Source of the DNA: Acidobacteriota bacterium
Lineage (GTDB): Bacteria; Acidobacteriota; Thermoanaerobaculia; Multivoradales; J023
Length of the DNA: 64,000 bases
Assembly: GCA_029263395.1 (NCBI GenBank)
Contig: JAJCXO010000018.1
Coordinates: 62,001-126,000, forward strand
Reading direction: 5' to 3'
Shown here in pieces: positions 1 through 64,000 of the stretch; the stretch's first letter is position 1, and each line of letters begins with the position of its first letter. Below the pieces are notes generated by a model, which made no database searches, was not told the DNA's origin, and worked only from the letters and a program-made list of their open reading frames with translations. The position numbers and the translations under genes are program-made.

Positions 1-470
1 GTGACAGTGACGCCAGCGCTCAAATGCGCAACGCGACCACAGGCACTGTGGAGCCGACAGCACAACTGAGCACCTCGACAACCGGCGGTGTAAGCCTCTT
101 GCTCAGCCCACAACAAGCTCGAACATCCGCTGTTCGGCCCTTGTGCAGACTCAACGGTGCCTCCGCAGGCTCTGCGATGCATTTGCTCAACGGAGCGAAC
201 CCTTCAACAGTTGCTGTCGGACCGGCGCTCGATTGAGCGACGCCTGGGAACCGCTGGGAGGCACGCCGCGCAAATGAGCAGAGGTTCCGCACCGCTGGTT
301 GAGCACCCTGCGCGATTGAGCAGAGCCTCAACCAGGCAGTGCGAAGCCTTCGTAAAACTGAGCGAAGCCGTCACAGTTGATGTGGAGCCCACCGTTGAAT
401 TGAGCAACGCCGCCGCAGGCACTGTGGAGAGGCTGCGCAAATGAGCAACGCCTCCACAGTGCCTGTGTGT
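1..470. repeat. Degenerate 42-bp tandem repeat array
   Basis: The first 470 bases hold no convincing gene. They are built from a decayed tandem repeat: the core TGAGC recurs at 234, 275, 317, 359, 401 and 442, a spacing of 41-42 bases, with TGCGC at 25 and TGAGC at 67 in the same register. A fuller unit reads roughly AAATGAGCAACGCCTCC, then a CAGGCACTGTGGAG block, which is identical at 40-53 and 416-429. Because 42 is divisible by three, the array reads as 14-residue repeats starting LS or MS on the plus strand, so a decayed repeat protein is possible. The array may continue left of the window. Confidence 0.7.
416..465. other. Perfect 14-bp inverted repeat, possible hairpin downstream of P450
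   Basis: CAGGCACTGTGGAG at 416-429 is the exact reverse complement of CTCCACAGTGCCTG at 452-465, leaving a 22-base loop. It lies 33 bases beyond the stop codon of the minus-strand P450 gene and could stabilise or end that transcript. No T-run follows on either strand, so a standard intrinsic terminator is not claimed. Confidence 0.45.
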
Positions 471-497
471 CCTCTGCTCAGGACGTTTTTGGGCCAG

Positions 498-1742
498 TCA
501 ACTGACGAGCAACGATTCCAAGCCATGAAAGTGGTAAGTGTTGACATACACCGGAATTTCCGCCAAATGTAGCTCTGGAAACCTTGCCATCAAAATGGGC
601 AGCGCCGTTTGCAGCTCTAGGCGAGCCAGCGGAGCACCGATACAGAAGTGAATCCCGGCACCCAAAGACACGTGAGCGTTTTTCGGCCGATCGAGTTTCA
701 GTTCATCAGCCGATTCGAACACCGCCGGGTCTCGGTTGGCCGCCCCCAGCACCAACGAAACCTCGGTACCCTGCTCCAGTTGCAGGCCGTTGAATTCCAG
801 ATCTTCCAACACCCAACGATCAAACATGTGTAGAGGCGTGTCGTACCGCATCAGTTCTTCGACCGCGGTGACAGAGAGCTCGGGCCCTGCACACCACCGG
901 TCCCACTGTGCCCGATGGGTCAGTAGCGCATGGACTCCATTGCCGATCACATTGACGGTGGCTTCGTGGCCCGCGTTCATCAGCAAGATGCAGTTACAGA
1001 GGATTTCGTCTTCCGTTAGTCGACCGCCCTCGGCCTCGACGGCAATCAAGTGCGAGATCAAGTCGTCTTGGGGATGTTGCCGACGGCTTGCCACCAGGCG
1101 TCTCAGGTATTCGGCGAACTCCTGTGCCGCGACCACCGCTGCCTGTTCGTTCTCGGTTGTACAGTCCGGCTCGTACATCTTCACCATGCGATGGGACCAA
1201 TCCAATAAGTGATCAGCCATCGCAATCGGGATACCCAACATCTCAGCCACTACGATCACCGGAATAGGGGTGGCGAACACCTGTTTCAGATCGCAAACTC
1301 CCTCGGCCGCCAGCGCGTCCGCCACGTCATCGCAAAATTGGTGCGCCAGTTCGGCGATCCGGGGCCGTAGGCTCTCCACCTGCCGGGACACGAACGCCTT
1401 CTGCAGCAGGCCGCGCAGGCGAGTGTGATCCAGTGGCTCCAGTTGGAGCATCGAAAAACGCTCGACATCGAAGAACGGTGCAAGCTCGGGCCGGGGCGGA
1501 GCGATCAAGTCCGAGTCAGGCGGCAAAACGTGCGAGATCTGACGACCGAACCTGCGATCACGCAAGATCGCATTGACATCGCGATGATTGAGGAACGTCC
1601 ACTTCTGATAGTCCGACCAGAAGAAGACCGGCGTCCGACGCCTCAGCTCTTCATAATACGGATAGGGGTTGTTGTAGAAATGCGGTTCGCGCACGTTCAG
1701 CTCGACGGTGCGCTGATCGGCGTCGATCTTCAGCCCTTTCAC
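498..1742 (-). CDS. Cytochrome P450
   Basis: Heme-thiolate monooxygenase, soluble bacterial type, expected to need separate ferredoxin partners (none nearby). Visible motifs are the I-helix segment NAGHEAT, the K-helix ExxR in EELMRY, and the heme loop ending HFCIGAPLARLE, whose Cys ligand lies 48 residues from the C-terminus. The frame stays open to 1919, but that extension is Ala/Pro/Ser-rich, contains DTVAG repeats from a 15-bp tandem duplication, and overlaps pcnB by 100 bases. I therefore prefer the GTG at 1742 (414 residues, normal family length), just before the conserved NPYPYYEELRR region. No clear ribosome site marks any start, so the start is uncertain. The substrate cannot be inferred. 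Confidence 0.85.
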   Translation of the reverse strand: MKGLKIDADQRTVELNVREPHFYNNPYPYYEELRRRTPVFFWSDYQKWTFLNHRDVNAILRDRRFGRQISHVLPPDSDLIAPPRPELAPFFDVERFSMLQLEPLDHTRLRGLLQKAFVSRQVESLRPRIAELAHQFCDDVADALAAEGVCDLKQVFATPIPVIVVAEMLGIPIAMADHLLDWSHRMVKMYEPDCTTENEQAAVVAAQEFAEYLRRLVASRRQHPQDDLISHLIAVEAEGGRLTEDEILCNCILLMNAGHEATVNVIGNGVHALLTHRAQWDRWCAGPELSVTAVEELMRYDTPLHMFDRWVLEDLEFNGLQLEQGTEVSLVLGAANRDPAVFESADELKLDRPKNAHVSLGAGIHFCIGAPLARLELQTALPILMARFPELHLAEIPVYVNTYHFHGLESLLVS

Positions 1743-1743
1743 T

Positions 1744-1803
1744 GTGTCGCCCGCAACCGTGTCGCCCGCAACCGTGTCGCCCGCCACCGTGTCACTGCCA
1801 CCC
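1744..1803. repeat. 15-bp tandem repeat, four copies
   Basis: GTGTCGCCCGCAACC occurs at 1744-1758 and 1759-1773, with one change at 1774-1788 and a degenerate fourth copy at 1789-1803. It encodes VAGDT repeats if the longer P450 reading frame is used. It is one of several short tandem duplications at gene boundaries in this window. Confidence 0.8.
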
Positions 1804-1819
1804 AGCAGCCGGGCTGACG

Positions 1820-3337
1820 TTACGGCCGACGACGCCGGGGGTGCCGACGACGGGGACGACGTTTGGCTTCGACGTGCGGCTGGGGGCGCCGCGGGCGCTG
1901 GCGTTGGGCGGCTTGCCAATGGTCGAGGACGTCGTAACCTTCACCGGTCGCACGAGCCAGGATCTCGAAAAGCAGCAGGGCGTCGTCGAAGTAGCTTTTG
2001 CTGGCGAATCGTACCCGCTGAGCCGGCGTCCAACCCTGACCACACAGACGGTGGAAACCTTCCAGTACGTGTAGCACCATGGCGCGTTTGAAATTGGCCA
2101 GGGAGAACCGTTCGAGGAATGATTCGAGGGTGGCTCGCACCGCCTGCAGGTACTCCGGCATCGGCATCCAGCGACCGGTCAAGCTTTCGCTCTCGAAACG
2201 GCGCAACATGACCTGCGGCAGCAGGACGGCCGACAGCAGGACGGCGTCTGGCACCTCGCGGCCTTCGGTGGTCATTTGATCGAGGGTCGGGAGGATGCCG
2301 CTGAAGTTGCCGGCGCCGCGCTGGGCAGCAACAATCATCGCCCCTGCTTCGGGCAACAACACGTCGAGCACGCCGAGCTCCAACATCCACTGCATGGCCG
2401 CCCCGGCGTGGCCACATTTGAGCAGCTGCATGAGCTCCTCGGTCAACCGCGGCGCGGCGGCCCGGAGCAGCTCCTGACTATTGTTCTGGATCGCTTCCTG
2501 GGTCCGCGCCTCGATGGTGAAGCCGAGACGGCCGGCAAATTCGCAAGCCCGCAACATCCGCACCGGATCTTCACAGAAGCGCAGATCAGGATCGCCAATC
2601 ACCCGGATCAGACCGTTTTCGAGATCTTCGGTGCCACCGACGTAGTCGATCACCGAAAAGTCGGCCACGTTGTAAAACAGGGCGTTGATCGTAAAGTCGC
2701 GACGGAACGCATCTTCACGGGGGGTGCCGAAGGCGTTGTCGCTGGTGATCAATAAATCGCCGTCGGGGCCCTTCTGCTCTTCCGGGTCCGGAGTGCGGCG
2801 AAAGGTCGAGACTTCGACAATGCCATCGTGGAAAATGACGTGGGCGAGGCGAAAGCGCCGTCCGATGATGCGGGCGTTGCGGAACAGACGTCGCAACTGA
2901 TTGGGTTCGGCGTCGGTACAGACATCAAAGTCCTTGGGGCGACCGCCGAGCATCAGATCGCGCACCGCGCCGCCGCACAGATACGCCTTGTAACCCGAGT
3001 TCTTCAGCCGGTACAACACTTTGACGGCGCCGGAAGACATCAGCTTGCGCGAGATCGAATGATCCGGCCGCGCAATGACGTACGCTCCGTCTTCGTTGGG
3101 AATCGTCGGGAACAGGTCGTCAGCGTCGTCGGCGTCTTCAACCGCCTCGACTTCTTGAGTTTCGTCGGCTTTTTCAACAGCCTCAACTGGATTGGGGGCA
3201 TACCAAGGCCGAACGGATTCAGACGCTCCCGAAGCGTGATCCGGTGCGGTCTCGGTAGTTTCCGGAGCAGCGTCTGCGCCGTCGCCGACCTCAGGATCTG
3301 CGTTCAACGCAGGTTCAGTATCGTTATCCTCAAGCAC
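1820..3337 (-). CDS. pcnB: Poly(A) polymerase / tRNA nucleotidyltransferase family protein
   Basis: Class II nucleotidyltransferase that adds A residues to RNA 3' ends (PcnB) or CCA to tRNA. The catalytic head carries GGAVRDLMLGG (about residues 122-132) and DFDV with the two metal-binding Asp at 136 and 138, followed by the RNA-binding helical region. The Arg-rich C-terminus (RRRHPRRRRP) favours PcnB over a CCA enzyme. The first 80 residues are acidic and low-complexity. Translation starts at GTG 3337. A TATAAT hexamer lies on the same strand only 9 bases upstream (3352-3347), which suggests a nearly leaderless mRNA or a start further in. The 3' end overlaps the longest possible P450 frame. 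Whether it acts as PcnB or Cca is inferred. Confidence 0.85.
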   Translation of the reverse strand: MLEDNDTEPALNADPEVGDGADAAPETTETAPDHASGASESVRPWYAPNPVEAVEKADETQEVEAVEDADDADDLFPTIPNEDGAYVIARPDHSISRKLMSSGAVKVLYRLKNSGYKAYLCGGAVRDLMLGGRPKDFDVCTDAEPNQLRRLFRNARIIGRRFRLAHVIFHDGIVEVSTFRRTPDPEEQKGPDGDLLITSDNAFGTPREDAFRRDFTINALFYNVADFSVIDYVGGTEDLENGLIRVIGDPDLRFCEDPVRMLRACEFAGRLGFTIEARTQEAIQNNSQELLRAAAPRLTEELMQLLKCGHAGAAMQWMLELGVLDVLLPEAGAMIVAAQRGAGNFSGILPTLDQMTTEGREVPDAVLLSAVLLPQVMLRRFESESLTGRWMPMPEYLQAVRATLESFLERFSLANFKRAMVLHVLEGFHRLCGQGWTPAQRVRFASKSYFDDALLLFEILARATGEGYDVLDHWQAAQRQRPRRPQPHVEAKRRPRRRHPRRRRP

Positions 3338-3420
3338 GTTATTCTAATTATAGCCCTCTCAGGGCGCGATAACCGAGGACCAACGAGACGACGGGCTGCC
3401 AAGAGATATCAGCCCGTCCG

Positions 3421-4332
3421 TCAAGCTGCAATCAAACGGCTTCCGAGCTCCTCGTAGCGACCGTCGAGCATGTCCCAGGCTGCGGCAATTTTCTCGAGTC
3501 GTTCGTCGAGGAGCTGCGTCCAATGGTCGTGGCGATCGGTTTCCACCTTGAGCCCGCTGATGCGATAGTTGAGGGCATCAAAACGATAATGGCTGTCGGC
3601 GGTGATGATCTTGGCGGAGAGGATCTCGGCGCCTTCTTCGACATACCGATGGAGCTCACCGAGCACCGCGCCCCGTAGGCTGATGCGGGCTTCGGAGGTT
3701 TGCAACTGGACGTTGCCGGCCTCACCCTCGATCATCAACTCGCGATCCTCCATCAAGGCCTTCAAGAACCGACAGCCGAGAATCGACTGACCGGGCTCGT
3801 GGGCCTCGACGATATCGCTCTCGACTTCCGGGTCGCCGCGATCGAGCCACGGCGTTTTGATCTCGGCAACAATGCCGATTTTGCGTAGCAGCTCGGTCAC
3901 TCGACCCAGGAACGTCTTGGCGGTACTGGCGACGTAAAGCAGGTTGCCGTCGATACAGCACTCGATGATTTTGGAGGTTGGCGTCGCCTTGAGGATCAAC
4001 TCTTCCTCGGCCAATTCCCGCAACTGCTTACGCTTCTTGGCGCCGACAAAGGCAAAGCCGCTGGTATCGAGCTCGGTGCGGATCAGTTGCTTCAAGCGCT
4101 CCTTGACCGCAGTCGGATCGGGACGCAACTTGTCGAGGCGGACGCGAAACGCATACCGCCCATGGCCAACCACATACGGTGCATCCGGCTCCATGGTGAC
4201 GAAGCCTATGCGCTCCCGCACCTCTGAACCCGGCTGGATCTCGACAAAACGGGCCTGCTCAAAATCAGGCTCTTCGGGAAAGGGGGCAACGTTGAAACGC
4301 GTAACACTGACAGATCCGCTCAAGAGACCCAT
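3421..4332 (-). CDS. RdgC-like recombination-associated protein
   Basis: A 303-residue protein whose length and layout match the RdgC family: an N-terminal strand-rich segment starting GSVSVTRF, a central basic helix (KKRKQLRELAEEEL, near residues 110-123), a segment IIECCIDGNLLYVAST like the RdgC core that precedes the helical tip, and a C-terminal half rich in charged helices. E. coli RdgC is a ring-shaped DNA-binding protein that restrains RecA; family members are often labelled exonuclease without proof. The start has GAGG 10 bases upstream. It stands alone between pcnB and a REP-like hairpin pair. The assignment rests on overall resemblance and not on a signature motif. Confidence 0.6.
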   Translation of the reverse strand: MGLLSGSVSVTRFNVAPFPEEPDFEQARFVEIQPGSEVRERIGFVTMEPDAPYVVGHGRYAFRVRLDKLRPDPTAVKERLKQLIRTELDTSGFAFVGAKKRKQLRELAEEELILKATPTSKIIECCIDGNLLYVASTAKTFLGRVTELLRKIGIVAEIKTPWLDRGDPEVESDIVEAHEPGQSILGCRFLKALMEDRELMIEGEAGNVQLQTSEARISLRGAVLGELHRYVEEGAEILSAKIITADSHYRFDALNYRISGLKVETDRHDHWTQLLDERLEKIAAAWDMLDGRYEELGSRLIAA

Positions 4333-4413
4333 GGGTCATCATCCTCGCAAGTCATGGTGTGATCGGAACACGGTACCGTGCCGTGGACTGCCGATCTTAG
4401 CCTAGACCGACGA

Positions 4414-4550
4414 CGAGGGACTGAAGTCCCTCGCTCAGTCATACCGCACCTACGGCTACACCTTCGCCTAACGGGACGCAGAGGGTATTGCTCACAACGG
4501 CCTAGTCCCGCCTGGGACTTTATCGCTGAGCGAGGGGTTTTAACCCCTCG
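4414..4550. repeat. REP-like element: two inverted hairpins
   Basis: Two 20-base palindromes, CGAGGGACTGAAGTCCCTCG at 4414-4433 and CGAGGGGTTTTAACCCCTCG at 4531-4550, face each other. Their inner flanks CGCTCAG (4432-4438) and CTGAGCG (4526-4532) are also inverted, giving a mirror-image pair like a bacterial interspersed mosaic element. It fills the gap between the hydrolase-OsmC gene and rdgC (both minus strand) and could act as a transcript stabiliser or terminator. Such elements are usually mobilised by RAYT transposases; none is in this window. Confidence 0.7.
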
Positions 4551-4560
4551 TGGTGTTCGC

Positions 4561-5808
4561 TCACGCCAACCGACTCTTGATCACCGTCTCCGACGTCAAG
4601 GTACGGTGGACCGGACACCGGCCCGCAATCTCCAACAAGCGCGCCCGCTGCTCCTCGCTGAGCGGTCCTCGGATCTCGATCTCTTTTTCGATCAGATCAA
4701 TTTTGCCGCTCTCAGTTTGGCATTCCTCGCAATCTTTGGCGTGGATCTTGGCATGACGCAGCCGGGTGTCGACCCCTTCGAGGGGCCAGCCCTTACGATC
4801 GGCGTACATCCTGAGGGTCATGTTGGTACAGGTACCAACCGCCGCTAGGAGATAGTCGTAAGGGTTGGGACCGGCGTCGCCGCCACCGACCGAAACCGGT
4901 TCGTCCGCCACCAACTCGTGCTCGCCGGCACGGATGCGCTGGCGAAAGCCAGTGCCACCACCTGAAACCCAGACCTCACCATGATCGAGCTTGGGAGCCG
5001 GCGCTGCCGCCTCTCCAGTCGCCGTCTGCTTAGGAGCCTCACCGTCTCCCAGATAACGACCGGCCCAGGTCGAAAGCACCTCGGCAACATACTTTGCGTC
5101 AGCCGCACTTTTCATCAATAGATGGTCGGCGGTATCGAGGGAGACGAAGCTTTTGGGATGCCGCGCCGCTTGGTAAATCTGGCGGGCGTGATCGATATCG
5201 ACCACTTCGTCGAGTGGCGAATGCAAAACCAGCAGTGGTTTGTTCATCTTCTTGACCGCCGCCAACACCCCTTGGTTTGCCAAGTCGTCGAGAAACTGGC
5301 GACGGATGCGGAACGGCCGGCCACCGAGCACCACCTCTGCCTCGTCCGAGGCTTCGAGCTCCGGCGCCGAGCGCAGAATACCTTCGCTTAGATGCTGCGG
5401 ATCACTCGGCGCACCGAGGGTCGCCACCGCCAACACCTCCGGCACTTGGCTCGCCATCGCCAACACCGCGGCACCGCCCAGACTGTGGCCGATCAACAAC
5501 TTCGGCGCTTGATAGGTGCTGCGCAAGAAATCCACCGCGGCTAGCAGATCCTGCATATTCGAGCTGAAATTGGTATCGGCAAAGTCGCCTTCCGATTCAC
5601 CGAGGCCGGTGAAGTCGAATCGCAACACCGCGATACCGCGCTCCACCAACGCCCGACTGATGCGGGCCGTCGCTTTCAGGTCTTTCGAGCAGGTGAAACA
5701 GTGGGCGAACAGCGCATAAGCCCGCGGCTCCTCCTGCGAACGGTCGAGCCGCGCCGCCAGCTCATGGCCGAAGGCACCGGCCAAGGTCACACGGTCGCTC
5801 TTGATCAC
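4561..5808 (-). CDS. Bifunctional alpha/beta hydrolase-OsmC family protein
   Basis: A fusion of two enzymes. Residues 1-250 form an alpha/beta hydrolase with nucleophile elbow GHSLGG (Ser109), an Asp region (HSPLDEVVDI) and a late His (DTADHLL). Residues 265-415 form an OsmC-type peroxidase domain with the two redox cysteines at C327 (AVGTCTNM) and C398 (GRCPVHRTL). OsmC proteins reduce organic hydroperoxides. In this fusion family the hydrolase may release or process a peroxide substrate, but that is inferred. The length of 415 residues is normal for the fusion. No signal peptide, so cytoplasmic. It lies upstream of rdgC, separated by a REP-like element. Confidence 0.92.
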   Translation of the reverse strand: MIKSDRVTLAGAFGHELAARLDRSQEEPRAYALFAHCFTCSKDLKATARISRALVERGIAVLRFDFTGLGESEGDFADTNFSSNMQDLLAAVDFLRSTYQAPKLLIGHSLGGAAVLAMASQVPEVLAVATLGAPSDPQHLSEGILRSAPELEASDEAEVVLGGRPFRIRRQFLDDLANQGVLAAVKKMNKPLLVLHSPLDEVVDIDHARQIYQAARHPKSFVSLDTADHLLMKSAADAKYVAEVLSTWAGRYLGDGEAPKQTATGEAAAPAPKLDHGEVWVSGGGTGFRQRIRAGEHELVADEPVSVGGGDAGPNPYDYLLAAVGTCTNMTLRMYADRKGWPLEGVDTRLRHAKIHAKDCEECQTESGKIDLIEKEIEIRGPLSEEQRARLLEIAGRCPVHRTLTSETVIKSRLA

Positions 5809-6364
5809 GGGGGTCTCCTCCTGGGTTCGATCTCTGAAAACTGACGCGGGTTGAGCACCAGCCTACCTCACATCAGATGCAGAGACGACCCAGTAGGTGT
5901 CAGGCTCGAGATCTCCTGCGAGAGACCGCGACCAAGAGCAACATGCAACCTTGCACATAACCACCATCTTTTCGCATAAAACAATCACTGATTGATTGAA
6001 TCGCGAACCATCACGTTTCTGACCATCGAAACATCATCCGCTATTCCCCAACAAGTTTGTTACATTGAGACAACTAACATATAATTCATTTTCTTATTGA
6101 AAGATTGCTCGGACGGGAACCGAGCCAACGGCCTGCAACAAACAGGTCAAGATTTTATCGTTTCGACTCGTTTCTCCACCGTGTCTTCTAAAAGAACACG
6201 CGAAGGAAAAGTCGACGCTTTCGATCGAGGGGCACCCAAAAATCTTCAGTGTTCTCGCTGCGACAGATTGTGATCGACGCAACAAGTTGCGGTAGATATT
6301 GACTCCCTTTACTCGGCGGCACACTCCCTTGGAGGATGCCAGCCTTCACAAGGAGAAGAGAAAC
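5809..6364. other. Long intergenic region with AT-rich island and 5' leader
   Basis: This 556-bp stretch between divergent genes has no supported gene. Positions 5940-6100 are clearly richer in A and T than the surroundings and hold a strong promoter. The downstream part would be the leader of the secreted CxxCH protein; it begins with a hairpin (GCTCGG/CCGAGC near 6108-6126) but matches no riboswitch I recognise. Confidence 0.5.
6057..6085 (+). promoter_or_regulatory. Near-consensus sigma-70 promoter
   Basis: TTGTTA at 6057-6062, a 17-base spacer and a perfect TATAAT at 6080-6085. Transcription would start near 6092, giving a leader of about 270 bases before the TTG start at 6365. Confidence 0.7.
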
Positions 6365-8662
6365 TTGAAGTCCAACGCCCTATTCTTGTTCGCTGCCTTG
6401 GTTGTCAGCTCAATGCTCAATGTTCCTGCGGTCGCATCAGGACCGGCAAACGGCGTCCTATGTGTTGCCAGCGGCGGCACCAATACATTGCCGACGCAAG
6501 CCGTTGACTTGACCGTCGCAAGCCCGAAGGCGGGTCCGCAGCTGTCGTTCGTCTCTGGTGGTAAGCCCAACGGTGACTCCTATCACCGACGTCTCGTCGC
6601 GAAGGGAAAAACTCTCAAGATGCAACTGGACCTCATCGGCCCTGTGTTGCCGATTGGCCATGGCATCGTGCTGACTCTCAACCCAATTTACGCACCAAAA
6701 ATAGTCAGTGGATCGGGGGTATCGATCCTGTTCAATGGCACCGAGGTCTTGCCCTACACCCCCGATACGAATGTGAGCCAACGAATCACCTTCAGTATCT
6801 CGCCTGAGTTCATCAATCTCAACAAGATCAACACCATCTCGATTCAGGCAACAACCACCCCATTCCTGATTGGCTCCCTCGGTGTTGGCCAAGCCAATGT
6901 CTTCCTGGACCTGGACCAGCCGGCTCCTCCCGATACCGTCGCACGCCTACAGCCTGATTGGGACTTGTTCTCATGGAACACCTTCGTTGCCATGAACTGG
7001 CCAGCGACCCTTCCGCAAATGAAGAACAAGTATCAGCGAGGCTTCCCGAACATCCATGAGGATTTTGCGAGTTACTCCTGTAAAGACAACTCATGTGACG
7101 AACATCCCGTGGTGTGGGAAACCTACAAGGAGAAACGTGAGATGTTTCTCCATCAAGACCACCGACCGCAGAATGCGCAGTGCACGGACCCGAACGACAA
7201 GAGTGTGATACCTGACAAGTGGAACAGTCCATTCCAGTACGGGGCAGATCGCACGATGTACGGTCCAGCCAAGTTTGCCACCCTCGACGAGACCGTCCAG
7301 GTGTCGTCCGAGGCGCTCGAGCCGGACTCGAAGTTCTTGCACAAGGCCGTCGTGCCGCGAGTTTTCCGTGGCAAGCCGGCGAACTTCAGCCCCGGCGACC
7401 CCGGCAATGCGGTGCGTTACGAAGTGAAGGTGAACTACGATTTCTACGACTATGTCATGGCCAACCAGCTGTATTGCGACAGCGTGACCCACGCGCGAGC
7501 CAAGCAGAGGCCACCGGTCCAACTACCGTGGCGGACGAGTCGACCCGATCCACAGGTGCTGTTCCTGACCCAGAAGCCAGCGGTCACCCCCTACGTCCAA
7601 GGGTATTCGGCGATCGACACATCGGCAGACTATGCCAACGCTAAAGAGGGCGACGTGCCGCCCAAGATCGGCTCGATCCACCTCAAGGCCGCTTGGGTGC
7701 CCATCACCGACAAAGAGGCTGCCTCCGGCAGGTATCTGTGGCGCGAGGCCACCTATTTTCAGGGCGCCAAAACGCCCCAGCCGGAATCTGCCAAGTTTGG
7801 CCTGATCGGGCTCCACATCATCCAGCGGATCAAGAACGGCCCGGGCGCCAACGGGCTGCTCAACAGCAACCCGATCGGCGGCACGTTCATCTACTCCACT
7901 TGGGAGCACGTCGATGTCGACCCGGTGGCTTACGGCCAGCACAATCCAGTCACCGGAGAGGTCAACCCGGCCTACTACTACACCAATTTTCACAACCAGG
8001 GCGGCAACTTTGTGCCCGACAAGATCTGGAAAGTGACCAGACTGTACGGCGAGAGAGACAAGGATTACAACGCCGAGTTCTATGGCACTCTGGTCACCAC
8101 ACAACAGGTCAATGCCGGAGTCCATGCCGCGATTCGAGCCCAGAACCAGGACTCTGTCTGGCTCAACTACAACTTGGTCGGAACACAATTCATCGCCGCC
8201 GATGCCACCGAGGACATCAACCCCACGACAGAACCGGTCAAGGCAGCAGCACAGAACAACTGTTACGGCATGCCGGTGTTCCTGGCTAATTTGATGATCG
8301 AGACCAACCGCGGTCTACAACATTTTCAAGGTCTACCACCCGGTGCTGGCCCGCCCCACGTCACCCCAACACCGTCTCAATTCGAGGAACTCGGTTATCG
8401 CGACGAGTCCAACACCAAGGCGACGTTCAACAACACCCTGAAGTTTCTGCGAACCACCCAAAGTGACCACGGCGCCAGCCCCCACCTCTCCAACTTGGGT
8501 TATGGCTACAAGGGTTACAACATGGGAGGCTGTATGGGTTGCCACGGTGTCGCCCAGTTGCAGGGTTACTCCTTCAGCTTTGTGCTCCTCGGCGGCCAGG
8601 CCGGCGCCGATCCGGACACGGAGAGGCATTTCCTGGCGCCGCTATCCAAGCCACCCCAGTAA
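6365..8662 (+). CDS. Secreted protein with a C-terminal CxxCH heme motif
   Basis: Function not recognised. The preferred start is TTG at 6365, because AAGGAGAAGAG (6350-6360) lies just upstream and the product then begins with a clean signal peptide (KSNALFLFAALVVSSML, cut near AVASG). The 765-residue product has no membrane segment after that. An N-terminal strand-rich part of about 200 residues is followed by a large domain rich in Trp, Tyr and Asn with several Cys (for example SCKDNSCDEHP). Near residue 723 is CMGCH, a c-type heme attachment site, only about 40 residues from the end. That gives a large domain plus one heme, in the periplasm or exported. It stands alone behind a strong promoter; an electron-transfer or oxidase role is only a guess. 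Confidence 0.75.
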   Translation: MKSNALFLFAALVVSSMLNVPAVASGPANGVLCVASGGTNTLPTQAVDLTVASPKAGPQLSFVSGGKPNGDSYHRRLVAKGKTLKMQLDLIGPVLPIGHGIVLTLNPIYAPKIVSGSGVSILFNGTEVLPYTPDTNVSQRITFSISPEFINLNKINTISIQATTTPFLIGSLGVGQANVFLDLDQPAPPDTVARLQPDWDLFSWNTFVAMNWPATLPQMKNKYQRGFPNIHEDFASYSCKDNSCDEHPVVWETYKEKREMFLHQDHRPQNAQCTDPNDKSVIPDKWNSPFQYGADRTMYGPAKFATLDETVQVSSEALEPDSKFLHKAVVPRVFRGKPANFSPGDPGNAVRYEVKVNYDFYDYVMANQLYCDSVTHARAKQRPPVQLPWRTSRPDPQVLFLTQKPAVTPYVQGYSAIDTSADYANAKEGDVPPKIGSIHLKAAWVPITDKEAASGRYLWREATYFQGAKTPQPESAKFGLIGLHIIQRIKNGPGANGLLNSNPIGGTFIYSTWEHVDVDPVAYGQHNPVTGEVNPAYYYTNFHNQGGNFVPDKIWKVTRLYGERDKDYNAEFYGTLVTTQQVNAGVHAAIRAQNQDSVWLNYNLVGTQFIAADATEDINPTTEPVKAAAQNNCYGMPVFLANLMIETNRGLQHFQGLPPGAGPPHVTPTPSQFEELGYRDESNTKATFNNTLKFLRTTQSDHGASPHLSNLGYGYKGYNMGGCMGCHGVAQLQGYSFSFVLLGGQAGADPDTERHFLAPLSKPPQ

Positions 8663-8709
8663 CCTCGGCTGAGTCGATTAGCCTACTGCGAGCGTCGAAG
8701 GTGTGTTCC

Positions 8710-9684
8710 TCATTGTGCAGGACTGTTATCGACGCTCAGTCCGGCACTCGCCCCTTCGCTCGCCAACGCAGCAAACACCGCCTGCCCGCCGGCGGTGGCA
8801 GCAGCCAACAGCGGCGATCGGCGGGTTGCCAACGCTTTGACCGGCTTGGCGGCCCGCGGCAAGCTCACCGCACACAGGTAGGGTGGTCCCTGAGGATTCG
8901 AGGTCACATCGCGAAGATGCGCTACGTCGCCATCGTAGGCACGACCTTGTCCCAAGTAGAGTTCCCCCAGTTTCGGCGACCACGGCGAGATCCGCTGAGC
9001 GATAGTGCGTTCGAGCCAAGATAGTTGCCCCTTGACTTGACCCTCCGGTCGAGAGAGCAAGGTCAACACATGGGTGCAGTTGTTGTCCAGCGCCGCACGA
9101 AACGGAATCGGCTCGAAGATCAACGCGTCAAGGTAACGCTGGCCGTCGACCTCGATCGGAGGTCCGGCCACCCACGGAACGTTGGAGCTGGCGCGCAGAG
9201 CATCAAAGAGTTGCTCACGATCACGAAAGTGCCGAAAAACGTGGGCACGCAACCCATCGAGGGAAGAGGCCACAATTTCGAGCGGCACCGTCGACTCGAG
9301 AATAGCCTGCCAGTTGAGCACCTTGCGCCGCGTCATGACGTCGTCGAGCAAATAGGTCAGCGACATGATCGGTCGTCGCGTCACGGCGCGGCGCAACGAC
9401 AAGAACTTGGCGTTGTTGATGTCCTCGTAATAAATCGGCGTGCCGTAAGCTGCTTGCCCGGCAACAAAAAAAGCCCCGTTCATCGCACCGGCCGAGGATC
9501 CGAAAACTACATCGAAGGCATTGCGTAAGCCGAGGGACTCGAGCGCCGTCACCATGCCGGCGGAGACCACCCCCCGCATACCGCCGCCTTCGATCGCCAG
9601 GCCCAACCGGGCATCGTCGCGACGGGCGCCGGGTCGGCTGCCTTCTTTGCCACGTTGCAGCAGTAGCTCGAGGACCGGATGCAG
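8710..9684 (-). CDS. Patatin-like phospholipase
   Basis: Ser-Asp dyad lipid acyl hydrolase. Motifs: oxyanion loop EGGGMRG, nucleophile elbow GSSAG (Ser64 in this numbering) and a catalytic Asp likely in RYLDALIFEP (DA where DG is usual). The first ordinary start in frame is TTG at 9606, but translating upstream gives ALHPVLELLL then GSRPGARRDD, the normal N-terminus of this family. No ATG, GTG or TTG lies between the upstream in-frame stop (9730-9732) and 9606. A CTG at 9684 has GGAG six bases upstream and sits 13 bases past the pstB stop, so a CTG start is proposed (324 residues). It is the last gene of the pst operon; its link to phosphate uptake may be phospholipid turnover. Confidence 0.85.
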   Translation of the reverse strand: MHPVLELLLQRGKEGSRPGARRDDARLGLAIEGGGMRGVVSAGMVTALESLGLRNAFDVVFGSSAGAMNGAFFVAGQAAYGTPIYYEDINNAKFLSLRRAVTRRPIMSLTYLLDDVMTRRKVLNWQAILESTVPLEIVASSLDGLRAHVFRHFRDREQLFDALRASSNVPWVAGPPIEVDGQRYLDALIFEPIPFRAALDNNCTHVLTLLSRPEGQVKGQLSWLERTIAQRISPWSPKLGELYLGQGRAYDGDVAHLRDVTSNPQGPPYLCAVSLPRAAKPVKALATRRSPLLAAATAGGQAVFAALASEGASAGLSVDNSPAQ

Positions 9685-9697
9685 AGCTGGCTCCGAT

Positions 9698-10543
9698 CTA
9701 TCCGCGGCTGCCGCGGACGTAAGCCGCCGTCAATTCGTCTCGCGGACGATCGAACACCGCGTCGACCGGTCCTTCTTCGATCAGGCGCCCGGCGCCATCC
9801 CGCAACCAAAAGAAGGCAACACGGTCCGCGATGCGGCGGGCTTGCGCTAAGTTGTGGGTCACGATGACGACAGTATATCGGCCCCGTAGGCTGGCGATGA
9901 GATCTTCCACCACGCCGCTCGAGATCGGGTCGAGGGCGCTGCAAGGCTCGTCGAGCAGGATGACTTCGGGCTCCAGAGCAAGGGCCCGCGCCAAACACAG
10001 GCGCTGTTGTTGGCCGCCGGATAATGTCAGGGCGGAACGATCGAGGCGGTCCTGCACTTCTGGCCACAGTCCAACCTCGGTCAGCGTCCGCTCGACGATG
10101 GCGTCGAGTTCGGACCGCTGACGTACCCCATGTTCTTTCAGGGGTAACTCGAGATTACGCCGGATCGACAGCGGAAAGGGGTTGGGCTTTTGGAAGATCA
10201 TCCCGACGCGGCGACGCAAGGCAACCACGTCGGTTGCGGGATCGAGTACGTCGGTTTTGCCGATGCGGATCTCCCCTGCCACCCGGCAGTTCGGCAGCAA
10301 ATCACTGAGTCGATTGAGGCTGGAGAGGAAGCTGGACTTGCCACAGCCCGAGGGGCCAATCAAAGCGGTGATCTGATGCCGCGGCACGTCGAGGGAGACG
10401 TCGAGCAACGCGGGTTTGCGACCGTAGGAGAGGCTGAGCGATCGGGTCCTGATTTCGATCGGTTGGATCTCCACCGGTTGCGGTGCCGCATGAGCTTCCT
10501 CGGCAACCGATCGCAGAGCCGGTAGTGACGTGGTAGCTGTCAT
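9698..10543 (-). CDS. pstB: Phosphate ABC transporter ATP-binding protein
   Basis: ATPase of the PstSCAB phosphate importer. It shows Walker A GPSGCGKS (residues 63-70), the Q-loop region FQKPNPFP typical of PstB, signature LSGGQQQR, Walker B LLDEP followed by CSALDP, and the switch His in VTHNLAQA. The frame is open to 10582, but the ATG at 10543 overlaps the pstA stop as ATGA, which is the operon style here, so that start is chosen (281 residues). The C-terminus matches PstB (GPVDAVFDRPRD). Confidence 0.95.
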   Translation of the reverse strand: MTATTSLPALRSVAEEAHAAPQPVEIQPIEIRTRSLSLSYGRKPALLDVSLDVPRHQITALIGPSGCGKSSFLSSLNRLSDLLPNCRVAGEIRIGKTDVLDPATDVVALRRRVGMIFQKPNPFPLSIRRNLELPLKEHGVRQRSELDAIVERTLTEVGLWPEVQDRLDRSALTLSGGQQQRLCLARALALEPEVILLDEPCSALDPISSGVVEDLIASLRGRYTVVIVTHNLAQARRIADRVAFFWLRDGAGRLIEEGPVDAVFDRPRDELTAAYVRGSRG

Positions 10544-11463
10544 GACAGAAGATGCTGAGCGTGCAGCCGCCCGCCGAGCCACGAAGCGGTCGAGTTGGTG
10601 ATGATGAGAATCATCACCAGTACCAACGCGGTAGCGTAAGCGTTGAGCTCGCCGCCTGGGATGTTGATCGCCAGGTCATAAATGTGAATCGACAGCGCAC
10701 GCCCGGAATCGAACACCGACTCGGGTCGACGGTCGACGTAACCGCTGGTGAAGATCAACGCAGCGGTTTCGGCGATAGCACGACCAAAACCCAACACCAC
10801 CCCCGCCACCAGGCCAGGAGTCGCCGCTGGCAGCAACAAGCGGGTGAGGATAGTCAATCGTCCGAGGCCTAGGGCGGCACCGCCGAGGCGGTATTCCGTC
10901 GGTACCGCACGCAGGCCCTCTTCGGTCGAGCGAATCAGGATCGGCAGCACCATGCAGGCCAGAGTCAGTCCGCCCGATAAGATCGAGAAGCCCAGCCCCA
11001 GGTAGACGCAAAAGAAGGCATTGCCGAACAGTCCGAAGACTATCGACGGCACTCCCGCCAACACGTCCAGGCTACGCCGCACCAGGCGTCCACTGAGTGT
11101 CTCCGAACTCGTATTCTCAGCCAACAGCACCGCCGTGCCGAGCCCTATCGGCAACGCAACCCCCAAGGCGATCATCAAGATCCAAGCAGTCGACTGGACA
11201 ATAGGTCCGATGCCGCCGGCCCGGCCGGCGTTGGAGGGCGGATCGACCAAGAAGGCCCACGACAGCTGGCCGGCGCCATGGCGTACCAGGTCGGAGAGCA
11301 GCCAGAGAAACACTGCTGATACCGCTGCCGCGGTCATCCACACGATCACCGCCGCTAGGCGATCCGCGGATCGCCCGACGATGCCACGGCCGCTGGCCCT
11401 GGAACGACCGGCTGAAAGTGCCGCCCAGGCGATCGGCTCATCCAACAGCTTGTCTCCGATCAA
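10540..11463 (-). CDS. pstA: Phosphate ABC transporter permease
   Basis: Inner-membrane subunit of the phosphate importer with about six hydrophobic segments. The binding-protein-dependent transport signature is seen in the loop EEGLRAVPTEYRLGGAALGL (EAA motif) followed by TRLLLPAATPGLVAG. The N-terminal 30 residues are polar. Its start overlaps the end of pstC by 26 bases, and its stop overlaps the pstB ATG by 4. Length (307) is normal for PstA. Confidence 0.93.
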   Translation of the reverse strand: MIGDKLLDEPIAWAALSAGRSRASGRGIVGRSADRLAAVIVWMTAAAVSAVFLWLLSDLVRHGAGQLSWAFLVDPPSNAGRAGGIGPIVQSTAWILMIALGVALPIGLGTAVLLAENTSSETLSGRLVRRSLDVLAGVPSIVFGLFGNAFFCVYLGLGFSILSGGLTLACMVLPILIRSTEEGLRAVPTEYRLGGAALGLGRLTILTRLLLPAATPGLVAGVVLGFGRAIAETAALIFTSGYVDRRPESVFDSGRALSIHIYDLAINIPGGELNAYATALVLVMILIITNSTASWLGGRLHAQHLLS

Positions 11464-12301
11464 CTACCTCGGCGGCCAACACCAAAGCGCTGACCAACAG
11501 CAACAACACCAGGCCACTGACAAACAACGCTGAACGATGACCGTCCAAGGCGTATGCCATCTCGAGGGCGATGTTGGCGGTGAGGGTGCGCACCGGATCA
11601 AACAGGCTGTCGGGCACCGCCACCACATTACCGCACACCATCAACACCGCCATCGTCTCACCGAGTGCCCGACCGGTGGCGAGCAGCACGCCGGTGGCGA
11701 TGCCGGAGCTAGCAGCGGGCAGCGCCACACCTTGTAGCGTTGCCCAACGGCCGAGCCCCAGCGCTGCCGCGCCTTCGATGGTCCTCCGGGGCACGCTTTG
11801 CAGCGCCGCATCACTAGCGAGGGTGGTGGTCGGCAAGATCATCAGGGTGAGGATCAAAATACCTGCCAGCAGGCTGGCGCCAGGCGGTTCGAAGCGCGTG
11901 ATGATCGGTACCACTACGACCAAGCCCCAAAAGCCGTACACCACTGACGGAATACCAGCCAGCAGCTCGATCAGCCAGCGATAGACGCGGCCCACCCCAG
12001 GCGGCGCATACACCTGGCGAAAGATTGCCGACAACACCCCGAGCGGCGCCGCCAGTACAATCGCGCCAGCAGTGGTGAGTACGGTCCCAACAAGCATCGG
12101 AACCAGGTTGAAGGTGCCGTCCTCGACCCCAGCCGAGGGGTACCAGGAGGCATCGTTCAGGAAACGCCAAACGCCGATACTGCGCAGCGCCGGCCAAGCC
12201 TCGGCAATCACAAAAACTGTGATGAACACCACCAAGGCGCCGCTGACGAGGGCGCTGAGCCGCAGGCTCCAAGCCAGCAGCCAATCAGCTCGCCGGGACA
12301 A
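11438..12301 (-). CDS. pstC: Phosphate ABC transporter permease
   Basis: Second membrane subunit of the phosphate importer. It has the PstC pattern of an N-terminal TM, a periplasmic loop with WYPSAG, then the permease core with the EAA-like loop ALQSVPRRTIEGAAALGLGR and repeated TM helices. The longest frame starts at 12346 and would overlap pstS by 62 bases. The TTG at 12301 overlaps by only 17 and leaves a short basic start (SRRADWLLAW) before the first TM, as in other PstC, so it is preferred, though no clear ribosome site supports either. Confidence 0.92.
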   Translation of the reverse strand: MSRRADWLLAWSLRLSALVSGALVVFITVFVIAEAWPALRSIGVWRFLNDASWYPSAGVEDGTFNLVPMLVGTVLTTAGAIVLAAPLGVLSAIFRQVYAPPGVGRVYRWLIELLAGIPSVVYGFWGLVVVVPIITRFEPPGASLLAGILILTLMILPTTTLASDAALQSVPRRTIEGAAALGLGRWATLQGVALPAASSGIATGVLLATGRALGETMAVLMVCGNVVAVPDSLFDPVRTLTANIALEMAYALDGHRSALFVSGLVLLLLVSALVLAAEVVDRRQAVG

Positions 12302-13133
12302 ACGACAGCTCTCGAACCAAATCGTGAACCGCTGGCGAGCGCGCATAATCGATGAAGCGCTGGGTCAGCGTCGACGGTTCGCCTTGGATCACCAAGGTGA
12401 GAGGCCTGGCGAGCGGGAAGTTACCCTCGCTGAGGGTTGCGGTGCTGGCGGCAATCCCCGACATCGGCAGTAGCTTGATCGCCACACCCCGCGCTGCGGC
12501 ATGTTCGGCAGCGCCGATCGAAACATAACCGATCGCCCCCGGATTCCCGGCCACCGTCTTGATCCCCTGCTCGTTGTCGCCAATCACCACCGACGCTTTG
12601 ACATCCCGGTTGTCGAGCGCAAAATGTTTCAAGAAGAGCTCCAACGTCGAACGTCCTTCAGCTTTGTTCACCACGGTGATTCGCCGGTCTTCGCCACCTA
12701 ACGAATCCCAATGGGTGAGCCGGCCGGTGAACATATCAACCACTTGCGGATCGCTGAGCTCGGTGATCGGATTGTCACGATGGATGATCACGCAGATACC
12801 GTCGCGAGCAATAGTGAAGCCGGTCAAATCGTCTTCGGCGGCTCCCAATGCCCGCGACGCCATACCTATATCCGCCAAGCCGTTACGAGCGTCGGCGATG
12901 CCGCGGGACGAACCTCCGGTTTGGACGTCGACCCGGACCCCGGCGTCGGCTTCGAAGCGCTTGCCAATTTCGGCAACCAACGGCGCCACCGTACTCGAGC
13001 CGGTGATCACCAGTCGCTCAGACTGGCGATCCGTCGCCGACGAGTCGGCACCGGCTACACCACAGCCAGAGATCACCATTCCGCCCACCAGCAGCGCCAA
13101 GGACAACGATCCTACGATCAGCGATGACTTCAA
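12285..13133 (-). CDS. pstS: Phosphate-binding lipoprotein
   Basis: Periplasmic phosphate-binding protein feeding PstCAB. The TTG at 13133 is preferred because AGGAG sits 9 bases upstream and the product then opens with a lipoprotein signal (KSSLIVGSLSLALLVGG) and lipobox ISGC. Substrate motifs include ITGSSTVAPL, TGGSSRGIADARNG and the NKAEGRSTLELF region, typical of the Ser/Thr/Asp/Arg phosphate site. The mature length (about 255 residues) fits the short PstS group. It is first of the transporter genes and 32 bases after arsR. Confidence 0.94.
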   Translation of the reverse strand: MKSSLIVGSLSLALLVGGMVISGCGVAGADSSATDRQSERLVITGSSTVAPLVAEIGKRFEADAGVRVDVQTGGSSRGIADARNGLADIGMASRALGAAEDDLTGFTIARDGICVIIHRDNPITELSDPQVVDMFTGRLTHWDSLGGEDRRITVVNKAEGRSTLELFLKHFALDNRDVKASVVIGDNEQGIKTVAGNPGAIGYVSIGAAEHAAARGVAIKLLPMSGIAASTATLSEGNFPLARPLTLVIQGEPSTLTQRFIDYARSPAVHDLVRELSFVPAS

Positions 13134-13165
13134 AACCCTCAGCTCCTGTAACGATCCATCATGGA

Positions 13166-13531
13166 TCATCCCGCGTTCTTGAATGACAGCTGGCAACACC
13201 CGAGATCGAGCGAACGTTCCGCCATCGCCCCTTCGACTCCCTCGGCCAGGGCGTAAACAACGGCCTTACCGTCACGCCGCGCTTCCAGCAGTCCCATGTC
13301 ACGCAACACGCGCAGGTGATGCGACAGCAAGCTCTGCTCGACCTCGAGCTCCTCGCCGAGCTCGCCGACCCGTTTTGGGCCAGCCATCAATGACTCCATG
13401 ACCGCCAGGCGGGTGGTATCGGCGAGTGCCTTGAGTTTCGAGACGCAGGCGGTGGGCTCTTCAGATGGGCTCAACTTGGGATGTTCCAGTCTGGTTGGCT
13501 TGAATGTCGGTTCATATGAGCGCGACTTCAT
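13166..13531 (-). CDS. ArsR/SmtB-family transcriptional regulator
   Basis: A winged helix-turn-helix protein of 121 residues. The core runs from KALADTTRLAVMESLMAG through recognition helix EVEQSLLSHHLRVLRDMGLL and wing ARRDGKAVVYALA. The C-terminus has an adjacent Cys pair (LGCCQLSF) that might sense metal(loid)s or redox, but the classical ELCVCDL motif on the helix is absent (KRVGELGEELEV). It precedes pstS by 32 bases, so it probably controls the phosphate operon and itself. Two CATATGAA copies 16 bases apart overlap its start. Other ArsR-pst pairings are linked to arsenic/phosphate cross-control; the ligand here is unknown. Confidence 0.88.
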   Translation of the reverse strand: MKSRSYEPTFKPTRLEHPKLSPSEEPTACVSKLKALADTTRLAVMESLMAGPKRVGELGEELEVEQSLLSHHLRVLRDMGLLEARRDGKAVVYALAEGVEGAMAERSLDLGCCQLSFKNAG

Positions 13532-13534
13532 ATG
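13511..13534. promoter_or_regulatory. Candidate operator at arsR start
   Basis: TTCATATG occurs at 13511-13518 and 13527-13534 on the plus strand, a 16-base direct repeat of a partly palindromic word spanning the arsR start codon. The spacing suits a dimeric winged-helix repressor on one DNA face. This is inference from pattern only. Confidence 0.35.
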
Positions 13535-13618
13535 TTACGGCACTTGGGCGCCATTGGTTTGCACCTCCCTGCTGGATCTTCGAACAATCTTCAAACCTTC
13601 TCTGGCTGAACTCCGTAA

Positions 13619-13652
13619 TACATCCGTGACGGATACAATCGTTACAGATGTA
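13619..13652. promoter_or_regulatory. Nested palindromes upstream of arsR operon
   Basis: ATCCGTGACGGAT at 13622-13634 is a perfect odd-centred palindrome. Around it TACATC (13619-13624) and GATGTA (13647-13652) are inverted. It lies about 90-120 bases upstream of arsR and could be the promoter-proximal operator of the phosphate operon. Confidence 0.35.
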
Positions 13653-13690
13653 GAAGGCTCGCTGTCGGCGATCACTGTCTCTAATCAATT

Positions 13691-13900
13691 AGATCCCACA
13701 CAAGAAACTACGTCGAGATCTCGGTCGGCCTTGTGGGCTGCGCCGCTGCTCCAGAACTCGCCGGATCTGTTGCGAGAAGCCTGAGTCATATTGGTGCCAT
13801 CGGATACGAGATGCGAGCAGGTGCGAAGCTCAAACATGCTCGCTGCTGCTCGCTCCACAAGACCTCTCTCACCGATCCGAGAATGGCAAAATGGGACGGG
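13691..13900 (+). repeat. Dispersed ~210-bp repeat, copy 1
   Basis: This segment matches 20733-20940 in the same orientation over nearly its whole length, at roughly three-quarters identity by eye, including TCGGTCGGCCTTGTGGGCTG and GAGCAGGTGCGAAGCTCAAA. No gene is supported in it. The rest of the 13532-13935 gap holds the palindromes upstream of arsR. Confidence 0.75.
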
Positions 13901-13935
13901 GTCCAATTAGACACGTCCAGCAGAACAGGACTCCC

Positions 13936-14280
13936 ATGGATCGTCAAAGCTCCAAACCGCTGACCCCGGCAGTGCTGCATACGTTGCTTGCCCTAGCCAA
14001 TGGCCCGCTGCACGGCTACGCCATCTCGCAGGAGGTGGAACGTGCGACGGATGGGCAAGTCCGCATGGGCCCCGGAACGCTCTACGGAACGCTGCAACGA
14101 ATGCAAGCTGCCGAGCTCGTTCAACCGGTGTATTCGGAAGACGCCGGAACCAGTCCACACGCCGATCGTCGACGCACCTACACCATGACGACGGCCGGAC
14201 GCCAGGCCTTGGAGACCGAGGCTCGACGCCTTGAAAAAATCGTCGCCTTGGCTCGGACACGGGCTGTACTCGACCCATGA
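13936..14280 (+). CDS. PadR-family transcriptional regulator
   Basis: A 114-residue winged-helix repressor. The PadR pattern is clear: LTPAVLHTLLALANGPLHGY, then GPGTLYGTLQRMQAAELVQP (recognition helix and strand), then RRRTYTMTTAGRQAL as the wing, and a C-terminal dimerisation helix. The start ATG 13936 gives a standard N-terminus. The stop overlaps the next ATG as ATGA, so it is translationally coupled to the ADOP permease, the usual pairing in Acidobacteria, which it probably regulates. Confidence 0.93.
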   Translation: MDRQSSKPLTPAVLHTLLALANGPLHGYAISQEVERATDGQVRMGPGTLYGTLQRMQAAELVQPVYSEDAGTSPHADRRRTYTMTTAGRQALETEARRLEKIVALARTRAVLDP

Positions 14281-16982
14281 GGCACCCGGCAAGAACGATG
14301 CGCGAGCGCCTCTACAGGCTGTTGATCCAGGCCTATCCGGAGAGCTTCCTACTCCACCACGAGGACGATCTGGTGCAATGGTTTCAGCAGCATGTCGAAA
14401 CCACACAGCGCCGTGGTGGACTCATGGCGTGGATCCAATTCTGGTTCTTGATCCTCGAGGACTTGCTCCGGAGCGTTCCAGCTCAACATCTCCACAGCCC
14501 AGGCCCCATGACTCACCCACAGCGGATGACTGGCCCCGAGAAAGGTAGTGCACACAGCATGGACAGCCTCTTCCACAACACCCGACTCGCCCTCAGATCG
14601 TTTGTCCGAGCCCCGGCGTTTTTTGGCCTGGCGGTGGCGACCCTGGGCATCGGCATCGGTTTCGCCACCACCCTGTTCACGGTGATCGACGGAGTCTTGC
14701 TGGCACCGCTGCCTTACGCCAACTCTGAACGGATCGTCAAAGTAGGTGCTGGCCTGACCGAGGCCTCGGGCCGAATTTACGCCTTGTCTGCGCCGGAGGC
14801 GGTGGACTTGCAAGCGCGCAGCCACTCCTTCGAAGCACTCGCAGTTTCGCTACCCTTCGGCACCACCGTCCGCGGCGACGGCGAGCCCGAGATCTTCTCT
14901 GGGGCGATCATTTCAGCCGACTTCTTCGAAGTGCTCGGCGTGCAGCCACAGCTCGGCCGCGCCTTCACCGAGTCCGAGGACGTACCCGGCGCCGAGCCGG
15001 TGGTCATCTTGAGCCACGATGTATGGCAGCAACGATGGGGCGGCAACGCTGCGATGATCGGCGAGACGATCACGCTGGGCCGCTCAGCCTTCACCGTCGT
15101 TGGAATCATGCCCGCCGACTTCTATCCACCGGAAGCCATGGGGCAACATGGCGCCAAGCTTTGGATCCCCTTCTCATTTGTCGGCGAAGAAGCCCGCAGC
15201 GACCGTAAGGACCACTTCCTGCACGCCATCGCACGCCTACGCCCCGGTGTTTCACCCGTGATCGCCCAAGCTGAAGTTGTCGCGCTCGGTGCTCAACTCG
15301 CCGACGAGTTTCCCGAAGCCGGTGATCCCCACTTCGGCCTGTTTTCCCTCCACCAAGAGACCGTAGGAGGGATCGGCAAGACGTTGATTCCACTCTTTGG
15401 CGCGGTTGGCCTGTTGCTCTTGATCGCGTGTGCCAACGTCGCCAGCCTGCTGTTGATCCGGGCCGGAAGCCGTGGCCGCGAAATGGCGTTGCGTACCGCC
15501 ATCGGCGCCAACCGCGGTCACATCACCCGTCAACTCTTGACCGAAAGCAGCCTCCTGGGCATGGTTGGCGGTGGCCTCGGTATCGCGATCGCGTTGGCTG
15601 GCGTTCGTCTCTTCGTCGCCTTCAGTCCGCAGGACATTCCTCGTCTGGCGGAAGTCAGCGTCGATGGTCGCGTGCTGGCCTTTGCGCTTGCCATCTCTGG
15701 CCTGACCAGTCTGTTGTTCGGCTGGCTCCCAGCGCTGCGCGGCTCTCGGGCTGATCTTGTCTCCCGCCTGAAGGAAGGTGCCAGAGGAACCGGCGGCACC
15801 GCCGGTCAAGAACGGTTGCGCAACACTTTGGTGGTGGCCGAGACCTCGGTCGCTTTTGTGCTGGTGGTGGGCGCCGGCTTGTTGATCAGCAGCTTCTTAC
15901 GCCTACAGCGAGTGGAGATGGGATTTGATCCCGAAAACGTTCAGATCCTCGGTGTCGCCTATCCGGGAGCCGAGTCTCCCGAAGACATCTCGAGCTTCTA
16001 CCGGGACGTGACGGGTCGGGTCGCCTCCTTGCCTGGAGTGACCGCGGTCGGCGTCACCGCCAATCTGCCGCTCTCCGGCAACTATGCCATGCGCAGCATC
16101 GAGGCGGTCGAGGGTCGACCAGACTTTGTCAACGAAGACGGTGTCTATTACCAACACGTCTCCCCCGACTTTTTTCCAGCCCTGGGAATCCCACTGCTGC
16201 GGGGTCGAGTCTTCGATCGGTCGGATCAGCCCGAGACACCGCCGGTGGCTGTGGTCAACGAAGCCATGGCCAGTCTGCTGTTCGGGGAAGACAACCCGCT
16301 TGGCCGTCGTTTCCAGGCATCTGACGGTACCAAAACAACCTGGTTCGAAGTCATCGGCCTCGTCGAGGATGTGCGCACGCTGCGGCTGTCACGCGCCGGC
16401 ATGCCGGAGATGTACCTGTCGTTTGACCAGGCTCCTCACGGTCGGCACATGGACATCGTAGTGCGCACCGCGGCCTTCGATCCTGACATCTTGCCGGCGA
16501 TGCGAGCCGAACTTCACAACATCCGTCCCGACTTCCCGGTCAGGCGTTCCGTACGGATGGAGGACTTCGTCGCCGACTCGATCGCCTCGCCGCGTTTTTA
16601 CACCTTGGTACTCGGCAGCTTCGCTGGCGTCGCACTGCTGCTGGCACTGGTTGGAATTTACGGCACCTTGGCTTACGCGGTAGCGCAGCGAACCCATGAG
16701 TTTGGAGTCCGGATGGCCCTCGGTGCCACCGAATCGTCCGTCCTCGCCATGGTGCTCAAGCGCGGCATGGCACTGGTGACGTTGGGTGTTGCGCTCGGTC
16801 TCGGGGGTGCTCTGCTGTCGACACGAGCTCTGGAGTCCCTGGTCTTCGGCATCACCCCAACAGACGCCACCACCATGGCCCTGGGGATAGCAACGGTGCT
16901 CGTCGCAGCGCTGTTGGCGAGTTGGATCCCCGCCTGGCGTGCCACCAAGCTCGACCCGATCGAGACGTTGCGCAACGAATAA
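14277..16982 (+). CDS. ADOP-family duplicated ABC transporter permease
   Basis: A 901-residue permease of the acidobacterial duplicated orphan permease type. About 85 N-terminal residues (YRLLIQAYPESFLLHHEDDL) form the soluble ADOP leader. Then follow a first TM, a MacB-like periplasmic core, an FtsX domain of three TMs (LLLLIACANVASLLLIRAG, MALRTAIGANRGHITRQL), a second periplasmic core, and a second FtsX domain (FGVRMALGATESSVLAMVL). It ends WRATKLDPIETLRNE. No ATPase partner is encoded nearby, as is usual for this family. The substrate is unknown; MacB relatives export peptides or act mechanically on the envelope. It overlaps padR by 4 bases. Confidence 0.93.
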   Translation: MRHPARTMRERLYRLLIQAYPESFLLHHEDDLVQWFQQHVETTQRRGGLMAWIQFWFLILEDLLRSVPAQHLHSPGPMTHPQRMTGPEKGSAHSMDSLFHNTRLALRSFVRAPAFFGLAVATLGIGIGFATTLFTVIDGVLLAPLPYANSERIVKVGAGLTEASGRIYALSAPEAVDLQARSHSFEALAVSLPFGTTVRGDGEPEIFSGAIISADFFEVLGVQPQLGRAFTESEDVPGAEPVVILSHDVWQQRWGGNAAMIGETITLGRSAFTVVGIMPADFYPPEAMGQHGAKLWIPFSFVGEEARSDRKDHFLHAIARLRPGVSPVIAQAEVVALGAQLADEFPEAGDPHFGLFSLHQETVGGIGKTLIPLFGAVGLLLLIACANVASLLLIRAGSRGREMALRTAIGANRGHITRQLLTESSLLGMVGGGLGIAIALAGVRLFVAFSPQDIPRLAEVSVDGRVLAFALAISGLTSLLFGWLPALRGSRADLVSRLKEGARGTGGTAGQERLRNTLVVAETSVAFVLVVGAGLLISSFLRLQRVEMGFDPENVQILGVAYPGAESPEDISSFYRDVTGRVASLPGVTAVGVTANLPLSGNYAMRSIEAVEGRPDFVNEDGVYYQHVSPDFFPALGIPLLRGRVFDRSDQPETPPVAVVNEAMASLLFGEDNPLGRRFQASDGTKTTWFEVIGLVEDVRTLRLSRAGMPEMYLSFDQAPHGRHMDIVVRTAAFDPDILPAMRAELHNIRPDFPVRRSVRMEDFVADSIASPRFYTLVLGSFAGVALLLALVGIYGTLAYAVAQRTHEFGVRMALGATESSVLAMVLKRGMALVTLGVALGLGGALLSTRALESLVFGITPTDATTMALGIATVLVAALLASWIPAWRATKLDPIETLRNE

Positions 16983-17108
16983 CTGCCAGAAAACGATCCA
17001 GGAACTTAACCCTCGCAGGCTTTGGCAGAGTTGAGGGCCATGCTCTCTCTATCGGCGAGAACGAGCTGCGAGACGTTAATGGTAAACTGTTGACGGAGGA
17101 TTTGTGTG

Positions 17109-17432
17109 ATGCAGCTTGCGGACACTCTGCTTCAGAAGATTGTCGGACGTATGCTCGAGGTTGGCCAGCCCGACCGAATCATCCTCTTTGGTTCGGCGGC
17201 GAAGGGGCAGATGACCCGAGACAGCGACATCGATTTACTGGTGCTCGAAGCCGCGCCAAAGCAGCCGCGACAGAAGAGTGTGAGGCTGCGAAACGCACTC
17301 CGCGGTTTGGGTTACCCGTTCGATGTCATGGTCATGGCTACCGAGCGGTTCGAAGAGACAAAGGAGATCATCGGTGGCTTAGCCTACCCGGCACACAAAT
17401 ATGGGCGAGTGATCTATGAAGCCTCCGGATGA
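17109..17432 (+). CDS. MNT-type nucleotidyltransferase (antitoxin-like)
   Basis: Minimal nucleotidyltransferase of 107 residues with the complete active site: GS at 28-29, D40 and D42 in DSDIDLLV, and a third acidic residue D72 in FDVMVM. In HEPN-MNT pairs such proteins neutralise the HEPN partner, by AMPylation in the MntA-HepT case. GGAGGA (17095-17100) lies 8 bases before this ATG; the GTG at 17106 is too close to it. The 3' end overlaps the HEPN gene by 17 bases. A toxin-antitoxin role follows from family knowledge and was not shown here. Confidence 0.88.
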   Translation: MQLADTLLQKIVGRMLEVGQPDRIILFGSAAKGQMTRDSDIDLLVLEAAPKQPRQKSVRLRNALRGLGYPFDVMVMATERFEETKEIIGGLAYPAHKYGRVIYEASG

Positions 17433-17852
17433 GGTACGCAGAGACCTGGTTCAGCAGTGGTTGCAGAAGGCTGAGGAAGATCTCGGCGTCGCTGATCTGC
17501 TGCTAGCTCAGCATACGCCGTATCTTTCGGCTACTGGATTCCACCTGCAACAGGCGGTGGAAAAGTTCCTCAAAGCCTTACTGGTTCGCCATCAAATAGA
17601 ATTCCCGAAAACCCACGACCTAGGGAAACTCCTCGATCTCCTGACTTCCGTGGAGGCACCCCTAGTCGAAGCTCTGGAGAGTCTCACGGGCTTGAACACT
17701 TATAGCGTCGAAGCTCGCTACCCAGGAGATCTGCCTGTGGTGAGCCGGGCAGAGGTCGAGGAAGCTCTGCAGCTGACTCGAGAGGCGCGAGAGAAGGTAT
17801 TGGCGGTCCTGCAGCCCCTCCCGCCTGCTGCGGGAAGGGCTGCCAAAGACGA

Positions 17853-17856
<4 letters not shown>
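17416..17856 (+). CDS. HEPN-domain protein
   Basis: A 146-residue all-helical HEPN protein paired with the MNT gene. It has the core FHLQQAVEKFLKALL, a following KTHDLGKLLDLL and the terminal segment YSVEARYPGD. The usual HEPN RNase motif R-x4-6-H is not visible; the closest arrangement is R58 to H67. It may therefore be non-catalytic, or belong to the subgroup using other residues. The stop overlaps the convergent M28 peptidase gene by 4 bases. It could be a toxin, or a substrate-presenting partner for the MNT enzyme. Confidence 0.85.
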
Positions 17857-20636
<2,780 letters not shown>

Positions 20637-20732
20637 CGAGCTCTCCTGAAGGTGATCAACAGCTGACTGCTTGCCTGGCAGATTGTAACGGGACGCTGTC
20701 GCTGCCGCGAGTGGGGAGACCAAGCTCTGGCT

Positions 20733-20940
20733 AGATCCCGACCAAGAAAGTATCGAGAGCTCGGTCGGCCTTGTAGGCTGCGCAGCAGCTCCGGAAACTC
20801 GCCGAATCTCTTGCAGTATGCCTAAATCCACTTGGTGCCAACGAATACAAGATGTGAGCAGGTGCGAAGCTCAAACACGCTCACTGCTTGCTCGCTCCAC
20901 AAGACCTCCCTCCCTGAGCCGAGAACGGCATAACTGGGCG
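20733..20940 (+). repeat. Dispersed ~210-bp repeat, copy 2
   Basis: Second copy of the 13691-13900 repeat, same orientation, in the gap between the M28 peptidase start and the ECF sigma gene. Shared blocks include CTCGGTCGGCCTTGT and CTCGCTCCACAAGACCTC. The rest of the 20637-21010 gap shows no gene. Confidence 0.75.
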
Positions 20941-21010
20941 AGATCAAGCTAGCCAGGTGGCCTCCAAATATTAAATGTGACCGTCATCGCCTCGCAGGTA
21001 CTCTCCAGAC

Positions 21011-21496
21011 ATGGACCTCGAATCGACCCTCGGTGAGCTAGCACCGAGACTGCTGCGTTACTGCCTCGGCCGGACCGCAAGTCCGCAGTTGGCGGAGGAG
21101 AGTGCGCAGGAAGCCCTCACCGCGTTGGTGGCGCGTTGGCGGCACCATGGTCCACCCGACTCGCCAGAAGCCTTCGTGTTTGTCATCGCTCGACGCCGAC
21201 TGCAACGTCAGATCTTGCGCCAGCGCTGGCTCGAGCCACTGGAACGGGTGATGGACGGTCGCAGTCCTCGTCCCGATCCGGAGTCGTCTCTGATGGCACG
21301 TTCGGACCTACAACGTACCCTCGGTGCCCTCGATCGACTGCCAAGTCGGCTGCGCGAGGCGATGTTGTTGGTCGCTGCTGGCGAGCTCGATACCGACAGT
21401 GCCGCTGGTGTGCTCGGTATCTCGACGTCCGCTCTCAAGATGCGTGTCCATCGGGCGCGCAAACAACTCGGCAAGCTGCTGGAGGAACGCCCATGA
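21011..21496 (+). CDS. RNA polymerase sigma factor, ECF type
   Basis: A 161-residue two-domain sigma factor. Region 2 is visible as ELAPRLLRYCLGR through AEESAQEALTALVARW and EAFVFVIARRRLQRQ. Region 4 is LDRLPSRLREAMLLVAAGEL followed by the helix-turn-helix ISTSALKMRVHRARKQL. It has no extra C-terminal domain. Its stop overlaps the next gene as ATGA. With the one-TM protein and the STN-repeat protein it forms a three-gene coupled unit, which suggests envelope signalling. No obvious ECF promoter was found upstream. Confidence 0.9.
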   Translation: MDLESTLGELAPRLLRYCLGRTASPQLAEESAQEALTALVARWRHHGPPDSPEAFVFVIARRRLQRQILRQRWLEPLERVMDGRSPRPDPESSLMARSDLQRTLGALDRLPSRLREAMLLVAAGELDTDSAAGVLGISTSALKMRVHRARKQLGKLLEERP

Positions 21497-21900
21497 AACC
21501 GTCCTCGGCTGATCAAGATCCCAAAGCCCATAACTCGAACGATGTCGATGCGCTGCTGCGTCGCGCGCTCGATAGCGACTCTATAACCGGTCAGCGCGCC
21601 GCCGACCGCATCGTCCGTGCTGCGCTCGACTCGACGGAACGGTCGCCAGAACGTCGTCCGGCCTGGCGTCTGGCAACTGTTGCCTTCGGTGCCGCCGCGG
21701 TCGCCGCATGGCTGGTCTTGACTCCCGCCCGCTCTCCAGGCCCAGACCTGACGGCACCACCCGTCGAGTACGCGGAACCGCGCTCCCGTTCGATCGCCCT
21801 CGAAATCACCAATGCCGACGGCCCAATCATTGTTTCGGCAGCTGCTGGCTCAAAAATTGTCCTACTACCGACCGTTCCCCTAATCGGAGGTGCCTCATGA
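21493..21900 (+). CDS. Single-TM protein, candidate anti-sigma factor
   Basis: A 135-residue protein with an N-terminal cytoplasmic part of about 57 charged residues (including DALLRRALDSDS and AADRIVRAAL helices), one TM segment (about 58-77) and about 55 periplasmic residues (ALEITNADGPIIVSAAAGSK). No zinc-binding HxxxCxxC motif is present, so it is not a ZAS-type anti-sigma factor. Position and topology still fit a membrane anti-sigma or FecR-like regulator. ATGA overlaps at both ends tie it to the sigma factor and to the STN-repeat protein. It has no family I recognise. Confidence 0.75.
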   Translation: MKPSSADQDPKAHNSNDVDALLRRALDSDSITGQRAADRIVRAALDSTERSPERRPAWRLATVAFGAAAVAAWLVLTPARSPGPDLTAPPVEYAEPRSRSIALEITNADGPIIVSAAAGSKIVLLPTVPLIGGAS

Positions 21901-23726
21901 CCAAGCCTTGTGTTCGTTTCAACCGACTCGCCAGTTTGCTGTGCTGCCTCGCTCTTGGTTTGTCGTCAGCCCCGACCGTCACCGCCTCCCAACTGGATCC
22001 TGATGAGCTGATCAACCTGGAGCTCGAGCAGGCGGATCTAGTGGAGACGCTGAAGTCGTTCGCCCAAATCAGTGGCAGTTATCTCGACATCGAACCGTCG
22101 GTCCGGGGCAAGGTCACTCTCTCCCTGGAGGCTGTCAGTTGGACCGATGCCATCGACCAGATTTGCACCGAACACCAACTCAACTGCGAAATCTCGAGCG
22201 GCGAGTCCTCGGTGGTACGAGTGCGCTCGGCAGCAGCGGGGGCCGGTGCTACCTCGATCCCGGGATACGTCGAAGCGATCAGTCTGGCGCTCAAGTCCGC
22301 CGATCTTCGGCAGACCCTGCAAGCCTTCGCCGTAATCACGCAGCGTGACGTAGTGATCGACGATGGTGTCAGCGGCACAGTGACGATCAATATCGGTGCC
22401 GCCCCGTGGTCGGTGATTCTGGAGGAGATCTGCAACCTCGCGGGTTGCGAGATCGAGTGGGGCCAGACGCTCCATATCCGTTCCGTCAACCCACCAAACA
22501 AAGCTAAGCGCGCCAACCTAAGCCTTGCCGACGCATCGGTCGAAGCAGCAGCCGAGACGTTGGTTCAGATGCCGATTTTTGGATCTCTCGGGCGCCCAGA
22601 GGTCCAACTAGCCGAGGATCTCACCGGCACCGTCAGTCTCGAACTCGACGATGTCAACTGGCTCGAGGCCATGAACCAATTGTGTGAGGCTGCCGATTGT
22701 GTTTGGAAGTTGACCTATGGGGACCCCACTCGGATCGACATCAAACCGAGGGATCGGAGCCCTGAGCGTCAGGTTGAGTTGCCACATCAGCCGATGCCCT
22801 TGAACGAAGCTATCCACTTACTGGCCGACTTGCTCGGGCTTGAAGTCGACCTCCGTCAAGGCCTAGATCATCTGACTGAGGTCCGCTTTCCCAAGTCACC
22901 TGCGATCTGGCACGACGCCGCAAAAGACATCTGCAAACAAGCGGGTTGCTGGCCGGTGGTCGAGGATAAAAAAATGACGGTCAGCCCCCGGGTCAAGCCC
23001 CTCGCTGACCGCCCCACCGCCGGTGCCCCAGACCGACGGGTGGCGGTACGCTTTCAGTCACCCACCGCATCATTACCGACCGTGGGTGCGGTTCGTTTCA
23101 ACTGGACGTCACCGATCCACACCTTGGAAAGTAGCGCCGTCGACAGCAGCGACCAGGATCGGTGGATGGCACGGTTGAGCTGGATCCCATTCGGTCCCGA
23201 GCAGCATTGGGTGGCACCGACGATGATCCACTGTTCTGCCAACGGCAACACCGTAGACCTGCTGGCACCATTTGCGGTGCCTCAGGACGATCCACAGAGC
23301 CGACACTGGCGTGGCTCGATGGTCGAGCTCTCGAGCCTCGACGATGAAGCCCCCATCCTGGCCAAGACCCGGCACGGCAAAGAGTGTGCGGGGACCTCGA
23401 CCAAAAACTACGTCGAAGCCACGTTTCATCGAGCTGGCGGAAGGGGCACGATTTCCACCCTCGACCTGCATGCAAGGATCGGCAACTATCTGTTGGTCAC
23501 CCCTCCCGGTGGCAAAAAACGACCGACACCGATGGCTGCATTGATGGCCCTTGGTCCCGATACCAGCGGCCAACAACGGGTTGCCCTGCTGCGGCCGACC
23601 GCCGACGGAGCGACCGTCGATATCGAACAGCTTGAGGTGCCACCATCTGGCATCGTCGCGGCCACCTTGAAGGCGCCGGACGGTAGCGAGTACGAGTTGG
23701 CAATGCGCTTCGTCACTAAAGAGTGA
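21897..23726 (+). CDS. Periplasmic protein with four STN-like repeats
   Basis: A 609-residue exported protein. Signal peptide about residues 1-30 (LASLLCCLALGLSSAP). Then four repeats resembling the secretin/TonB short N-terminal (STN) domain start near residues 39, 127, 206 and 293. Each has the pattern of a strand pair, a helix such as LVETLKSFAQISG, GxVxLxL strands, a second helix and a final strand. Each repeat carries a Cys pair at the same place: C90/C97, C179/C184, C263/C268 and C346/C351, probably disulfides. Residues 380-609 are strand-rich with no known domain. No secretin or TonB-dependent barrel follows, which is unusual for STN. It is coupled by ATGA to the TM protein, so it may sense a ligand for the sigma factor. 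Confidence 0.75.
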   Translation: MTKPCVRFNRLASLLCCLALGLSSAPTVTASQLDPDELINLELEQADLVETLKSFAQISGSYLDIEPSVRGKVTLSLEAVSWTDAIDQICTEHQLNCEISSGESSVVRVRSAAAGAGATSIPGYVEAISLALKSADLRQTLQAFAVITQRDVVIDDGVSGTVTINIGAAPWSVILEEICNLAGCEIEWGQTLHIRSVNPPNKAKRANLSLADASVEAAAETLVQMPIFGSLGRPEVQLAEDLTGTVSLELDDVNWLEAMNQLCEAADCVWKLTYGDPTRIDIKPRDRSPERQVELPHQPMPLNEAIHLLADLLGLEVDLRQGLDHLTEVRFPKSPAIWHDAAKDICKQAGCWPVVEDKKMTVSPRVKPLADRPTAGAPDRRVAVRFQSPTASLPTVGAVRFNWTSPIHTLESSAVDSSDQDRWMARLSWIPFGPEQHWVAPTMIHCSANGNTVDLLAPFAVPQDDPQSRHWRGSMVELSSLDDEAPILAKTRHGKECAGTSTKNYVEATFHRAGGRGTISTLDLHARIGNYLLVTPPGGKKRPTPMAALMALGPDTSGQQRVALLRPTADGATVDIEQLEVPPSGIVAATLKAPDGSEYELAMRFVTKE

Positions 23727-23743
23727 CGGCAAAGAGTGACGGC
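23718..23743. repeat. 13-bp tandem duplication across a stop codon
   Basis: AAAGAGTGACGGC is present twice, at 23718-23730 and 23731-23743. The first copy contains the TGA stop of the STN-repeat gene. Confidence 0.8.
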
Positions 23744-23850
23744 GGTGCAGCTTAAAGTTCCCCCAAAATCCGGTCGAATTACAGCGAGCTTCAGATAGAC
23801 GACCGAGTCCATTTAATGTTTCAACAACATATCACATCAATCGCTCGACA

Positions 23851-24753
23851 CTATGAGGACCGCGCATGAAGCGCCGTCACTCGCACCGTCGCCAGGTGGA
23901 TGGCGACGATATGCTCAACTACAGGCGCATAACCGCCCGCCATTACCACCGCCACCGGTAGCCTCAGATCACGACAGCGCCCCAACACCAGGCGATCACG
24001 TCGCTCGAGACCTCTAGCACTGAGGGCCAGGCGGCCGAGGCGATCTTCGCGGTAAGGATCAGCGCCTGCGAGATAAATCACCAATTGAGCGGTCGCAGCG
24101 GGTAGCGCCCGGTCCAACCCTGCCGCCAGCGCTGCCAGGTAGTCGTCATCACCTGTGCCGTCTTCGAGGGCAATATCGAGATCACTGTGCTGCTTCTGGA
24201 ACGGAAAGTTGCGACGACCGTGAACCGACAGCGTGAAGACGCTCGGGTCGTGCTCAAAAATCGCCGCGGTACCATCTCCTTGGTGGACGTCGCAGTCGAC
24301 GATCAGAATACGCTCCGCTCGGGCCTCGGCCTGCATCGCCCGGGCGGCGATCGCGGCATCGTTCAACACGCAAAAGCCGGCGCCGTGATCATAGAAGGCA
24401 TGGTGAGTGCCGCCAGCCAGGTTGACCGCCACACCGCCGGCGAGCGCAGCGCGGCATGCGCCGAGAGTGCCACCTGCCGAACGTCGCGACCGCTCGACCA
24501 GTTGCGGGGACCACGGAAAGCCGATCCGAAGTTCGTCGCGCCGCGAAAGCTGTCCCGCCTTCACTCGTTCGAGATAGTCGGGGTCATGCACTCGTAATAT
24601 CTCGACGTCGGTTGCTGCCGTCGGCTCCAACAACTCTGCGGACCCAAAATCTTCGGCCAACACTGCCTCACGCAGCAGACGGTACTTACTCATCGGAAAA
24701 CGATGGTGCTCCGGTAGAGGAAGAACAAAATGGTCACAGTAAAAAATTTTCAT
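23851..24753 (-). CDS. Histone deacetylase superfamily hydrolase
   Basis: A zinc-dependent amidohydrolase of about 300 residues, related to class IV HDACs and acetylpolyamine hydrolases. Active-site segments are GGTHHAFYDHGAGFC (the His pair), VDCDVHQGDGT (zinc Asp and His), and YLAGADPYREDRLG (second Asp). The final catalytic loop is VVMAGGY, which has AGGY where class I enzymes often have GGGY. The ATG at 24753 (KIFYCDHFVLPLPEHH) is the natural start; the frame stays open for eight more codons. Bacterial members deacetylate small molecules or protein lysines; the substrate here is unknown. It stands alone, convergent with the STN-repeat gene. Confidence 0.9.
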   Translation of the reverse strand: MKIFYCDHFVLPLPEHHRFPMSKYRLLREAVLAEDFGSAELLEPTAATDVEILRVHDPDYLERVKAGQLSRRDELRIGFPWSPQLVERSRRSAGGTLGACRAALAGGVAVNLAGGTHHAFYDHGAGFCVLNDAAIAARAMQAEARAERILIVDCDVHQGDGTAAIFEHDPSVFTLSVHGRRNFPFQKQHSDLDIALEDGTGDDDYLAALAAGLDRALPAATAQLVIYLAGADPYREDRLGRLALSARGLERRDRLVLGRCRDLRLPVAVVMAGGYAPVVEHIVAIHLATVRVTALHARSS

Positions 24754-24980
24754 GGCGTGTATTGAGGCTACCAACATACCTGCTGAGCGAAAAAGCTGTC
24801 CCTGACGCTGAGATCACCTCTGCCAGGGCGAAATTCCAGCCACCGATAGCCGCTGAAACAGTATTCTCAGATTGCACACATTTCGCGCCACTTTTCTTGC
24901 CGGCTCACGCTAGTTGAGCTGCTCGCAAATTACTGAGACATCAGGATTTCCGAATAATGACCCTGTATGTTGGGGTCTTC

Positions 24981-25009
24981 TTGACAGGCACAACTACATC
25001 TTGTACTGT
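24981..25009 (+). promoter_or_regulatory. Promoter of nrdAB
   Basis: Consensus -35 TTGACA at 24981-24986, a 17-base spacer and TACTGT at 25004-25009. The spacer holds an imperfect palindrome (CAACTACATCTTGTAC) that loosely resembles an NrdR box, but only one copy is seen. Confidence 0.6.
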
Positions 25010-25056
25010 CAACGCTGCTTCCTGTAAGGTATAGATAATGACGTATGTATGTGATG

Positions 25057-25077
25057 GGCCCTGTGACGGGCCGTTTT
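25057..25077 (+). terminator. Weak hairpin with T-run in the nrdA leader
   Basis: GGCCC (25057-25061) pairs with GGGCC (25068-25072) over a six-base loop and is followed by GTTTT. It lies inside the predicted nrdA leader, so it could act as an attenuator or be incidental. Confidence 0.35.
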
Positions 25078-25378
25078 AAAGTATCCGGCTGTGAGTTGCA
25101 CGCACCGCCGAGCGGAGGGTAAGAGAGCGCCTACGCCGCTGACAAGCTTGCTCCGAAAGCTGGAGGCTTCGTATGCCCAAAACCTGGTCTGTGTCTCCTC
25201 ACTCATCTCTGAGCTTCGAACTTTTCTGGACCCTGGAAACATATGCCTGAGCCGTGACCTGATCCCACTATCTCGACCATCAATTGCCGTGAGTCGCCCT
25301 GTAGCCGTCAAGTTTGGAAACGCAATGTCCGAAACCAACCCCTGGAGTCGTTGGGACATCGCGAGGAGGAGTAGCTGA

Positions 25379-28270
25379 ATGTTGGATTTGCGAGTCGTAA
25401 AACGGACGGGAGAGGTCGTCGAGTTCGACCAAGCCCGGATTCTCAATGCCGTCCGAAAAGCCGTGCGTGCCTCAGGGCATACCGTGCCTACTGGCACAAT
25501 TGCCCGTCTAGTGGAGCAGATCCATCAGGAGATCCAACAACGTTTTATCGAGTTCTACCCCAATGTGGAGAACATCCAAGACATTGTCGAGAAACATCTG
25601 GTGCGCGGCCAGCATTACGAAATCGCCAAGAGCTACATTCTCTATCGCGCCGAGCGCCATCAAGTGCGCGACGAAGCGGCCCGACACGCGATCGAAAGCG
25701 CCAAGCTCGGCAAACTGACGGTCACCAAACGCGACGGTCGAACCCAGCTTCTCAACGTCAAGAAAATTGACGAGACCTTGCGCCGCACCGCCAACGGCCT
25801 GGGAGAAGACATCGATTTCGACATCATCGTGCGCGAAGTCGTCAAGAACGTCTACGACGAGGTCGACACCGTCGATCTCGACCGCGCCCTGGTGCTCGCC
25901 GCTGCCGCGTTCATCGAACGCGACCCGGCGTACAGTTATCTATCAGCTCGCCTGCTGCTGCAACGCATTTCCAAAGCCGTTATCGGACGCTCGATCAACG
26001 ACACAGAGCGCGACGATGTCTACCGTCAAACGTTTGCCGACGGTATCCGCGCCAGTCTCGAACGTGGCCACCTCGATCAGCGTCTAGCCAAACTCGATCT
26101 CGAGCGTTTGGCAGCCGCCCTGCGTCCAGAGCGTGATCTCGAACTGCAGTACCTCGGCCTGCAAACTCTCTACGAGCGTTACTTTTTGCGTCACAAAGAC
26201 AAATGTGTCGAGTTGCCCCAAGCTTTTTGGATGCGCGTTGCGATGGGCTTGGCGATGGAAGAGGAACAGCCCGAGGACTGGGCGATCGAGTTCTACGAGT
26301 TGATGTCACGGCTGCATTACATCCCCTCGACACCGACGCTCTTCCATTCCGGCACCTCCAGTCCGCAATTGTCGTCGTGTTATCTCACCACCCTCGACGA
26401 CGATCTGCAGCACATCTTCAAATGCCTCGGCGACAACTCGCAGCTCTCCAAGTGGTCGGGCGGCATCGGCAACGATTGGTCGAATATCCGCGCCACTGGC
26501 TCACCGATCAAGAGCACCAAGGTCGAGAGCCAAGGGGTCATACCCTTCCTCAAGATCGCCAACGATGTCACCAACGCCATCAACCGGTCGGGCAAGCGCC
26601 GCGGCGCCACCTGTGCCTACCTGGAAACCTGGCACTACGACATCTTCGATTTCCTCGACCTACGTAAGAACACCGGGGACGAGCGGCGGCGTACCCACGA
26701 CATGAACACCGCCAACTGGATCCCCGATCTGTTCATGAAGCGGGTAATCGCCGACGGCGAGTGGACGCTGTTTTCGCCCGACGAAGTGGCGGATCTGCAT
26801 CACATTTATGGCCGGCAATTCGAAGAGCGTTACGAGCATTACGAAGCGAAAGCGCGGCGCGGCGAAATGCAGCTCTCCAAGATCGTGCCGGCCAAATCCC
26901 TGTGGCGCAAGATGCTGACCATGCTGTTCGAGACCGGGCACCCCTGGGTGACGTTCAAGGACGCTTGCAACATCCGCTCGCCACAAGATCACATCGGCGT
27001 GATCCACAGCTCGAACCTGTGCACCGAGATCACCCTCAACACCTCAGCCGATGAAACTGCGGTCTGTAATCTCGGCTCGGTTAATCTCGCCCGTCACATC
27101 GAAAACGGCAAAGTCGATGAACAACGGTTGGCACGCACCGTCCGCACTGCGATCCGGGCCCTCGACAACGTCATCAACATCAACTTCTACCCCACTCCTG
27201 AGGCTCGCAACTCGAACCTCAAACATCGTCCCATTGGGCTAGGCTTGATGGGCTTCCAAGATGCGTTGCTGAATCTCAACGTGCCCTTCGAGTCCGATCG
27301 GGCGCTCGAGCTTGCTGATCGCATCCAGGAGATGATCTCGTTCAACGCCATCCTGGCATCGTCCGAGCTCGCCAAGGAACGTGGCAGCTACGAGTCCTAC
27401 CCGGGGTCGAAGTGGGATCGGGGTATCTTCCCCCTCGACACCCTCGATCTGCTGGAGAAGGAACGTGGGGTGCCGGTGGAGGTCTCTCGTTCACAACGTC
27501 TCGATTGGCAGCCGGTCTATGCCCATGTCCGCGAACATGGCATGCGCAACTCCAACACCATGGCGATCGCGCCGACCGCCACCATCGCCAACATTGCCGG
27601 TGCGTTCCCTTGCGCCGAGCCGCTTTACAAGAACATCTACGTCAAGGCCAACATTTCCGGCGAGTTCACCATCGTCAACCACTACCTGATCAAAGAACTC
27701 AAATCGCTCGATCTATGGAACGACGAAATGCTCGACCAACTCAAATACTACGACGGCAAGGTGTCGACGATCGCCGGGATTCCGGAAGAGATCAAGCCCA
27801 AGTATCGCGAGGCCTTCGAGGTGGATCCGATCTGGGCTTTGAAGCTGGCCGCGGCGCGCGGCAAGTGGATCGACCAGAGTCAGTCCCACAATGTCTTCAT
27901 GCAAGGCACCTCAGGTAAACAATTGGCTTCTATTTATATCGAAGCCTGGAAGATGGGACTCAAGACCACCTATTACCTGCGGACCCTAGCCGCCACCCAG
28001 ATAGAGAAGTCGACCCTCGACGCCGCCAAATTCGGCTACACCCAGAATCGCGAATATGTGCCGATGGCTGCAGCCGGCACCAACGCTGCTCGTGCGGTCG
28101 GCGCCAACGCTGCGGTTACCGACGTAGCCGGACCTGTCAGTACCGGCTCAGTCGGTGCCAGACCTGTCCTGGTTGAGGCTGCCAGTCAACCCACAAGCCA
28201 ACTCGAAGCTCCGACCGCCGAGCCCGGCCTGTGCCGAATCGACGACCCAGACTGCGAATCCTGCCAATAA
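25379..28270 (+). CDS. nrdA: Ribonucleoside-diphosphate reductase, alpha subunit (class I)
   Basis: Catalytic subunit that reduces ribonucleotides to deoxyribonucleotides. GAGGAGGAG lies just before the ATG. Two ATP-cone allosteric domains occupy about residues 3-95 (VVKRTGEVVEFD) and 105-200 (VTKRDGRTQLLNVKKID), so dATP control is likely elaborate. The catalytic barrel has NLCTEITLN, ETAVCNLGSVNL and NTMAIAPTATIANIAG. The C-terminal swinging arm ends with C959-E-S-C962, the thioredoxin-reducible pair. An Ala/Thr-rich linker of about 70 residues precedes it. At 963 residues it is longer than E. coli NrdA because of the second cone. nrdB follows after 71 bases. Confidence 0.96.
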   Translation: MLDLRVVKRTGEVVEFDQARILNAVRKAVRASGHTVPTGTIARLVEQIHQEIQQRFIEFYPNVENIQDIVEKHLVRGQHYEIAKSYILYRAERHQVRDEAARHAIESAKLGKLTVTKRDGRTQLLNVKKIDETLRRTANGLGEDIDFDIIVREVVKNVYDEVDTVDLDRALVLAAAAFIERDPAYSYLSARLLLQRISKAVIGRSINDTERDDVYRQTFADGIRASLERGHLDQRLAKLDLERLAAALRPERDLELQYLGLQTLYERYFLRHKDKCVELPQAFWMRVAMGLAMEEEQPEDWAIEFYELMSRLHYIPSTPTLFHSGTSSPQLSSCYLTTLDDDLQHIFKCLGDNSQLSKWSGGIGNDWSNIRATGSPIKSTKVESQGVIPFLKIANDVTNAINRSGKRRGATCAYLETWHYDIFDFLDLRKNTGDERRRTHDMNTANWIPDLFMKRVIADGEWTLFSPDEVADLHHIYGRQFEERYEHYEAKARRGEMQLSKIVPAKSLWRKMLTMLFETGHPWVTFKDACNIRSPQDHIGVIHSSNLCTEITLNTSADETAVCNLGSVNLARHIENGKVDEQRLARTVRTAIRALDNVININFYPTPEARNSNLKHRPIGLGLMGFQDALLNLNVPFESDRALELADRIQEMISFNAILASSELAKERGSYESYPGSKWDRGIFPLDTLDLLEKERGVPVEVSRSQRLDWQPVYAHVREHGMRNSNTMAIAPTATIANIAGAFPCAEPLYKNIYVKANISGEFTIVNHYLIKELKSLDLWNDEMLDQLKYYDGKVSTIAGIPEEIKPKYREAFEVDPIWALKLAAARGKWIDQSQSHNVFMQGTSGKQLASIYIEAWKMGLKTTYYLRTLAATQIEKSTLDAAKFGYTQNREYVPMAAAGTNAARAVGANAAVTDVAGPVSTGSVGARPVLVEAASQPTSQLEAPTAEPGLCRIDDPDCESCQ

Positions 28271-28341
28271 ACTCAGAGCGCCGCGCTATCCGAGCCCTCG
28301 AGCAAAACTCTCGCGGATTTCGGTACCGACGGAGGACGCCG

Positions 28342-29337
28342 ATGTCGATCATCAACAACACCAAGACAGACCCCAACAAGATCCTGCCGATGCGGTACCA
28401 GTGGGCACGCGACCACTACAAAAACGGCGTCAACAACAACTGGACTCCGGAAGAGATCTCGATGCAGAAGGACGTCGAGCAGTGGAAATCGGATCGCACC
28501 ATCAACGCCACCGAGCGTCGGTTGATCCTGTGGAACCTCGGTTTCTTCTCCACTGCCGAGTCGTTGACCGCCAACAACATCGTGCTCGCGGTCTACAACC
28601 ACGTCACCAACCCCGAAGCGCGCCAGTACCTGTTGCGCCAAGCCTACGAAGAAGCGGTTCACACCGATACCTTCATCTACTGCTGCGACACTCTTGGGCT
28701 AGATCCCGACGAGATCTACAACATGTACGAGACCATCCCCTCGATCAAAGCGAAGGATGATTTTGTCGTCAAGATCACGCAGACGGTCTTCGATCCCAAC
28801 TTCAAGACTGACGGCACCAAGAACACCCAGCTCTTCGTGCGCGACCTCATCGGGTTCTACGTCATCATGGAAGGCATCTTCTTCTATGCCGGCTTCGCGA
28901 TGATGCTGGCGCTCAAACGGCAGAACAAGATGGTTGGCATCGGCGAGCAGTTCGAATACATCATGCGTGACGAGTCGATCCATCTCGCCTTCGGCTGCGA
29001 CCTGATCAACACCATCAAGGTCGAGTTCCCCGAGATCTGGACCGAGGAATTCCGCAATGAGATCGAAGATCTCATCGATCAGGCCGTTGCCCACGAGCAG
29101 AACTACGCCTACGACGCCTGCCCCGATGGCCTACTCGGCATCAACGCTGACCAGTTTGCTGAGTACGTCGAGTACATCGCCGACCGGCGCCTCTCGCGTC
29201 TCGGCCTCAAGAAGCGCTACAACCGTGACAATCCTTTTCCCTGGATGTCTCAGTCGACGGATCTGTCGAAGGAAAAGAACTTCTTCGAGACTCGGGTGAC
29301 GGAGTATCAGATCGGAGCCTCGCTGGACTGGGACTAG
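28342..29337 (+). CDS. nrdB: Ribonucleoside-diphosphate reductase, beta subunit (class I)
   Basis: Diiron radical-generating partner of NrdA, 331 residues. The start ATG has GGAGGACGCC just upstream. Ferritin-like helices carry carboxylate and His ligands in ERRLILWNLGFFSTAE, RQAYEEAVHTDTF, VIMEGIFFYAGFAMM and MRDESIHLAFG. The Tyr and metal type (Fe or Mn) cannot be settled by eye. A strong terminator follows 36 bases after the stop, closing the nrdAB operon. Confidence 0.95.
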   Translation: MSIINNTKTDPNKILPMRYQWARDHYKNGVNNNWTPEEISMQKDVEQWKSDRTINATERRLILWNLGFFSTAESLTANNIVLAVYNHVTNPEARQYLLRQAYEEAVHTDTFIYCCDTLGLDPDEIYNMYETIPSIKAKDDFVVKITQTVFDPNFKTDGTKNTQLFVRDLIGFYVIMEGIFFYAGFAMMLALKRQNKMVGIGEQFEYIMRDESIHLAFGCDLINTIKVEFPEIWTEEFRNEIEDLIDQAVAHEQNYAYDACPDGLLGINADQFAEYVEYIADRRLSRLGLKKRYNRDNPFPWMSQSTDLSKEKNFFETRVTEYQIGASLDWD

Positions 29338-29373
29338 CAGGCCGTCTCAGGCTTGGTTGGTAACTCTGATAGA

Positions 29374-29398
29374 GGGCGCACGTCTGTGCGCCCTTTCT
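29374..29398 (+). terminator. Intrinsic terminator after nrdB
   Basis: Perfect 8-bp stem GGGCGCAC (29374-29381) / GTGCGCCC (29386-29393), loop GTCT, then TTTCT. The rest of the gap up to 29656 (about 260 bases) shows nothing else. Confidence 0.9.
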
Positions 29399-29656
29399 GT
29401 AGGTGCCGCGTTTGGCCGCCAACACCGACGAGGATGTTGTCGCGGCCAGCGCTAAGGAGTCGCAGCCGCACGGCATCAGCGTGAGGTGTCAAAGACGGGT
29501 GGCAGCTAGCCCGCCGGTCACTGCATCAAGGCTTTATGTACAGTCTCATGGTAACATCTGCCTGGCAACTCACCTCGCCGCCCGCATCAACCTGTCATCG
29601 AGCCGCCCGGTTCCCTTGCGTCGAGCCGCCCGGCCCTATTCCTCCAGAGGTTCACC

Positions 29657-31558
29657 TTGCCTGTCGAGACCCAAACGCCCGAGACCGCTGCCGCGCGAGT
29701 GTTGTCCTTCCCCGATGAGCCGGTCGCCAGGGCCTCCTGCCGCGGTACGACCCTGACCGCTGCTATGCGGCTGCGCGCCGCGGAGAAGCCCGAGGCGACC
29801 CATCTGATCCTGCCGCAGGACGACGCGGAGGCTGAGATCCTGACCTTTGCCGGCTTACTCGACGGAGCCCAAGCCATCGCCGCCGGTCTGCGGTCGCGCG
29901 GCGTTGAGAAGGGCCAGACGGTGGCTCTGATGCTGACCACCGGTAAAGATTTCTTCTTCAGCCTCGCTGGCGTCCTGGAAGTCGGCGCCGTGCCGGTGCC
30001 GATTTATCCGCCGGTACGGGTGGATCAGCTGGAGGAGTACGCCGAGCGTCAGGTTACGATCTTGCGTAACGCGGCGGTTACAGCGCTGATTACCGAACAG
30101 CAGATGACCTCGCTGGCGCGACTTCTCGGTCCCAAAGTCGAGAGCCTAGAGACCATCGCCACCGCTGCCACCCTGGTGGCGGAGGGGCGCAGCAATTCGG
30201 CCGGATTCATCGGCACAGCTACCGTTGAGCAAGAGCTCGACGACCAGGATCTGGGGCTGATCCAATATACCTCGGGCAGCACCGGCGATCCCAAGGGCGT
30301 TACCCTAACCCACGCCAACCTGATCGCCAACATCCATGCTATTGGCGAGGCTGTCCAGGTTCGCCGCGAGGACGTTGTGATCAGCTGGCTGCCGCTTTAT
30401 CACGACATGGGCCTGATCGGTTGCTGGCTCTTTGCCCTGTGCCACGGCCTCGAGATGGTTTGTTTCTCGCCACTCGATTTCCTGCGCCGGCCGAAGCGTT
30501 GGTTGGAGGCGATGGGGACTTACCGCGGTAGCCTGTCGCCGGCCCCCAACTTCGCTTACGAGCTCTGCCTACGCCGCATCCGTGACCGCGATCTCGCCGA
30601 CTTGGACCTGTCGTCCTGGCGCATGGCGCTGAACGGCGCCGAGCCGATCAATCCCGAGACGATTCGTCGCTTCTGCGAGCGTTTCGCGGCCTGTGGCTTC
30701 CGGCCGGAGGCGATGAAACCGGTTTACGGTCTGGCGGAGAACGCTGTGGCGGTGACGTTCCCGCCGCGTGCCGAGCCACTCCGGATCGACCGGATCGAGC
30801 GCGAGGCCTTCCAGCTCAACGGTCGAGCGATCCCGGCAGAGGAGGCGAAAGACGCCGAAGCGGCGAGTGAGCACCTGCAGTTTGTTGCCGTCGGCCGCGC
30901 CGTCGCCAACCACGAGATTCGGCTGGTGGACGACAACGATGTGCCAGTGGACGAACGGGTGGAGGGACACATCCAGTTCCGCGGTCCCTCGGCAACACCG
31001 GGCTACTACCTCAACCCGCAAGCCACCGCCGCGATCCGCACCGCCGACGGCTGGACCCGCACCGGTGACCGCGGCTATCTCGCCGACGGTGATCTGTTTA
31101 TTTCCGGCCGGGTGAAAGATCTGATCATCAAGGCAGGACGTAACATCGACCCGGCTGAGGTCGAGATTGCGGCGGCGGGCGTCGACGGGATTCGCCGCGG
31201 TTGCGTTGCCGCCTTCGGCGTCGCCAACCCGAGGACCGGCAGCGAAAGTCTGGTGGTGATCGCCGAGACCCGCAAGGCGGATCCCGGGGAGCGGCAGCGA
31301 ATGGCCGCCGAGGTCAAGCAGCGGGTTCGATCGGTGGTCAAATCGTCTCCCGACATCGTCGAATGCGTGCCGCCCCACTGTGTCCCCAAGACGCCGAGCG
31401 GCAAGCTACGCCGCGCCGAATGCCGGAAGCGCTATTTGAACGGCAAGCTGACCCCGCGCAAGCGGCCGGTGTGGATGCAGTTGCTGCGGCTCGGGGCTGC
31501 CGCTTCGGGGGCCTACACGTTGTCGCTGCTGTGGCGGTTGCGGTCGCGAGGGAAGTAG
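29657..31558 (+). CDS. Fatty acyl-AMP ligase / AMP-binding synthetase
   Basis: Adenylate-forming enzyme of 633 residues. It has P-loop YTSGSTGDPKGV, the motif SWLPLYHDMGLIG and PAPNFAYELC, typical of fatty acyl-AMP ligases, then GLAENAVAV, the hinge TGDRGYL and the catalytic Lys region PKTPSGKLRR. FAALs activate fatty acids for transfer to acyl carrier proteins; no ACP or PKS gene is adjacent, so the acceptor is unknown. The C-terminus adds a hydrophobic stretch (LGAAASGAYTLSLLW), possibly membrane-associated. The start is TTG 29657 with AGAGG upstream. Confidence 0.9.
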   Translation: MPVETQTPETAAARVLSFPDEPVARASCRGTTLTAAMRLRAAEKPEATHLILPQDDAEAEILTFAGLLDGAQAIAAGLRSRGVEKGQTVALMLTTGKDFFFSLAGVLEVGAVPVPIYPPVRVDQLEEYAERQVTILRNAAVTALITEQQMTSLARLLGPKVESLETIATAATLVAEGRSNSAGFIGTATVEQELDDQDLGLIQYTSGSTGDPKGVTLTHANLIANIHAIGEAVQVRREDVVISWLPLYHDMGLIGCWLFALCHGLEMVCFSPLDFLRRPKRWLEAMGTYRGSLSPAPNFAYELCLRRIRDRDLADLDLSSWRMALNGAEPINPETIRRFCERFAACGFRPEAMKPVYGLAENAVAVTFPPRAEPLRIDRIEREAFQLNGRAIPAEEAKDAEAASEHLQFVAVGRAVANHEIRLVDDNDVPVDERVEGHIQFRGPSATPGYYLNPQATAAIRTADGWTRTGDRGYLADGDLFISGRVKDLIIKAGRNIDPAEVEIAAAGVDGIRRGCVAAFGVANPRTGSESLVVIAETRKADPGERQRMAAEVKQRVRSVVKSSPDIVECVPPHCVPKTPSGKLRRAECRKRYLNGKLTPRKRPVWMQLLRLGAAASGAYTLSLLWRLRSRGK

Positions 31559-31606
31559 CCCGGGGCGATCGAAGCCTCGATCAGGGTCTGAATTATCAAG
31601 TTTGAA

Positions 31607-31639
31607 CAGCAGCCTACATGGCTGCCGCTGATGTTTTTT
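31607..31639 (+). terminator. Probable terminator after the acyl-AMP ligase
   Basis: GCAGCC (31609-31614) pairs with GGCTGC (31620-31625) over TACAT, extended outward by CAGC/GCTG with a bulge, and followed by a run of six T at 31634-31639. Confidence 0.55.
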
Positions 31640-31682
31640 GGATTCGCATGCTTGGCCTGCCCGCCCGGATACAAAACCGCGC

Positions 31683-31745
31683 GCCGAACTTTTCGGCCCG
31701 GGTCCCGCCGAACTTTTCGGCCCAGGTCCCGCCGAACTTTTCGGC
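31683..31745. repeat. Three palindromes in 24-bp tandem register
   Basis: GCCGAACTTTTCGGC occurs exactly at 31683, 31707 and 31731, each a CCGAA/TTCGG inverted repeat, with a period of 24 bases. The array ends 35 bases before the start of the membrane protein gene and could be an operator array or a tandem duplication. Confidence 0.85.
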
Positions 31746-31780
31746 CCGGCATTCCGTTATCGAGGACGGAGGTGATCAAA

Positions 31781-32308
31781 ATGATCATGGCAGACGTCCT
31801 CAAGATTTTTTTGTTGGTCGTAGGGACCCAAGTTGTCGTCACTAGTTATTGGCTGGCGGCTGAGTCTCTGTACCCGAAACTCGTTGCTGCAGCCCACGAT
31901 CGTTACACTCAGCAGCCGCTGCGCATCACCCTACTCGGGGCCTTGGTGGGAATCCCCGTCTTTGGCTTTGGAGTGAGCCTGTTCCAGATGGGCAGCCCGG
32001 CAGCCAAAGTGCTTGGCTTTGCCCTGGCTTCGATCGCCGCCCTAGGTAGCCTGTTGGGCTCAGCGGGACTGTGTCGCCGGATCGGCTCTGGCTTACTGTC
32101 CCCCAACGATACGACGCAACCGTGGCGCCGCGTGTTACGCGGCGGGATAGTGCTCGCGATGATGTGCCTGCTGCCGTTTCTCGGCTGGTTTCTGATCTTG
32201 CCACTGACCTTGATCAGCGGCGGCGGCGCCATCCTCAGCGCGCTCTTCGCCCGCCATCGTAATCGCCAGGCACCCACTTCCGGGGCACACCCGGTGGTCA
32301 CACCCTAA
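31781..32308 (+). CDS. Small integral membrane protein, unknown function
   Basis: A 175-residue hydrophobic protein with about four TM segments (near residues 5-27, 48-70, 76-95 and 125-160) and short polar loops. GGAGGTGATC, an almost perfect anti-16S match, sits just upstream of ATG 31781, so this start is secure even though the frame is open further back through the tandem repeat. A second ATG two codons on is also possible. No family recognised. It precedes DUF1800 by 12 bases and may be co-transcribed. Confidence 0.8.
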   Translation: MIMADVLKIFLLVVGTQVVVTSYWLAAESLYPKLVAAAHDRYTQQPLRITLLGALVGIPVFGFGVSLFQMGSPAAKVLGFALASIAALGSLLGSAGLCRRIGSGLLSPNDTTQPWRRVLRGGIVLAMMCLLPFLGWFLILPLTLISGGGAILSALFARHRNRQAPTSGAHPVVTP

Positions 32309-32320
32309 CGAGTCGAGACC

Positions 32321-33808
32321 ATGAGCGACCGTATCGCGCTCTCCCGGAGGCAGTTTCTGTCAGCTGGCGGATTGCTGGTGGGCTCGGTCCTCGGCAGCGG
32401 ACAACTCGACGCGAGCCTGTTCCAGATGCCATGGAGCCGCCCGGCGTCACCAACCGGGCCGTTCATCGTGTCTTCGATGGCTGTCATCGACCCGATTCGG
32501 CACGCCCTCAATCGCTTGTCCTTTGGCCCCAGGCCCGAAGACTACGGTGCCGTCTATCGGCTGGCACGTGACCCCAACGAAGCGGTTCGACGCTACGTCG
32601 AGCAGCAGCTTTATCCCGAACGGATCGACGACCCACTCGCCAACTGGGCAGTACGACGGCTCGAGAGCCTCGATGATTCGCCTGGCCTGTTGTTCGAATT
32701 CAAGCCAGCAGTGTTGCTCGAGGAGCTCACTCGCGGCACCCTGCTGCGGGCAGTCTACAGCCGCCGCCAGCTCTACGAAGTGATGGTCCACTTCTGGTCT
32801 GATCACTTCAACATCGACGCCTCAAAAGGCGACTGCAAGTGGCTCAAGCCAGCCGACGATCGCGAGGTGGTGCGACGCCACGCGCTGGGCAACTTCGCCG
32901 ACTTACTGCGTGCCTCGGCCCTATCGCCAGCGATGTTGTGGTACCTCGACGGCCGAGTAAACCGCAAATCGTCCGACGACGAGCAGCCCAACGAAAACTA
33001 CGCCCGCGAGTTGCTAGAGCTCCACACCCTGGGTGTCCACGGCGGCTACACCCAACGCGACGTGATGGAGATCGCCCGCTGCCTCACCGGCTGGACGGTA
33101 CGCTCGGAGGAGCTCTTCGGCAAAGGCAAGGTCGAGTTCAAACCCCACCGGCACGACGACGGTGCCAAGGTTGTCTTAGGACAAAACATCCCGGCTGGCG
33201 GCGGCGCCAGCGATCTCGACCGAGTGCTGGACATCGTCGCTCATCACCCATCGACCGCCCGCCACCTGGCAACCAAACTCTGCCGGCGCTTCATCGGCCA
33301 GAAACCCGACGATGCCACTGTCGAATCGGTTGCCAACGCATTCACTGCCAGTGGCGGCGAGATCCGCGAGACGCTGCGAGTACTGATTACCAGCCTGGCT
33401 TTCCGAGCCTCGGCGGGACAAAAAATCAAGCGCCCCTTCCGCTATCTAGTGTCCGCCTTGCGTGCCACCGGCGCCGACACTGACGGTGGCGAGAAGCTCC
33501 AGAGTTTTTTGCTCAGTATGGGCCACGCCCCGTTCCAATACCCCACCCCCGACGGCTACACCGACGACACGTCGCCATGGCTCGGCACCCTGCTGTGGCG
33601 CTGGAACCTCGCCGTCGCCCTCGCCGACGGGCGCCTGCCCGGCACGTCGATCGAGCTGGCGCGGCTCAGCCAAGACCTGGGCGACGAGGGCGGCTTGGAG
33701 GCTCATTTGCTCGGTCGCCTGCCACGTCCCAGTGACACCGTCAACGGCGGCAACCCGACGATGAACCTGGCGTTGCATCTCGCCTCGCCAACGTTCCAAC
33801 GGCATTGA
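32321..33808 (+). CDS. DUF1800 family protein with Tat signal
   Basis: A 495-residue exported protein. The N-terminus LSRRQFLSAGGLLVGSVLG is a twin-arginine signal, so it is folded before export. The DUF1800 pattern is clear: HALNRLSFGPRPEDY, MVHFWSDHFNID, NENYARELLELHTLGVHGGYTQRDV (kept here in part only), and GWTV. Its partner DUF1501 lies 16 bases downstream, the usual pairing in Planctomycetes, Acidobacteria and marine bacteria. The role is unknown; secreted polymer or surface-layer functions have been suggested. Confidence 0.92.
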   Translation: MSDRIALSRRQFLSAGGLLVGSVLGSGQLDASLFQMPWSRPASPTGPFIVSSMAVIDPIRHALNRLSFGPRPEDYGAVYRLARDPNEAVRRYVEQQLYPERIDDPLANWAVRRLESLDDSPGLLFEFKPAVLLEELTRGTLLRAVYSRRQLYEVMVHFWSDHFNIDASKGDCKWLKPADDREVVRRHALGNFADLLRASALSPAMLWYLDGRVNRKSSDDEQPNENYARELLELHTLGVHGGYTQRDVMEIARCLTGWTVRSEELFGKGKVEFKPHRHDDGAKVVLGQNIPAGGGASDLDRVLDIVAHHPSTARHLATKLCRRFIGQKPDDATVESVANAFTASGGEIRETLRVLITSLAFRASAGQKIKRPFRYLVSALRATGADTDGGEKLQSFLLSMGHAPFQYPTPDGYTDDTSPWLGTLLWRWNLAVALADGRLPGTSIELARLSQDLGDEGGLEAHLLGRLPRPSDTVNGGNPTMNLALHLASPTFQRH

Positions 33809-33824
33809 TGAAAGGCCCTCTCCG

Positions 33825-34943
33825 ATGACGATCCAAGCCACCTATGACGGCAACGGCGACCGACCGGACAGCCTGGTTGTGGTCTTCTTACGCGGCGCCG
33901 CTGACGGCCTCCAACTGGTGCCACCAACCGGAGACGACGACTACTACCGCGCTCGCCCGACCCTCGGGGTGCGTCGCGACCAAACCCTCGCTCTCGACGA
34001 CATGTTTGGTCTCCACCCTACCCTCGCTGGCTTGAAACCCGCCTTCGACGACGGCGAACTGGCGATCGTTCACGCCGCCGGCTCGGAAGACTCCAGCCGC
34101 TCCCATTTCGACGCCCAGGACTTGATGGAGCACGGCGGCATCGCCGCCGGTGGTTGGCTCGGCCGTTTCTTGCGTTACCGTCCACAGCCCGCCAATGGTG
34201 CCCTGTCAGCGATCGCGGTTGGCAAGGCGATGCCCGAATGTCTACGCGGCGCCCCAAGTGCCACTGTTATGCAGACCATCGAAGACTTCACCCTCGGCGC
34301 CGGGTCCGATGTTTACCTCTCCGAGCTCGCTCGCCTCTATGGCAGCGAAGGCGGCGACCTCGGCCGCGCCGCCCATGACACCTTACAAGCGATGCATCGC
34401 ATCGAAACCCTACGCACCGAGTCTTACCAACCGGCAGGAGGCGCCGATTACCCTCGCGGCGACTTCGGTGATGGCCTGATGCAACTCGCCCGACTGATCA
34501 AAGCCCAAGTGGGACTCGAAGCCGCCTCCATCGACCTCGGCGGCTGGGACTCCCATCTCGCCCAAGACACCCTGCTCGATCCTCTGATGGGCCGCCTAGC
34601 CCAAGGCCTCGACGCCTTCCGCCGCGACCTCGGCTCAGCGATGGCGACCACCAGTGTCGTGGTGATGACCGAATTCGGACGTCGGGTGCAAGAGAACGCC
34701 TCCCTCGGTACCGACCACGGCCGCGGCAGCGTCATGTTTGTGATGGGCGGAGGCGTCCAAGGCGGCCGGGTGGTCGGCAACTGGCCTGGACTCGAAGCCT
34801 CCACCCTCGATGGCCCCGGTGACCTGCGCGTAGTCCATAACTACCGCAACGTCCTGGCGCCAGTGCTCCAGCGTCACGGTGCGGGAGAGGATCTAAGCCG
34901 CATTTTCCCGGCTTTTGCAGTCACACCAATGGCACTGTATTGA
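33825..34943 (+). CDS. DUF1501 family protein
   Basis: A 372-residue protein of the sulfatase-like/alkaline-phosphatase-like fold that accompanies DUF1800. Seen motifs: LVVVFLRGAADGLQLVPP near the start, AGSEDSSRSHFDAQDLMEHG, GGWDSH (metal-site-like) and VVMTEFGRRVQENASLGTDH, then GRGSVMFVMGGGVQGG. No signal peptide is visible, although many relatives have a Tat signal; it may be exported with the Tat-targeted DUF1800 partner. The stop codon lies inside a 16-bp tandem duplication. Confidence 0.92.
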   Translation: MTIQATYDGNGDRPDSLVVVFLRGAADGLQLVPPTGDDDYYRARPTLGVRRDQTLALDDMFGLHPTLAGLKPAFDDGELAIVHAAGSEDSSRSHFDAQDLMEHGGIAAGGWLGRFLRYRPQPANGALSAIAVGKAMPECLRGAPSATVMQTIEDFTLGAGSDVYLSELARLYGSEGGDLGRAAHDTLQAMHRIETLRTESYQPAGGADYPRGDFGDGLMQLARLIKAQVGLEAASIDLGGWDSHLAQDTLLDPLMGRLAQGLDAFRRDLGSAMATTSVVVMTEFGRRVQENASLGTDHGRGSVMFVMGGGVQGGRVVGNWPGLEASTLDGPGDLRVVHNYRNVLAPVLQRHGAGEDLSRIFPAFAVTPMALY

Positions 34944-34965
34944 TGTGGGACTGTATTGATCTGGG
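34934..34965. repeat. 16-bp tandem duplication across a stop codon
   Basis: ACTGTATTGATGTGGG (34934-34949) is followed by ACTGTATTGATCTGGG (34950-34965). The first copy holds the TGA stop of the DUF1501 gene. Confidence 0.8.
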
Positions 34966-34993
34966 AGGCCGATGACGTGCCGGACTTCACAAC

Positions 34994-35210
34994 CTACTCA
35001 GCGCCGCGACGGATCGCTTCGGGTACACGTTCCAAGTCGTGCTCTTTCAGCTCGAAGCTCCATTCCAACGGAATTGTCGTCGGTAGATAACATTTGATCG
35101 CGTCACATGCCTGGTATTTGAAACTGCCAGTCAAGCTGAGGGAGGTCTGTCCCACGAGCTCATCGGGTAACTGCCGACCGCCGAGCAAGCGGACGTCACG
35201 CAGAACGCGG
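34994..35210 (-). pseudogene. Remnant of a redoxin / DsbD-N-like protein C-terminus
   Basis: On the minus strand this stretch translates to LSLTGSFKYQACDAIKCYLP, then TIPLEWSFELKEHDLERVPE. That closely resembles the C-terminal DsbD-N-like domain (YQACD..VCY.P....LEW) found at the end of thioredoxin/AhpC fusion proteins in Acidobacteria. Upstream sequence quickly stops resembling anything and runs under the msrA start, so only about 60-70 codons remain. The two Cys of the motif are kept. I read it as a decayed gene end. A short real protein is the alternative. Confidence 0.5.
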
Positions 35211-35330
35211 TGACACATTTTTTGCACCACCTTGCAGTGGTCTCGGTAACCGACCTCCCTGCCGGAACAAACTGCTTTGGTGTAACCTGCATAGATCGTT
35301 AGTCGAAACCCGCAGGCCCACGGAGGAATT

Positions 35331-35978
35331 ATGGGACACCCTACGACAAGACAACTTCTGGCGGCACTGATCGTCAGCTTCAGCTTGGCAGCTTGCGGCA
35401 CCACCACCACCGACGCTGACGAGCCGCCATCAGCTCAGGCCATCGCCGATGGCGAGCTGGCACAAGCCACCTTTGCCGGCGGCTGCTTCTGGTGCATGGA
35501 GCCGCCCTTCGACAAACTCGATGGTGTGGTCTCCACGATCTCCGGCTACACCGCCGGTGAACAGAAGAATCCCACCTATCAACAAGTCTCTCGGGGTGCT
35601 ACCGGCCACACCGAAGCGGTCCAGATCACCTACGATCCCAACAAGATCAGCTTCACCGAACTGCTCGACGTATTCTGGCGCAACATCGATCCGCTGGCGA
35701 AAGATCGTCAGTTCTGTGACGGTGGCACTCAATATCGCACCGGAATCTACGCGCACGACGCCACACAGCTCGAACTCGCCGAGGTCAGCAAGAAAGCTCT
35801 AGACGACTCCGGTCGCTTCGATCAGCCGGTGGTCACCGAGATCGAACCGCTGGATACGTTCTACCCCGCTGAGGACTATCACCAGGATTATTACAAGAAG
35901 AATCCGGTGCGCTATAAAACCTATCGCGTTGGCTGCGGCCGTGATCGGCGTCTAGAACAGCTGTGGGGCGACGACTAA
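35331..35978 (+). CDS. msrA: Peptide methionine-S-sulfoxide reductase, lipoprotein
   Basis: Repairs oxidised methionine (S form) in envelope proteins. GGAGGAATT precedes the ATG. A lipoprotein signal (LLAALIVSFSLAAC, lipobox Cys22) anchors it to a membrane. The catalytic GCFWC gives C52 as nucleophile and C55, followed by ISGYTAGEQKNPTYQQV and GATGHTEAVQITYDP, all standard MsrA. Resolving Cys are present (FCDGG and VGCGRD). Length 215, normal for an exported MsrA. It is the last plus-strand gene before the RHS gene, which converges from the other side with 8 bases between. Confidence 0.96.
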   Translation: MGHPTTRQLLAALIVSFSLAACGTTTTDADEPPSAQAIADGELAQATFAGGCFWCMEPPFDKLDGVVSTISGYTAGEQKNPTYQQVSRGATGHTEAVQITYDPNKISFTELLDVFWRNIDPLAKDRQFCDGGTQYRTGIYAHDATQLELAEVSKKALDDSGRFDQPVVTEIEPLDTFYPAEDYHQDYYKKNPVRYKTYRVGCGRDRRLEQLWGDD

Positions 35979-35986
35979 CGGATCGC

Positions 35987-38900
35987 CTAACGCAACTTCT
36001 TTTTGTCCACCGGGCTACACAGCCCGCCGGTAAGGGTTACCGCCACCAATGCCACTTTGGGGTTCTTCTTCAGGAACAGGTTCTGGGCAGACTTACAGGC
36101 TCCCGGCGAGCCGTTGATCAGCGACCACAGGGTGGCGAGGCGGAATCCGTAACGCACGGCGTGTGCCTTGATGGCGAGGAATTGTAACTTCTTCTTGCGC
36201 TTCTTCCGCCAACCGTCGACCGCGGTTTTGAGAGTCAGCTTGAAATCTCCCGGGAAAATCGTGCCGCGCGAACCCCGACGTAGCTCAGTCGGGTACTTGG
36301 ACGGGTTGAGTAACAGCAAGATGTCCGGACGCGACACCCGCACGCCAGCAGGCCGACCCGTAGCTGGGTTGAAGGTGCCGAGCTCCGGACACGAAACGCC
36401 ATCAGTGCGCGGTCTGCCGTTACCGTCCATCCAGGGCTCGAACCACATTCGGATGTAGACCGGATCCGGGGCGACGTTGCAAATCGCCCGTGATAGCGAG
36501 GCCTCGAAGATCTTTCCAGCCTCGGCGCGGTCGAACCCCAGGAGATCCATCGCCTGGAACAGATACCCATCGAGGCCCAGCGTCCTGATGGTGCCGTTGA
36601 TCAGTAGTTCGATACCGCGCGAGCGCGCTTCGCGAACCAGCTCCCTGACCATTTGGCGGGCGAAGTTGGCTTGGATTCGCCCCAGGTTCGATTGGATGGC
36701 GGCCATCACGTTGGTCTCGCTGATCGAGAACAGACCGGTCGGGTCCTTGAACAACAGCGGATTGTTGCCAGCGAAGACGTAAGGATGGGACAACTCCGGG
36801 GCTTCCAGATCGAACTCGGCGGCATCTCGACTCAGGAAGCGGCCGGTAGCGGGATCATACTCACGAGCCCTCAGGTGGTAGAGGCCAGTGGCTTCCTCGA
36901 ACCACTCACCGTGAAAACGAAAGTCACCGCCGGCAGCGCTCGCCACCCCGGCCGCCGGCCCCGATTCCGAGCGCAGGTTGCCAAAGCCGTCGTAGCGACG
37001 CAGGGCCAGTGCCTGGCCGGTTGCATCGGCGAGGGCACTCACCGAGCCGAGCGCGTCGCTCAAATAGTAGACTGGCGTGCCAGCATCGAAACGCAGCAGG
37101 GGCGCGCCGCCGGCATAAACCCACCCCGCCACCAGCCCACCCTGAGCGTCGGTGACCAAATGTGGCTGATCGAGGCCACCACGCTCCGTCGGCGCGCGCA
37201 GAAACCGCTGGGCGGTGCTGGTCTCAACAGCAATCCGTCGGCCGCGAGCGTCATAACGGTAACGCGCCAAGCTTTGGCCGTCCTCGGTGACGGTCAGTAG
37301 GCGATCCATGAAATCGTAGCTGTAGTCCCGCGTCACGCCGCCAGCCCGTACCTGGGTCACCCGGCCATCTGGATCCACCACCAGATCTTTGGCCGTCGTG
37401 CCACGGGTGACCGATGTCAACCGATGACCGTTACCGTAGGCATACACGTCCGTACCCGCGCCTTCGGTGCGAGTCAGCCGATTGCCCGCCTTGTCGTAGG
37501 TGATGCTAACCGTCTCGACGAGGACACCGGCGGGTGAGAAGATGCGTTCCTCCTCCAACCGCAGCGCCAAATCGTAGCCGAATTCAACCGCGCTGCCGTC
37601 TTCGTAGACGATCCGCTCCGGCTCACCGCTCAGCCGGCGGGTATATTCAGACGAAGTGATCACCGAGCTGTCGGGCGCACGATGAGTAACCTTGCGCACC
37701 CGGTCTCGGAGATCGTACTCCCAAGAGGTTTCGACGCCGTTCGGAAGCCGCCGGGTGATCGGGCGATTGACCTCGTCGTAGCCGATGGTGGTAAGTCCAC
37801 CGAGCGGATCGAGCACGGAAGTCAGGTTGTCGACCCCGTCATAACCATAAACCGTGCGATAGGACGTCACACTACCGTTGGCCACGACTTCGATCGAGGT
37901 CACCAGCCCGCGCGGGTCACGGCCATAGGTGATGGTGTCACCCGCCGGCAGCTCGATACGTTCGAGATACCCGTTGGACGGACCGGTGACGAAGCGGGTG
38001 GTGCCTTCGGCATTGGTGGCCGACTCGATGACGCCGAAGCCCTCCCAGGCGAACGTCTCGAGTTCACCATCCGACGAGCTGCGGGACGTCACATTGCCGT
38101 CGCCATCATAATCAAGTGCGACCCGACGCCCAGACGGCACAACATGCTCGACAACCTCGAAACCCTCCGGTTCGTATCGCAGCTCTTCGACGCCGCTATC
38201 TTCCCGGGTGATGAAGCGTAGTCGTTCTCGGTCGTCGAAAGTCTGGCTCAGCGTACGGCCAGATGGATCGCGGACATCTTTCAGAAAGTCTTGATCATAG
38301 GTGTAGGTATATGCCTCACCAGCCAGATCGGTCACCGACGTCAGATTCATGACGGCGTCATAGCCGAACGATCGCACCCGACCGGCCTCGTCGGTGAAGG
38401 TCGCCGGATACTCGTTGCCATCAACCAGGGGGTTCGACAACGCGTAAGTCCAAGCACGCTCGGAGAGATCGGGGAAAACCACTCTGGCGAGCAGGCCCTG
38501 AGGGGTGACCTCAACCGTTGTCACCCGGTTCAACGGGTCGGTAGTGCGGGTTGTGGTCGGAGTGTAGTCGTAGCGCCAGGTGTGATTCCTGGGATCGATC
38601 ATCGAGCGCATATCACCGCTTGCCCAATAGTCGAACTGCCACTGATCGCCGTTCTCGCGACGCTCACGGATCTGGTTGGCGGCATCGTAGACCAGCTCCA
38701 CCGTATCGCCGCTGGTGCTGGTGATGCGCTGGATGCGACCAGCGGCATCGATCTCACGGATGTAACCTTCGAAGCGATCGGAAATCCCGACCGGTCGACC
38801 CGCCGGGTCATAAGAGATCGCCACCGGGTCGTCATTGGAGGTCACGGTCTGCACCTTGCCGACCGCGTCACGTCGATTGTCGAACAGCACTCGGTCATCC

Positions 38901-41527
38901 GACCGCCAAGTGGCGAGGGCGGAAGAGAAGTCGAGATCGAAGGTCTGGACTTCATCCCCGGGGCGACTGATCACCACCTGGCGCGGGTTGTCGTAGTCGT
39001 AGTTGTAGGTGACGCTTCCATCGTCGAAACGGGTGGTGCGGCCGGAGGCGTCGTAGTCGGCGATCATCACCGAGGTCTGATCCTCGATTCGGCGCGGGCT
39101 GTCGTAGGCATCAAAATCGCTGTAGCTAGTGGTACTGAAGGGGTTGGTCTCCGAGGTGATACGACCTTGTGTATCGCGACCGAGGTCCACCAAGGTGCCT
39201 TCGATGTCGTCGAAACCAACCACATTGCCCTTGGCATCACGCTGCCAGTCGAACCGGCCACCGCCGGGAAATTGTAGGAAGGTCGGCTGACCAAATCCGT
39301 CGTAGCCAAAGCGAGTGGTGAAGTCGTCCGGATCCTGCCCCACCTCGTGCGGTCGGGTGATCGCCACCAATCGGTCTCCTTGCCAGGTCAGGATGGTCTC
39401 GCGATCGAGCTGATCGACGGAACGGATCTGACGACCGCGCTCGTCGTACTCGAACGTTTGGGCATGGCCGAGAGCATTCTCGATGCTGAGCACTCGACCG
39501 CGACTGTCATAGGTGAAGATCGTCTTGACGCCGGTAGCGTCGATGATGGTCTCGGTATTGCCATCGAGATCGTGGATCGCCTGGTGACAGGAGTCCCCCT
39601 CGCCGCAGGCCTCGATCAACCGCCCGTCGTCATCGTACTCGGCGGCTAGGATGCGGGTGCCGTCGGGCTTAATGATCTCGTGCAGGAAGTGATCGCCAAG
39701 ATAGGTGAATCCGAAGGTGTTACCTTCCTCATTGGTGAAGCTCACCAGATCGCCGTTGGCATCGTAATCGTAGGTCAATACCTCTCCGCCGGTGCCGGTA
39801 ATCCGGGTGATGCGATCCTGAGCGTCGCGATCGAAGGAGACCTCTGGACCGTTGGAATGGACAATGCTGTCGGGTGAGAACGTGATCTCGCGACCGTTGG
39901 GCTCGGCGATGCGAGTCAGCCCAACATCCTGGTCGACGTCGAGCACTGTACCGTCGCGCATCGACAGCTGGTAGGCATTGGGATCGAATGGCAGAACTGT
40001 GTCGAGACTGAACAGCTGAATAGGCCCGGGAAAGCTGCCGACCACCAACAGCTGCTGACTGCGAAAGCCGAGCGGATCGAGACTCCCGGAGGCAGTGGTT
40101 GGTCCCGACAACAACTCGTAACTGACATCGACAGCAAGCTGCGGGATAAACGGCTGACATCGCGGCTCGATGTTCAAACGGTAGCGGAAGAGCTCACCGG
40201 ACGGAAACGTCACTGCCACGATGCGCGGCAGATCGGACTCGATGCAATAAATCGGAATCGTCGGCGTACCTTCACGCACGCCTCGCCATCCGTCACCAGC
40301 AATCAGGTTCTCTTGCACCGTCACATCCGACAGCGACAGCCGCCAGCCGTGTCCGAAGTCGCTGGATCGACGATCTCGGCTGTCGTAGGAGCGGAAGACC
40401 TTGATCGGCAAATGCGTGAACTGCACCTCGAGATCGAGAAAGTCCAACCTGACGTGACCGATCTTGAGACCACCTTCGACGACGAATACGGTCGAGGTTG
40501 AGGTCGAGAAGCCCTGAAAATCCGTCGCGGAGAGCTGTACCTCGTAGAGGCCGTTGAGCAACAAGGTCGGATCGAAACGATCGAGCACATCAGCCTCCAC
40601 CGGCGTGTCGCTGGTGGCGAAGACGGTGAACGGGCCGCCCTCACCCTGCACCCGATAGCCGAGCTGCCAACGGTCGAGCAGGTCGCTGCGCACTGAACCC
40701 AGAATGTCGGTCGGGGCGGTCACCGTTGCGCCGTATTCCGGGCTGAGGATCTCGACGTCCGGTGGCGGGCCAACATTGCGCATCACCAGGGTGGTGTCCT
40801 CGGTGGCATACACCCAATAGCCTCTCGCCCGCTCCATCCGCTGCAACGTGTTGGCCCACTGTGGCGCATCAACATCGAAGACCCGCCAGGGTTCGGGCGA
40901 GCTCCCGACGGTGGCGACGGGGTCGAACCCGTAGACCCGCAGAAACTTGCCCGCAATCGACGACAGAGCAGCCAGCACGGGGCGATCTTGCGCCAGTGGA
41001 TAGCCGATCAGGTTCCACCCGGCACACAGTTGGATGGCAGTTTCCGCCGGTTCGCTACCGGAGACCGCCAACGGGTCAGGATCGCCCGCCTTCAGCCAGA
41101 AACCGATCCGGTGATCGATAGCGTCGAGATCACTCGCCGCCAGGTCCGTCGGATCGAAGACTTTCCAGGGAGCGACCGCATCACAATTGTCGTAGGCATA
41201 CGCCAACTCGAAATTGCTGGCAACCGTCGTCAGCAGCACTGCCGGGTCAATACTGTCGGGCTCGTCGGGTACCGAGAGCAGGTGCCATGGTGTGCCGGAG
41301 CCCGGCGTCAAGGCGGCCAGGCCGGATACGGAAGCCGGCAGTCGTGGTACTGGCGGTACTACTTGGCGACTCTCAGCTGGCGCGACGCTCGTTGGAGACG
41401 TCTCATTCTGAGCCATCAGCGGTGCCGTCATCGCAGCACTTACCAGCAGCAGACTGTAAAGGGTCAACCGAACCATGAAGGCCGCCCGTAGGCGCCGGGG
41501 CAAGGTAACACTTCGCATGTGGGTCAT
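35987..41527 (-). CDS. RHS repeat protein with PD-(D/E)XK-like C-terminal domain
   Basis: A giant exported protein of 1846 residues. The ATG at 41527 has AAAGGGCGG upstream and leads into a signal peptide (LTLYSLLLVSAAMTAPLMAQ); the frame is open to 41797. After a 350-residue N-terminal part with WNLIGYPL-type Cys/Trp repeats come YD/RHS repeats (ITRITGTGGEVLTYDYDANG style), about 1,100 residues, ending with the RHS core signature YHLRAREYDPATGRFLSRD and FAGNNPLLFKDPTGLF. The last 245 residues (35990-36730) are unrelated and carry GKIFEAS, RPDILLLL, GDFKLTLK and LQFLAIKAH, an E-D-DxK-Q pattern like a PD-(D/E)XK nuclease. That fits a polymorphic toxin tip. No immunity gene is adjacent on this strand. 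Confidence 0.85.
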   Translation of the reverse strand: MTHMRSVTLPRRLRAAFMVRLTLYSLLLVSAAMTAPLMAQNETSPTSVAPAESRQVVPPVPRLPASVSGLAALTPGSGTPWHLLSVPDEPDSIDPAVLLTTVASNFELAYAYDNCDAVAPWKVFDPTDLAASDLDAIDHRIGFWLKAGDPDPLAVSGSEPAETAIQLCAGWNLIGYPLAQDRPVLAALSSIAGKFLRVYGFDPVATVGSSPEPWRVFDVDAPQWANTLQRMERARGYWVYATEDTTLVMRNVGPPPDVEILSPEYGATVTAPTDILGSVRSDLLDRWQLGYRVQGEGGPFTVFATSDTPVEADVLDRFDPTLLLNGLYEVQLSATDFQGFSTSTSTVFVVEGGLKIGHVRLDFLDLEVQFTHLPIKVFRSYDSRDRRSSDFGHGWRLSLSDVTVQENLIAGDGWRGVREGTPTIPIYCIESDLPRIVAVTFPSGELFRYRLNIEPRCQPFIPQLAVDVSYELLSGPTTASGSLDPLGFRSQQLLVVGSFPGPIQLFSLDTVLPFDPNAYQLSMRDGTVLDVDQDVGLTRIAEPNGREITFSPDSIVHSNGPEVSFDRDAQDRITRITGTGGEVLTYDYDANGDLVSFTNEEGNTFGFTYLGDHFLHEIIKPDGTRILAAEYDDDGRLIEACGEGDSCHQAIHDLDGNTETIIDATGVKTIFTYDSRGRVLSIENALGHAQTFEYDERGRQIRSVDQLDRETILTWQGDRLVAITRPHEVGQDPDDFTTRFGYDGFGQPTFLQFPGGGRFDWQRDAKGNVVGFDDIEGTLVDLGRDTQGRITSETNPFSTTSYSDFDAYDSPRRIEDQTSVMIADYDASGRTTRFDDGSVTYNYDYDNPRQVVISRPGDEVQTFDLDFSSALATWRSDDRVLFDNRRDAVGKVQTVTSNDDPVAISYDPAGRPVGISDRFEGYIREIDAAGRIQRITSTSGDTVELVYDAANQIRERRENGDQWQFDYWASGDMRSMIDPRNHTWRYDYTPTTTRTTDPLNRVTTVEVTPQGLLARVVFPDLSERAWTYALSNPLVDGNEYPATFTDEAGRVRSFGYDAVMNLTSVTDLAGEAYTYTYDQDFLKDVRDPSGRTLSQTFDDRERLRFITREDSGVEELRYEPEGFEVVEHVVPSGRRVALDYDGDGNVTSRSSSDGELETFAWEGFGVIESATNAEGTTRFVTGPSNGYLERIELPAGDTITYGRDPRGLVTSIEVVANGSVTSYRTVYGYDGVDNLTSVLDPLGGLTTIGYDEVNRPITRRLPNGVETSWEYDLRDRVRKVTHRAPDSSVITSSEYTRRLSGEPERIVYEDGSAVEFGYDLALRLEEERIFSPAGVLVETVSITYDKAGNRLTRTEGAGTDVYAYGNGHRLTSVTRGTTAKDLVVDPDGRVTQVRAGGVTRDYSYDFMDRLLTVTEDGQSLARYRYDARGRRIAVETSTAQRFLRAPTERGGLDQPHLVTDAQGGLVAGWVYAGGAPLLRFDAGTPVYYLSDALGSVSALADATGQALALRRYDGFGNLRSESGPAAGVASAAGGDFRFHGEWFEEATGLYHLRAREYDPATGRFLSRDAAEFDLEAPELSHPYVFAGNNPLLFKDPTGLFSISETNVMAAIQSNLGRIQANFARQMVRELVREARSRGIELLINGTIRTLGLDGYLFQAMDLLGFDRAEAGKIFEASLSRAICNVAPDPVYIRMWFEPWMDGNGRPRTDGVSCPELGTFNPATGRPAGVRVSRPDILLLLNPSKYPTELRRGSRGTIFPGDFKLTLKTAVDGWRKKRKKKLQFLAIKAHAVRYGFRLATLWSLINGSPGACKSAQNLFLKKNPKVALVAVTLTGGLCSPVDKKKLR

Positions 41528-41767
41528 CCGCCCTTTCGAGCAACACGAAGTTGCCCTCGGTGCTCCAGTCGGGCTCCAGGTCACCGCCGAAAGCTCCGGC
41601 GAAGAAGACGCCTGCCAGCTTGCCCGACACTTCGATCCCGGTCTGGTGTTGAATCGCACCACCGTGCCAGGCTCGAGATCGAGAGGTACGCGCTTGGGAC
41701 CACGATGTCGAAAGACACGATGACCTGTCACTAAAAGACCCATCACCGATAGATTGCGGCTTCGCAT
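41403..41767 (-). pseudogene. Possible small frameshifted gene ahead of the RHS gene
   Basis: ATG at 41767 has GGGAGG ten bases upstream. The frame reads well as far as PLDLEPGTVVRFNTRPG, then good coding sequence continues in another frame (SGKLAGVFFAGAFGGDLEPD, then TEGNFVLLERAD) to a stop at 41403. Adding one base in the C-run at 41637-41639 joins them into one protein of about 120 residues. Alternatively the first frame simply continues into the RHS gene as an N-terminal extension. No family recognised. Confidence 0.35.
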
Positions 41768-42019
41768 GATAATCGGACCTCCCTTCACGGCTAGCAAAAG
41801 CGCGCCCGTGAGCGCGCCACACGTGGTTTGGCCGCTCGCGCATCACTTGCAAAATGTTTGGAAATCACCGTTGCGCTGTTGGGTGAGCTGCGCAACCATC
41901 TCTGGATCAGGGCGAAAGGCCATCGTGGCGTCAGTCTACCGTGTCCGCTTCACCTATCACATCGCGATCTCTTTCATAGGACTCACCAGCACATCGCCGA
42001 CACGCCAGGATTCACCCTG
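41528..42019. other. Divergent intergenic region between RHS gene and kinase
   Basis: About 490 bases between the minus-strand RHS gene and the plus-strand kinase. The left part may hold the small frameshifted gene; the right part (41770-42019) shows no gene or clear promoter. Confidence 0.4.
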
Positions 42020-44803
42020 ATGCCTACCTCACAACATCCGTGGAAAGAGATCGACGAAGCACTTGATCGTCTCTTGGAGGAACCGGAGGACGTTCGTCGA
42101 GACCGCTTACAGGCGATCGAGAGCGACCGACCGGCTCTGGCGCGGGAGTTGCGCGGTCTGCTACAAGGCGTCGACGCGCCGGACGGTATTTTCTCGCGTT
42201 CGGTTCCCGAGGCCGCCCCCCAGTTATTCGACCAAGCGAGCGCACCGTGGCATCTCGATCCGTTCACAGTGGGTGACCGCGTGGGACCGTACCGCATCGG
42301 TGAGACCTTGGGACGCGGTGGTATGGGGGTGGTGTTTGCTGCTGAGCGAGCCGATGGTCAGTTCGACCAGGCTGTCGCGATCAAGGTTATGCAGGGTGGC
42401 CTTCGCGACGAAGACCACCGCCGTCGGTTCCTCGCTGAACGGCAACTGCTAGCCAGTTTCAACCACCCCCGGATCGCAAGGTTGTTCGATGGCGGTTTGA
42501 CCGAGAACGGTGCCCCCTACCTGGTAATGGAGCAAGTACACGGTGAGCCCATCGACCGCCACTGTGTGGCCCGATCCCTATCGCTTGCCGCCCGCATCGA
42601 GCTTTTTCTGCAAGTCTGCGATGCGGTGAGCTACGCCCACTCGCGCTTCGTCATCCACCGGGACCTCAAACCCGCCAACATCCTAGTCGACGAACATGGC
42701 GAGACTAAGCTACTCGACTTCGGCGTCGCTGAGCTGCGCGCATCTGTCGGCGAACAATCGGTGGCCGACGAACCGATGCTGATGACCCTGGAATATTGCG
42801 CGCCCGAGCAGCTGGAGGAGGGCCAGCTATCAGCCGGTTCCGACATCTACAGCCTGGGAGTGGTGCTCTACGAGCTGCTGACGGATCACCGACCGTACTC
42901 GCTAGAAGGCCGATCCATCGTCGAACTCCGGCGGATTATCTGTAAGGTCGAGCCGGCGGCCCCGAGCGGTGTAGCAACAACAACGTGGTCCCATCAGCTG
43001 CGCGGCGATCTCGACGCCATCATCCTCAAGACGCTGCGCAAACGCCCAGAGGATCGCTATTCGTCTGTAGAGGCGCTGACGCAAGACCTGCGGCGCACCC
43101 TGGACGGCCATCCAGTCACGGCGCGCCCCGCGTCGACCGGCTATCGCTTAAGCTGTTTTCTGCGGCGCCATCGCACGGCTTCAATACTGGCAACTTTCCT
43201 CGCCATGGCGATGATTGCCGGCACTCTTTCGACCTGGTTTCAAGCACGGCAGGCGAGGGTGCAACGCGACCATGCCGAACAAGAAGCACGCAGCGCCCGG
43301 CGCTTGCTGGATCTGATGGTCGATCTGGTGGAATCCAACGATCCGGCACAGACGCGAGGTCGCGAGCTCAGTGCCGCGGACTTGTTCGAACGCGCAGCGA
43401 TCAAAGTCGACGAAGAGCTCGCCGGCCAACCCCGCGAACAAGCGACTTTGTTGCTCGCGCTCGGCAAAGTCTACGCCCGCCTCGGCCGGCTCGGTGAGGC
43501 GTCTCAATTCCTCGATCGTGGCCTCACGTTGCAACGTCAACTCGCGACTACCCAGCCTTCGTGGGCCAACAGCGTCAGCCTTCTGGAAGGCTTGCTCGAA
43601 TCGGCCCATAACACCCAGCAACGCGGCGAGCAGGATGCCGCCGCCCCCCTTTTCGACGAGATTGCAGCCATGCTGCCAGGGATCTACTCGCCGACGGATA
43701 GGGAACGCCTGGTTTATGAGCAGGAGCTTGGCAACTGGCAGATCATCCGCGGCCAGCCGAGCATGGCGCGGCCACACTTCGACGCCTGTTTGCGCATCGC
43801 TCAGCAGCACCAGCTGCCAATCCCCGAGGCCGACTGCTTGAATGACCTGGCGACCAGTGGACTGATTGCCAGTCGCGAGCGGGTCACGATGTTGCGCCGG
43901 GCGATTGATCTCTACCGGGCCCAAGGCGAGATCGACGCACCCAATGTGCTGGTGATTCGAGGTAATGCTGCGCTCGCCATGCATCAAACCGGCGAGTATG
44001 CCGCTAGCGAAACGGAGTATCGCGCCGTGCTGGCGGTCCAGGAGACCATTCTCGGCTCGGACCACGAGCAAGTCGGCCGTACCCTAGGCGCACTGGCTGC
44101 CTTGCTCCTCAATGCCGGCAAGCTTACGGCGGCCAAGGAAGCGCTGCAGCGTTCGATCCGCCTACTGGAAACCGGTGGCCACCACAAGGAGAGCATCCAG
44201 GTGCTGGCAGCTCGGATCAACCTGGTGCGCACCCAGCTGGAGCAGAAACCCAGCCAGCAAGCCGTACGCCAGCTGACTGAGCTGCGTGACCGGGTTGTCG
44301 AGCTGTTCAGCGAGCGCCCCGGCTACGTCGCTCTGGCGCGACTGCGGCTGGCCGAAGCCCTGCTGGCCGTAGGCCGCGCCGACGCCGCACTGGCCGAGCT
44401 GCAACCAGCACTGGTGGATGCCGAACGAAGCTTTCTCAACCAGCGCGACGGCGGCTTACTGCAATTCCACCACGCGATAGGAACGGCCCACGCCGAGCGC
44501 GGACGTTGCGACACCGCCCGTCCCTACCTCGAGGCCGCCAGCGAGGCAGCTGAAACCACCCTGCCATACAAAGCTTGGCGGCGCGGCCTGATCGACATAG
44601 AGCTCGGAGGGTGCCTGGCCACGGGCAATGATCTCGCAAAAGGTCGACAGCGGATCGAGCGTGGCCTCACAGCCCTGACTGCCGCCCGCGGTACAGACGA
44701 CTGGCGAGTTCAGCGAGCCCTGCGACAACAAAGCCAAGCGCTGGGTCAAGCCTCGGACGAAGAGGCCGCTGCCTCGTCGGAAGCTTCTCCGAGAAAACGA
44801 TAG
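42020..44803 (+). CDS. Ser/Thr protein kinase with TM segment and TPR-like repeats
   Basis: A 927-residue membrane kinase. About 90 N-terminal residues form the short helical region typical of these acidobacterial kinases. The kinase domain has LGRGGMGVV (near residue 96), VAIKVM, HRDLKPANIL (near 213), LLDFGVAEL (DFG intact, near 233) and CAPEQL as the activation-segment end. A TM segment lies near residues 390-407, then about 500 residues of helical TPR-like repeats, presumably outside. The ATG at 42020 is chosen for its match to family N-termini; the frame is open to 41828. Its 3' end overlaps a convergent sigma-factor gene by 58 bases. Confidence 0.9.
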   Translation: MPTSQHPWKEIDEALDRLLEEPEDVRRDRLQAIESDRPALARELRGLLQGVDAPDGIFSRSVPEAAPQLFDQASAPWHLDPFTVGDRVGPYRIGETLGRGGMGVVFAAERADGQFDQAVAIKVMQGGLRDEDHRRRFLAERQLLASFNHPRIARLFDGGLTENGAPYLVMEQVHGEPIDRHCVARSLSLAARIELFLQVCDAVSYAHSRFVIHRDLKPANILVDEHGETKLLDFGVAELRASVGEQSVADEPMLMTLEYCAPEQLEEGQLSAGSDIYSLGVVLYELLTDHRPYSLEGRSIVELRRIICKVEPAAPSGVATTTWSHQLRGDLDAIILKTLRKRPEDRYSSVEALTQDLRRTLDGHPVTARPASTGYRLSCFLRRHRTASILATFLAMAMIAGTLSTWFQARQARVQRDHAEQEARSARRLLDLMVDLVESNDPAQTRGRELSAADLFERAAIKVDEELAGQPREQATLLLALGKVYARLGRLGEASQFLDRGLTLQRQLATTQPSWANSVSLLEGLLESAHNTQQRGEQDAAAPLFDEIAAMLPGIYSPTDRERLVYEQELGNWQIIRGQPSMARPHFDACLRIAQQHQLPIPEADCLNDLATSGLIASRERVTMLRRAIDLYRAQGEIDAPNVLVIRGNAALAMHQTGEYAASETEYRAVLAVQETILGSDHEQVGRTLGALAALLLNAGKLTAAKEALQRSIRLLETGGHHKESIQVLAARINLVRTQLEQKPSQQAVRQLTELRDRVVELFSERPGYVALARLRLAEALLAVGRADAALAELQPALVDAERSFLNQRDGGLLQFHHAIGTAHAERGRCDTARPYLEAASEAAETTLPYKAWRRGLIDIELGGCLATGNDLAKGRQRIERGLTALTAARGTDDWRVQRALRQQSQALGQASDEEAAASSEASPRKR

Positions 44804-45348
44804 AGCCAGGCCCGCGCTTTGACCCACAGTCGCCGCACGGTGCGGTCCGAGATGCCGAGGATCTCGGCGGTCTCAGGCTCGGTGTAGCCAGCGAAGAAGC
44901 GACATTCCACGACCTGGGTCATGCGTGGGTCGATCTCGTTCAACCGTTCGAGCGCCGCACTCACTTCGACCACCAACTCCGCCTGATCCTCGATCGATAA
45001 TTCGCTGAGCTCGAGATCTAGACGCTTGAGGGCGCCACCGCGCTTCACCGCTTGGCGCTGGCGAGCGTAGTCGACTTGGATGAAGCGCATCGCCCGCGCC
45101 GCAACTGCAAAAAAATGCCCCCGATCCGCCCATTCCGACGGACCGCCACCCACCAGGCGCAGATAGGCTTCGTTGACCAATGCCGTGGTGGCGAGGGTGC
45201 CTCCGCGGCGCTGCTTCCTCGCCACCCGCGACGCGATCCGCCGCAACTCGGCATAGACCAGCGGCAAACACTCGTCGAGAGCGCGGTCGTCCCCGTCGTG
45301 AGCGCGCTGCAAGAGAGCGGTGATGGCTTCCGATCCGGTTTCGGGCAT
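44746..45348 (-). CDS. RNA polymerase sigma factor, ECF-like (TIGR02999 type)
   Basis: A 200-residue sigma factor. Region 2 is marked by VYAELRRIASRVARK, TLATTALVNEAYLRLVG and FFAVAARAMRFIQVDYARQ, the hallmark of the acidobacterial/planctomycete group often linked to Ser/Thr kinases. Region 4 is LNEIDPRMTQVVECRFFAGY followed by EPETAEILGISDRTVRRLW. Here the kinase is convergent instead of downstream, and the two coding ends overlap by 58 bases. Both encode similar Ala/Ser/Glu-rich tails across a hairpin at 44758-44779. It probably responds to kinase signalling, but that is inferred from the family. Confidence 0.92.
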   Translation of the reverse strand: MPETGSEAITALLQRAHDGDDRALDECLPLVYAELRRIASRVARKQRRGGTLATTALVNEAYLRLVGGGPSEWADRGHFFAVAARAMRFIQVDYARQRQAVKRGGALKRLDLELSELSIEDQAELVVEVSAALERLNEIDPRMTQVVECRFFAGYTEPETAEILGISDRTVRRLWVKARAWLYRFLGEASDEAAASSSEA

Positions 45349-45383
45349 GCATCGGGAATGTTAGTCGATCGGCCCGACCCGAA

Positions 45384-45437
45384 CATGCAACGCGCTCAAA
45401 ACCTACGTATAGAATCTGACGCGAGCATGCAACGCGC
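45384..45437. repeat. 12-bp direct repeat
   Basis: CATGCAACGCGC occurs at 45384-45395 and 45426-45437, 42 bases apart, in the short gap between the sigma factor start and the lipoprotein gene end. Confidence 0.6.
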
Positions 45438-45469
45438 CTCCTATCGACGCGTCCAACTCGACCCGGTCT

Positions 45470-46033
45470 CTACTTGGCACACTTGGCTGGCGGCAAAGCA
45501 GCCGCCAGCTCGAGTTCGACGGTGACGCGACCGCCGTCTGTATCGGTCAACTCGGCGCGGCCACTGGCTTCAACCCATTCAGAATCCAGCGTCTCGATGG
45601 TCAGAATGCCAGGATCCCGGCCCTGATCAACCGTTCCGAATGGGCCGTAATCTCCGCCACCGATCAACGTCAAAGAAATCAACCCTTGTCCTTCCTCGTA
45701 TAGCGGCAACGTACCGACGTCTGCAGCTTGAGGAAAGCCAAGCCAAAAGGTGAACGGATGATCGCGTCCGACGATCTCGTTGCCTAGGATGGTGATCCAG
45801 GCCTGATCGTTCTTGCTACCGACATTGAGGGAGTACGAAATGTCTGAAGCTTCAAAGCTAACGTCGCCATCAACCTTGATCGATAGGCTACACGCCGACT
45901 TCTTGGCTGAGCTTTGACCTCCAGATGTCTCCCCGGCGGCTTCGGAATCCGAGCTACAAGCCGCGCTCGTGAAAACAGCCAGTGTGGCACACAAGGCTAA
46001 AAGTGTTTTGAGAACGAGACGATAGTCTGCCAT
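45470..46033 (-). CDS. Lipoprotein, unknown function
   Basis: A 187-residue lipoprotein. GAGGAGCTTCAC precedes the ATG, and the signal (LKTLLALCATLAVFTSAAC) ends at lipobox Cys26. The mature part starts with a Ser/Gly linker, then a strand-rich domain with conserved-looking blocks (SIKVDGDVSFEASDISYSL, GGGDYGPFG) and a Cys near each end (SACSLS and PAKCAK) that may form a disulfide. No family recognised. It is the last gene of the minus-strand MauE/thioredoxin/porin/lipoprotein run, 155 bases after the porin-like gene. Confidence 0.8.
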   Translation of the reverse strand: MADYRLVLKTLLALCATLAVFTSAACSSDSEAAGETSGGQSSAKKSACSLSIKVDGDVSFEASDISYSLNVGSKNDQAWITILGNEIVGRDHPFTFWLGFPQAADVGTLPLYEEGQGLISLTLIGGGDYGPFGTVDQGRDPGILTIETLDSEWVEASGRAELTDTDGGRVTVELELAAALPPAKCAK

Positions 46034-46188
46034 GTGAAGCTCCTCGAGTTGTTTGATCCCGGCCTTTTGACCGGGCGACAACGCATCGGGAGCACGAACT
46101 CCTCGCAATCGCTGCCTTCAACAACAGGATCGGAGTCGGCAGATCAAACCGGACAAAGAATCGCAAGCGGGCGAGGCGCTAGTAGGAC

Positions 46189-47553
46189 TCAGCGAGACCA
46201 GTCCATCTCCCACCGAATCGTGGCTAGGAACTCGTCGGCGCTCTCCTCTCGACCGGCGCGCACGAAGGTGTTGTCGTTCCACTCGACGGTCAGGTCTACC
46301 ATGTCGTCGAGCATGCCGATGCGCACACCGGCATCGATCTTTTCCCAATCCCACATGATGCTCGGCGCTGGAAACAGGGGATGGGTCCTGAACTCGGGAT
46401 CGAGTTCGGAGTAGCGCAATGCCGGCGCGATGTAGGAGAACAGCTGACGACCGCCGATACCGGCAACATAAGGCAGATCGAAAGCGTAAGAGACCTCCGT
46501 CTCCCAGCCTTCGCGACGCAGACCCGCAGTGTCTGAAGACACGGCTTGGCCAAAGAACGTGAAATCGCCGATGTAGAGCCAGAGATTGGCGCCCCACTCG
46601 TTCTTGTCGTCACCAGAAAGAGTGGCAGGTGGAAATAGGTTGCCCGGGCCGCGCAAGATGTCGAGATCACCGCCATAAAAAGTCCCGGTCAGGTCTACGG
46701 ACTCGGCGAGATCACGGCCATAAGCAAAGGCCAGGAAATCACCGCTGACGAAGCCCGATTCGGACCCCAGGCGCACCCCGAGGCCAACCCCTATCTCCGG
46801 ATGCTGGAAGTCATAGTCTTCGATGTCGGCGTCGTAAAGGCTCGGGAAACCAGACTCGAATTCAGGGTCGGGATTTGGCGCGCTTCCGGGACGGAAGATC
46901 TCGATGCCATGGTCGCCCGCCAACGCGTTGGGATCGCGATAGAACAACGGGTTGCCTTTGGTGAAGGATGTCTTGACATAAAACCGCCGGCCAAGGTCGA
47001 CTCCCCCCTCGAAACCAAAGTCTTCAGCTCGGTTAAAGGAGGTCGAGATCAAACCATAACTCTCGAGGTGACGATCGTCTTGGCGTTCGAACTTTGGGAA
47101 CTTGCCGACTTTGAGGTAAGCCCGCCATGGCTGATCGGGAACATCTCCGGGATCGGTCTCTTGACCAAAACGGACCCAAGCTTCATCAACATCCCACTCA
47201 TTGTCTTCCGAGGTTGGGTTACGGTCGTAACGATCGATCAGGTCCACCTTGAGCTTGCCTGAAAGCCACGGCTGCCAGTGGGCTTCGAGCCAGAGGGTCA
47301 CGACCGAGATCTCGACATGGTTGCCGGCCTCGACTGTGCGCAGGAAAACTCGATCCTGGCCTGGAGGGATACTGTCAGGTCTAAACGGGAGCGGTGACGG
47401 AAACTGAACGTCGTCCGAGTCACGATAGTGACCCTTGACCTCGAAACCGAACTGATACCGCGGTGTCTCCGAGGTGTCGGGTTGTGCGACGACAGGCATC
47501 GTCCAGAGGACGATCAGTCCACAGACGGCAAACCTGGCGCCGCGATACCGCAC
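46189..47553 (-). CDS. Porin-like outer-membrane beta-barrel protein
   Basis: A 454-residue exported protein. The GTG at 47553 lies one base after the thioredoxin-like gene's stop and gives a signal peptide (GARFAVCGLIVLWTMPVVAQ), so it is preferred over the frame's opening at 47709. The mature part consists of alternating strands with many aromatic and Gly residues (FEVKGHYRDSDDVQF, KLKVDLIDRYDR, SYIAPALRYSEL), with EISVVTLWLEAHWQPWLSG, and ends in a strand finishing W-S-R, an aromatic-rich barrel end. It resembles alginate-export-like and phosphate-selective porins in layout, but no family is certain. Translational coupling to the Trx gene suggests a shared role. Confidence 0.8.
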   Translation of the reverse strand: MRYRGARFAVCGLIVLWTMPVVAQPDTSETPRYQFGFEVKGHYRDSDDVQFPSPLPFRPDSIPPGQDRVFLRTVEAGNHVEISVVTLWLEAHWQPWLSGKLKVDLIDRYDRNPTSEDNEWDVDEAWVRFGQETDPGDVPDQPWRAYLKVGKFPKFERQDDRHLESYGLISTSFNRAEDFGFEGGVDLGRRFYVKTSFTKGNPLFYRDPNALAGDHGIEIFRPGSAPNPDPEFESGFPSLYDADIEDYDFQHPEIGVGLGVRLGSESGFVSGDFLAFAYGRDLAESVDLTGTFYGGDLDILRGPGNLFPPATLSGDDKNEWGANLWLYIGDFTFFGQAVSSDTAGLRREGWETEVSYAFDLPYVAGIGGRQLFSYIAPALRYSELDPEFRTHPLFPAPSIMWDWEKIDAGVRIGMLDDMVDLTVEWNDNTFVRAGREESADEFLATIRWEMDWSR

Positions 47554-47554
47554 T

Positions 47555-48403
47555 TTAAGACTTCGCTCCGTTGACCGCTTTGCTGATCGCCTTCTCTGGC
47601 GAGTTGAGATCAGCCCCGGAGAGCCGCTTGACCTCTTTGTCGCCAACAAAAACCACCGCAGTTGGGACACCATGAATGTCCTCGCGCTTGGCCTCGGGAT
47701 CTTCGTCAATCTGCGGCGGTAGACCGTAATACTCGAAGCTCACCTTGGAACCATCGAGCTCATCGGCGACCTTGATGATCCGCGGCACCAGACGACTGCA
47801 CACCGAACACCAGGTTCCGAAGTAGACCCGGACCCGAACATCGTCGCCTTGCGCTTTGAGTGCGGTGAGGGCCGGGGTTGTCGGCTTGTACTCGTTGGCC
47901 AGGGTCTCGTAGTCGGGCTTGTAGCTGCGCAGTGTCTCGGGCCCATGCTCACCGAGAAGCGGAGGCTTGGGACGCAGCTTCGCATCTTTGCCCTTGACCT
48001 TGAACAGGACCTCTTGGTTGGCCAGTCTGAACGAGCCCAGCGACCTGAACTCCGCGTCAGCCAGAATATCGATAAAACCGTCGTCACGCTTCGAGACCTT
48101 CATGAAGCTGACGCTCTCCACCGACTGCATCCGCGGGTTGACAATCACCGGGGAGGCGAGCTCAGGGGCGATGACCAGATACGCGGCGGCGCGATCGGAG
48201 AGGTAGATTTCGGCATGCTCCAGCGTCTTGCCGTCAAGCTCGAAGAGGAAGTCGCCGCTCGGCTTGAAATCACTGAAGACGGCATCCGCTGGAACCTGCG
48301 CGCTAGCTGGTAAGGCGATGCCCACCACCAACGCGGCAAGCAGGACTCCAACCCGACGCCCGATATGACGCGCTGGCGCCTGATGACTTGTCTCGTGTCG
48401 CAT
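47555..48403 (-). CDS. Periplasmic thioredoxin-like protein
   Basis: A 282-residue exported protein. TGAGG nine bases upstream supports ATG 48403. It has a signal peptide (VGVLLAALVVGIALPASA), an N-terminal domain of about 150 residues of unknown type (FELDGKTLEHAEIYLSDRAA), then a C-terminal thioredoxin fold with redox motif C199-S-V-C202 (FGTWCSVCSR) and cis-Pro region GVPTAVVF. It could reduce, oxidise or assemble disulfides or heme sites on the neighbouring envelope proteins. The gene is directly followed by the porin-like gene and preceded by a MauE-like gene. Confidence 0.88.
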   Translation of the reverse strand: MRHETSHQAPARHIGRRVGVLLAALVVGIALPASAQVPADAVFSDFKPSGDFLFELDGKTLEHAEIYLSDRAAAYLVIAPELASPVIVNPRMQSVESVSFMKVSKRDDGFIDILADAEFRSLGSFRLANQEVLFKVKGKDAKLRPKPPLLGEHGPETLRSYKPDYETLANEYKPTTPALTALKAQGDDVRVRVYFGTWCSVCSRLVPRIIKVADELDGSKVSFEYYGLPPQIDEDPEAKREDIHGVPTAVVFVGDKEVKRLSGADLNSPEKAISKAVNGAKS

Positions 48404-48444
48404 CTTGATAAACCTCATCTCTTGACGATGATCCAGATCCATAA

Positions 48445-48590
48445 TGGATCCTGACCTGATGTGGATCCTAGCTGAAGTGGCCCCCTAGCTTGCAGTAACC
48501 ACCGGTCTACAGTGACCACCAGCCTGCAGTGGATCCTAACGAGTAATCCTGGCTTGAGTGAACCTTGATCGGGAGTAAGACCTATCGAGA
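48445..48590. repeat. Degenerate ~17-bp tandem array
   Basis: Nine units of 14-18 bases follow each other, with consensus near TGGATCCTAGCCTGCAG; examples are TGGATCCTGACCTGATG, TGACCACCAGCCTGCAG and TGAACCTTGATCGGGAG. Nearly every unit starts TGG, TGA or TAA. It fills the gap between the Trx-like and MauE-like genes (48404-48717), where no gene is seen. Confidence 0.7.
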
Positions 48591-48657
48591 GCTTACTCCC
48601 CCCCGAAGAACTTACGGTTAGCCTAGTTTATCGGGTTTGGTCTCGCCCGGGTCTCAT

Positions 48658-48689
48658 GGCTTCCAAGTCGTTTGGCTTCCAAGTCGTTA
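48658..48689. repeat. 16-bp tandem duplication
   Basis: GGCTTCCAAGTCGTTT (48658-48673) is followed by GGCTTCCAAGTCGTTA (48674-48689), 28 bases after the end of the MauE-like coding region on its downstream side. Confidence 0.8.
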
Positions 48690-48717
48690 TCGAGTAGTGG
48701 TGTGATGACTTCCATAG

Positions 48718-49731
48718 CTACTGATTGCTGGCGTCTTCAGACTCCGCCAACTGGTCGAGCGGTGGCAGGCCATTGTAGGTTTCTACCACCTTACCATCGT
48801 GCACCAAAAACGATCTTGGCAAAGTGCGATAGAGCGGTCGCAACAAAGCCGGCGGTGCTTCACGCATTTCGAACGAGGGCGCATGGCTGAACCGAAACGT
48901 GAATAGCTCCTCCTCTGTGGCGTCGGTCAAGACCCACAATGATGGCCCCTTGGCTGCCCAATGAAACTCGTTCAACGAATCGACGTGTTGGGTGAAGGGA
49001 TCGTCCGTCAGCTGCGCCATGACGACAACGTGCTCGCCTTCGGCCAACTCCGGTAGGATGCCGTCCATACACACCAGATTCTTGTTCTCCTCTGAGCCGG
49101 CACAGATCGACAACGCCTCGATACCTGGCCGTAGGCGTGTCGCCAGATTGTCGAGTGGCAGGTCCGGCGCCTTCCAGGCAAGGATCGCCGTCGCAACCGC
49201 CAACACACTGACGATCGCCATCCGCAGCCGCGGCGAACGGCCGCCACGATCGAAGGCCAAGAACGCCAGCAGCAGAGCCGGCACCATCAACAGGAGGTCT
49301 TGCCAAAAAGCTTCCGCTGGCGTGCGCTCCACCAAATTGCCAAAACAGCCGCAACCGGCACCGTCTTCTGGCTCGATGCCCTGAGCGTAACGCCAATAGC
49401 TTCGGCCAGTAAGAAATAGGAAAAAGACCACCAGGCCTGCGGTTGGCAAAAGAATCCACAGTCGACGCACCATCAGTAAGAGCGCGGCGCCCAAGAACAC
49501 TTCGAGAGCAAGGGCGAACAGCGCCACGGCACTTGCCGGCAAAAGGAAATCCAAACCTTCCGAAGTAATTTGGGTGGCGAAAGCTGAAGGATCCAGCGTC
49601 TTGGCCCAGGCGGCGACCAGGAAAACCGCCCCCAGCACTACACCGCCGATCCGGCCCAACCAAACTTGCCAAGCAGGGCGGGTTGGACTCGGAGACGTCG
49701 GATGAGAATCGTTAGAAGGGAGTTCTTGCAT
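48718..49731 (-). CDS. MauE/DoxX-like membrane protein with C-terminal extracytoplasmic domain
   Basis: A 337-residue protein. About four TM helices (GGVVLGAVFLVAAWAKT onwards) include the MauE hallmark GCGCFG on a loop, a Cys pair that works in disulfide relay. A fifth TM leads to a C-terminal domain of about 170 residues with two more Cys (SICAG, LVCMDG) and a thioredoxin-like layout (HVVVMAQLTDDP, RSFLVHDGKVVE) lacking CxxC. MauE supports disulfide formation in methylamine dehydrogenase maturation. Here it opens a minus-strand run with a Trx-like protein, porin and lipoprotein. ATG 49731 is preferred over the frame opening at 49767. Confidence 0.82.
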   Translation of the reverse strand: MQELPSNDSHPTSPSPTRPAWQVWLGRIGGVVLGAVFLVAAWAKTLDPSAFATQITSEGLDFLLPASAVALFALALEVFLGAALLLMVRRLWILLPTAGLVVFFLFLTGRSYWRYAQGIEPEDGAGCGCFGNLVERTPAEAFWQDLLLMVPALLLAFLAFDRGGRSPRLRMAIVSVLAVATAILAWKAPDLPLDNLATRLRPGIEALSICAGSEENKNLVCMDGILPELAEGEHVVVMAQLTDDPFTQHVDSLNEFHWAAKGPSLWVLTDATEEELFTFRFSHAPSFEMREAPPALLRPLYRTLPRSFLVHDGKVVETYNGLPPLDQLAESEDASNQ

Positions 49732-49836
49732 TGGCAGATCGTAGTGTCGCCTCGGCGACCGGTGCAAGATGTCCTGGACGAGATTTACGGCTGCTTTACG
49801 CGTCGAGACCGACGCCAGCCGATTGGCACGCGAGAC

Positions 49837-51282
49837 TCAAGCCTGCCGGTGGACTTCCGTACCGGCGATCAAATCATGGAGGCCCCGCTTAGACTTGCTG
49901 AACGCGATCATCAAAAAACCGATGCCGAGCAGTAAGCCGCTCAACAGATAGCCAAGGATCCGCAACAAAGCCCGAGGAAACCCGATGCCAGCGTGACTAT
50001 CCTTCCCTACGCTGAGGTGAAGCTTACAGAGCCGCTTGCCTGGAGTGGCCCCCCAAATCGCCCATCCGAAAAGCAGAACCACGAAGGACAATCCGGACCC
50101 AACCACCGCGCCGACCTGCTGGCCGCCAAAAACATAGGCGCCCGCTGTCACCGCCACCATCCACACCACGTCGATAACATAAGCCAAAAAGCGAATACCA
50201 AAACCCGCCACCACAGCCGCTGGCGCAGGAGCACTGTAAGGGTTGCTGTAGGGATTCAGTGCCGGGTCAGCTGCCGGCGGTGGATTGGCCGCCGCTTCGA
50301 CCCGCAGCGCCTCGAGCATCTCCGGCCCCAACGTGTTGTCGAAACCATCGAGCGACGGCAGCAGCTCGCCGGTGGTCTGATCGAGACGCACGTCGCCAGC
50401 CGTCGGGATGGCGCCCGCTGGCGCGACCGGAGCCACTGGCGGTGCAGGAGTGGCGGGAGGCGCCGATGCAACCGGGGCTGTCGGCACAACTGGGGCTGTC
50501 GGCACAACCGGAGCTGCCAGCGCGGCAGAGGTTACTGGTGCTGCAGGGGTTGCTGGCTGAAGCGGTCTTACTGGGGCTGCCGATGCCGCAGGGGCTGCTG
50601 GCTGAACCGGGGCCGGCGCCACGACAGGTGGCGGTGCCGCGACAGGTGGCGGTGCCGCGACAGGTGGTGAAAACACCGGCGGCGGGCTGAGTGGCGCCGT
50701 CGGTGGCTCGGGAGATTGCGGAATAACCTCAGGTGCTGGCGGCTGGGCCGGCGAACTCTGGGGCGCGGACTGCACCGGCGGCGGTGCCATGTGACTCACA
50801 GGGGCTGGTTGGACTGGTGGCGGCGCCATGTGGGATGGGCCACCCGCGGGGACCGGCGCGATCGTAGGAGCAGTGTCTTCCCCCATCGCTTCCTGCGCCA
50901 ACTTGGCCGAGGCATGCTGCAAAAACAGCGTCGCGTCGCCATGCCCTTGGGCTGGAAGGGCCTCCATCCGGACAGTCTCGAACACCGACGCCCCGATGAC
51001 GCGCACCGAGATATCAGCATCACCCAATCCAAGAGAATCACCATGATGCAACTCGGCGTTGGCTTCGATCTTGGCGCCATTGACGAAAGTACCATTACTC
51101 GAGCCGAGATCCTGCAGCAGGATCTTGCCACTGTCCGCCTTGAGCACGACGTGACGGCGGCTGACACTAGGATCGTCAATCGGGACGTCGCAGTTCCGGC
51201 TGCGACCGACCGTCAACTCTCCTTCAGCTAGCTCGAAAGCCTGGTCTTTGAAATCGAGGAAATAGGTCCACCCCGCAGACAT
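49837..51282 (-). CDS. FHA domain-RDD membrane protein
   Basis: A 481-residue signalling protein. GGAGG six bases before ATG 51282 fixes the start. The FHA domain (residues about 1-95) has the phosphothreonine-binding pattern VGRSRNCDVPIDDPSVSRRH and LGSSNGTFVNG. A long Pro/Ala/Val-rich linker of about 200 residues follows, with PPPVAAPPPV repeats. A C-terminal RDD domain of three to four TM helices starts GFGIRFLAYVIDVVW and contains WGATPGKRLCKL. It could dock phosphorylated partners of the Ser/Thr kinases nearby at the membrane; that is inference. Confidence 0.92.
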   Translation of the reverse strand: MSAGWTYFLDFKDQAFELAEGELTVGRSRNCDVPIDDPSVSRRHVVLKADSGKILLQDLGSSNGTFVNGAKIEANAELHHGDSLGLGDADISVRVIGASVFETVRMEALPAQGHGDATLFLQHASAKLAQEAMGEDTAPTIAPVPAGGPSHMAPPPVQPAPVSHMAPPPVQSAPQSSPAQPPAPEVIPQSPEPPTAPLSPPPVFSPPVAAPPPVAAPPPVVAPAPVQPAAPAASAAPVRPLQPATPAAPVTSAALAAPVVPTAPVVPTAPVASAPPATPAPPVAPVAPAGAIPTAGDVRLDQTTGELLPSLDGFDNTLGPEMLEALRVEAAANPPPAADPALNPYSNPYSAPAPAAVVAGFGIRFLAYVIDVVWMVAVTAGAYVFGGQQVGAVVGSGLSFVVLLFGWAIWGATPGKRLCKLHLSVGKDSHAGIGFPRALLRILGYLLSGLLLGIGFLMIAFSKSKRGLHDLIAGTEVHRQA

Positions 51283-51361
51283 TGGCCGCCTCCATGACAA
51301 GTCTGGTCAAGAATTCTCAAGTAGATAATCAACGCATGTCTAAGTTTTGTTCAGAACAAGT

Positions 51362-52123
51362 CTAACATGGGCCAGTCGATGGCTCGCCAGCCGACATGCG
51401 ACGCAGCAACTCAGCTTGCGCCAGCGCCGCGGTGACGGCAGTTTCGACCCGTAGGATCCAGGGGCCAAGAGAGCACGCGACGAACCCTGCACGCTCGAAC
51501 GACTCGACCTCGCGATCGATCCACCCGCCCTCAGGCCCAATCGCGATCTCGAGCCGATTACCGGCCGATAGCGACAAGATGGATTCGAAGGGTTCGGATG
51601 CGTCAGGATGGGCCAGCACCCGCTGCGGCGGATCTGCTGCCGTCTCGAGTTCGCGCACGAACGGCATCAACAATCGGTGCTGCCGGACTATGGGTAGACG
51701 AGTCGTCATGCCCTGTTCAGCACCGAGTAAGAGATGCTTACGGATCGACTCGGGACGCAGTACCGGCGACGAGAAAAAGCTCTTCTCTACCCGCCAAGCT
51801 GCAGTCAGGTCGAGACGGCCGACATCCATCGCAGCTACGGTTTGCAGCACTCGGTGTAACACCGCCGGCCGTGGGACGCCTACGATCAGATCGATCCATG
51901 AGGCCGCGGGGGCTCGATCGCCGAGTTCGATCGCCAGTTCCACCATCTCGTTGTCGAGCGACACCACCCGGGCCTGGCCGATACCACCACCGACCACGCC
52001 GACCCGTAAGATTTGATCGGGAACCGCCCGCAGCACCGAACGAATGTGTTTGGCCCGGCGATCCTGCAGCTGTGCCCGCCCTGCGGCATCGATTTCGTCG
52101 GACTCGAGGAGCAGCAGATTCAA
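51362..52123 (-). CDS. rsmE: 16S rRNA (uracil(1498)-N3)-methyltransferase
   Basis: SPOUT-class RNA methyltransferase that modifies U1498 of 16S rRNA. Visible: N-terminal PUA-like part (HIRSVLRAVPDQILRVGV), the knot motifs EIAIGPEGGW and LGPWILRVETAVTAALAQ. Length 253 is normal. Translation starts at TTG, which overlaps the stop of the upstream M64 peptidase gene as TTGA, so the two are translationally coupled, an unusual pairing of a housekeeping RNA enzyme with a secreted peptidase. Confidence 0.94.
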   Translation of the reverse strand: MNLLLLESDEIDAAGRAQLQDRRAKHIRSVLRAVPDQILRVGVVGGGIGQARVVSLDNEMVELAIELGDRAPAASWIDLIVGVPRPAVLHRVLQTVAAMDVGRLDLTAAWRVEKSFFSSPVLRPESIRKHLLLGAEQGMTTRLPIVRQHRLLMPFVRELETAADPPQRVLAHPDASEPFESILSLSAGNRLEIAIGPEGGWIDREVESFERAGFVACSLGPWILRVETAVTAALAQAELLRRMSAGEPSTGPC

Positions 52124-53643
52124 GGGATTCCTACATTTTGTTCGGCCGCTACGAGAGCGGTTTTACCTTCGCCCCCTGCAGGTGCGGGGGCCGTGTGCAG
52201 ATCGATCACCTGCTCTAGCCCGCGCTGGCAGACTGCACAGAACGGTACTGGATCGCGGGTGAACATGATGCAGTCGATCTGCGGACGATAGGAGCCGCGG
52301 GCGGCGTAGTTGGCGCCTTCAAACGCCCCAACTTTGCCGGCCAACGGTGCAGATCCCAGCAACTTGGTGGTCTTCTTCTGCTGCTCGCGAAAGAGCTCTG
52401 ACATCTCATGTTCAGGACGGTTCTCGGCACGGATTTGGCGGCGGCGCTCCTGGATCGATTGCGCCTGTGCTTCGAATTCTGCTTTGGGCCAGGCGGATGG
52501 CACCGTCATCCCGGGCTCGACCAAGTCTCCCCACTTGAGTTTGGCTGGATCACGCAGTGTGGTTGCATTGACTTCCCAGGGTTCCACCCGGTCGGGCGGA
52601 ATTTCATAAGCCACCGACGACGTGTAGTACTCGTCGGCCAAACCCGCAAAATGATGCCCAAATTCGTGGACAAACAGATAGTCAGCGAAGTCACTATCCA
52701 CCGCCACCGTGCCATACAACCCGTAAATGCCGCCACCACCATAGGTTTCGGCATTGACCAATATCTCGACAAAGTCATACGGTGCTGAAGCCGCCACCTC
52801 ACGAAACGCACGATTATCGAAGGTCAAAACATACCGCTCCGAGCCAAAAGCATCGTACGTCGTGCCGACCGGTGAACGCCGATGAATCCCGGTTGACGGA
52901 CGGGAAACCCCTGACACTTCGGCCGTCGGACACAGCCCCCAGATGTTGAAATCGCTTCGCCGTTCAGCAAACGGCGACACCGCAAACAGAGCCTCGGTCA
53001 ACCGCCGAGCGTCACGTTCGAACTTCTCTCGCTCGGCGGCGGTGTAGCCGTCGCCGAGCAGCAGTAGATCAACTTTGGAACCAGGATCCCCACTGTGCTG
53101 AATTGCGATCAACTCGGGTCCGGCGAGCGCTGAGTCATCGATGAACATATCTTCTGGATCAACCTCGAGTCGCCAAACTTCCTGGAACGCATTGCGGGCA
53201 TCACGTTTGCTCAACACCACTCGCACAGGCTTGGTCGGCATCGGGAACCGCAGCGACTCATGGAAGGTTCGGTGGATCGACCGCGCCTCGCCGGTTGTCT
53301 CCCACTCGCCATAAATTGATGCAAAGCCCCGGGAATACAACGGCTGGCCGTCGGCCAAGTCTTCAACTCTGAAGAAGTATTTACCAAAGTTGGTCGTGTC
53401 CAGCGAACGATTCGGGTTCCCTGGCCACGCCAACGGTTCGATCACCACTCGGTCCAGGCTGAAGATCTCTTCGGTGGCGTTACCGGTATGAAAATAGTCG
53501 ACACGCAGCGTTTTGCGAGGATCGTGCGTCTTAGGGGGATCCTGCGGCTGGGGAGACTCAGTGGCCAACGAGATCGGCGCGATCAGCACCCAGACAAAAA
53601 CAGCACAGAGCATACGTAAACATCGCCTCACAGCTCTCTCCAT
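52120..53643 (-). CDS. Secreted M64 family metallopeptidase
   Basis: A 507-residue exported zinc peptidase of the IgA-peptidase M64 family. After a signal peptide (LCAVFVWVLIAPISLA) comes an N-terminal beta-rich domain, then the M64 catalytic part with SKVDLLLLGDGYTAAEREKF and the zinc site HEFGHHFAGLADEYY (His-Glu-x-x-His and later Asp). The C-terminal MFTRDPVPFCAVCQRGLEQV, with its CxxC, is typical of the family. The normal target of environmental members is unknown. Its stop overlaps the rsmE start. Confidence 0.93.
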   Translation of the reverse strand: MERAVRRCLRMLCAVFVWVLIAPISLATESPQPQDPPKTHDPRKTLRVDYFHTGNATEEIFSLDRVVIEPLAWPGNPNRSLDTTNFGKYFFRVEDLADGQPLYSRGFASIYGEWETTGEARSIHRTFHESLRFPMPTKPVRVVLSKRDARNAFQEVWRLEVDPEDMFIDDSALAGPELIAIQHSGDPGSKVDLLLLGDGYTAAEREKFERDARRLTEALFAVSPFAERRSDFNIWGLCPTAEVSGVSRPSTGIHRRSPVGTTYDAFGSERYVLTFDNRAFREVAASAPYDFVEILVNAETYGGGGIYGLYGTVAVDSDFADYLFVHEFGHHFAGLADEYYTSSVAYEIPPDRVEPWEVNATTLRDPAKLKWGDLVEPGMTVPSAWPKAEFEAQAQSIQERRRQIRAENRPEHEMSELFREQQKKTTKLLGSAPLAGKVGAFEGANYAARGSYRPQIDCIMFTRDPVPFCAVCQRGLEQVIDLHTAPAPAGGEGKTALVAAEQNVGIP

Positions 53644-53932
53644 ATGGTCGAGGTGTCAGATCGGGTCGGGGAGATGATACCTCAGGACCAATCCGTCAAC
53701 GATGACGCAAGCCTCCCTATCTGACGGTGATCTGTCCAGAGCTGCGGGGCACAAACATGATATCTTGCTTTCGGCAGGCGCCCTTGACTCGAAGCGGCTG
53801 GCTCGAGGGCATTACCGGGCAAAGCCACTCGGTTCCCGGCGATTAGCTGCTACGGCAGGCCAGGATCCAACAGCGCTCGCGGGGCGATGGACCCCGACCT
53901 TCTAGATCAGCGGATCCGCGCGGAAAACACCA

Positions 53933-56900
53933 ATGGATTTTGGCTTCGAAGAACGGCTCAACCAGGTACTCGCGCAAGCCTTCGAGCGCCCTCCAGAAGA
54001 ACGTCGCAAATTCATCGAGCGTGTCTGCCAGGACGATACCGGGTTACGCAACGAAGCCTTGACGTTCCTCGCCCGCCACAAGGAGATCGATGACCATCGG
54101 GCGTCCGGCACCTGGTCTCCGAGTGACTCGACCACCTTGTTCGACCGGGAACGTTGGACCGATACGGTCGAACACATCATGCCGGGGCCGGTCAACTCGC
54201 TCAGCGGTGCCACGGTTGGCCACTACCAGCTCTACGAGCGCCTCGGCAAGGGCGGTATGGGCTACGTCTACCGTGCCGAAGATACTCGGCTCGGGCGGGT
54301 TGTCGCGCTCAAATTTCTGTTGTTCGAGCTCAACGACACCGCTGAGGCCAAGTCGCGTTTTCTGCGCGAAGCGCGAGCTGCCTCGAAGCTCGACCACCCC
54401 AACATCTGCACCGTCCACGAAGTCAACGAAACTGACGATGGCCGGTTGTACATGGTCATGGCCTGTTACGAAGGCGAGACCCTCAAACAACGGCTAATGC
54501 GAGGCCCGCTGTCGATCGAAGAGGCAACCTACGTCACCCGCTCGGTCGCTGCCGGCTTGGCTCGAGCTCACCGTGAAGGGATCGTGCATCGCGACGTCAA
54601 GCCAGCCAATATCTTCTTGACCGAAGACGGCCAGGTGAAAGTGCTCGATTTTGGTATTGCCAAGATGATGGGCGACGCGGCGCTGACCCGCACGGGCTTA
54701 TCGGTCGGCACGCCGTATTACATGGCTCCCGAACAAGCCCTAGGCGAGTCGGAACCGCGCTCAGACCTCTGGGCATTAGGCGTCATCCTGTACGAGATGC
54801 TGACCGGCGAGCGCCCATTTCATGGCCCCCATCAGACCGCCATCATTCAAGCGGTGCTCAACAAAGAACCGGAGCCGGTGCTCAACAAACGCCCGGACAC
54901 GCCTGCCACGCTGATCCAGGTCGTCGAACGTGCCCTGGTCAAGGATCCTGACCTGCGTTTCCAAAACGCTGAAGAGCTCGCGTTTGCCCTGCCTGTAACC
55001 AATGAGAGCTCCATCATCGGTTTGCCAGCTCCCGACTTGGACACCATCGGTGTCAACTCAGCGAGCGCCCAAGCGGACCGTGGCCAGCAGAATTCACAAG
55101 GCACCTCGGTCGTCAACCGTCGACGTTCACTTCTACTGCCGTTCATTGCTGGAGTCGTGCTCACCGCTGCACTAGCGACAGGCTGGATCTACCGCCTGCA
55201 AAACTCCTCCCCCGAATCGATCCCGTATCCGACCGCCACCGCACCGGCAGCTGTTGCAGTGCTGCCGTTCATGGTCCGCGGCGACGACAGCTTCGAATAT
55301 CTCAGTGAAGGCATGGTGGATCTTCTGAGCACCAAGCTCGATGGCGCCGGAAACCTGCGTGCTGTCGACACCCGAGCGTTGCTGCGTCGCCGGATCGAAG
55401 AGTCGGTCGACACCACCGATCCAACAAGTGCTGCCAGCCTCGCTCGGCAGTTCGACGCAGATCTGCTGATCACCGGCAATATCTTCGAAGTTGCCGGCCA
55501 ACTGAGGTTCGATGCCAACCTCTATCGCGTTACATCGTCCAGCATCGAGCCGGCCGCCAGCGCTGAAGCCGAAGGCCCAGCCAGTGAAATCTTCTCCCTC
55601 GTAGACCGATTGGCGACCCAATTGTTAGCCGGCATGGATCACGGAGCCGGCACCCGAATGAAAAGACTGGCAGCCACCACCAGCGAGTCGTTTCAAGCCC
55701 TCAAGTTTTATCTCGAAGGTGAGAACGCTTGGCGAGCAGGACGATTCGCTGACGCCGCCAAAGCCTTCCAGGCAGCGGTCTCCGAGGATCCAGAGTTTGC
55801 GCTCGCCTGGTATCGACTGAGCCTGGCGCACAACTGGACCCTCGACCTCCAGGGATACAACGACGCGCTTCAGAAGGCGATCCGCAACGCCGAGCGGTTG
55901 ACGCCGGACGATCGCAGGCTGCTCGAAATCGCCATCGCGCTCAATGATGGCGACGACGTTACAGCCGGTAGCCTGCTGACTGAAGTGCTGAGCCGACGCC
56001 CGGACGATCTCGAAGCCTTGTTGGCGCTCGGCGAGCTCGAATTTCACCTCGGCCCGCTACGAGGCCAGTCTCTGGTCCAATCGCGGCGTAGTTGGGAGCG
56101 CGTTTTGGAGCTCGAGCCCGACGACCGTCAAGCCCATTTACATCTCGCTCGCATCGAAGGCTACCAGGAAGATTATGGAGCCTTGAGCGCTCGTAATCTC
56201 CGTCTACAGATCTTGTTGAAAGACAGCGAGCGCTCCTCGGAGTCGATGTTCTTTCACGCCATGACGCCGGGTGCCACTGCCGAACGCAAGACGTTACGCC
56301 AGTCGCTGCTGAACTCGGAGCTCGGATTGCCGTGGCTGCTGGCGGGTTACTCGCTGGGCAGTAATCGCGAGTATCGAGACTATTGGGCGGGTCTCTTTCG
56401 CGACCTCCTGGCCAAAGACCCTTCGCTGCGAAGCCAGGCCTTTGCCCATCGCCATCTCGGAATTTTGGCGCTGTCCGCCGGCCAGCTCGAAGAAGCAGAC
56501 CGCCACCTGATTGTTGCTGCCCAAGCCCCAGAGCAGGACCAAGAACATCGTGCACTCGCCGCCACCCTACCCTTCCGAGAGGTACCACAAGATCGTCTCG
56601 ACGCCTTGATCGCTGCCGTCGAAAGCTGGCCTACTGCACCGTCCGACGACTTTTCTCTCTTTGAGCCTCATGCCCGTTTCCCCACCCACCACCGGCTCTA
56701 TATCTTGGCACTGCTGGTCGCTCGTAACGGCGACGAGGCGCGGGCCTTGGCTCTTGCCGACGAGCTCGCCACACTCGAAGAGATCACCATCGCACCGGGC
56801 CTGGGCAAAGACCTCGAAAACGGTATCCGGGCAGCGGTCGCACAGCGGCAGGGCCGCTTCCAGGATGTTCTCACCTTGCTGGCGGAACGGCACGGCCGCT

Positions 56901-57220
56901 ACAGCTATGAGATGCCGATGGTCTCGCCGCTCTTCTCCCAGGTCCACAGCCGCTACTTGAAGGCCGAAGCACTCTTCGAGCTAGGCCAGTTTCAAGAGGC
57001 CCTGGGCTGGTACGAGTCTCTTCCTGAGCTGTCCTTCTTCGATCTTGCCTATCTCGGCCACGCCCGCCTACGACGTGCCGAGATCCATGACCAACTCAAT
57101 CAGCTGGAGCAGGCTAGTGAACAATATCGACGCCTGATCGAACTCTGGTCGGAGAGCGACGCAGCACTCCAGCCCGACGTCGAAACCGCCCGTCGACGGC
57201 TTGCCGAACTGGGCTCATAG
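53933..57220 (+). CDS. Ser/Thr protein kinase with TolB-like and TPR regions
   Basis: A 1095-residue membrane kinase, divergent from the M64 gene across a 289-base gap. Residues 1-95 are the short N-terminal helical region. The kinase domain has LGKGGMGYVY (near 103), HRDVKPANIF (near 218), VLDFGIAKM (DFG near 236), GTPYYMAPEQ (near 263). A TM segment lies about residues 401-420. Next is a TolB/FlgO-like domain (VAVLPFMVRGDDSFEYLSEG through DLLITGNIFEV, about 430-570), then TPR-like helices to the end. This kinase-FlgO-TPR order is typical of Acidobacteria; the signal sensed is unknown. Confidence 0.93.
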   Translation: MDFGFEERLNQVLAQAFERPPEERRKFIERVCQDDTGLRNEALTFLARHKEIDDHRASGTWSPSDSTTLFDRERWTDTVEHIMPGPVNSLSGATVGHYQLYERLGKGGMGYVYRAEDTRLGRVVALKFLLFELNDTAEAKSRFLREARAASKLDHPNICTVHEVNETDDGRLYMVMACYEGETLKQRLMRGPLSIEEATYVTRSVAAGLARAHREGIVHRDVKPANIFLTEDGQVKVLDFGIAKMMGDAALTRTGLSVGTPYYMAPEQALGESEPRSDLWALGVILYEMLTGERPFHGPHQTAIIQAVLNKEPEPVLNKRPDTPATLIQVVERALVKDPDLRFQNAEELAFALPVTNESSIIGLPAPDLDTIGVNSASAQADRGQQNSQGTSVVNRRRSLLLPFIAGVVLTAALATGWIYRLQNSSPESIPYPTATAPAAVAVLPFMVRGDDSFEYLSEGMVDLLSTKLDGAGNLRAVDTRALLRRRIEESVDTTDPTSAASLARQFDADLLITGNIFEVAGQLRFDANLYRVTSSSIEPAASAEAEGPASEIFSLVDRLATQLLAGMDHGAGTRMKRLAATTSESFQALKFYLEGENAWRAGRFADAAKAFQAAVSEDPEFALAWYRLSLAHNWTLDLQGYNDALQKAIRNAERLTPDDRRLLEIAIALNDGDDVTAGSLLTEVLSRRPDDLEALLALGELEFHLGPLRGQSLVQSRRSWERVLELEPDDRQAHLHLARIEGYQEDYGALSARNLRLQILLKDSERSSESMFFHAMTPGATAERKTLRQSLLNSELGLPWLLAGYSLGSNREYRDYWAGLFRDLLAKDPSLRSQAFAHRHLGILALSAGQLEEADRHLIVAAQAPEQDQEHRALAATLPFREVPQDRLDALIAAVESWPTAPSDDFSLFEPHARFPTHHRLYILALLVARNGDEARALALADELATLEEITIAPGLGKDLENGIRAAVAQRQGRFQDVLTLLAERHGRYSYEMPMVSPLFSQVHSRYLKAEALFELGQFQEALGWYESLPELSFFDLAYLGHARLRRAEIHDQLNQLEQASEQYRRLIELWSESDAALQPDVETARRRLAELGS

Positions 57221-57360
57221 TCCAGAACCAGCCAACTCGTCAGCCCAAGACGTTTCGTCGGCATCAACACCTCCGAGGGCAGCGGTAAACTGCCACTCCC
57301 TAGTCCCAACTCGCCCGATTTGGCCAAATGTCGACCCGCCAACCACCCTGACCTTCTAGT

Positions 57361-57380
57361 TCAGGGTCAGTCAGGGTCAG
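57361..57380. repeat. 10-bp tandem duplication across a stop codon
   Basis: TCAGGGTCAG occurs twice, 57361-57370 and 57371-57380. The second copy contains the stop codon of the minus-strand EEP-family gene (57377-57379). Confidence 0.75.
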
Positions 57381-58483
57381 TCGCCTTCGTTGAGGGTCTG
57401 TAGCGGTTCCGCCTTCTCGATCTTCTCTTCGGCCGTCTCTAGATCTTCGGCTGTCGGAAGGGGCTCTTCCTGCACTAGCGGAGCGAGCGGGTCGAGACTG
57501 AGCTCGACCAGTACCGGGAAGTGGTCAGAACCGAAGCCAGCAAGCCGCTCGAGTCGCACCAATTTGAAGTGGTGGGAGTGGAACACATGGTCGAGGGGCC
57601 AGCGCAGGAACGGTAACTTCGCATTGTACGTGCTGTACAGTCCACGGCCGATCCGCGGATCCAGCAAGCCGCTGACTTTCTGCAACAGGCGAGTGGTATA
57701 AGACCAGGCAACATCGTTGAGGTCTCCGGCGACAATCGTCGGCACATCATGGCTACCGACTTCACGGCCGACCATCAACAACTCGCCGTCGCGTTCGGTG
57801 GTCTCGAGACTCTCTGCCGGGTTCGGCGGCTTCGGATGCAGCAGATGGAGCTGAACTCGATCACCCGTCGCCAAGCGCACCTGGGTGTGGATCGAGGGGA
57901 CATCTGTCTCAACCAGATATTTGACCTGGGGGTCGATCAGCTCCAATCGTGAGTGCAGCAGCATACCGTAGGTGTTGGCCAGCGGTTGCTCGACCTTGTG
58001 ATGGTACGCGGCGTCGAGATCACTCAGGCGCTGTACCCACCAATCGTCGGTCTCGATAGTGAAGACAAGGTCGGGAGAAAGCCTGTGCACATGATCGAGA
58101 AGCTTTTCGGCTCGGCGATTGTCCATGAGGACGTTCGCCACCAGGAGCGACAAATGAGCCCCAGGCCGAGGCGTCGTGGTGGCGACGACCTGCTTCGAAG
58201 CCAGCGGTGTGTAGGGAAAGATTCTATAAGCCTGGAATGCCACGCAGAGCATCAAGAGCGCCATACCCAAACGGTTCAGAGTGCCTTGAGGCACGAGGAT
58301 TCCGCAACTTGCCAAGACAACCAGACCGACAATTCCGATCTGAACCCGCGGGAACTCGCAGGCCCGGATCCACCAGGCATCGTGACGAAAAAGGGGCAGG
58401 ATCGTCATGACCACCAGCAAGGCGGCCAAGGGCGGGCGCAAGGTCTCGATCCAAGACGTGATCATTCGCATCGAGCTCCTCAT
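57377..58483 (-). CDS. Membrane-anchored endonuclease/exonuclease/phosphatase family protein
   Basis: A 368-residue protein. Three N-terminal TM helices (about residues 15-85) are followed by an EEP catalytic domain: VANVLMDNRRAEKLLDHV, FTIETDDWW (metal Glu), HPKPP, AGDLNDVAWS and the C-terminal GSDHFPVLVEL. Members cleave phosphodiesters in nucleic acids or lipids, or dephosphorylate inositol-type substrates. Members with three N-terminal TMs are common and of unknown substrate. The C-terminal 35 residues are acidic. Its ATG overlaps the stop of the upstream UbiB-like gene as ATGA. Confidence 0.9.
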   Translation of the reverse strand: MRSSMRMITSWIETLRPPLAALLVVMTILPLFRHDAWWIRACEFPRVQIGIVGLVVLASCGILVPQGTLNRLGMALLMLCVAFQAYRIFPYTPLASKQVVATTTPRPGAHLSLLVANVLMDNRRAEKLLDHVHRLSPDLVFTIETDDWWVQRLSDLDAAYHHKVEQPLANTYGMLLHSRLELIDPQVKYLVETDVPSIHTQVRLATGDRVQLHLLHPKPPNPAESLETTERDGELLMVGREVGSHDVPTIVAGDLNDVAWSYTTRLLQKVSGLLDPRIGRGLYSTYNAKLPFLRWPLDHVFHSHHFKLVRLERLAGFGSDHFPVLVELSLDPLAPLVQEEPLPTAEDLETAEEKIEKAEPLQTLNEGD

Positions 58484-60143
58484 GGTTTATCGGCAGACCG
58501 ATCTTCCCACAAAATTGTCCAGACCAACCAGAAACCACCGCCAGCGGCAGCCAGGAAACAAAACATGGCGAGTCCCGGATAGCCGAAGATCTTAAACGCT
58601 GTATCAATACGCATCATCAGCGCGGCGCCAACGATCAGCGCCGCCAAGACCAGGCCGGCAGCGATGCGATTGGCAATCTTTTGAAACCCGACGATCAGAA
58701 CTTCTTCGCGAATGGCGTCGATTCGGATCTCGAAGTCGTTCGACGCAACCGCGTCGAGCACGCGGTTGACTCGCCCAGGAAGCTTTTCGGCAAACTCTCG
58801 AGTCTGCATCAGGCCGGAGATCACTCGCCGCCAGGAGGTCTCATCAACGAGCCGCAACCGCAGGATCTCGCCGACGTTGCGTTCGATCGCCGCATTGGGA
58901 TTGAAACTTGGATCCAACGTGCGACCGATCTTGTCCAGCTGCAACAATGCCTTGCCTAGCACCGTGAGCTCAGGCGGGATCCGCAGCCCGCTGCGCGCCG
59001 CAGAGCTGAATACCCGCAAGACGAGTTTGCCGACTTCGAGCTCGGCGAGCGCCGTCTCCTGATGCTGCGCGACGAGCTCGCGGACATCCCGACGAAACTG
59101 AGCTTCATCGTGATGAGTATCTTTTCGCCGAGACGCAGCGCCAGCGACGCCGTACCCTCGCCATCACCCTCGCCGATCGCCATCAACAACTCGAGGAGAT
59201 CGTTCTGCATCGGTGACGGAATCCGTCCGACCATACCCAGGTCGAGAAGCGCGATCCGGTGATCGGGCGTCAGGAAGACGTTGCCTGGATGCGGATCAGC
59301 ATGAAACAGGCCATCGACCAGAATCTGGTGCAGATAGGCGCGGAAGAGTTCTTCGGCGAGCTCCGAGCCTTCGACGTCGAGGCGGACCACGGGGTTGAGT
59401 TCGTCGACCTTGATGCCACGCACATGCTCCATGGTCAACACCCGGCTAGAGGTGTAGTCATCGACCGGCGCAGGCACGAGAATCCGCTCGAATGGCTCCA
59501 AACTGCGTTGCATCGTCTTGAGATTTGCAGCTTCGCATCGATAGTCCAGCTCTTGCAGCAAAGTTCGGCGAAACTCCGAGACGGTTGGACCGAAACCGTA
59601 GCGACGTCCAGTCTCGGTATGCCGGTCGAGAAAGCCCGCGATCTCGGTCAGAGCTTCGAGGTCGTCCTTGACTTGACTGCGAATCCCCGGTCGTTGGACT
59701 TTGACGACCACCAGCCGGCCATCGCGAAGGGTGGCCCGGTGCACCTGCCCGAGTGAAGCCGCCGCCAGCGGTTTCCGGTCGAACCGCGAAAACGCCTTCG
59801 AGATCCTGACACCCAACTCCTTTTTGACAATGGTTCGCACCTCGTCGTAAGGGAACGGCTCGACCTGGTCTTGCAGGCGTGTCAAGGGCTCGAGATAGGC
59901 CAGAGGTAGGAGGTCGACCCGGGTCGACAACATCTGTCCGAGCTTGACGAAGGTCGGCCCCAATTTCTCGAGATCGGACGCCAGCTCTGTAGCTTGGGCA
60001 ACACCTTCCTCGGTTGTATCTGCTGCTTCGAGCATAGCGTCCAACCCCGCCTGCTGGACCAGGTCCGACCGGCCATAACGGATGAGCAGCGTAGCGACAT
60101 CTCGATATCGCCGGAGGTGGGTCGGTTTGAGTGGTATCTTCAT
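58480..60143 (-). pseudogene. ubiB: AarF/UbiB/ABC1-type atypical kinase, split by a frameshift
   Basis: AAGGAG precedes ATG 60143. The first frame carries KLGQMLSTRVDL, LAAASLGQVH (Ala-rich loop), VVVKVQRPG, EELFRAYL, the catalytic HADPHPGN and LLDLGMVG, then loses family resemblance after LRLGEK. The remaining family sequence (DEAQFRRDVRELVAQHQ to two C-terminal TM helices) continues in the -1 frame to a stop at 58480. The shift falls at the A-run read as GAA AAG (plus-strand TTTT, 59122-59125); one extra A, or a -1 slip there, restores a 554-residue protein, normal for the family. UbiB proteins support quinone or lipid metabolism. Mutation, assembly error and programmed slippage are all open. 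The EEP gene is coupled to its true stop. Confidence 0.88.
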
Positions 60144-60534
60144 TTTTGGCTCCTTTCCCGACGCAGATGCAAACGAGTCGCCAGGCCCGCAAATGGGCTG
60201 GCAGCGCTGGCCCTGGTGGAAACCCTGAGGAGCTGAAACTCCTACAAGGATCGATGTAGTTCTTGCACGGCTCGCAGCCGGACGGAGGACGATTCAAACT
60301 TGGTATCGATGGCACGGCCTGTGCAAGTTGGATACCAATGGCGCCAGTTGCAATGGCGCCAGTTGCAACGGCACCAACGGCACGACGACCCCACGTCGAT
60401 GAGCCGAAGACCCGGCCAATCTCGGCTTGCACAGTGACTCGGTTGACTTTGCAGCGGCAAGCCTTATTACAGACCGTTTCACAGAACGATAGCTTTTCAA
60501 CACAATGATTCAGTCACGAGGAGGACTCTGATCA
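60144..60534. repeat. Intergenic region with 15-bp triple repeat
   Basis: Between the divergent UbiB-like and DUF2188 genes lie 391 bases without a supported gene. ATGGCGCCAGTTGCA is repeated at 60338-60352 and 60353-60367, with a degenerate third copy at 60368-60382. A long minus-strand open frame here overlaps ubiB and is not believed. Confidence 0.7.
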
Positions 60535-60933
60535 ATGAATGATTCCACAACCAAGAATTCAGACGCAGAGGCGAGCAATCAACCGTCGATGATCGAGAAG
60601 GTCACCGATAAACTGCCTACCCTGAGCAAGGCCCAAAAGGCTGCGGCGGGAATCGGGTTTGCCGCTGCGGCGGCCGTAGCCAGCGTGGCCATTCGTCAGT
60701 CTCGGAAAAAGCAGTCGAAAGTCATTGAGATCGAACGAGTCTACCATCTCGAGCCAGACGACTCCGCGTGGAAACTCACCCTAGAAGGCTCCACTGGAGC
60801 CCAAGCGAGCTTTGCAACAAAGGAGGAGGGGCTAACCGCTGCCCGAGCTCTCGCTAGCGACAACCCACCGAGCGAGCTTGTGATCCATCTGAGTGACGGC
60901 AGCGAGCAGACCCGTCATCGATACACCAGCTGA
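60535..60933 (+). CDS. DUF2188-domain protein with N-terminal TM segment
   Basis: A 132-residue protein. GGAGGACTCTG lies upstream of the ATG. About 38 polar residues, a hydrophobic stretch (AAAGIGFAAAAAVASVAI, about 37-54), a basic patch (RQSRKKQSK) and a C-terminal DUF2188 domain (VYHLEPDDSAWKLTL to the end). DUF2188 proteins are often salt- or stress-induced. Neighbours are other small stress-type envelope proteins, which fits, but the function is unknown. Confidence 0.8.
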   Translation: MNDSTTKNSDAEASNQPSMIEKVTDKLPTLSKAQKAAAGIGFAAAAAVASVAIRQSRKKQSKVIEIERVYHLEPDDSAWKLTLEGSTGAQASFATKEEGLTAARALASDNPPSELVIHLSDGSEQTRHRYTS

Positions 60934-61352
60934 CCGGAAATCTCCAGCTCAGATAATAGGCACGTCACTGAAATTCCGTCGCCAAGCCCGAGTCGTATGC
61001 AGATGCACTTCTATCTAGCCTGCAGATATATCCTGGGTCGGACGATGGCTCCGGCGTGCCTTGTCTCTCAAGCTCGGCTTTTTAGAACTGTTTTGATTCG
61101 AGTTTCCGGCTGTTTTCCCTGGCGCCGATCAACGGTCGCCTCGAGCTGTCCACTGTACTCGGTTCCAATCTGCGTTCGGTGACCGCTGGCCGCGACGCTT
61201 TATTGCCTAAAACGCGGCCCCCGCCATCCAAGCGCAGGCCACTGTCAGCTGCCATCGAGTTCGCACACGGCGAACAGGATTGGCAGCTTGTTGGTTCAGG
61301 CCCTTATTTTCGGTCCCGGCTGATCAATTGCACCGGCCAGCACCCCAGAGTG
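60934..61352. other. Intergenic region with no recognised feature
   Basis: About 420 bases. Short open frames occur but have no family likeness, no good ribosome sites and no strong codon bias. No terminator, promoter or repeat stands out. Confidence 0.4.
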
Positions 61353-61499
61353 CTAAAGCCTTCGGCCCTTCATCAGCCGGATAACCAATACCACTGCCGC
61401 TACAACCAGTAGGATGTGAATGAAACCACCCATGGTGTAGCTGCTGACGAGACCAAGAATCCAGAGAACAAGTAGGATGACTAGAATCGTTTCGAGCAT
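61353..61499 (-). CDS. lmo0937-family small membrane protein
   Basis: A 48-residue protein that is easy to miss: ATG at 61499, TAG at 61355-61353. It begins MLETILVILLVLWILGLVSS, then GGFIHILLVVAAVVLVIRL and ends KGRRL, which matches the lmo0937 family (two TM hairpin helices with a basic tail) almost along its length. AAAGGAAAAC lies upstream. Function unknown; members are widespread and often sit in general-stress regulons, which fits the neighbouring acidic lipoprotein and CsbD. Confidence 0.85.
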   Translation of the reverse strand: MLETILVILLVLWILGLVSSYTMGGFIHILLVVAAVVLVIRLMKGRRL

Positions 61500-61585
61500 T
61501 TTTTGTTTTCCTTTCAAGAATTGGCACGGCCCTGTTGCCAGAAATTGGCGAGGCTCCGCAGCCAGAAAATCAGTTCGGGTTCAGA

Positions 61586-61819
61586 CTAGTGCCCGTCACC
61601 ATCAACAGCGTCTTCGATCGCATCTTCAGTGTCTTCCACGGCTTCTTCGATGCCATCGCCGATCTCATCGACACCTTCTTCGATGGACTCGCCCGCTTCC
61701 TCGAGCCCATCATCTAGTTTTTCTCCGAGGCTCTTTTCTTCTTTCTGGCAGGCACCGAGGGCGAGTACCAGGCTGAAAGCCAGAAAAGCTCCGGACAACT
61801 TGACAAGTAAATTTTTAAT
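61586..61819 (-). CDS. Small acidic lipoprotein
   Basis: A 77-residue lipoprotein. Starting at ATT 61819, which has AAGGAGAG just upstream, it begins with a neat lipoprotein signal (KNLLVKLSGAFLAFSLVLA) and lipobox LGAC (Cys24). The mature part is almost entirely Glu/Asp-rich helix (LDDGLEEAGESIEEGVDEIG style heptads). The first ordinary start is TTG 61873, which would add 18 residues and spoil the signal. So an ATT start, rare but known for infC, is proposed. Function unknown; similar acidic lipoproteins appear with stress-induced small proteins. Confidence 0.7.
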   Translation of the reverse strand: MKNLLVKLSGAFLAFSLVLALGACQKEEKSLGEKLDDGLEEAGESIEEGVDEIGDGIEEAVEDTEDAIEDAVDGDGH

Positions 61820-62054
61820 CGCTTCTCTCCTTTTGATTGTACTGAGTTGAGGGATCCTCAGATGATAAAGCAAGGATCGTGCCTGAAAGCGATTACGTCA
61901 GATTTCAAGCCATGGCACGTAACTTGCGTTGATCTAGTCACCAAGCTGCGTTTGGCAGTAGTGCGAAAAAGGCATCGGTCGAAGATCAGTGCTTCGAAAG
62001 AGCCGTTTTTCGAAAAGAGCGTACGGTAAAACAACACTTAAAAGGAGTTCAAAC

Positions 62055-62252
62055 ATGAACTGGGACACCGTCGAAGGACAGTGGAAGCAAATGAAGGGCA
62101 AGGTACGGCAACAATGGGGCAAATTGACCGACGACGAAATTGAGCAAGTCGCGGGCCGTCGCGATCTGCTGGTCGGTAAGGTCCAGGAGCGCTACGGGAT
62201 CGCGAGGGATGAAGCCGAAAAGCAGGTCGACGACTATATCGACCAGCTCTGA
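62055..62252 (+). CDS. CsbD family stress protein
   Basis: A 65-residue soluble protein with the CsbD/YjbJ pattern: MNWDTVEGQWKQMKGKVRQQ, WGKLTDDEIEQVAGRRDLL and a C-terminal helix GIARDEAEKQVDDYIDQL. AAGGAG lies upstream of ATG 62055. CsbD is sigma-B controlled in Bacillus and abundant in stationary phase in E. coli; the molecular role is unknown. It sits with DUF2188, lmo0937-like and lipoprotein genes as a likely stress cluster. Confidence 0.93.
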   Translation: MNWDTVEGQWKQMKGKVRQQWGKLTDDEIEQVAGRRDLLVGKVQERYGIARDEAEKQVDDYIDQL

Positions 62253-62268
62253 TCGAATTGTAAGTTCT

Positions 62269-62317
62269 GCCACGGTCTCGCATCTATGACAAAGCGACCG
62301 TGGCGAACTTCGGTTCG
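62269..62317. terminator. Two hairpins between convergent genes
   Basis: GCCACGGT (62269-62276) pairs with ACCGTGGC (62297-62304). Immediately after, CGAAC (62304-62308) pairs with GTTCG (62313-62317) over a TTCG tetraloop. They lie between the convergent CsbD and DUF2254 genes and probably end transcription from either side. No T-run, so factor-dependent stopping is possible. Confidence 0.5.
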
Positions 62318-62379
62318 GAGGCATCTCGAATCCGCGTCGGCGCCGACTTGAAATTGCCAGTACGCTGCGGCTAGCAACT

Positions 62380-63690
62380 TTATGAGTCGGCGTTCAGGGC
62401 CGTCCGTGCCTGATCGTAACAGGCTTCAATAAGAGCTCGGTCAGCGTCGAGATCGAGAGAAAAACCAGCGGTCTCTACGATCCGTTTAGCCTGTACCAGC
62501 AAAACGGCATCCCACCGCTTTCGCCTTCTTCTGCTGAGAGCGACCACGCTTTCCATCAAGGCCGCTACGATCCTTACGTCACCTCGGCCGTAAGTGCGGA
62601 TCTGACCATAAGCCAGATTCAAAAAATCTTCGGCCTCAGGAAAGCGGAGAAAGACCCTTGCTGTTCCGTCACGATCGCGGTACTCCGAGCTCACCGGCAA
62701 ACGCTCCAGTAAACCGTCGAGACCGGCGGACAGACGATGAATCGCCGCCAAAGCTGTATAAGGGTCGTTGATTCCTGGTGACAGGCCGCGCACGGCGATC
62801 TCGGCGAGCCGTTCGACTGCCAAAGGAAGGTCTTTGGAATCCTCTCGGCGATGGACCAACGAGAAGGTCTCACGGATCGATTGTGCCACGGCGTCGGTCA
62901 GCGCCTCTGGCGGTGAGATCAGCGCCAACGTCTGATCCTGAAGAACAAAATCACCGGCCAGCGGCTCGACCATGATCCGCAGATTGTTGTCGGCGGCAAT
63001 CTCCGTCAACCGGTCGACATCCAAGGCACTGAGGTATCCACATCGGGAAGCACAGAACCTGGCGTTGGCCATCGAGAAGCCATTCGGAGGCCAAGGATCC
63101 TCTGCCGTGGAGGCTTCCTCTGGCAAGGTCTGTCGAATCGATTCCGTTAGGATGTTTCCAGCCTCGAGCACCAATTCTCCTGCCTGCATCGCGTTCGAGA
63201 TGTGATGAAAGAAGAAGATGAGGACTCCCACAGCGACAACTGCCAGGACAACTCCGGTCAGAATCGACATCTGAGGCAAAAGTCGAGACCCTGCGTCGCC
63301 GGGCAGATGCAGAAGAACCACCAGACAGTAGACAAACACACTGATGAAGGTACCCAGGACAATCTGATTGCCGGTGTCCGCCATGAAGCCCACCAGCAGC
63401 CGGGGGCCAAACTGAGAAGAGGCCAGGGACAACGCTACGATGACGATGGAGAACGTGACCCCGGCGACGGTGATCATGGAACCGGCGATGGTCGAGAGGA
63501 GACTCCGGGCGGCCTCGGCGCCAGCAGCGGCAAGCCACGGGGTAGGGCCCTCGCCGAGTATGGCCCTAGTTCGGTCAAGGTAGAGATTGGTAAAGGCAAG
63601 AGCGATGGCTCCAGCGACCATCAAGGAAGGCAGGAACCAGAAGCTAGTGCGTATCCGTTGCAAGCTTTCCTGAAGTTTCAATTTCTTCAT
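62380..63690 (-). CDS. DUF2254 integral membrane protein
   Basis: A 436-residue membrane protein. GGAGGCCTG precedes the ATG. Four TM helices fill about residues 18-150 (FWFLPSLMVAGAIALAF, then AGSMITVAGVTFSIVIVALSL, and so on) with the DUF2254 block SSQFGPRLLVGFMADTGNQIVLG. The C-terminal half is cytoplasmic or periplasmic helical with GYLSALDVDRL and SPGINDPYTALAAIHRLSAGL, both typical. Function unknown. It converges with the CsbD gene. Confidence 0.93.
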   Translation of the reverse strand: MKKLKLQESLQRIRTSFWFLPSLMVAGAIALAFTNLYLDRTRAILGEGPTPWLAAAGAEAARSLLSTIAGSMITVAGVTFSIVIVALSLASSQFGPRLLVGFMADTGNQIVLGTFISVFVYCLVVLLHLPGDAGSRLLPQMSILTGVVLAVVAVGVLIFFFHHISNAMQAGELVLEAGNILTESIRQTLPEEASTAEDPWPPNGFSMANARFCASRCGYLSALDVDRLTEIAADNNLRIMVEPLAGDFVLQDQTLALISPPEALTDAVAQSIRETFSLVHRREDSKDLPLAVERLAEIAVRGLSPGINDPYTALAAIHRLSAGLDGLLERLPVSSEYRDRDGTARVFLRFPEAEDFLNLAYGQIRTYGRGDVRIVAALMESVVALSRRRRKRWDAVLLVQAKRIVETAGFSLDLDADRALIEACYDQARTALNADS

Positions 63691-64000
63691 CAGGCCTCCG
63701 GACCGTTAATCGCCGTCTGCGGATCACTCGAGACATTTTTAGAACTAAATTTTAGCCGAAAAGGCTCAAGTTAACCTGTGACGCCTACCTGTAGCGCCTA
63801 TCTGTGGCGCCTGCAATGTCGCATACCTCGTTTTTGTATTCAGGCCGGACTGGTTTCGACGGTCTTCACTGATTAACCGTGGCAAGATCTACAATCGATG
63901 TGTAGATTTTAACGTCGCTCTGTTGCGGTGCCCATCCTCAGCCCCGCCACAAGTGGCCCAAACCTGGAGCCCGAGAACTATCGCCGGAGAATCGAACTAA
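63691..64000. other. Window end: 13-bp triple repeat and tmRNA-like segment
   Basis: No gene is seen. Three 13-base units, CCTGTGACGCCTA (63775-63787), CCTGTAGCGCCTA (63788-63800) and TCTGTGGCGCCTG (63801-63813), stand in tandem. At 63843-63862 GGCCGGACTGGTTTCGACGG resembles the conserved 5' end of tmRNA, but the first bases are not GGGG and no resume-codon region is recognisable in the 140 bases left. A hairpin ATCTACA/TGTAGAT followed by TTT lies near 63889-63912. Confidence 0.35.

Follow-up and report, generated by a model that had tools for sequence, protein, structure and literature searches.

ECF sigma factors are a main bacterial route of envelope sensing, and signaling through STN domains is known mostly from iron-transport receptors. 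In a 64,000-nucleotide stretch of an Acidobacteriota genome (contig JAJCXO010000018.1, positions 62,001 to 126,000; hereafter the window), an ECF sigma gene is followed by genes for a one-TM protein and for an exported protein with an array of STN domains, raising the question of whether the three form a signaling module and what part the array would play in it. A preliminary description, made from the sequence, had reported three genes joined by ATGA overlaps, and our gene calls agree: both junctions are 4-bp ATGA overlaps (Table 1). The interval given for the locus, 21011-23726, holds all three genes, but omits the promoter that precedes them. The sigma factor consists of sigma-70 regions 2 and 4, with neither region 1 nor region 3, and also lies above the cut-off of NCBIfam sigma70-ECF. 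Elsewhere in the window (17106-17856) is an overlapping pair of MNT nucleotidyltransferase-like and HEPN-like genes, which resembles a toxin-antitoxin pair.

Table 1. Features of the sigma/one-TM/STN-array operon, in window coordinates.
Feature	Position	Strand	Residues	Remarks and basis
Promoter-like element GTGACC-N14-GGTAC	20977..21001	+		9 nt before sigma start codon; motif in 16/16 homologues
Sigma gene	21011..21496	+	161 aa	ECF-type sigma factor; Pfam Sigma70_r2 and r4_2 above cut-off
One-TM protein gene	21493..21900	+	135 aa	Probable anti-sigma factor; AlphaFold, kept in 15/15 trios
TM helix of one-TM protein	21661..21720	+	57-76	AlphaFold
Periplasmic beta-strand tail of one-TM protein	21799..21864	+	103-124	Predicted
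STN-array protein gene	21897..23726	+	609 aa	Exported; Pfam, AlphaFold, structure comparison
STN repeat 1	22008..22229	+	38-111	C90/C97; Pfam STN/N0 match and fold
STN repeat 2	22278..22484	+	128-196	C179/C184; Pfam STN/N0 match and fold
STN repeat 3	22512..22748	+	206-284	C263/C268; fold only, no Pfam match
STN repeat 4	22788..22988	+	about 298-364	C346/C351; fold only, no Pfam match
All-beta C-terminal region	23034..23708	+	380-604	AlphaFold; no known family

The third gene product starts with a hydrophobic leader, in keeping with the signal peptide attributed to it earlier. We modeled this protein with AlphaFold using six homologues as input, and obtained four beta-alpha-beta-beta-alpha-beta units followed by an all-beta region (mean pLDDT 70, pTM 0.41, values at which the relative placement of the domains is unreliable). 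Structure comparison matched each of the four units to solved STN/N0 domains with Z scores of 8-10.8; the matches include EscC, PilQ, GspD, DotD, the BDI_1681 anti-sigma factor, FpvA, a PupR/PupB entry and FecA, as well as the GspC-GspD complex 3oss. The preliminary description had proposed four STN-like repeats and a strand-rich C-terminus, to be abandoned if structure prediction showed the repeats not to be STN-like; four STN folds were found instead, only the first two of them recognizable by sequence, together with the all-beta region. Likewise, Pfam finds no secretin domain, plug or TonB barrel in the protein, as had been stated, and a truncated secretin or TonB transducer is ruled out by the lack of barrel and secretin domain. 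The C-terminal 240 aa gave zero Pfam matches, and no relative of the all-beta domain was found by sequence. This domain occurs in 6 of 147 class genomes, always within the STN protein of the operon and in no other protein of those genomes; since it is missing from most homologues, it cannot be a general sensor.

When a profile of 26 repeats was searched against PDB sequences, the N0 domains of PilQ and HofQ were the nearest solved sequences, whereas the FecA/FpvA signaling domains were absent at E 1. This proximity suggests that the STN repeats are probably derived from a secretin-type N0. Such a relationship could extend to function, with the array joining the ring that N0 domains form in a PilQ-type secretin, where it would report on or assist type IV pilus assembly, and with the sigma factor answering to the state of the secretin. 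N0/STN domains are reported to associate mutually (PMC11637429), and the nearest sequences are those of PilQ and HofQ; however, the likeness may reflect ancestry only, and the loci read have no pilus or secretin genes beside the operon, so that we consider a role in pilus assembly improbable.

Each repeat of the window protein carries a pair of cysteines at exactly the positions listed in the preliminary description, and in the model one of the two lies, in every repeat, where helix 2 ends and the other in the strand that follows. Counted by eye over 42 repeats from 16 STN proteins, both cysteines are present in 39 repeats and neither in 3 (repeat 2 of G323 and both repeats of G335), and a single cysteine at these positions was never seen. 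This all-or-none pattern is the one that a disulfide would give, and we regard the pairs as putative disulfides.

The middle gene encodes a protein that had been described as having one TM segment and no zinc anti-sigma motif. Its AlphaFold model shows two N-terminal helices (residues 12-49), one TM helix and three short strands within a predicted periplasmic part of ~60 aa, and its sequence contains zero cysteines. Both statements therefore stand, and a zinc-binding anti-sigma factor (ZAS, HxxxCxxC) is ruled out. In all its homologues an N-terminal part of ~50 residues precedes the TM helix, and a variable linker connects the helix to a short tail rich in strands. Compared with class I anti-sigma factors, the protein offers two predicted helices within ~50 residues and no family match: no Pfam family matches it, those of known anti-sigma factors included, NCBIfam gives a sub-threshold match only, and a FecR or STN domain was matched in 0 of 13 one-TM proteins. 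The placement of the gene between the sigma and STN genes, the topology of its product and the correlation of its distances with those of the sigma factor (see below) suggest that the one-TM protein is probably an anti-sigma factor.

We then asked how widely the three genes occur together. A search of seven genomes in the family turned up long relatives, with 30-68% identity, in another four, all adjoining the same sigma and one-TM genes, and an STN-profile search of a phylum sample added three more trios from other families of the order. A scan of contigs gave four loci, all already in the set; the relatives are Acidobacteriota/Thermoanaerobaculia MAGs. The sigma profile, which separated sharply, was positive in 15 of 149 class genomes, with one match apiece, and gave two additional matches in other classes of the phylum. 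The trio is intact in 15 of these 17 sigma-positive genomes, that is, in 14 besides the host, across 11 families of Acidobacteriota, and all 15 intact loci encode the sigma, one-TM and STN genes, usually with 4-bp overlaps (at the TM-STN junction, in 11 of 13 measured class trios). Of the two others, G417 has a contig edge directly after the sigma gene, and G377 (L101, G377:C258, about 7646-7969) has a shortened sigma gene that lacks its partners and precedes a PAS/histidine-kinase gene, an apparent decay of the module. A lack of conserved linkage had been named as the finding that would argue against a shared system; linkage was present in every intact locus, and the recurrence of the trio in 14 other genomes is not due to chance. 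Outside the genus the flanking genes vary, indicating that the trio is the conserved unit, and a four-gene operon was rejected because the loci read have no conserved fourth gene.

Protein distances are correlated between the sigma factor and the one-TM protein (r = 0.71), between the one-TM and STN proteins (r = 0.53), and between the sigma factor and the STN protein (r = 0.43), values reached by 0, 0 and 11 of 5000 permutations, respectively. Co-inherited partners would be expected to give such correlations, but common ancestry alone would give the same. The number of STN repeats is 2, 3 or 4 across loci, two being the commonest: three occur in G389 and, with the last one degenerate, in G005, and four in the genus, G002 and G006. 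The four-STN array first described is thus real in the window, but it is one elaboration of the design. G006 has two STN genes in tandem; in an operon with such a tandem (L034 5685-6374 and 6398-8239), they encode a two-repeat protein and then a four-repeat protein with the C-terminal domain. Separately, in three genomes of the family a single-STN exported protein adjoins a molybdopterin oxidoreductase gene (L036, L037 and L038; G006:C7, G005:C167 and G003:C467).

Upstream of the sigma gene, the motif GT[GT]AC[AC]-N14-GGTAC is present in all 16 readable sigma loci with an unvarying spacing and at a distance of 9-12 nt from the start codon (for G005 and G449, counted from the upstream ATG to which the motif itself points). 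A conserved two-box motif with this N14 spacer has the form expected of an ECF promoter, suggesting that transcription of the operon is driven by its own sigma factor and yields an almost leaderless message; judged by this motif, the operon is very probably autoregulated. The host genome contains six other exact copies, five inside long open frames and the sixth near a contig end (L136) with no convincing gene, and a reversed-pattern control gave four matches there, so that the extra copies are at about chance level. Across 14 genomes, an exact-motif regulon search returned 1-11 sites per genome, with a single site in G454, G417 and G474, and the 20 extra exact sites inspected lie mostly within coding sequence or have no convincing gene downstream. 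The exact-motif search supports no further target of the sigma factor, and weaker sites may exist.

An operon bearing the only convincing promoter copy in the host leaves the STN-array protein as the sole known non-regulatory product, and here lies the strongest rival explanation, namely that this protein is the output of the system. Envelope trouble would then be sensed by the sigma factor together with its partner in the membrane, and the STN protein would be induced to serve in periplasmic binding or repair, a role that variable repeat number and an optional C-terminal domain would suit. On the other hand, STN domains are known contact modules of anti-sigma signaling, the prevalence of the 4-bp TM-STN overlap suggests a stoichiometric partner, and the promoter counts as the only one by exact motif copies. 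Hence we consider the output role a possible but unlikely explanation.

The preliminary description took STN domains to belong to TonB-dependent transducers and secretins and saw in the locus a free-standing periplasmic signaling system that could not be named. STN domains do occur in those proteins, but they also end FecR-type anti-sigma factors, such as PupR (PMC7186176) and those of ECF-FecR pairs in the host. The kind of system, moreover, can be named from VreA of the Pseudomonas PUMA3 system, a periplasmic STN protein that stands alone and whose gene adjoins one for an ECF sigma factor (PMC2729926), although signaling by the trio itself is our interpretation. With VreA as precedent, the idea of an STN protein standing alone in an ECF operon is not a novelty. 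The trio resembles VreA-VreI-VreR of Pseudomonas aeruginosa in its exported barrel-free STN protein, its ECF sigma gene with a 4-bp overlap and its one-TM regulator. However, VreA has one STN domain and a TolA/TonB-like C-terminus, whereas the proteins described here have 2-4 STN domains with Cys pairs; VreR is of the FecR type and encoded in another transcription unit, whereas the trio forms one operon with no detectable FecR domain; and vreA was not induced by VreI, whereas the trio has a sigma-type promoter of its own. That the trio belongs directly to the Vre/PUMA3 family, its one-TM protein being a shortened FecR, is very improbable: a standalone STN protein and overlapping genes as in vreA-vreI speak for it, but no FecR match was obtained, the periplasmic part measures ~60 aa instead of about 200 (PMC7186176), the gene order differs, the repeats are several and carry Cys pairs, and the STN domains are closer by sequence to secretin N0 than to transducers. 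We rejected membership for want of a FecR domain and for the different source of the STN domains, and retain PUMA3 as an analogy.

Systems of the FecI/FecR/FecA type, such as PupB-PupR and FoxA-FoxR, share with the trio an ECF sigma factor, a one-TM regulator and a periplasmic STN domain of the same fold. In them, the FecR-type anti-sigma factor is bound by the STN domain of a transducer; such binding stabilizes PupR (PMC7186176), and the FoxA STN shields FoxR against proteolysis when the signal is absent (PMC11637429). In contrast, the trio has no TonB-dependent receptor, neither a FecR nor an STN domain is detectable in its regulator, and its STN domains reside on a separate secreted protein. 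The N0 domains of the secretins PilQ and GspD are the nearest sequence relatives, and a small periplasmic beta domain binds N0 in GspC-type partners, but the trio has no secretin pore, is coupled to a sigma factor and has a Cys pair in nearly every repeat. GspC, a one-TM protein whose small periplasmic beta domain binds secretin N0, offers a physical model for a contact between the one-TM tail and an STN domain. The host also encodes FecR-like proteins with an STN-like C-terminal domain (L002, L005 and L006). In two cases an ECF sigma gene is adjacent, and such ordinary two-gene systems may show the origin of the split arrangement. The trio looks like the ECF-FecR arrangement split into a short-tailed regulator and a separate, multi-copy secreted STN protein. 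Elsewhere in the phylum STN domains occur on a different type of sensor in the membrane, as STN-like repeats in the C-terminal part of BlaR1-like M56 peptidases (L001, G000:C62, 1231-2850, minus strand; L070, G259:C16, 5951-7789, minus strand).

We favor, with a probability of roughly 0.55, a self-contained ECF module in which the one-TM protein is the anti-sigma factor and the STN array is its dedicated periplasmic partner. In this model, the N-terminal helices of the one-TM protein would hold the sigma factor, its C-terminal beta-strand tail would sit in the periplasm, and the exported array would bind this tail through one or more of its STN domains, shielding it against proteolysis by analogy with FoxA/FoxR. 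An envelope signal would release the tail, leading to cleavage of the anti-sigma factor; the freed sigma factor would start transcription of the operon at the GTGACC-N14-GGTAC promoter, and newly made anti-sigma factor and array protein would reset the switch. The occurrence of the trio in 15 loci, the correlated distances, the STN folds, the TM topology, the invariant promoter-like motif and the precedents of VreA/VreI/VreR, PupB-PupR and FoxA-FoxR all argue for the module. Against it stand a one-TM protein that matches no known anti-sigma family and whose cytoplasmic part is very small, and an STN protein that could be the output, as the promoter motif marks no other target. A more speculative extension, which we regard as rather doubtful, is a split-FecR design in which the STN module, usually the end of the anti-sigma factor, would have turned into an independent secreted array with disulfide-bonded Cys pairs, and in which the redox or folding state of the periplasm would set how well the array shields the tail. 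If true, this design would be a branch of ECF cell-surface signaling gated by disulfides and independent of a receptor.

In the literature, we found no description of the trio, nor of an ECF group with an STN-array partner; its distribution was traced within Acidobacteriota. What is new is the STN array with paired cysteines, the regulator without a detectable FecR domain, the union of all three genes in a single operon under an invariant promoter, and the spread over 11 families. Known cell-envelope signaling systems seem to have in the trio an undescribed relative, one that needs no outer-membrane receptor. As a compact, phylum-wide module in which the STN domain apparently acts free of a receptor, it would offer a clean test of how STN domains act on anti-sigma factors, and together with its predicted promoter it would provide a new sigma-promoter pair from a poorly studied phylum.
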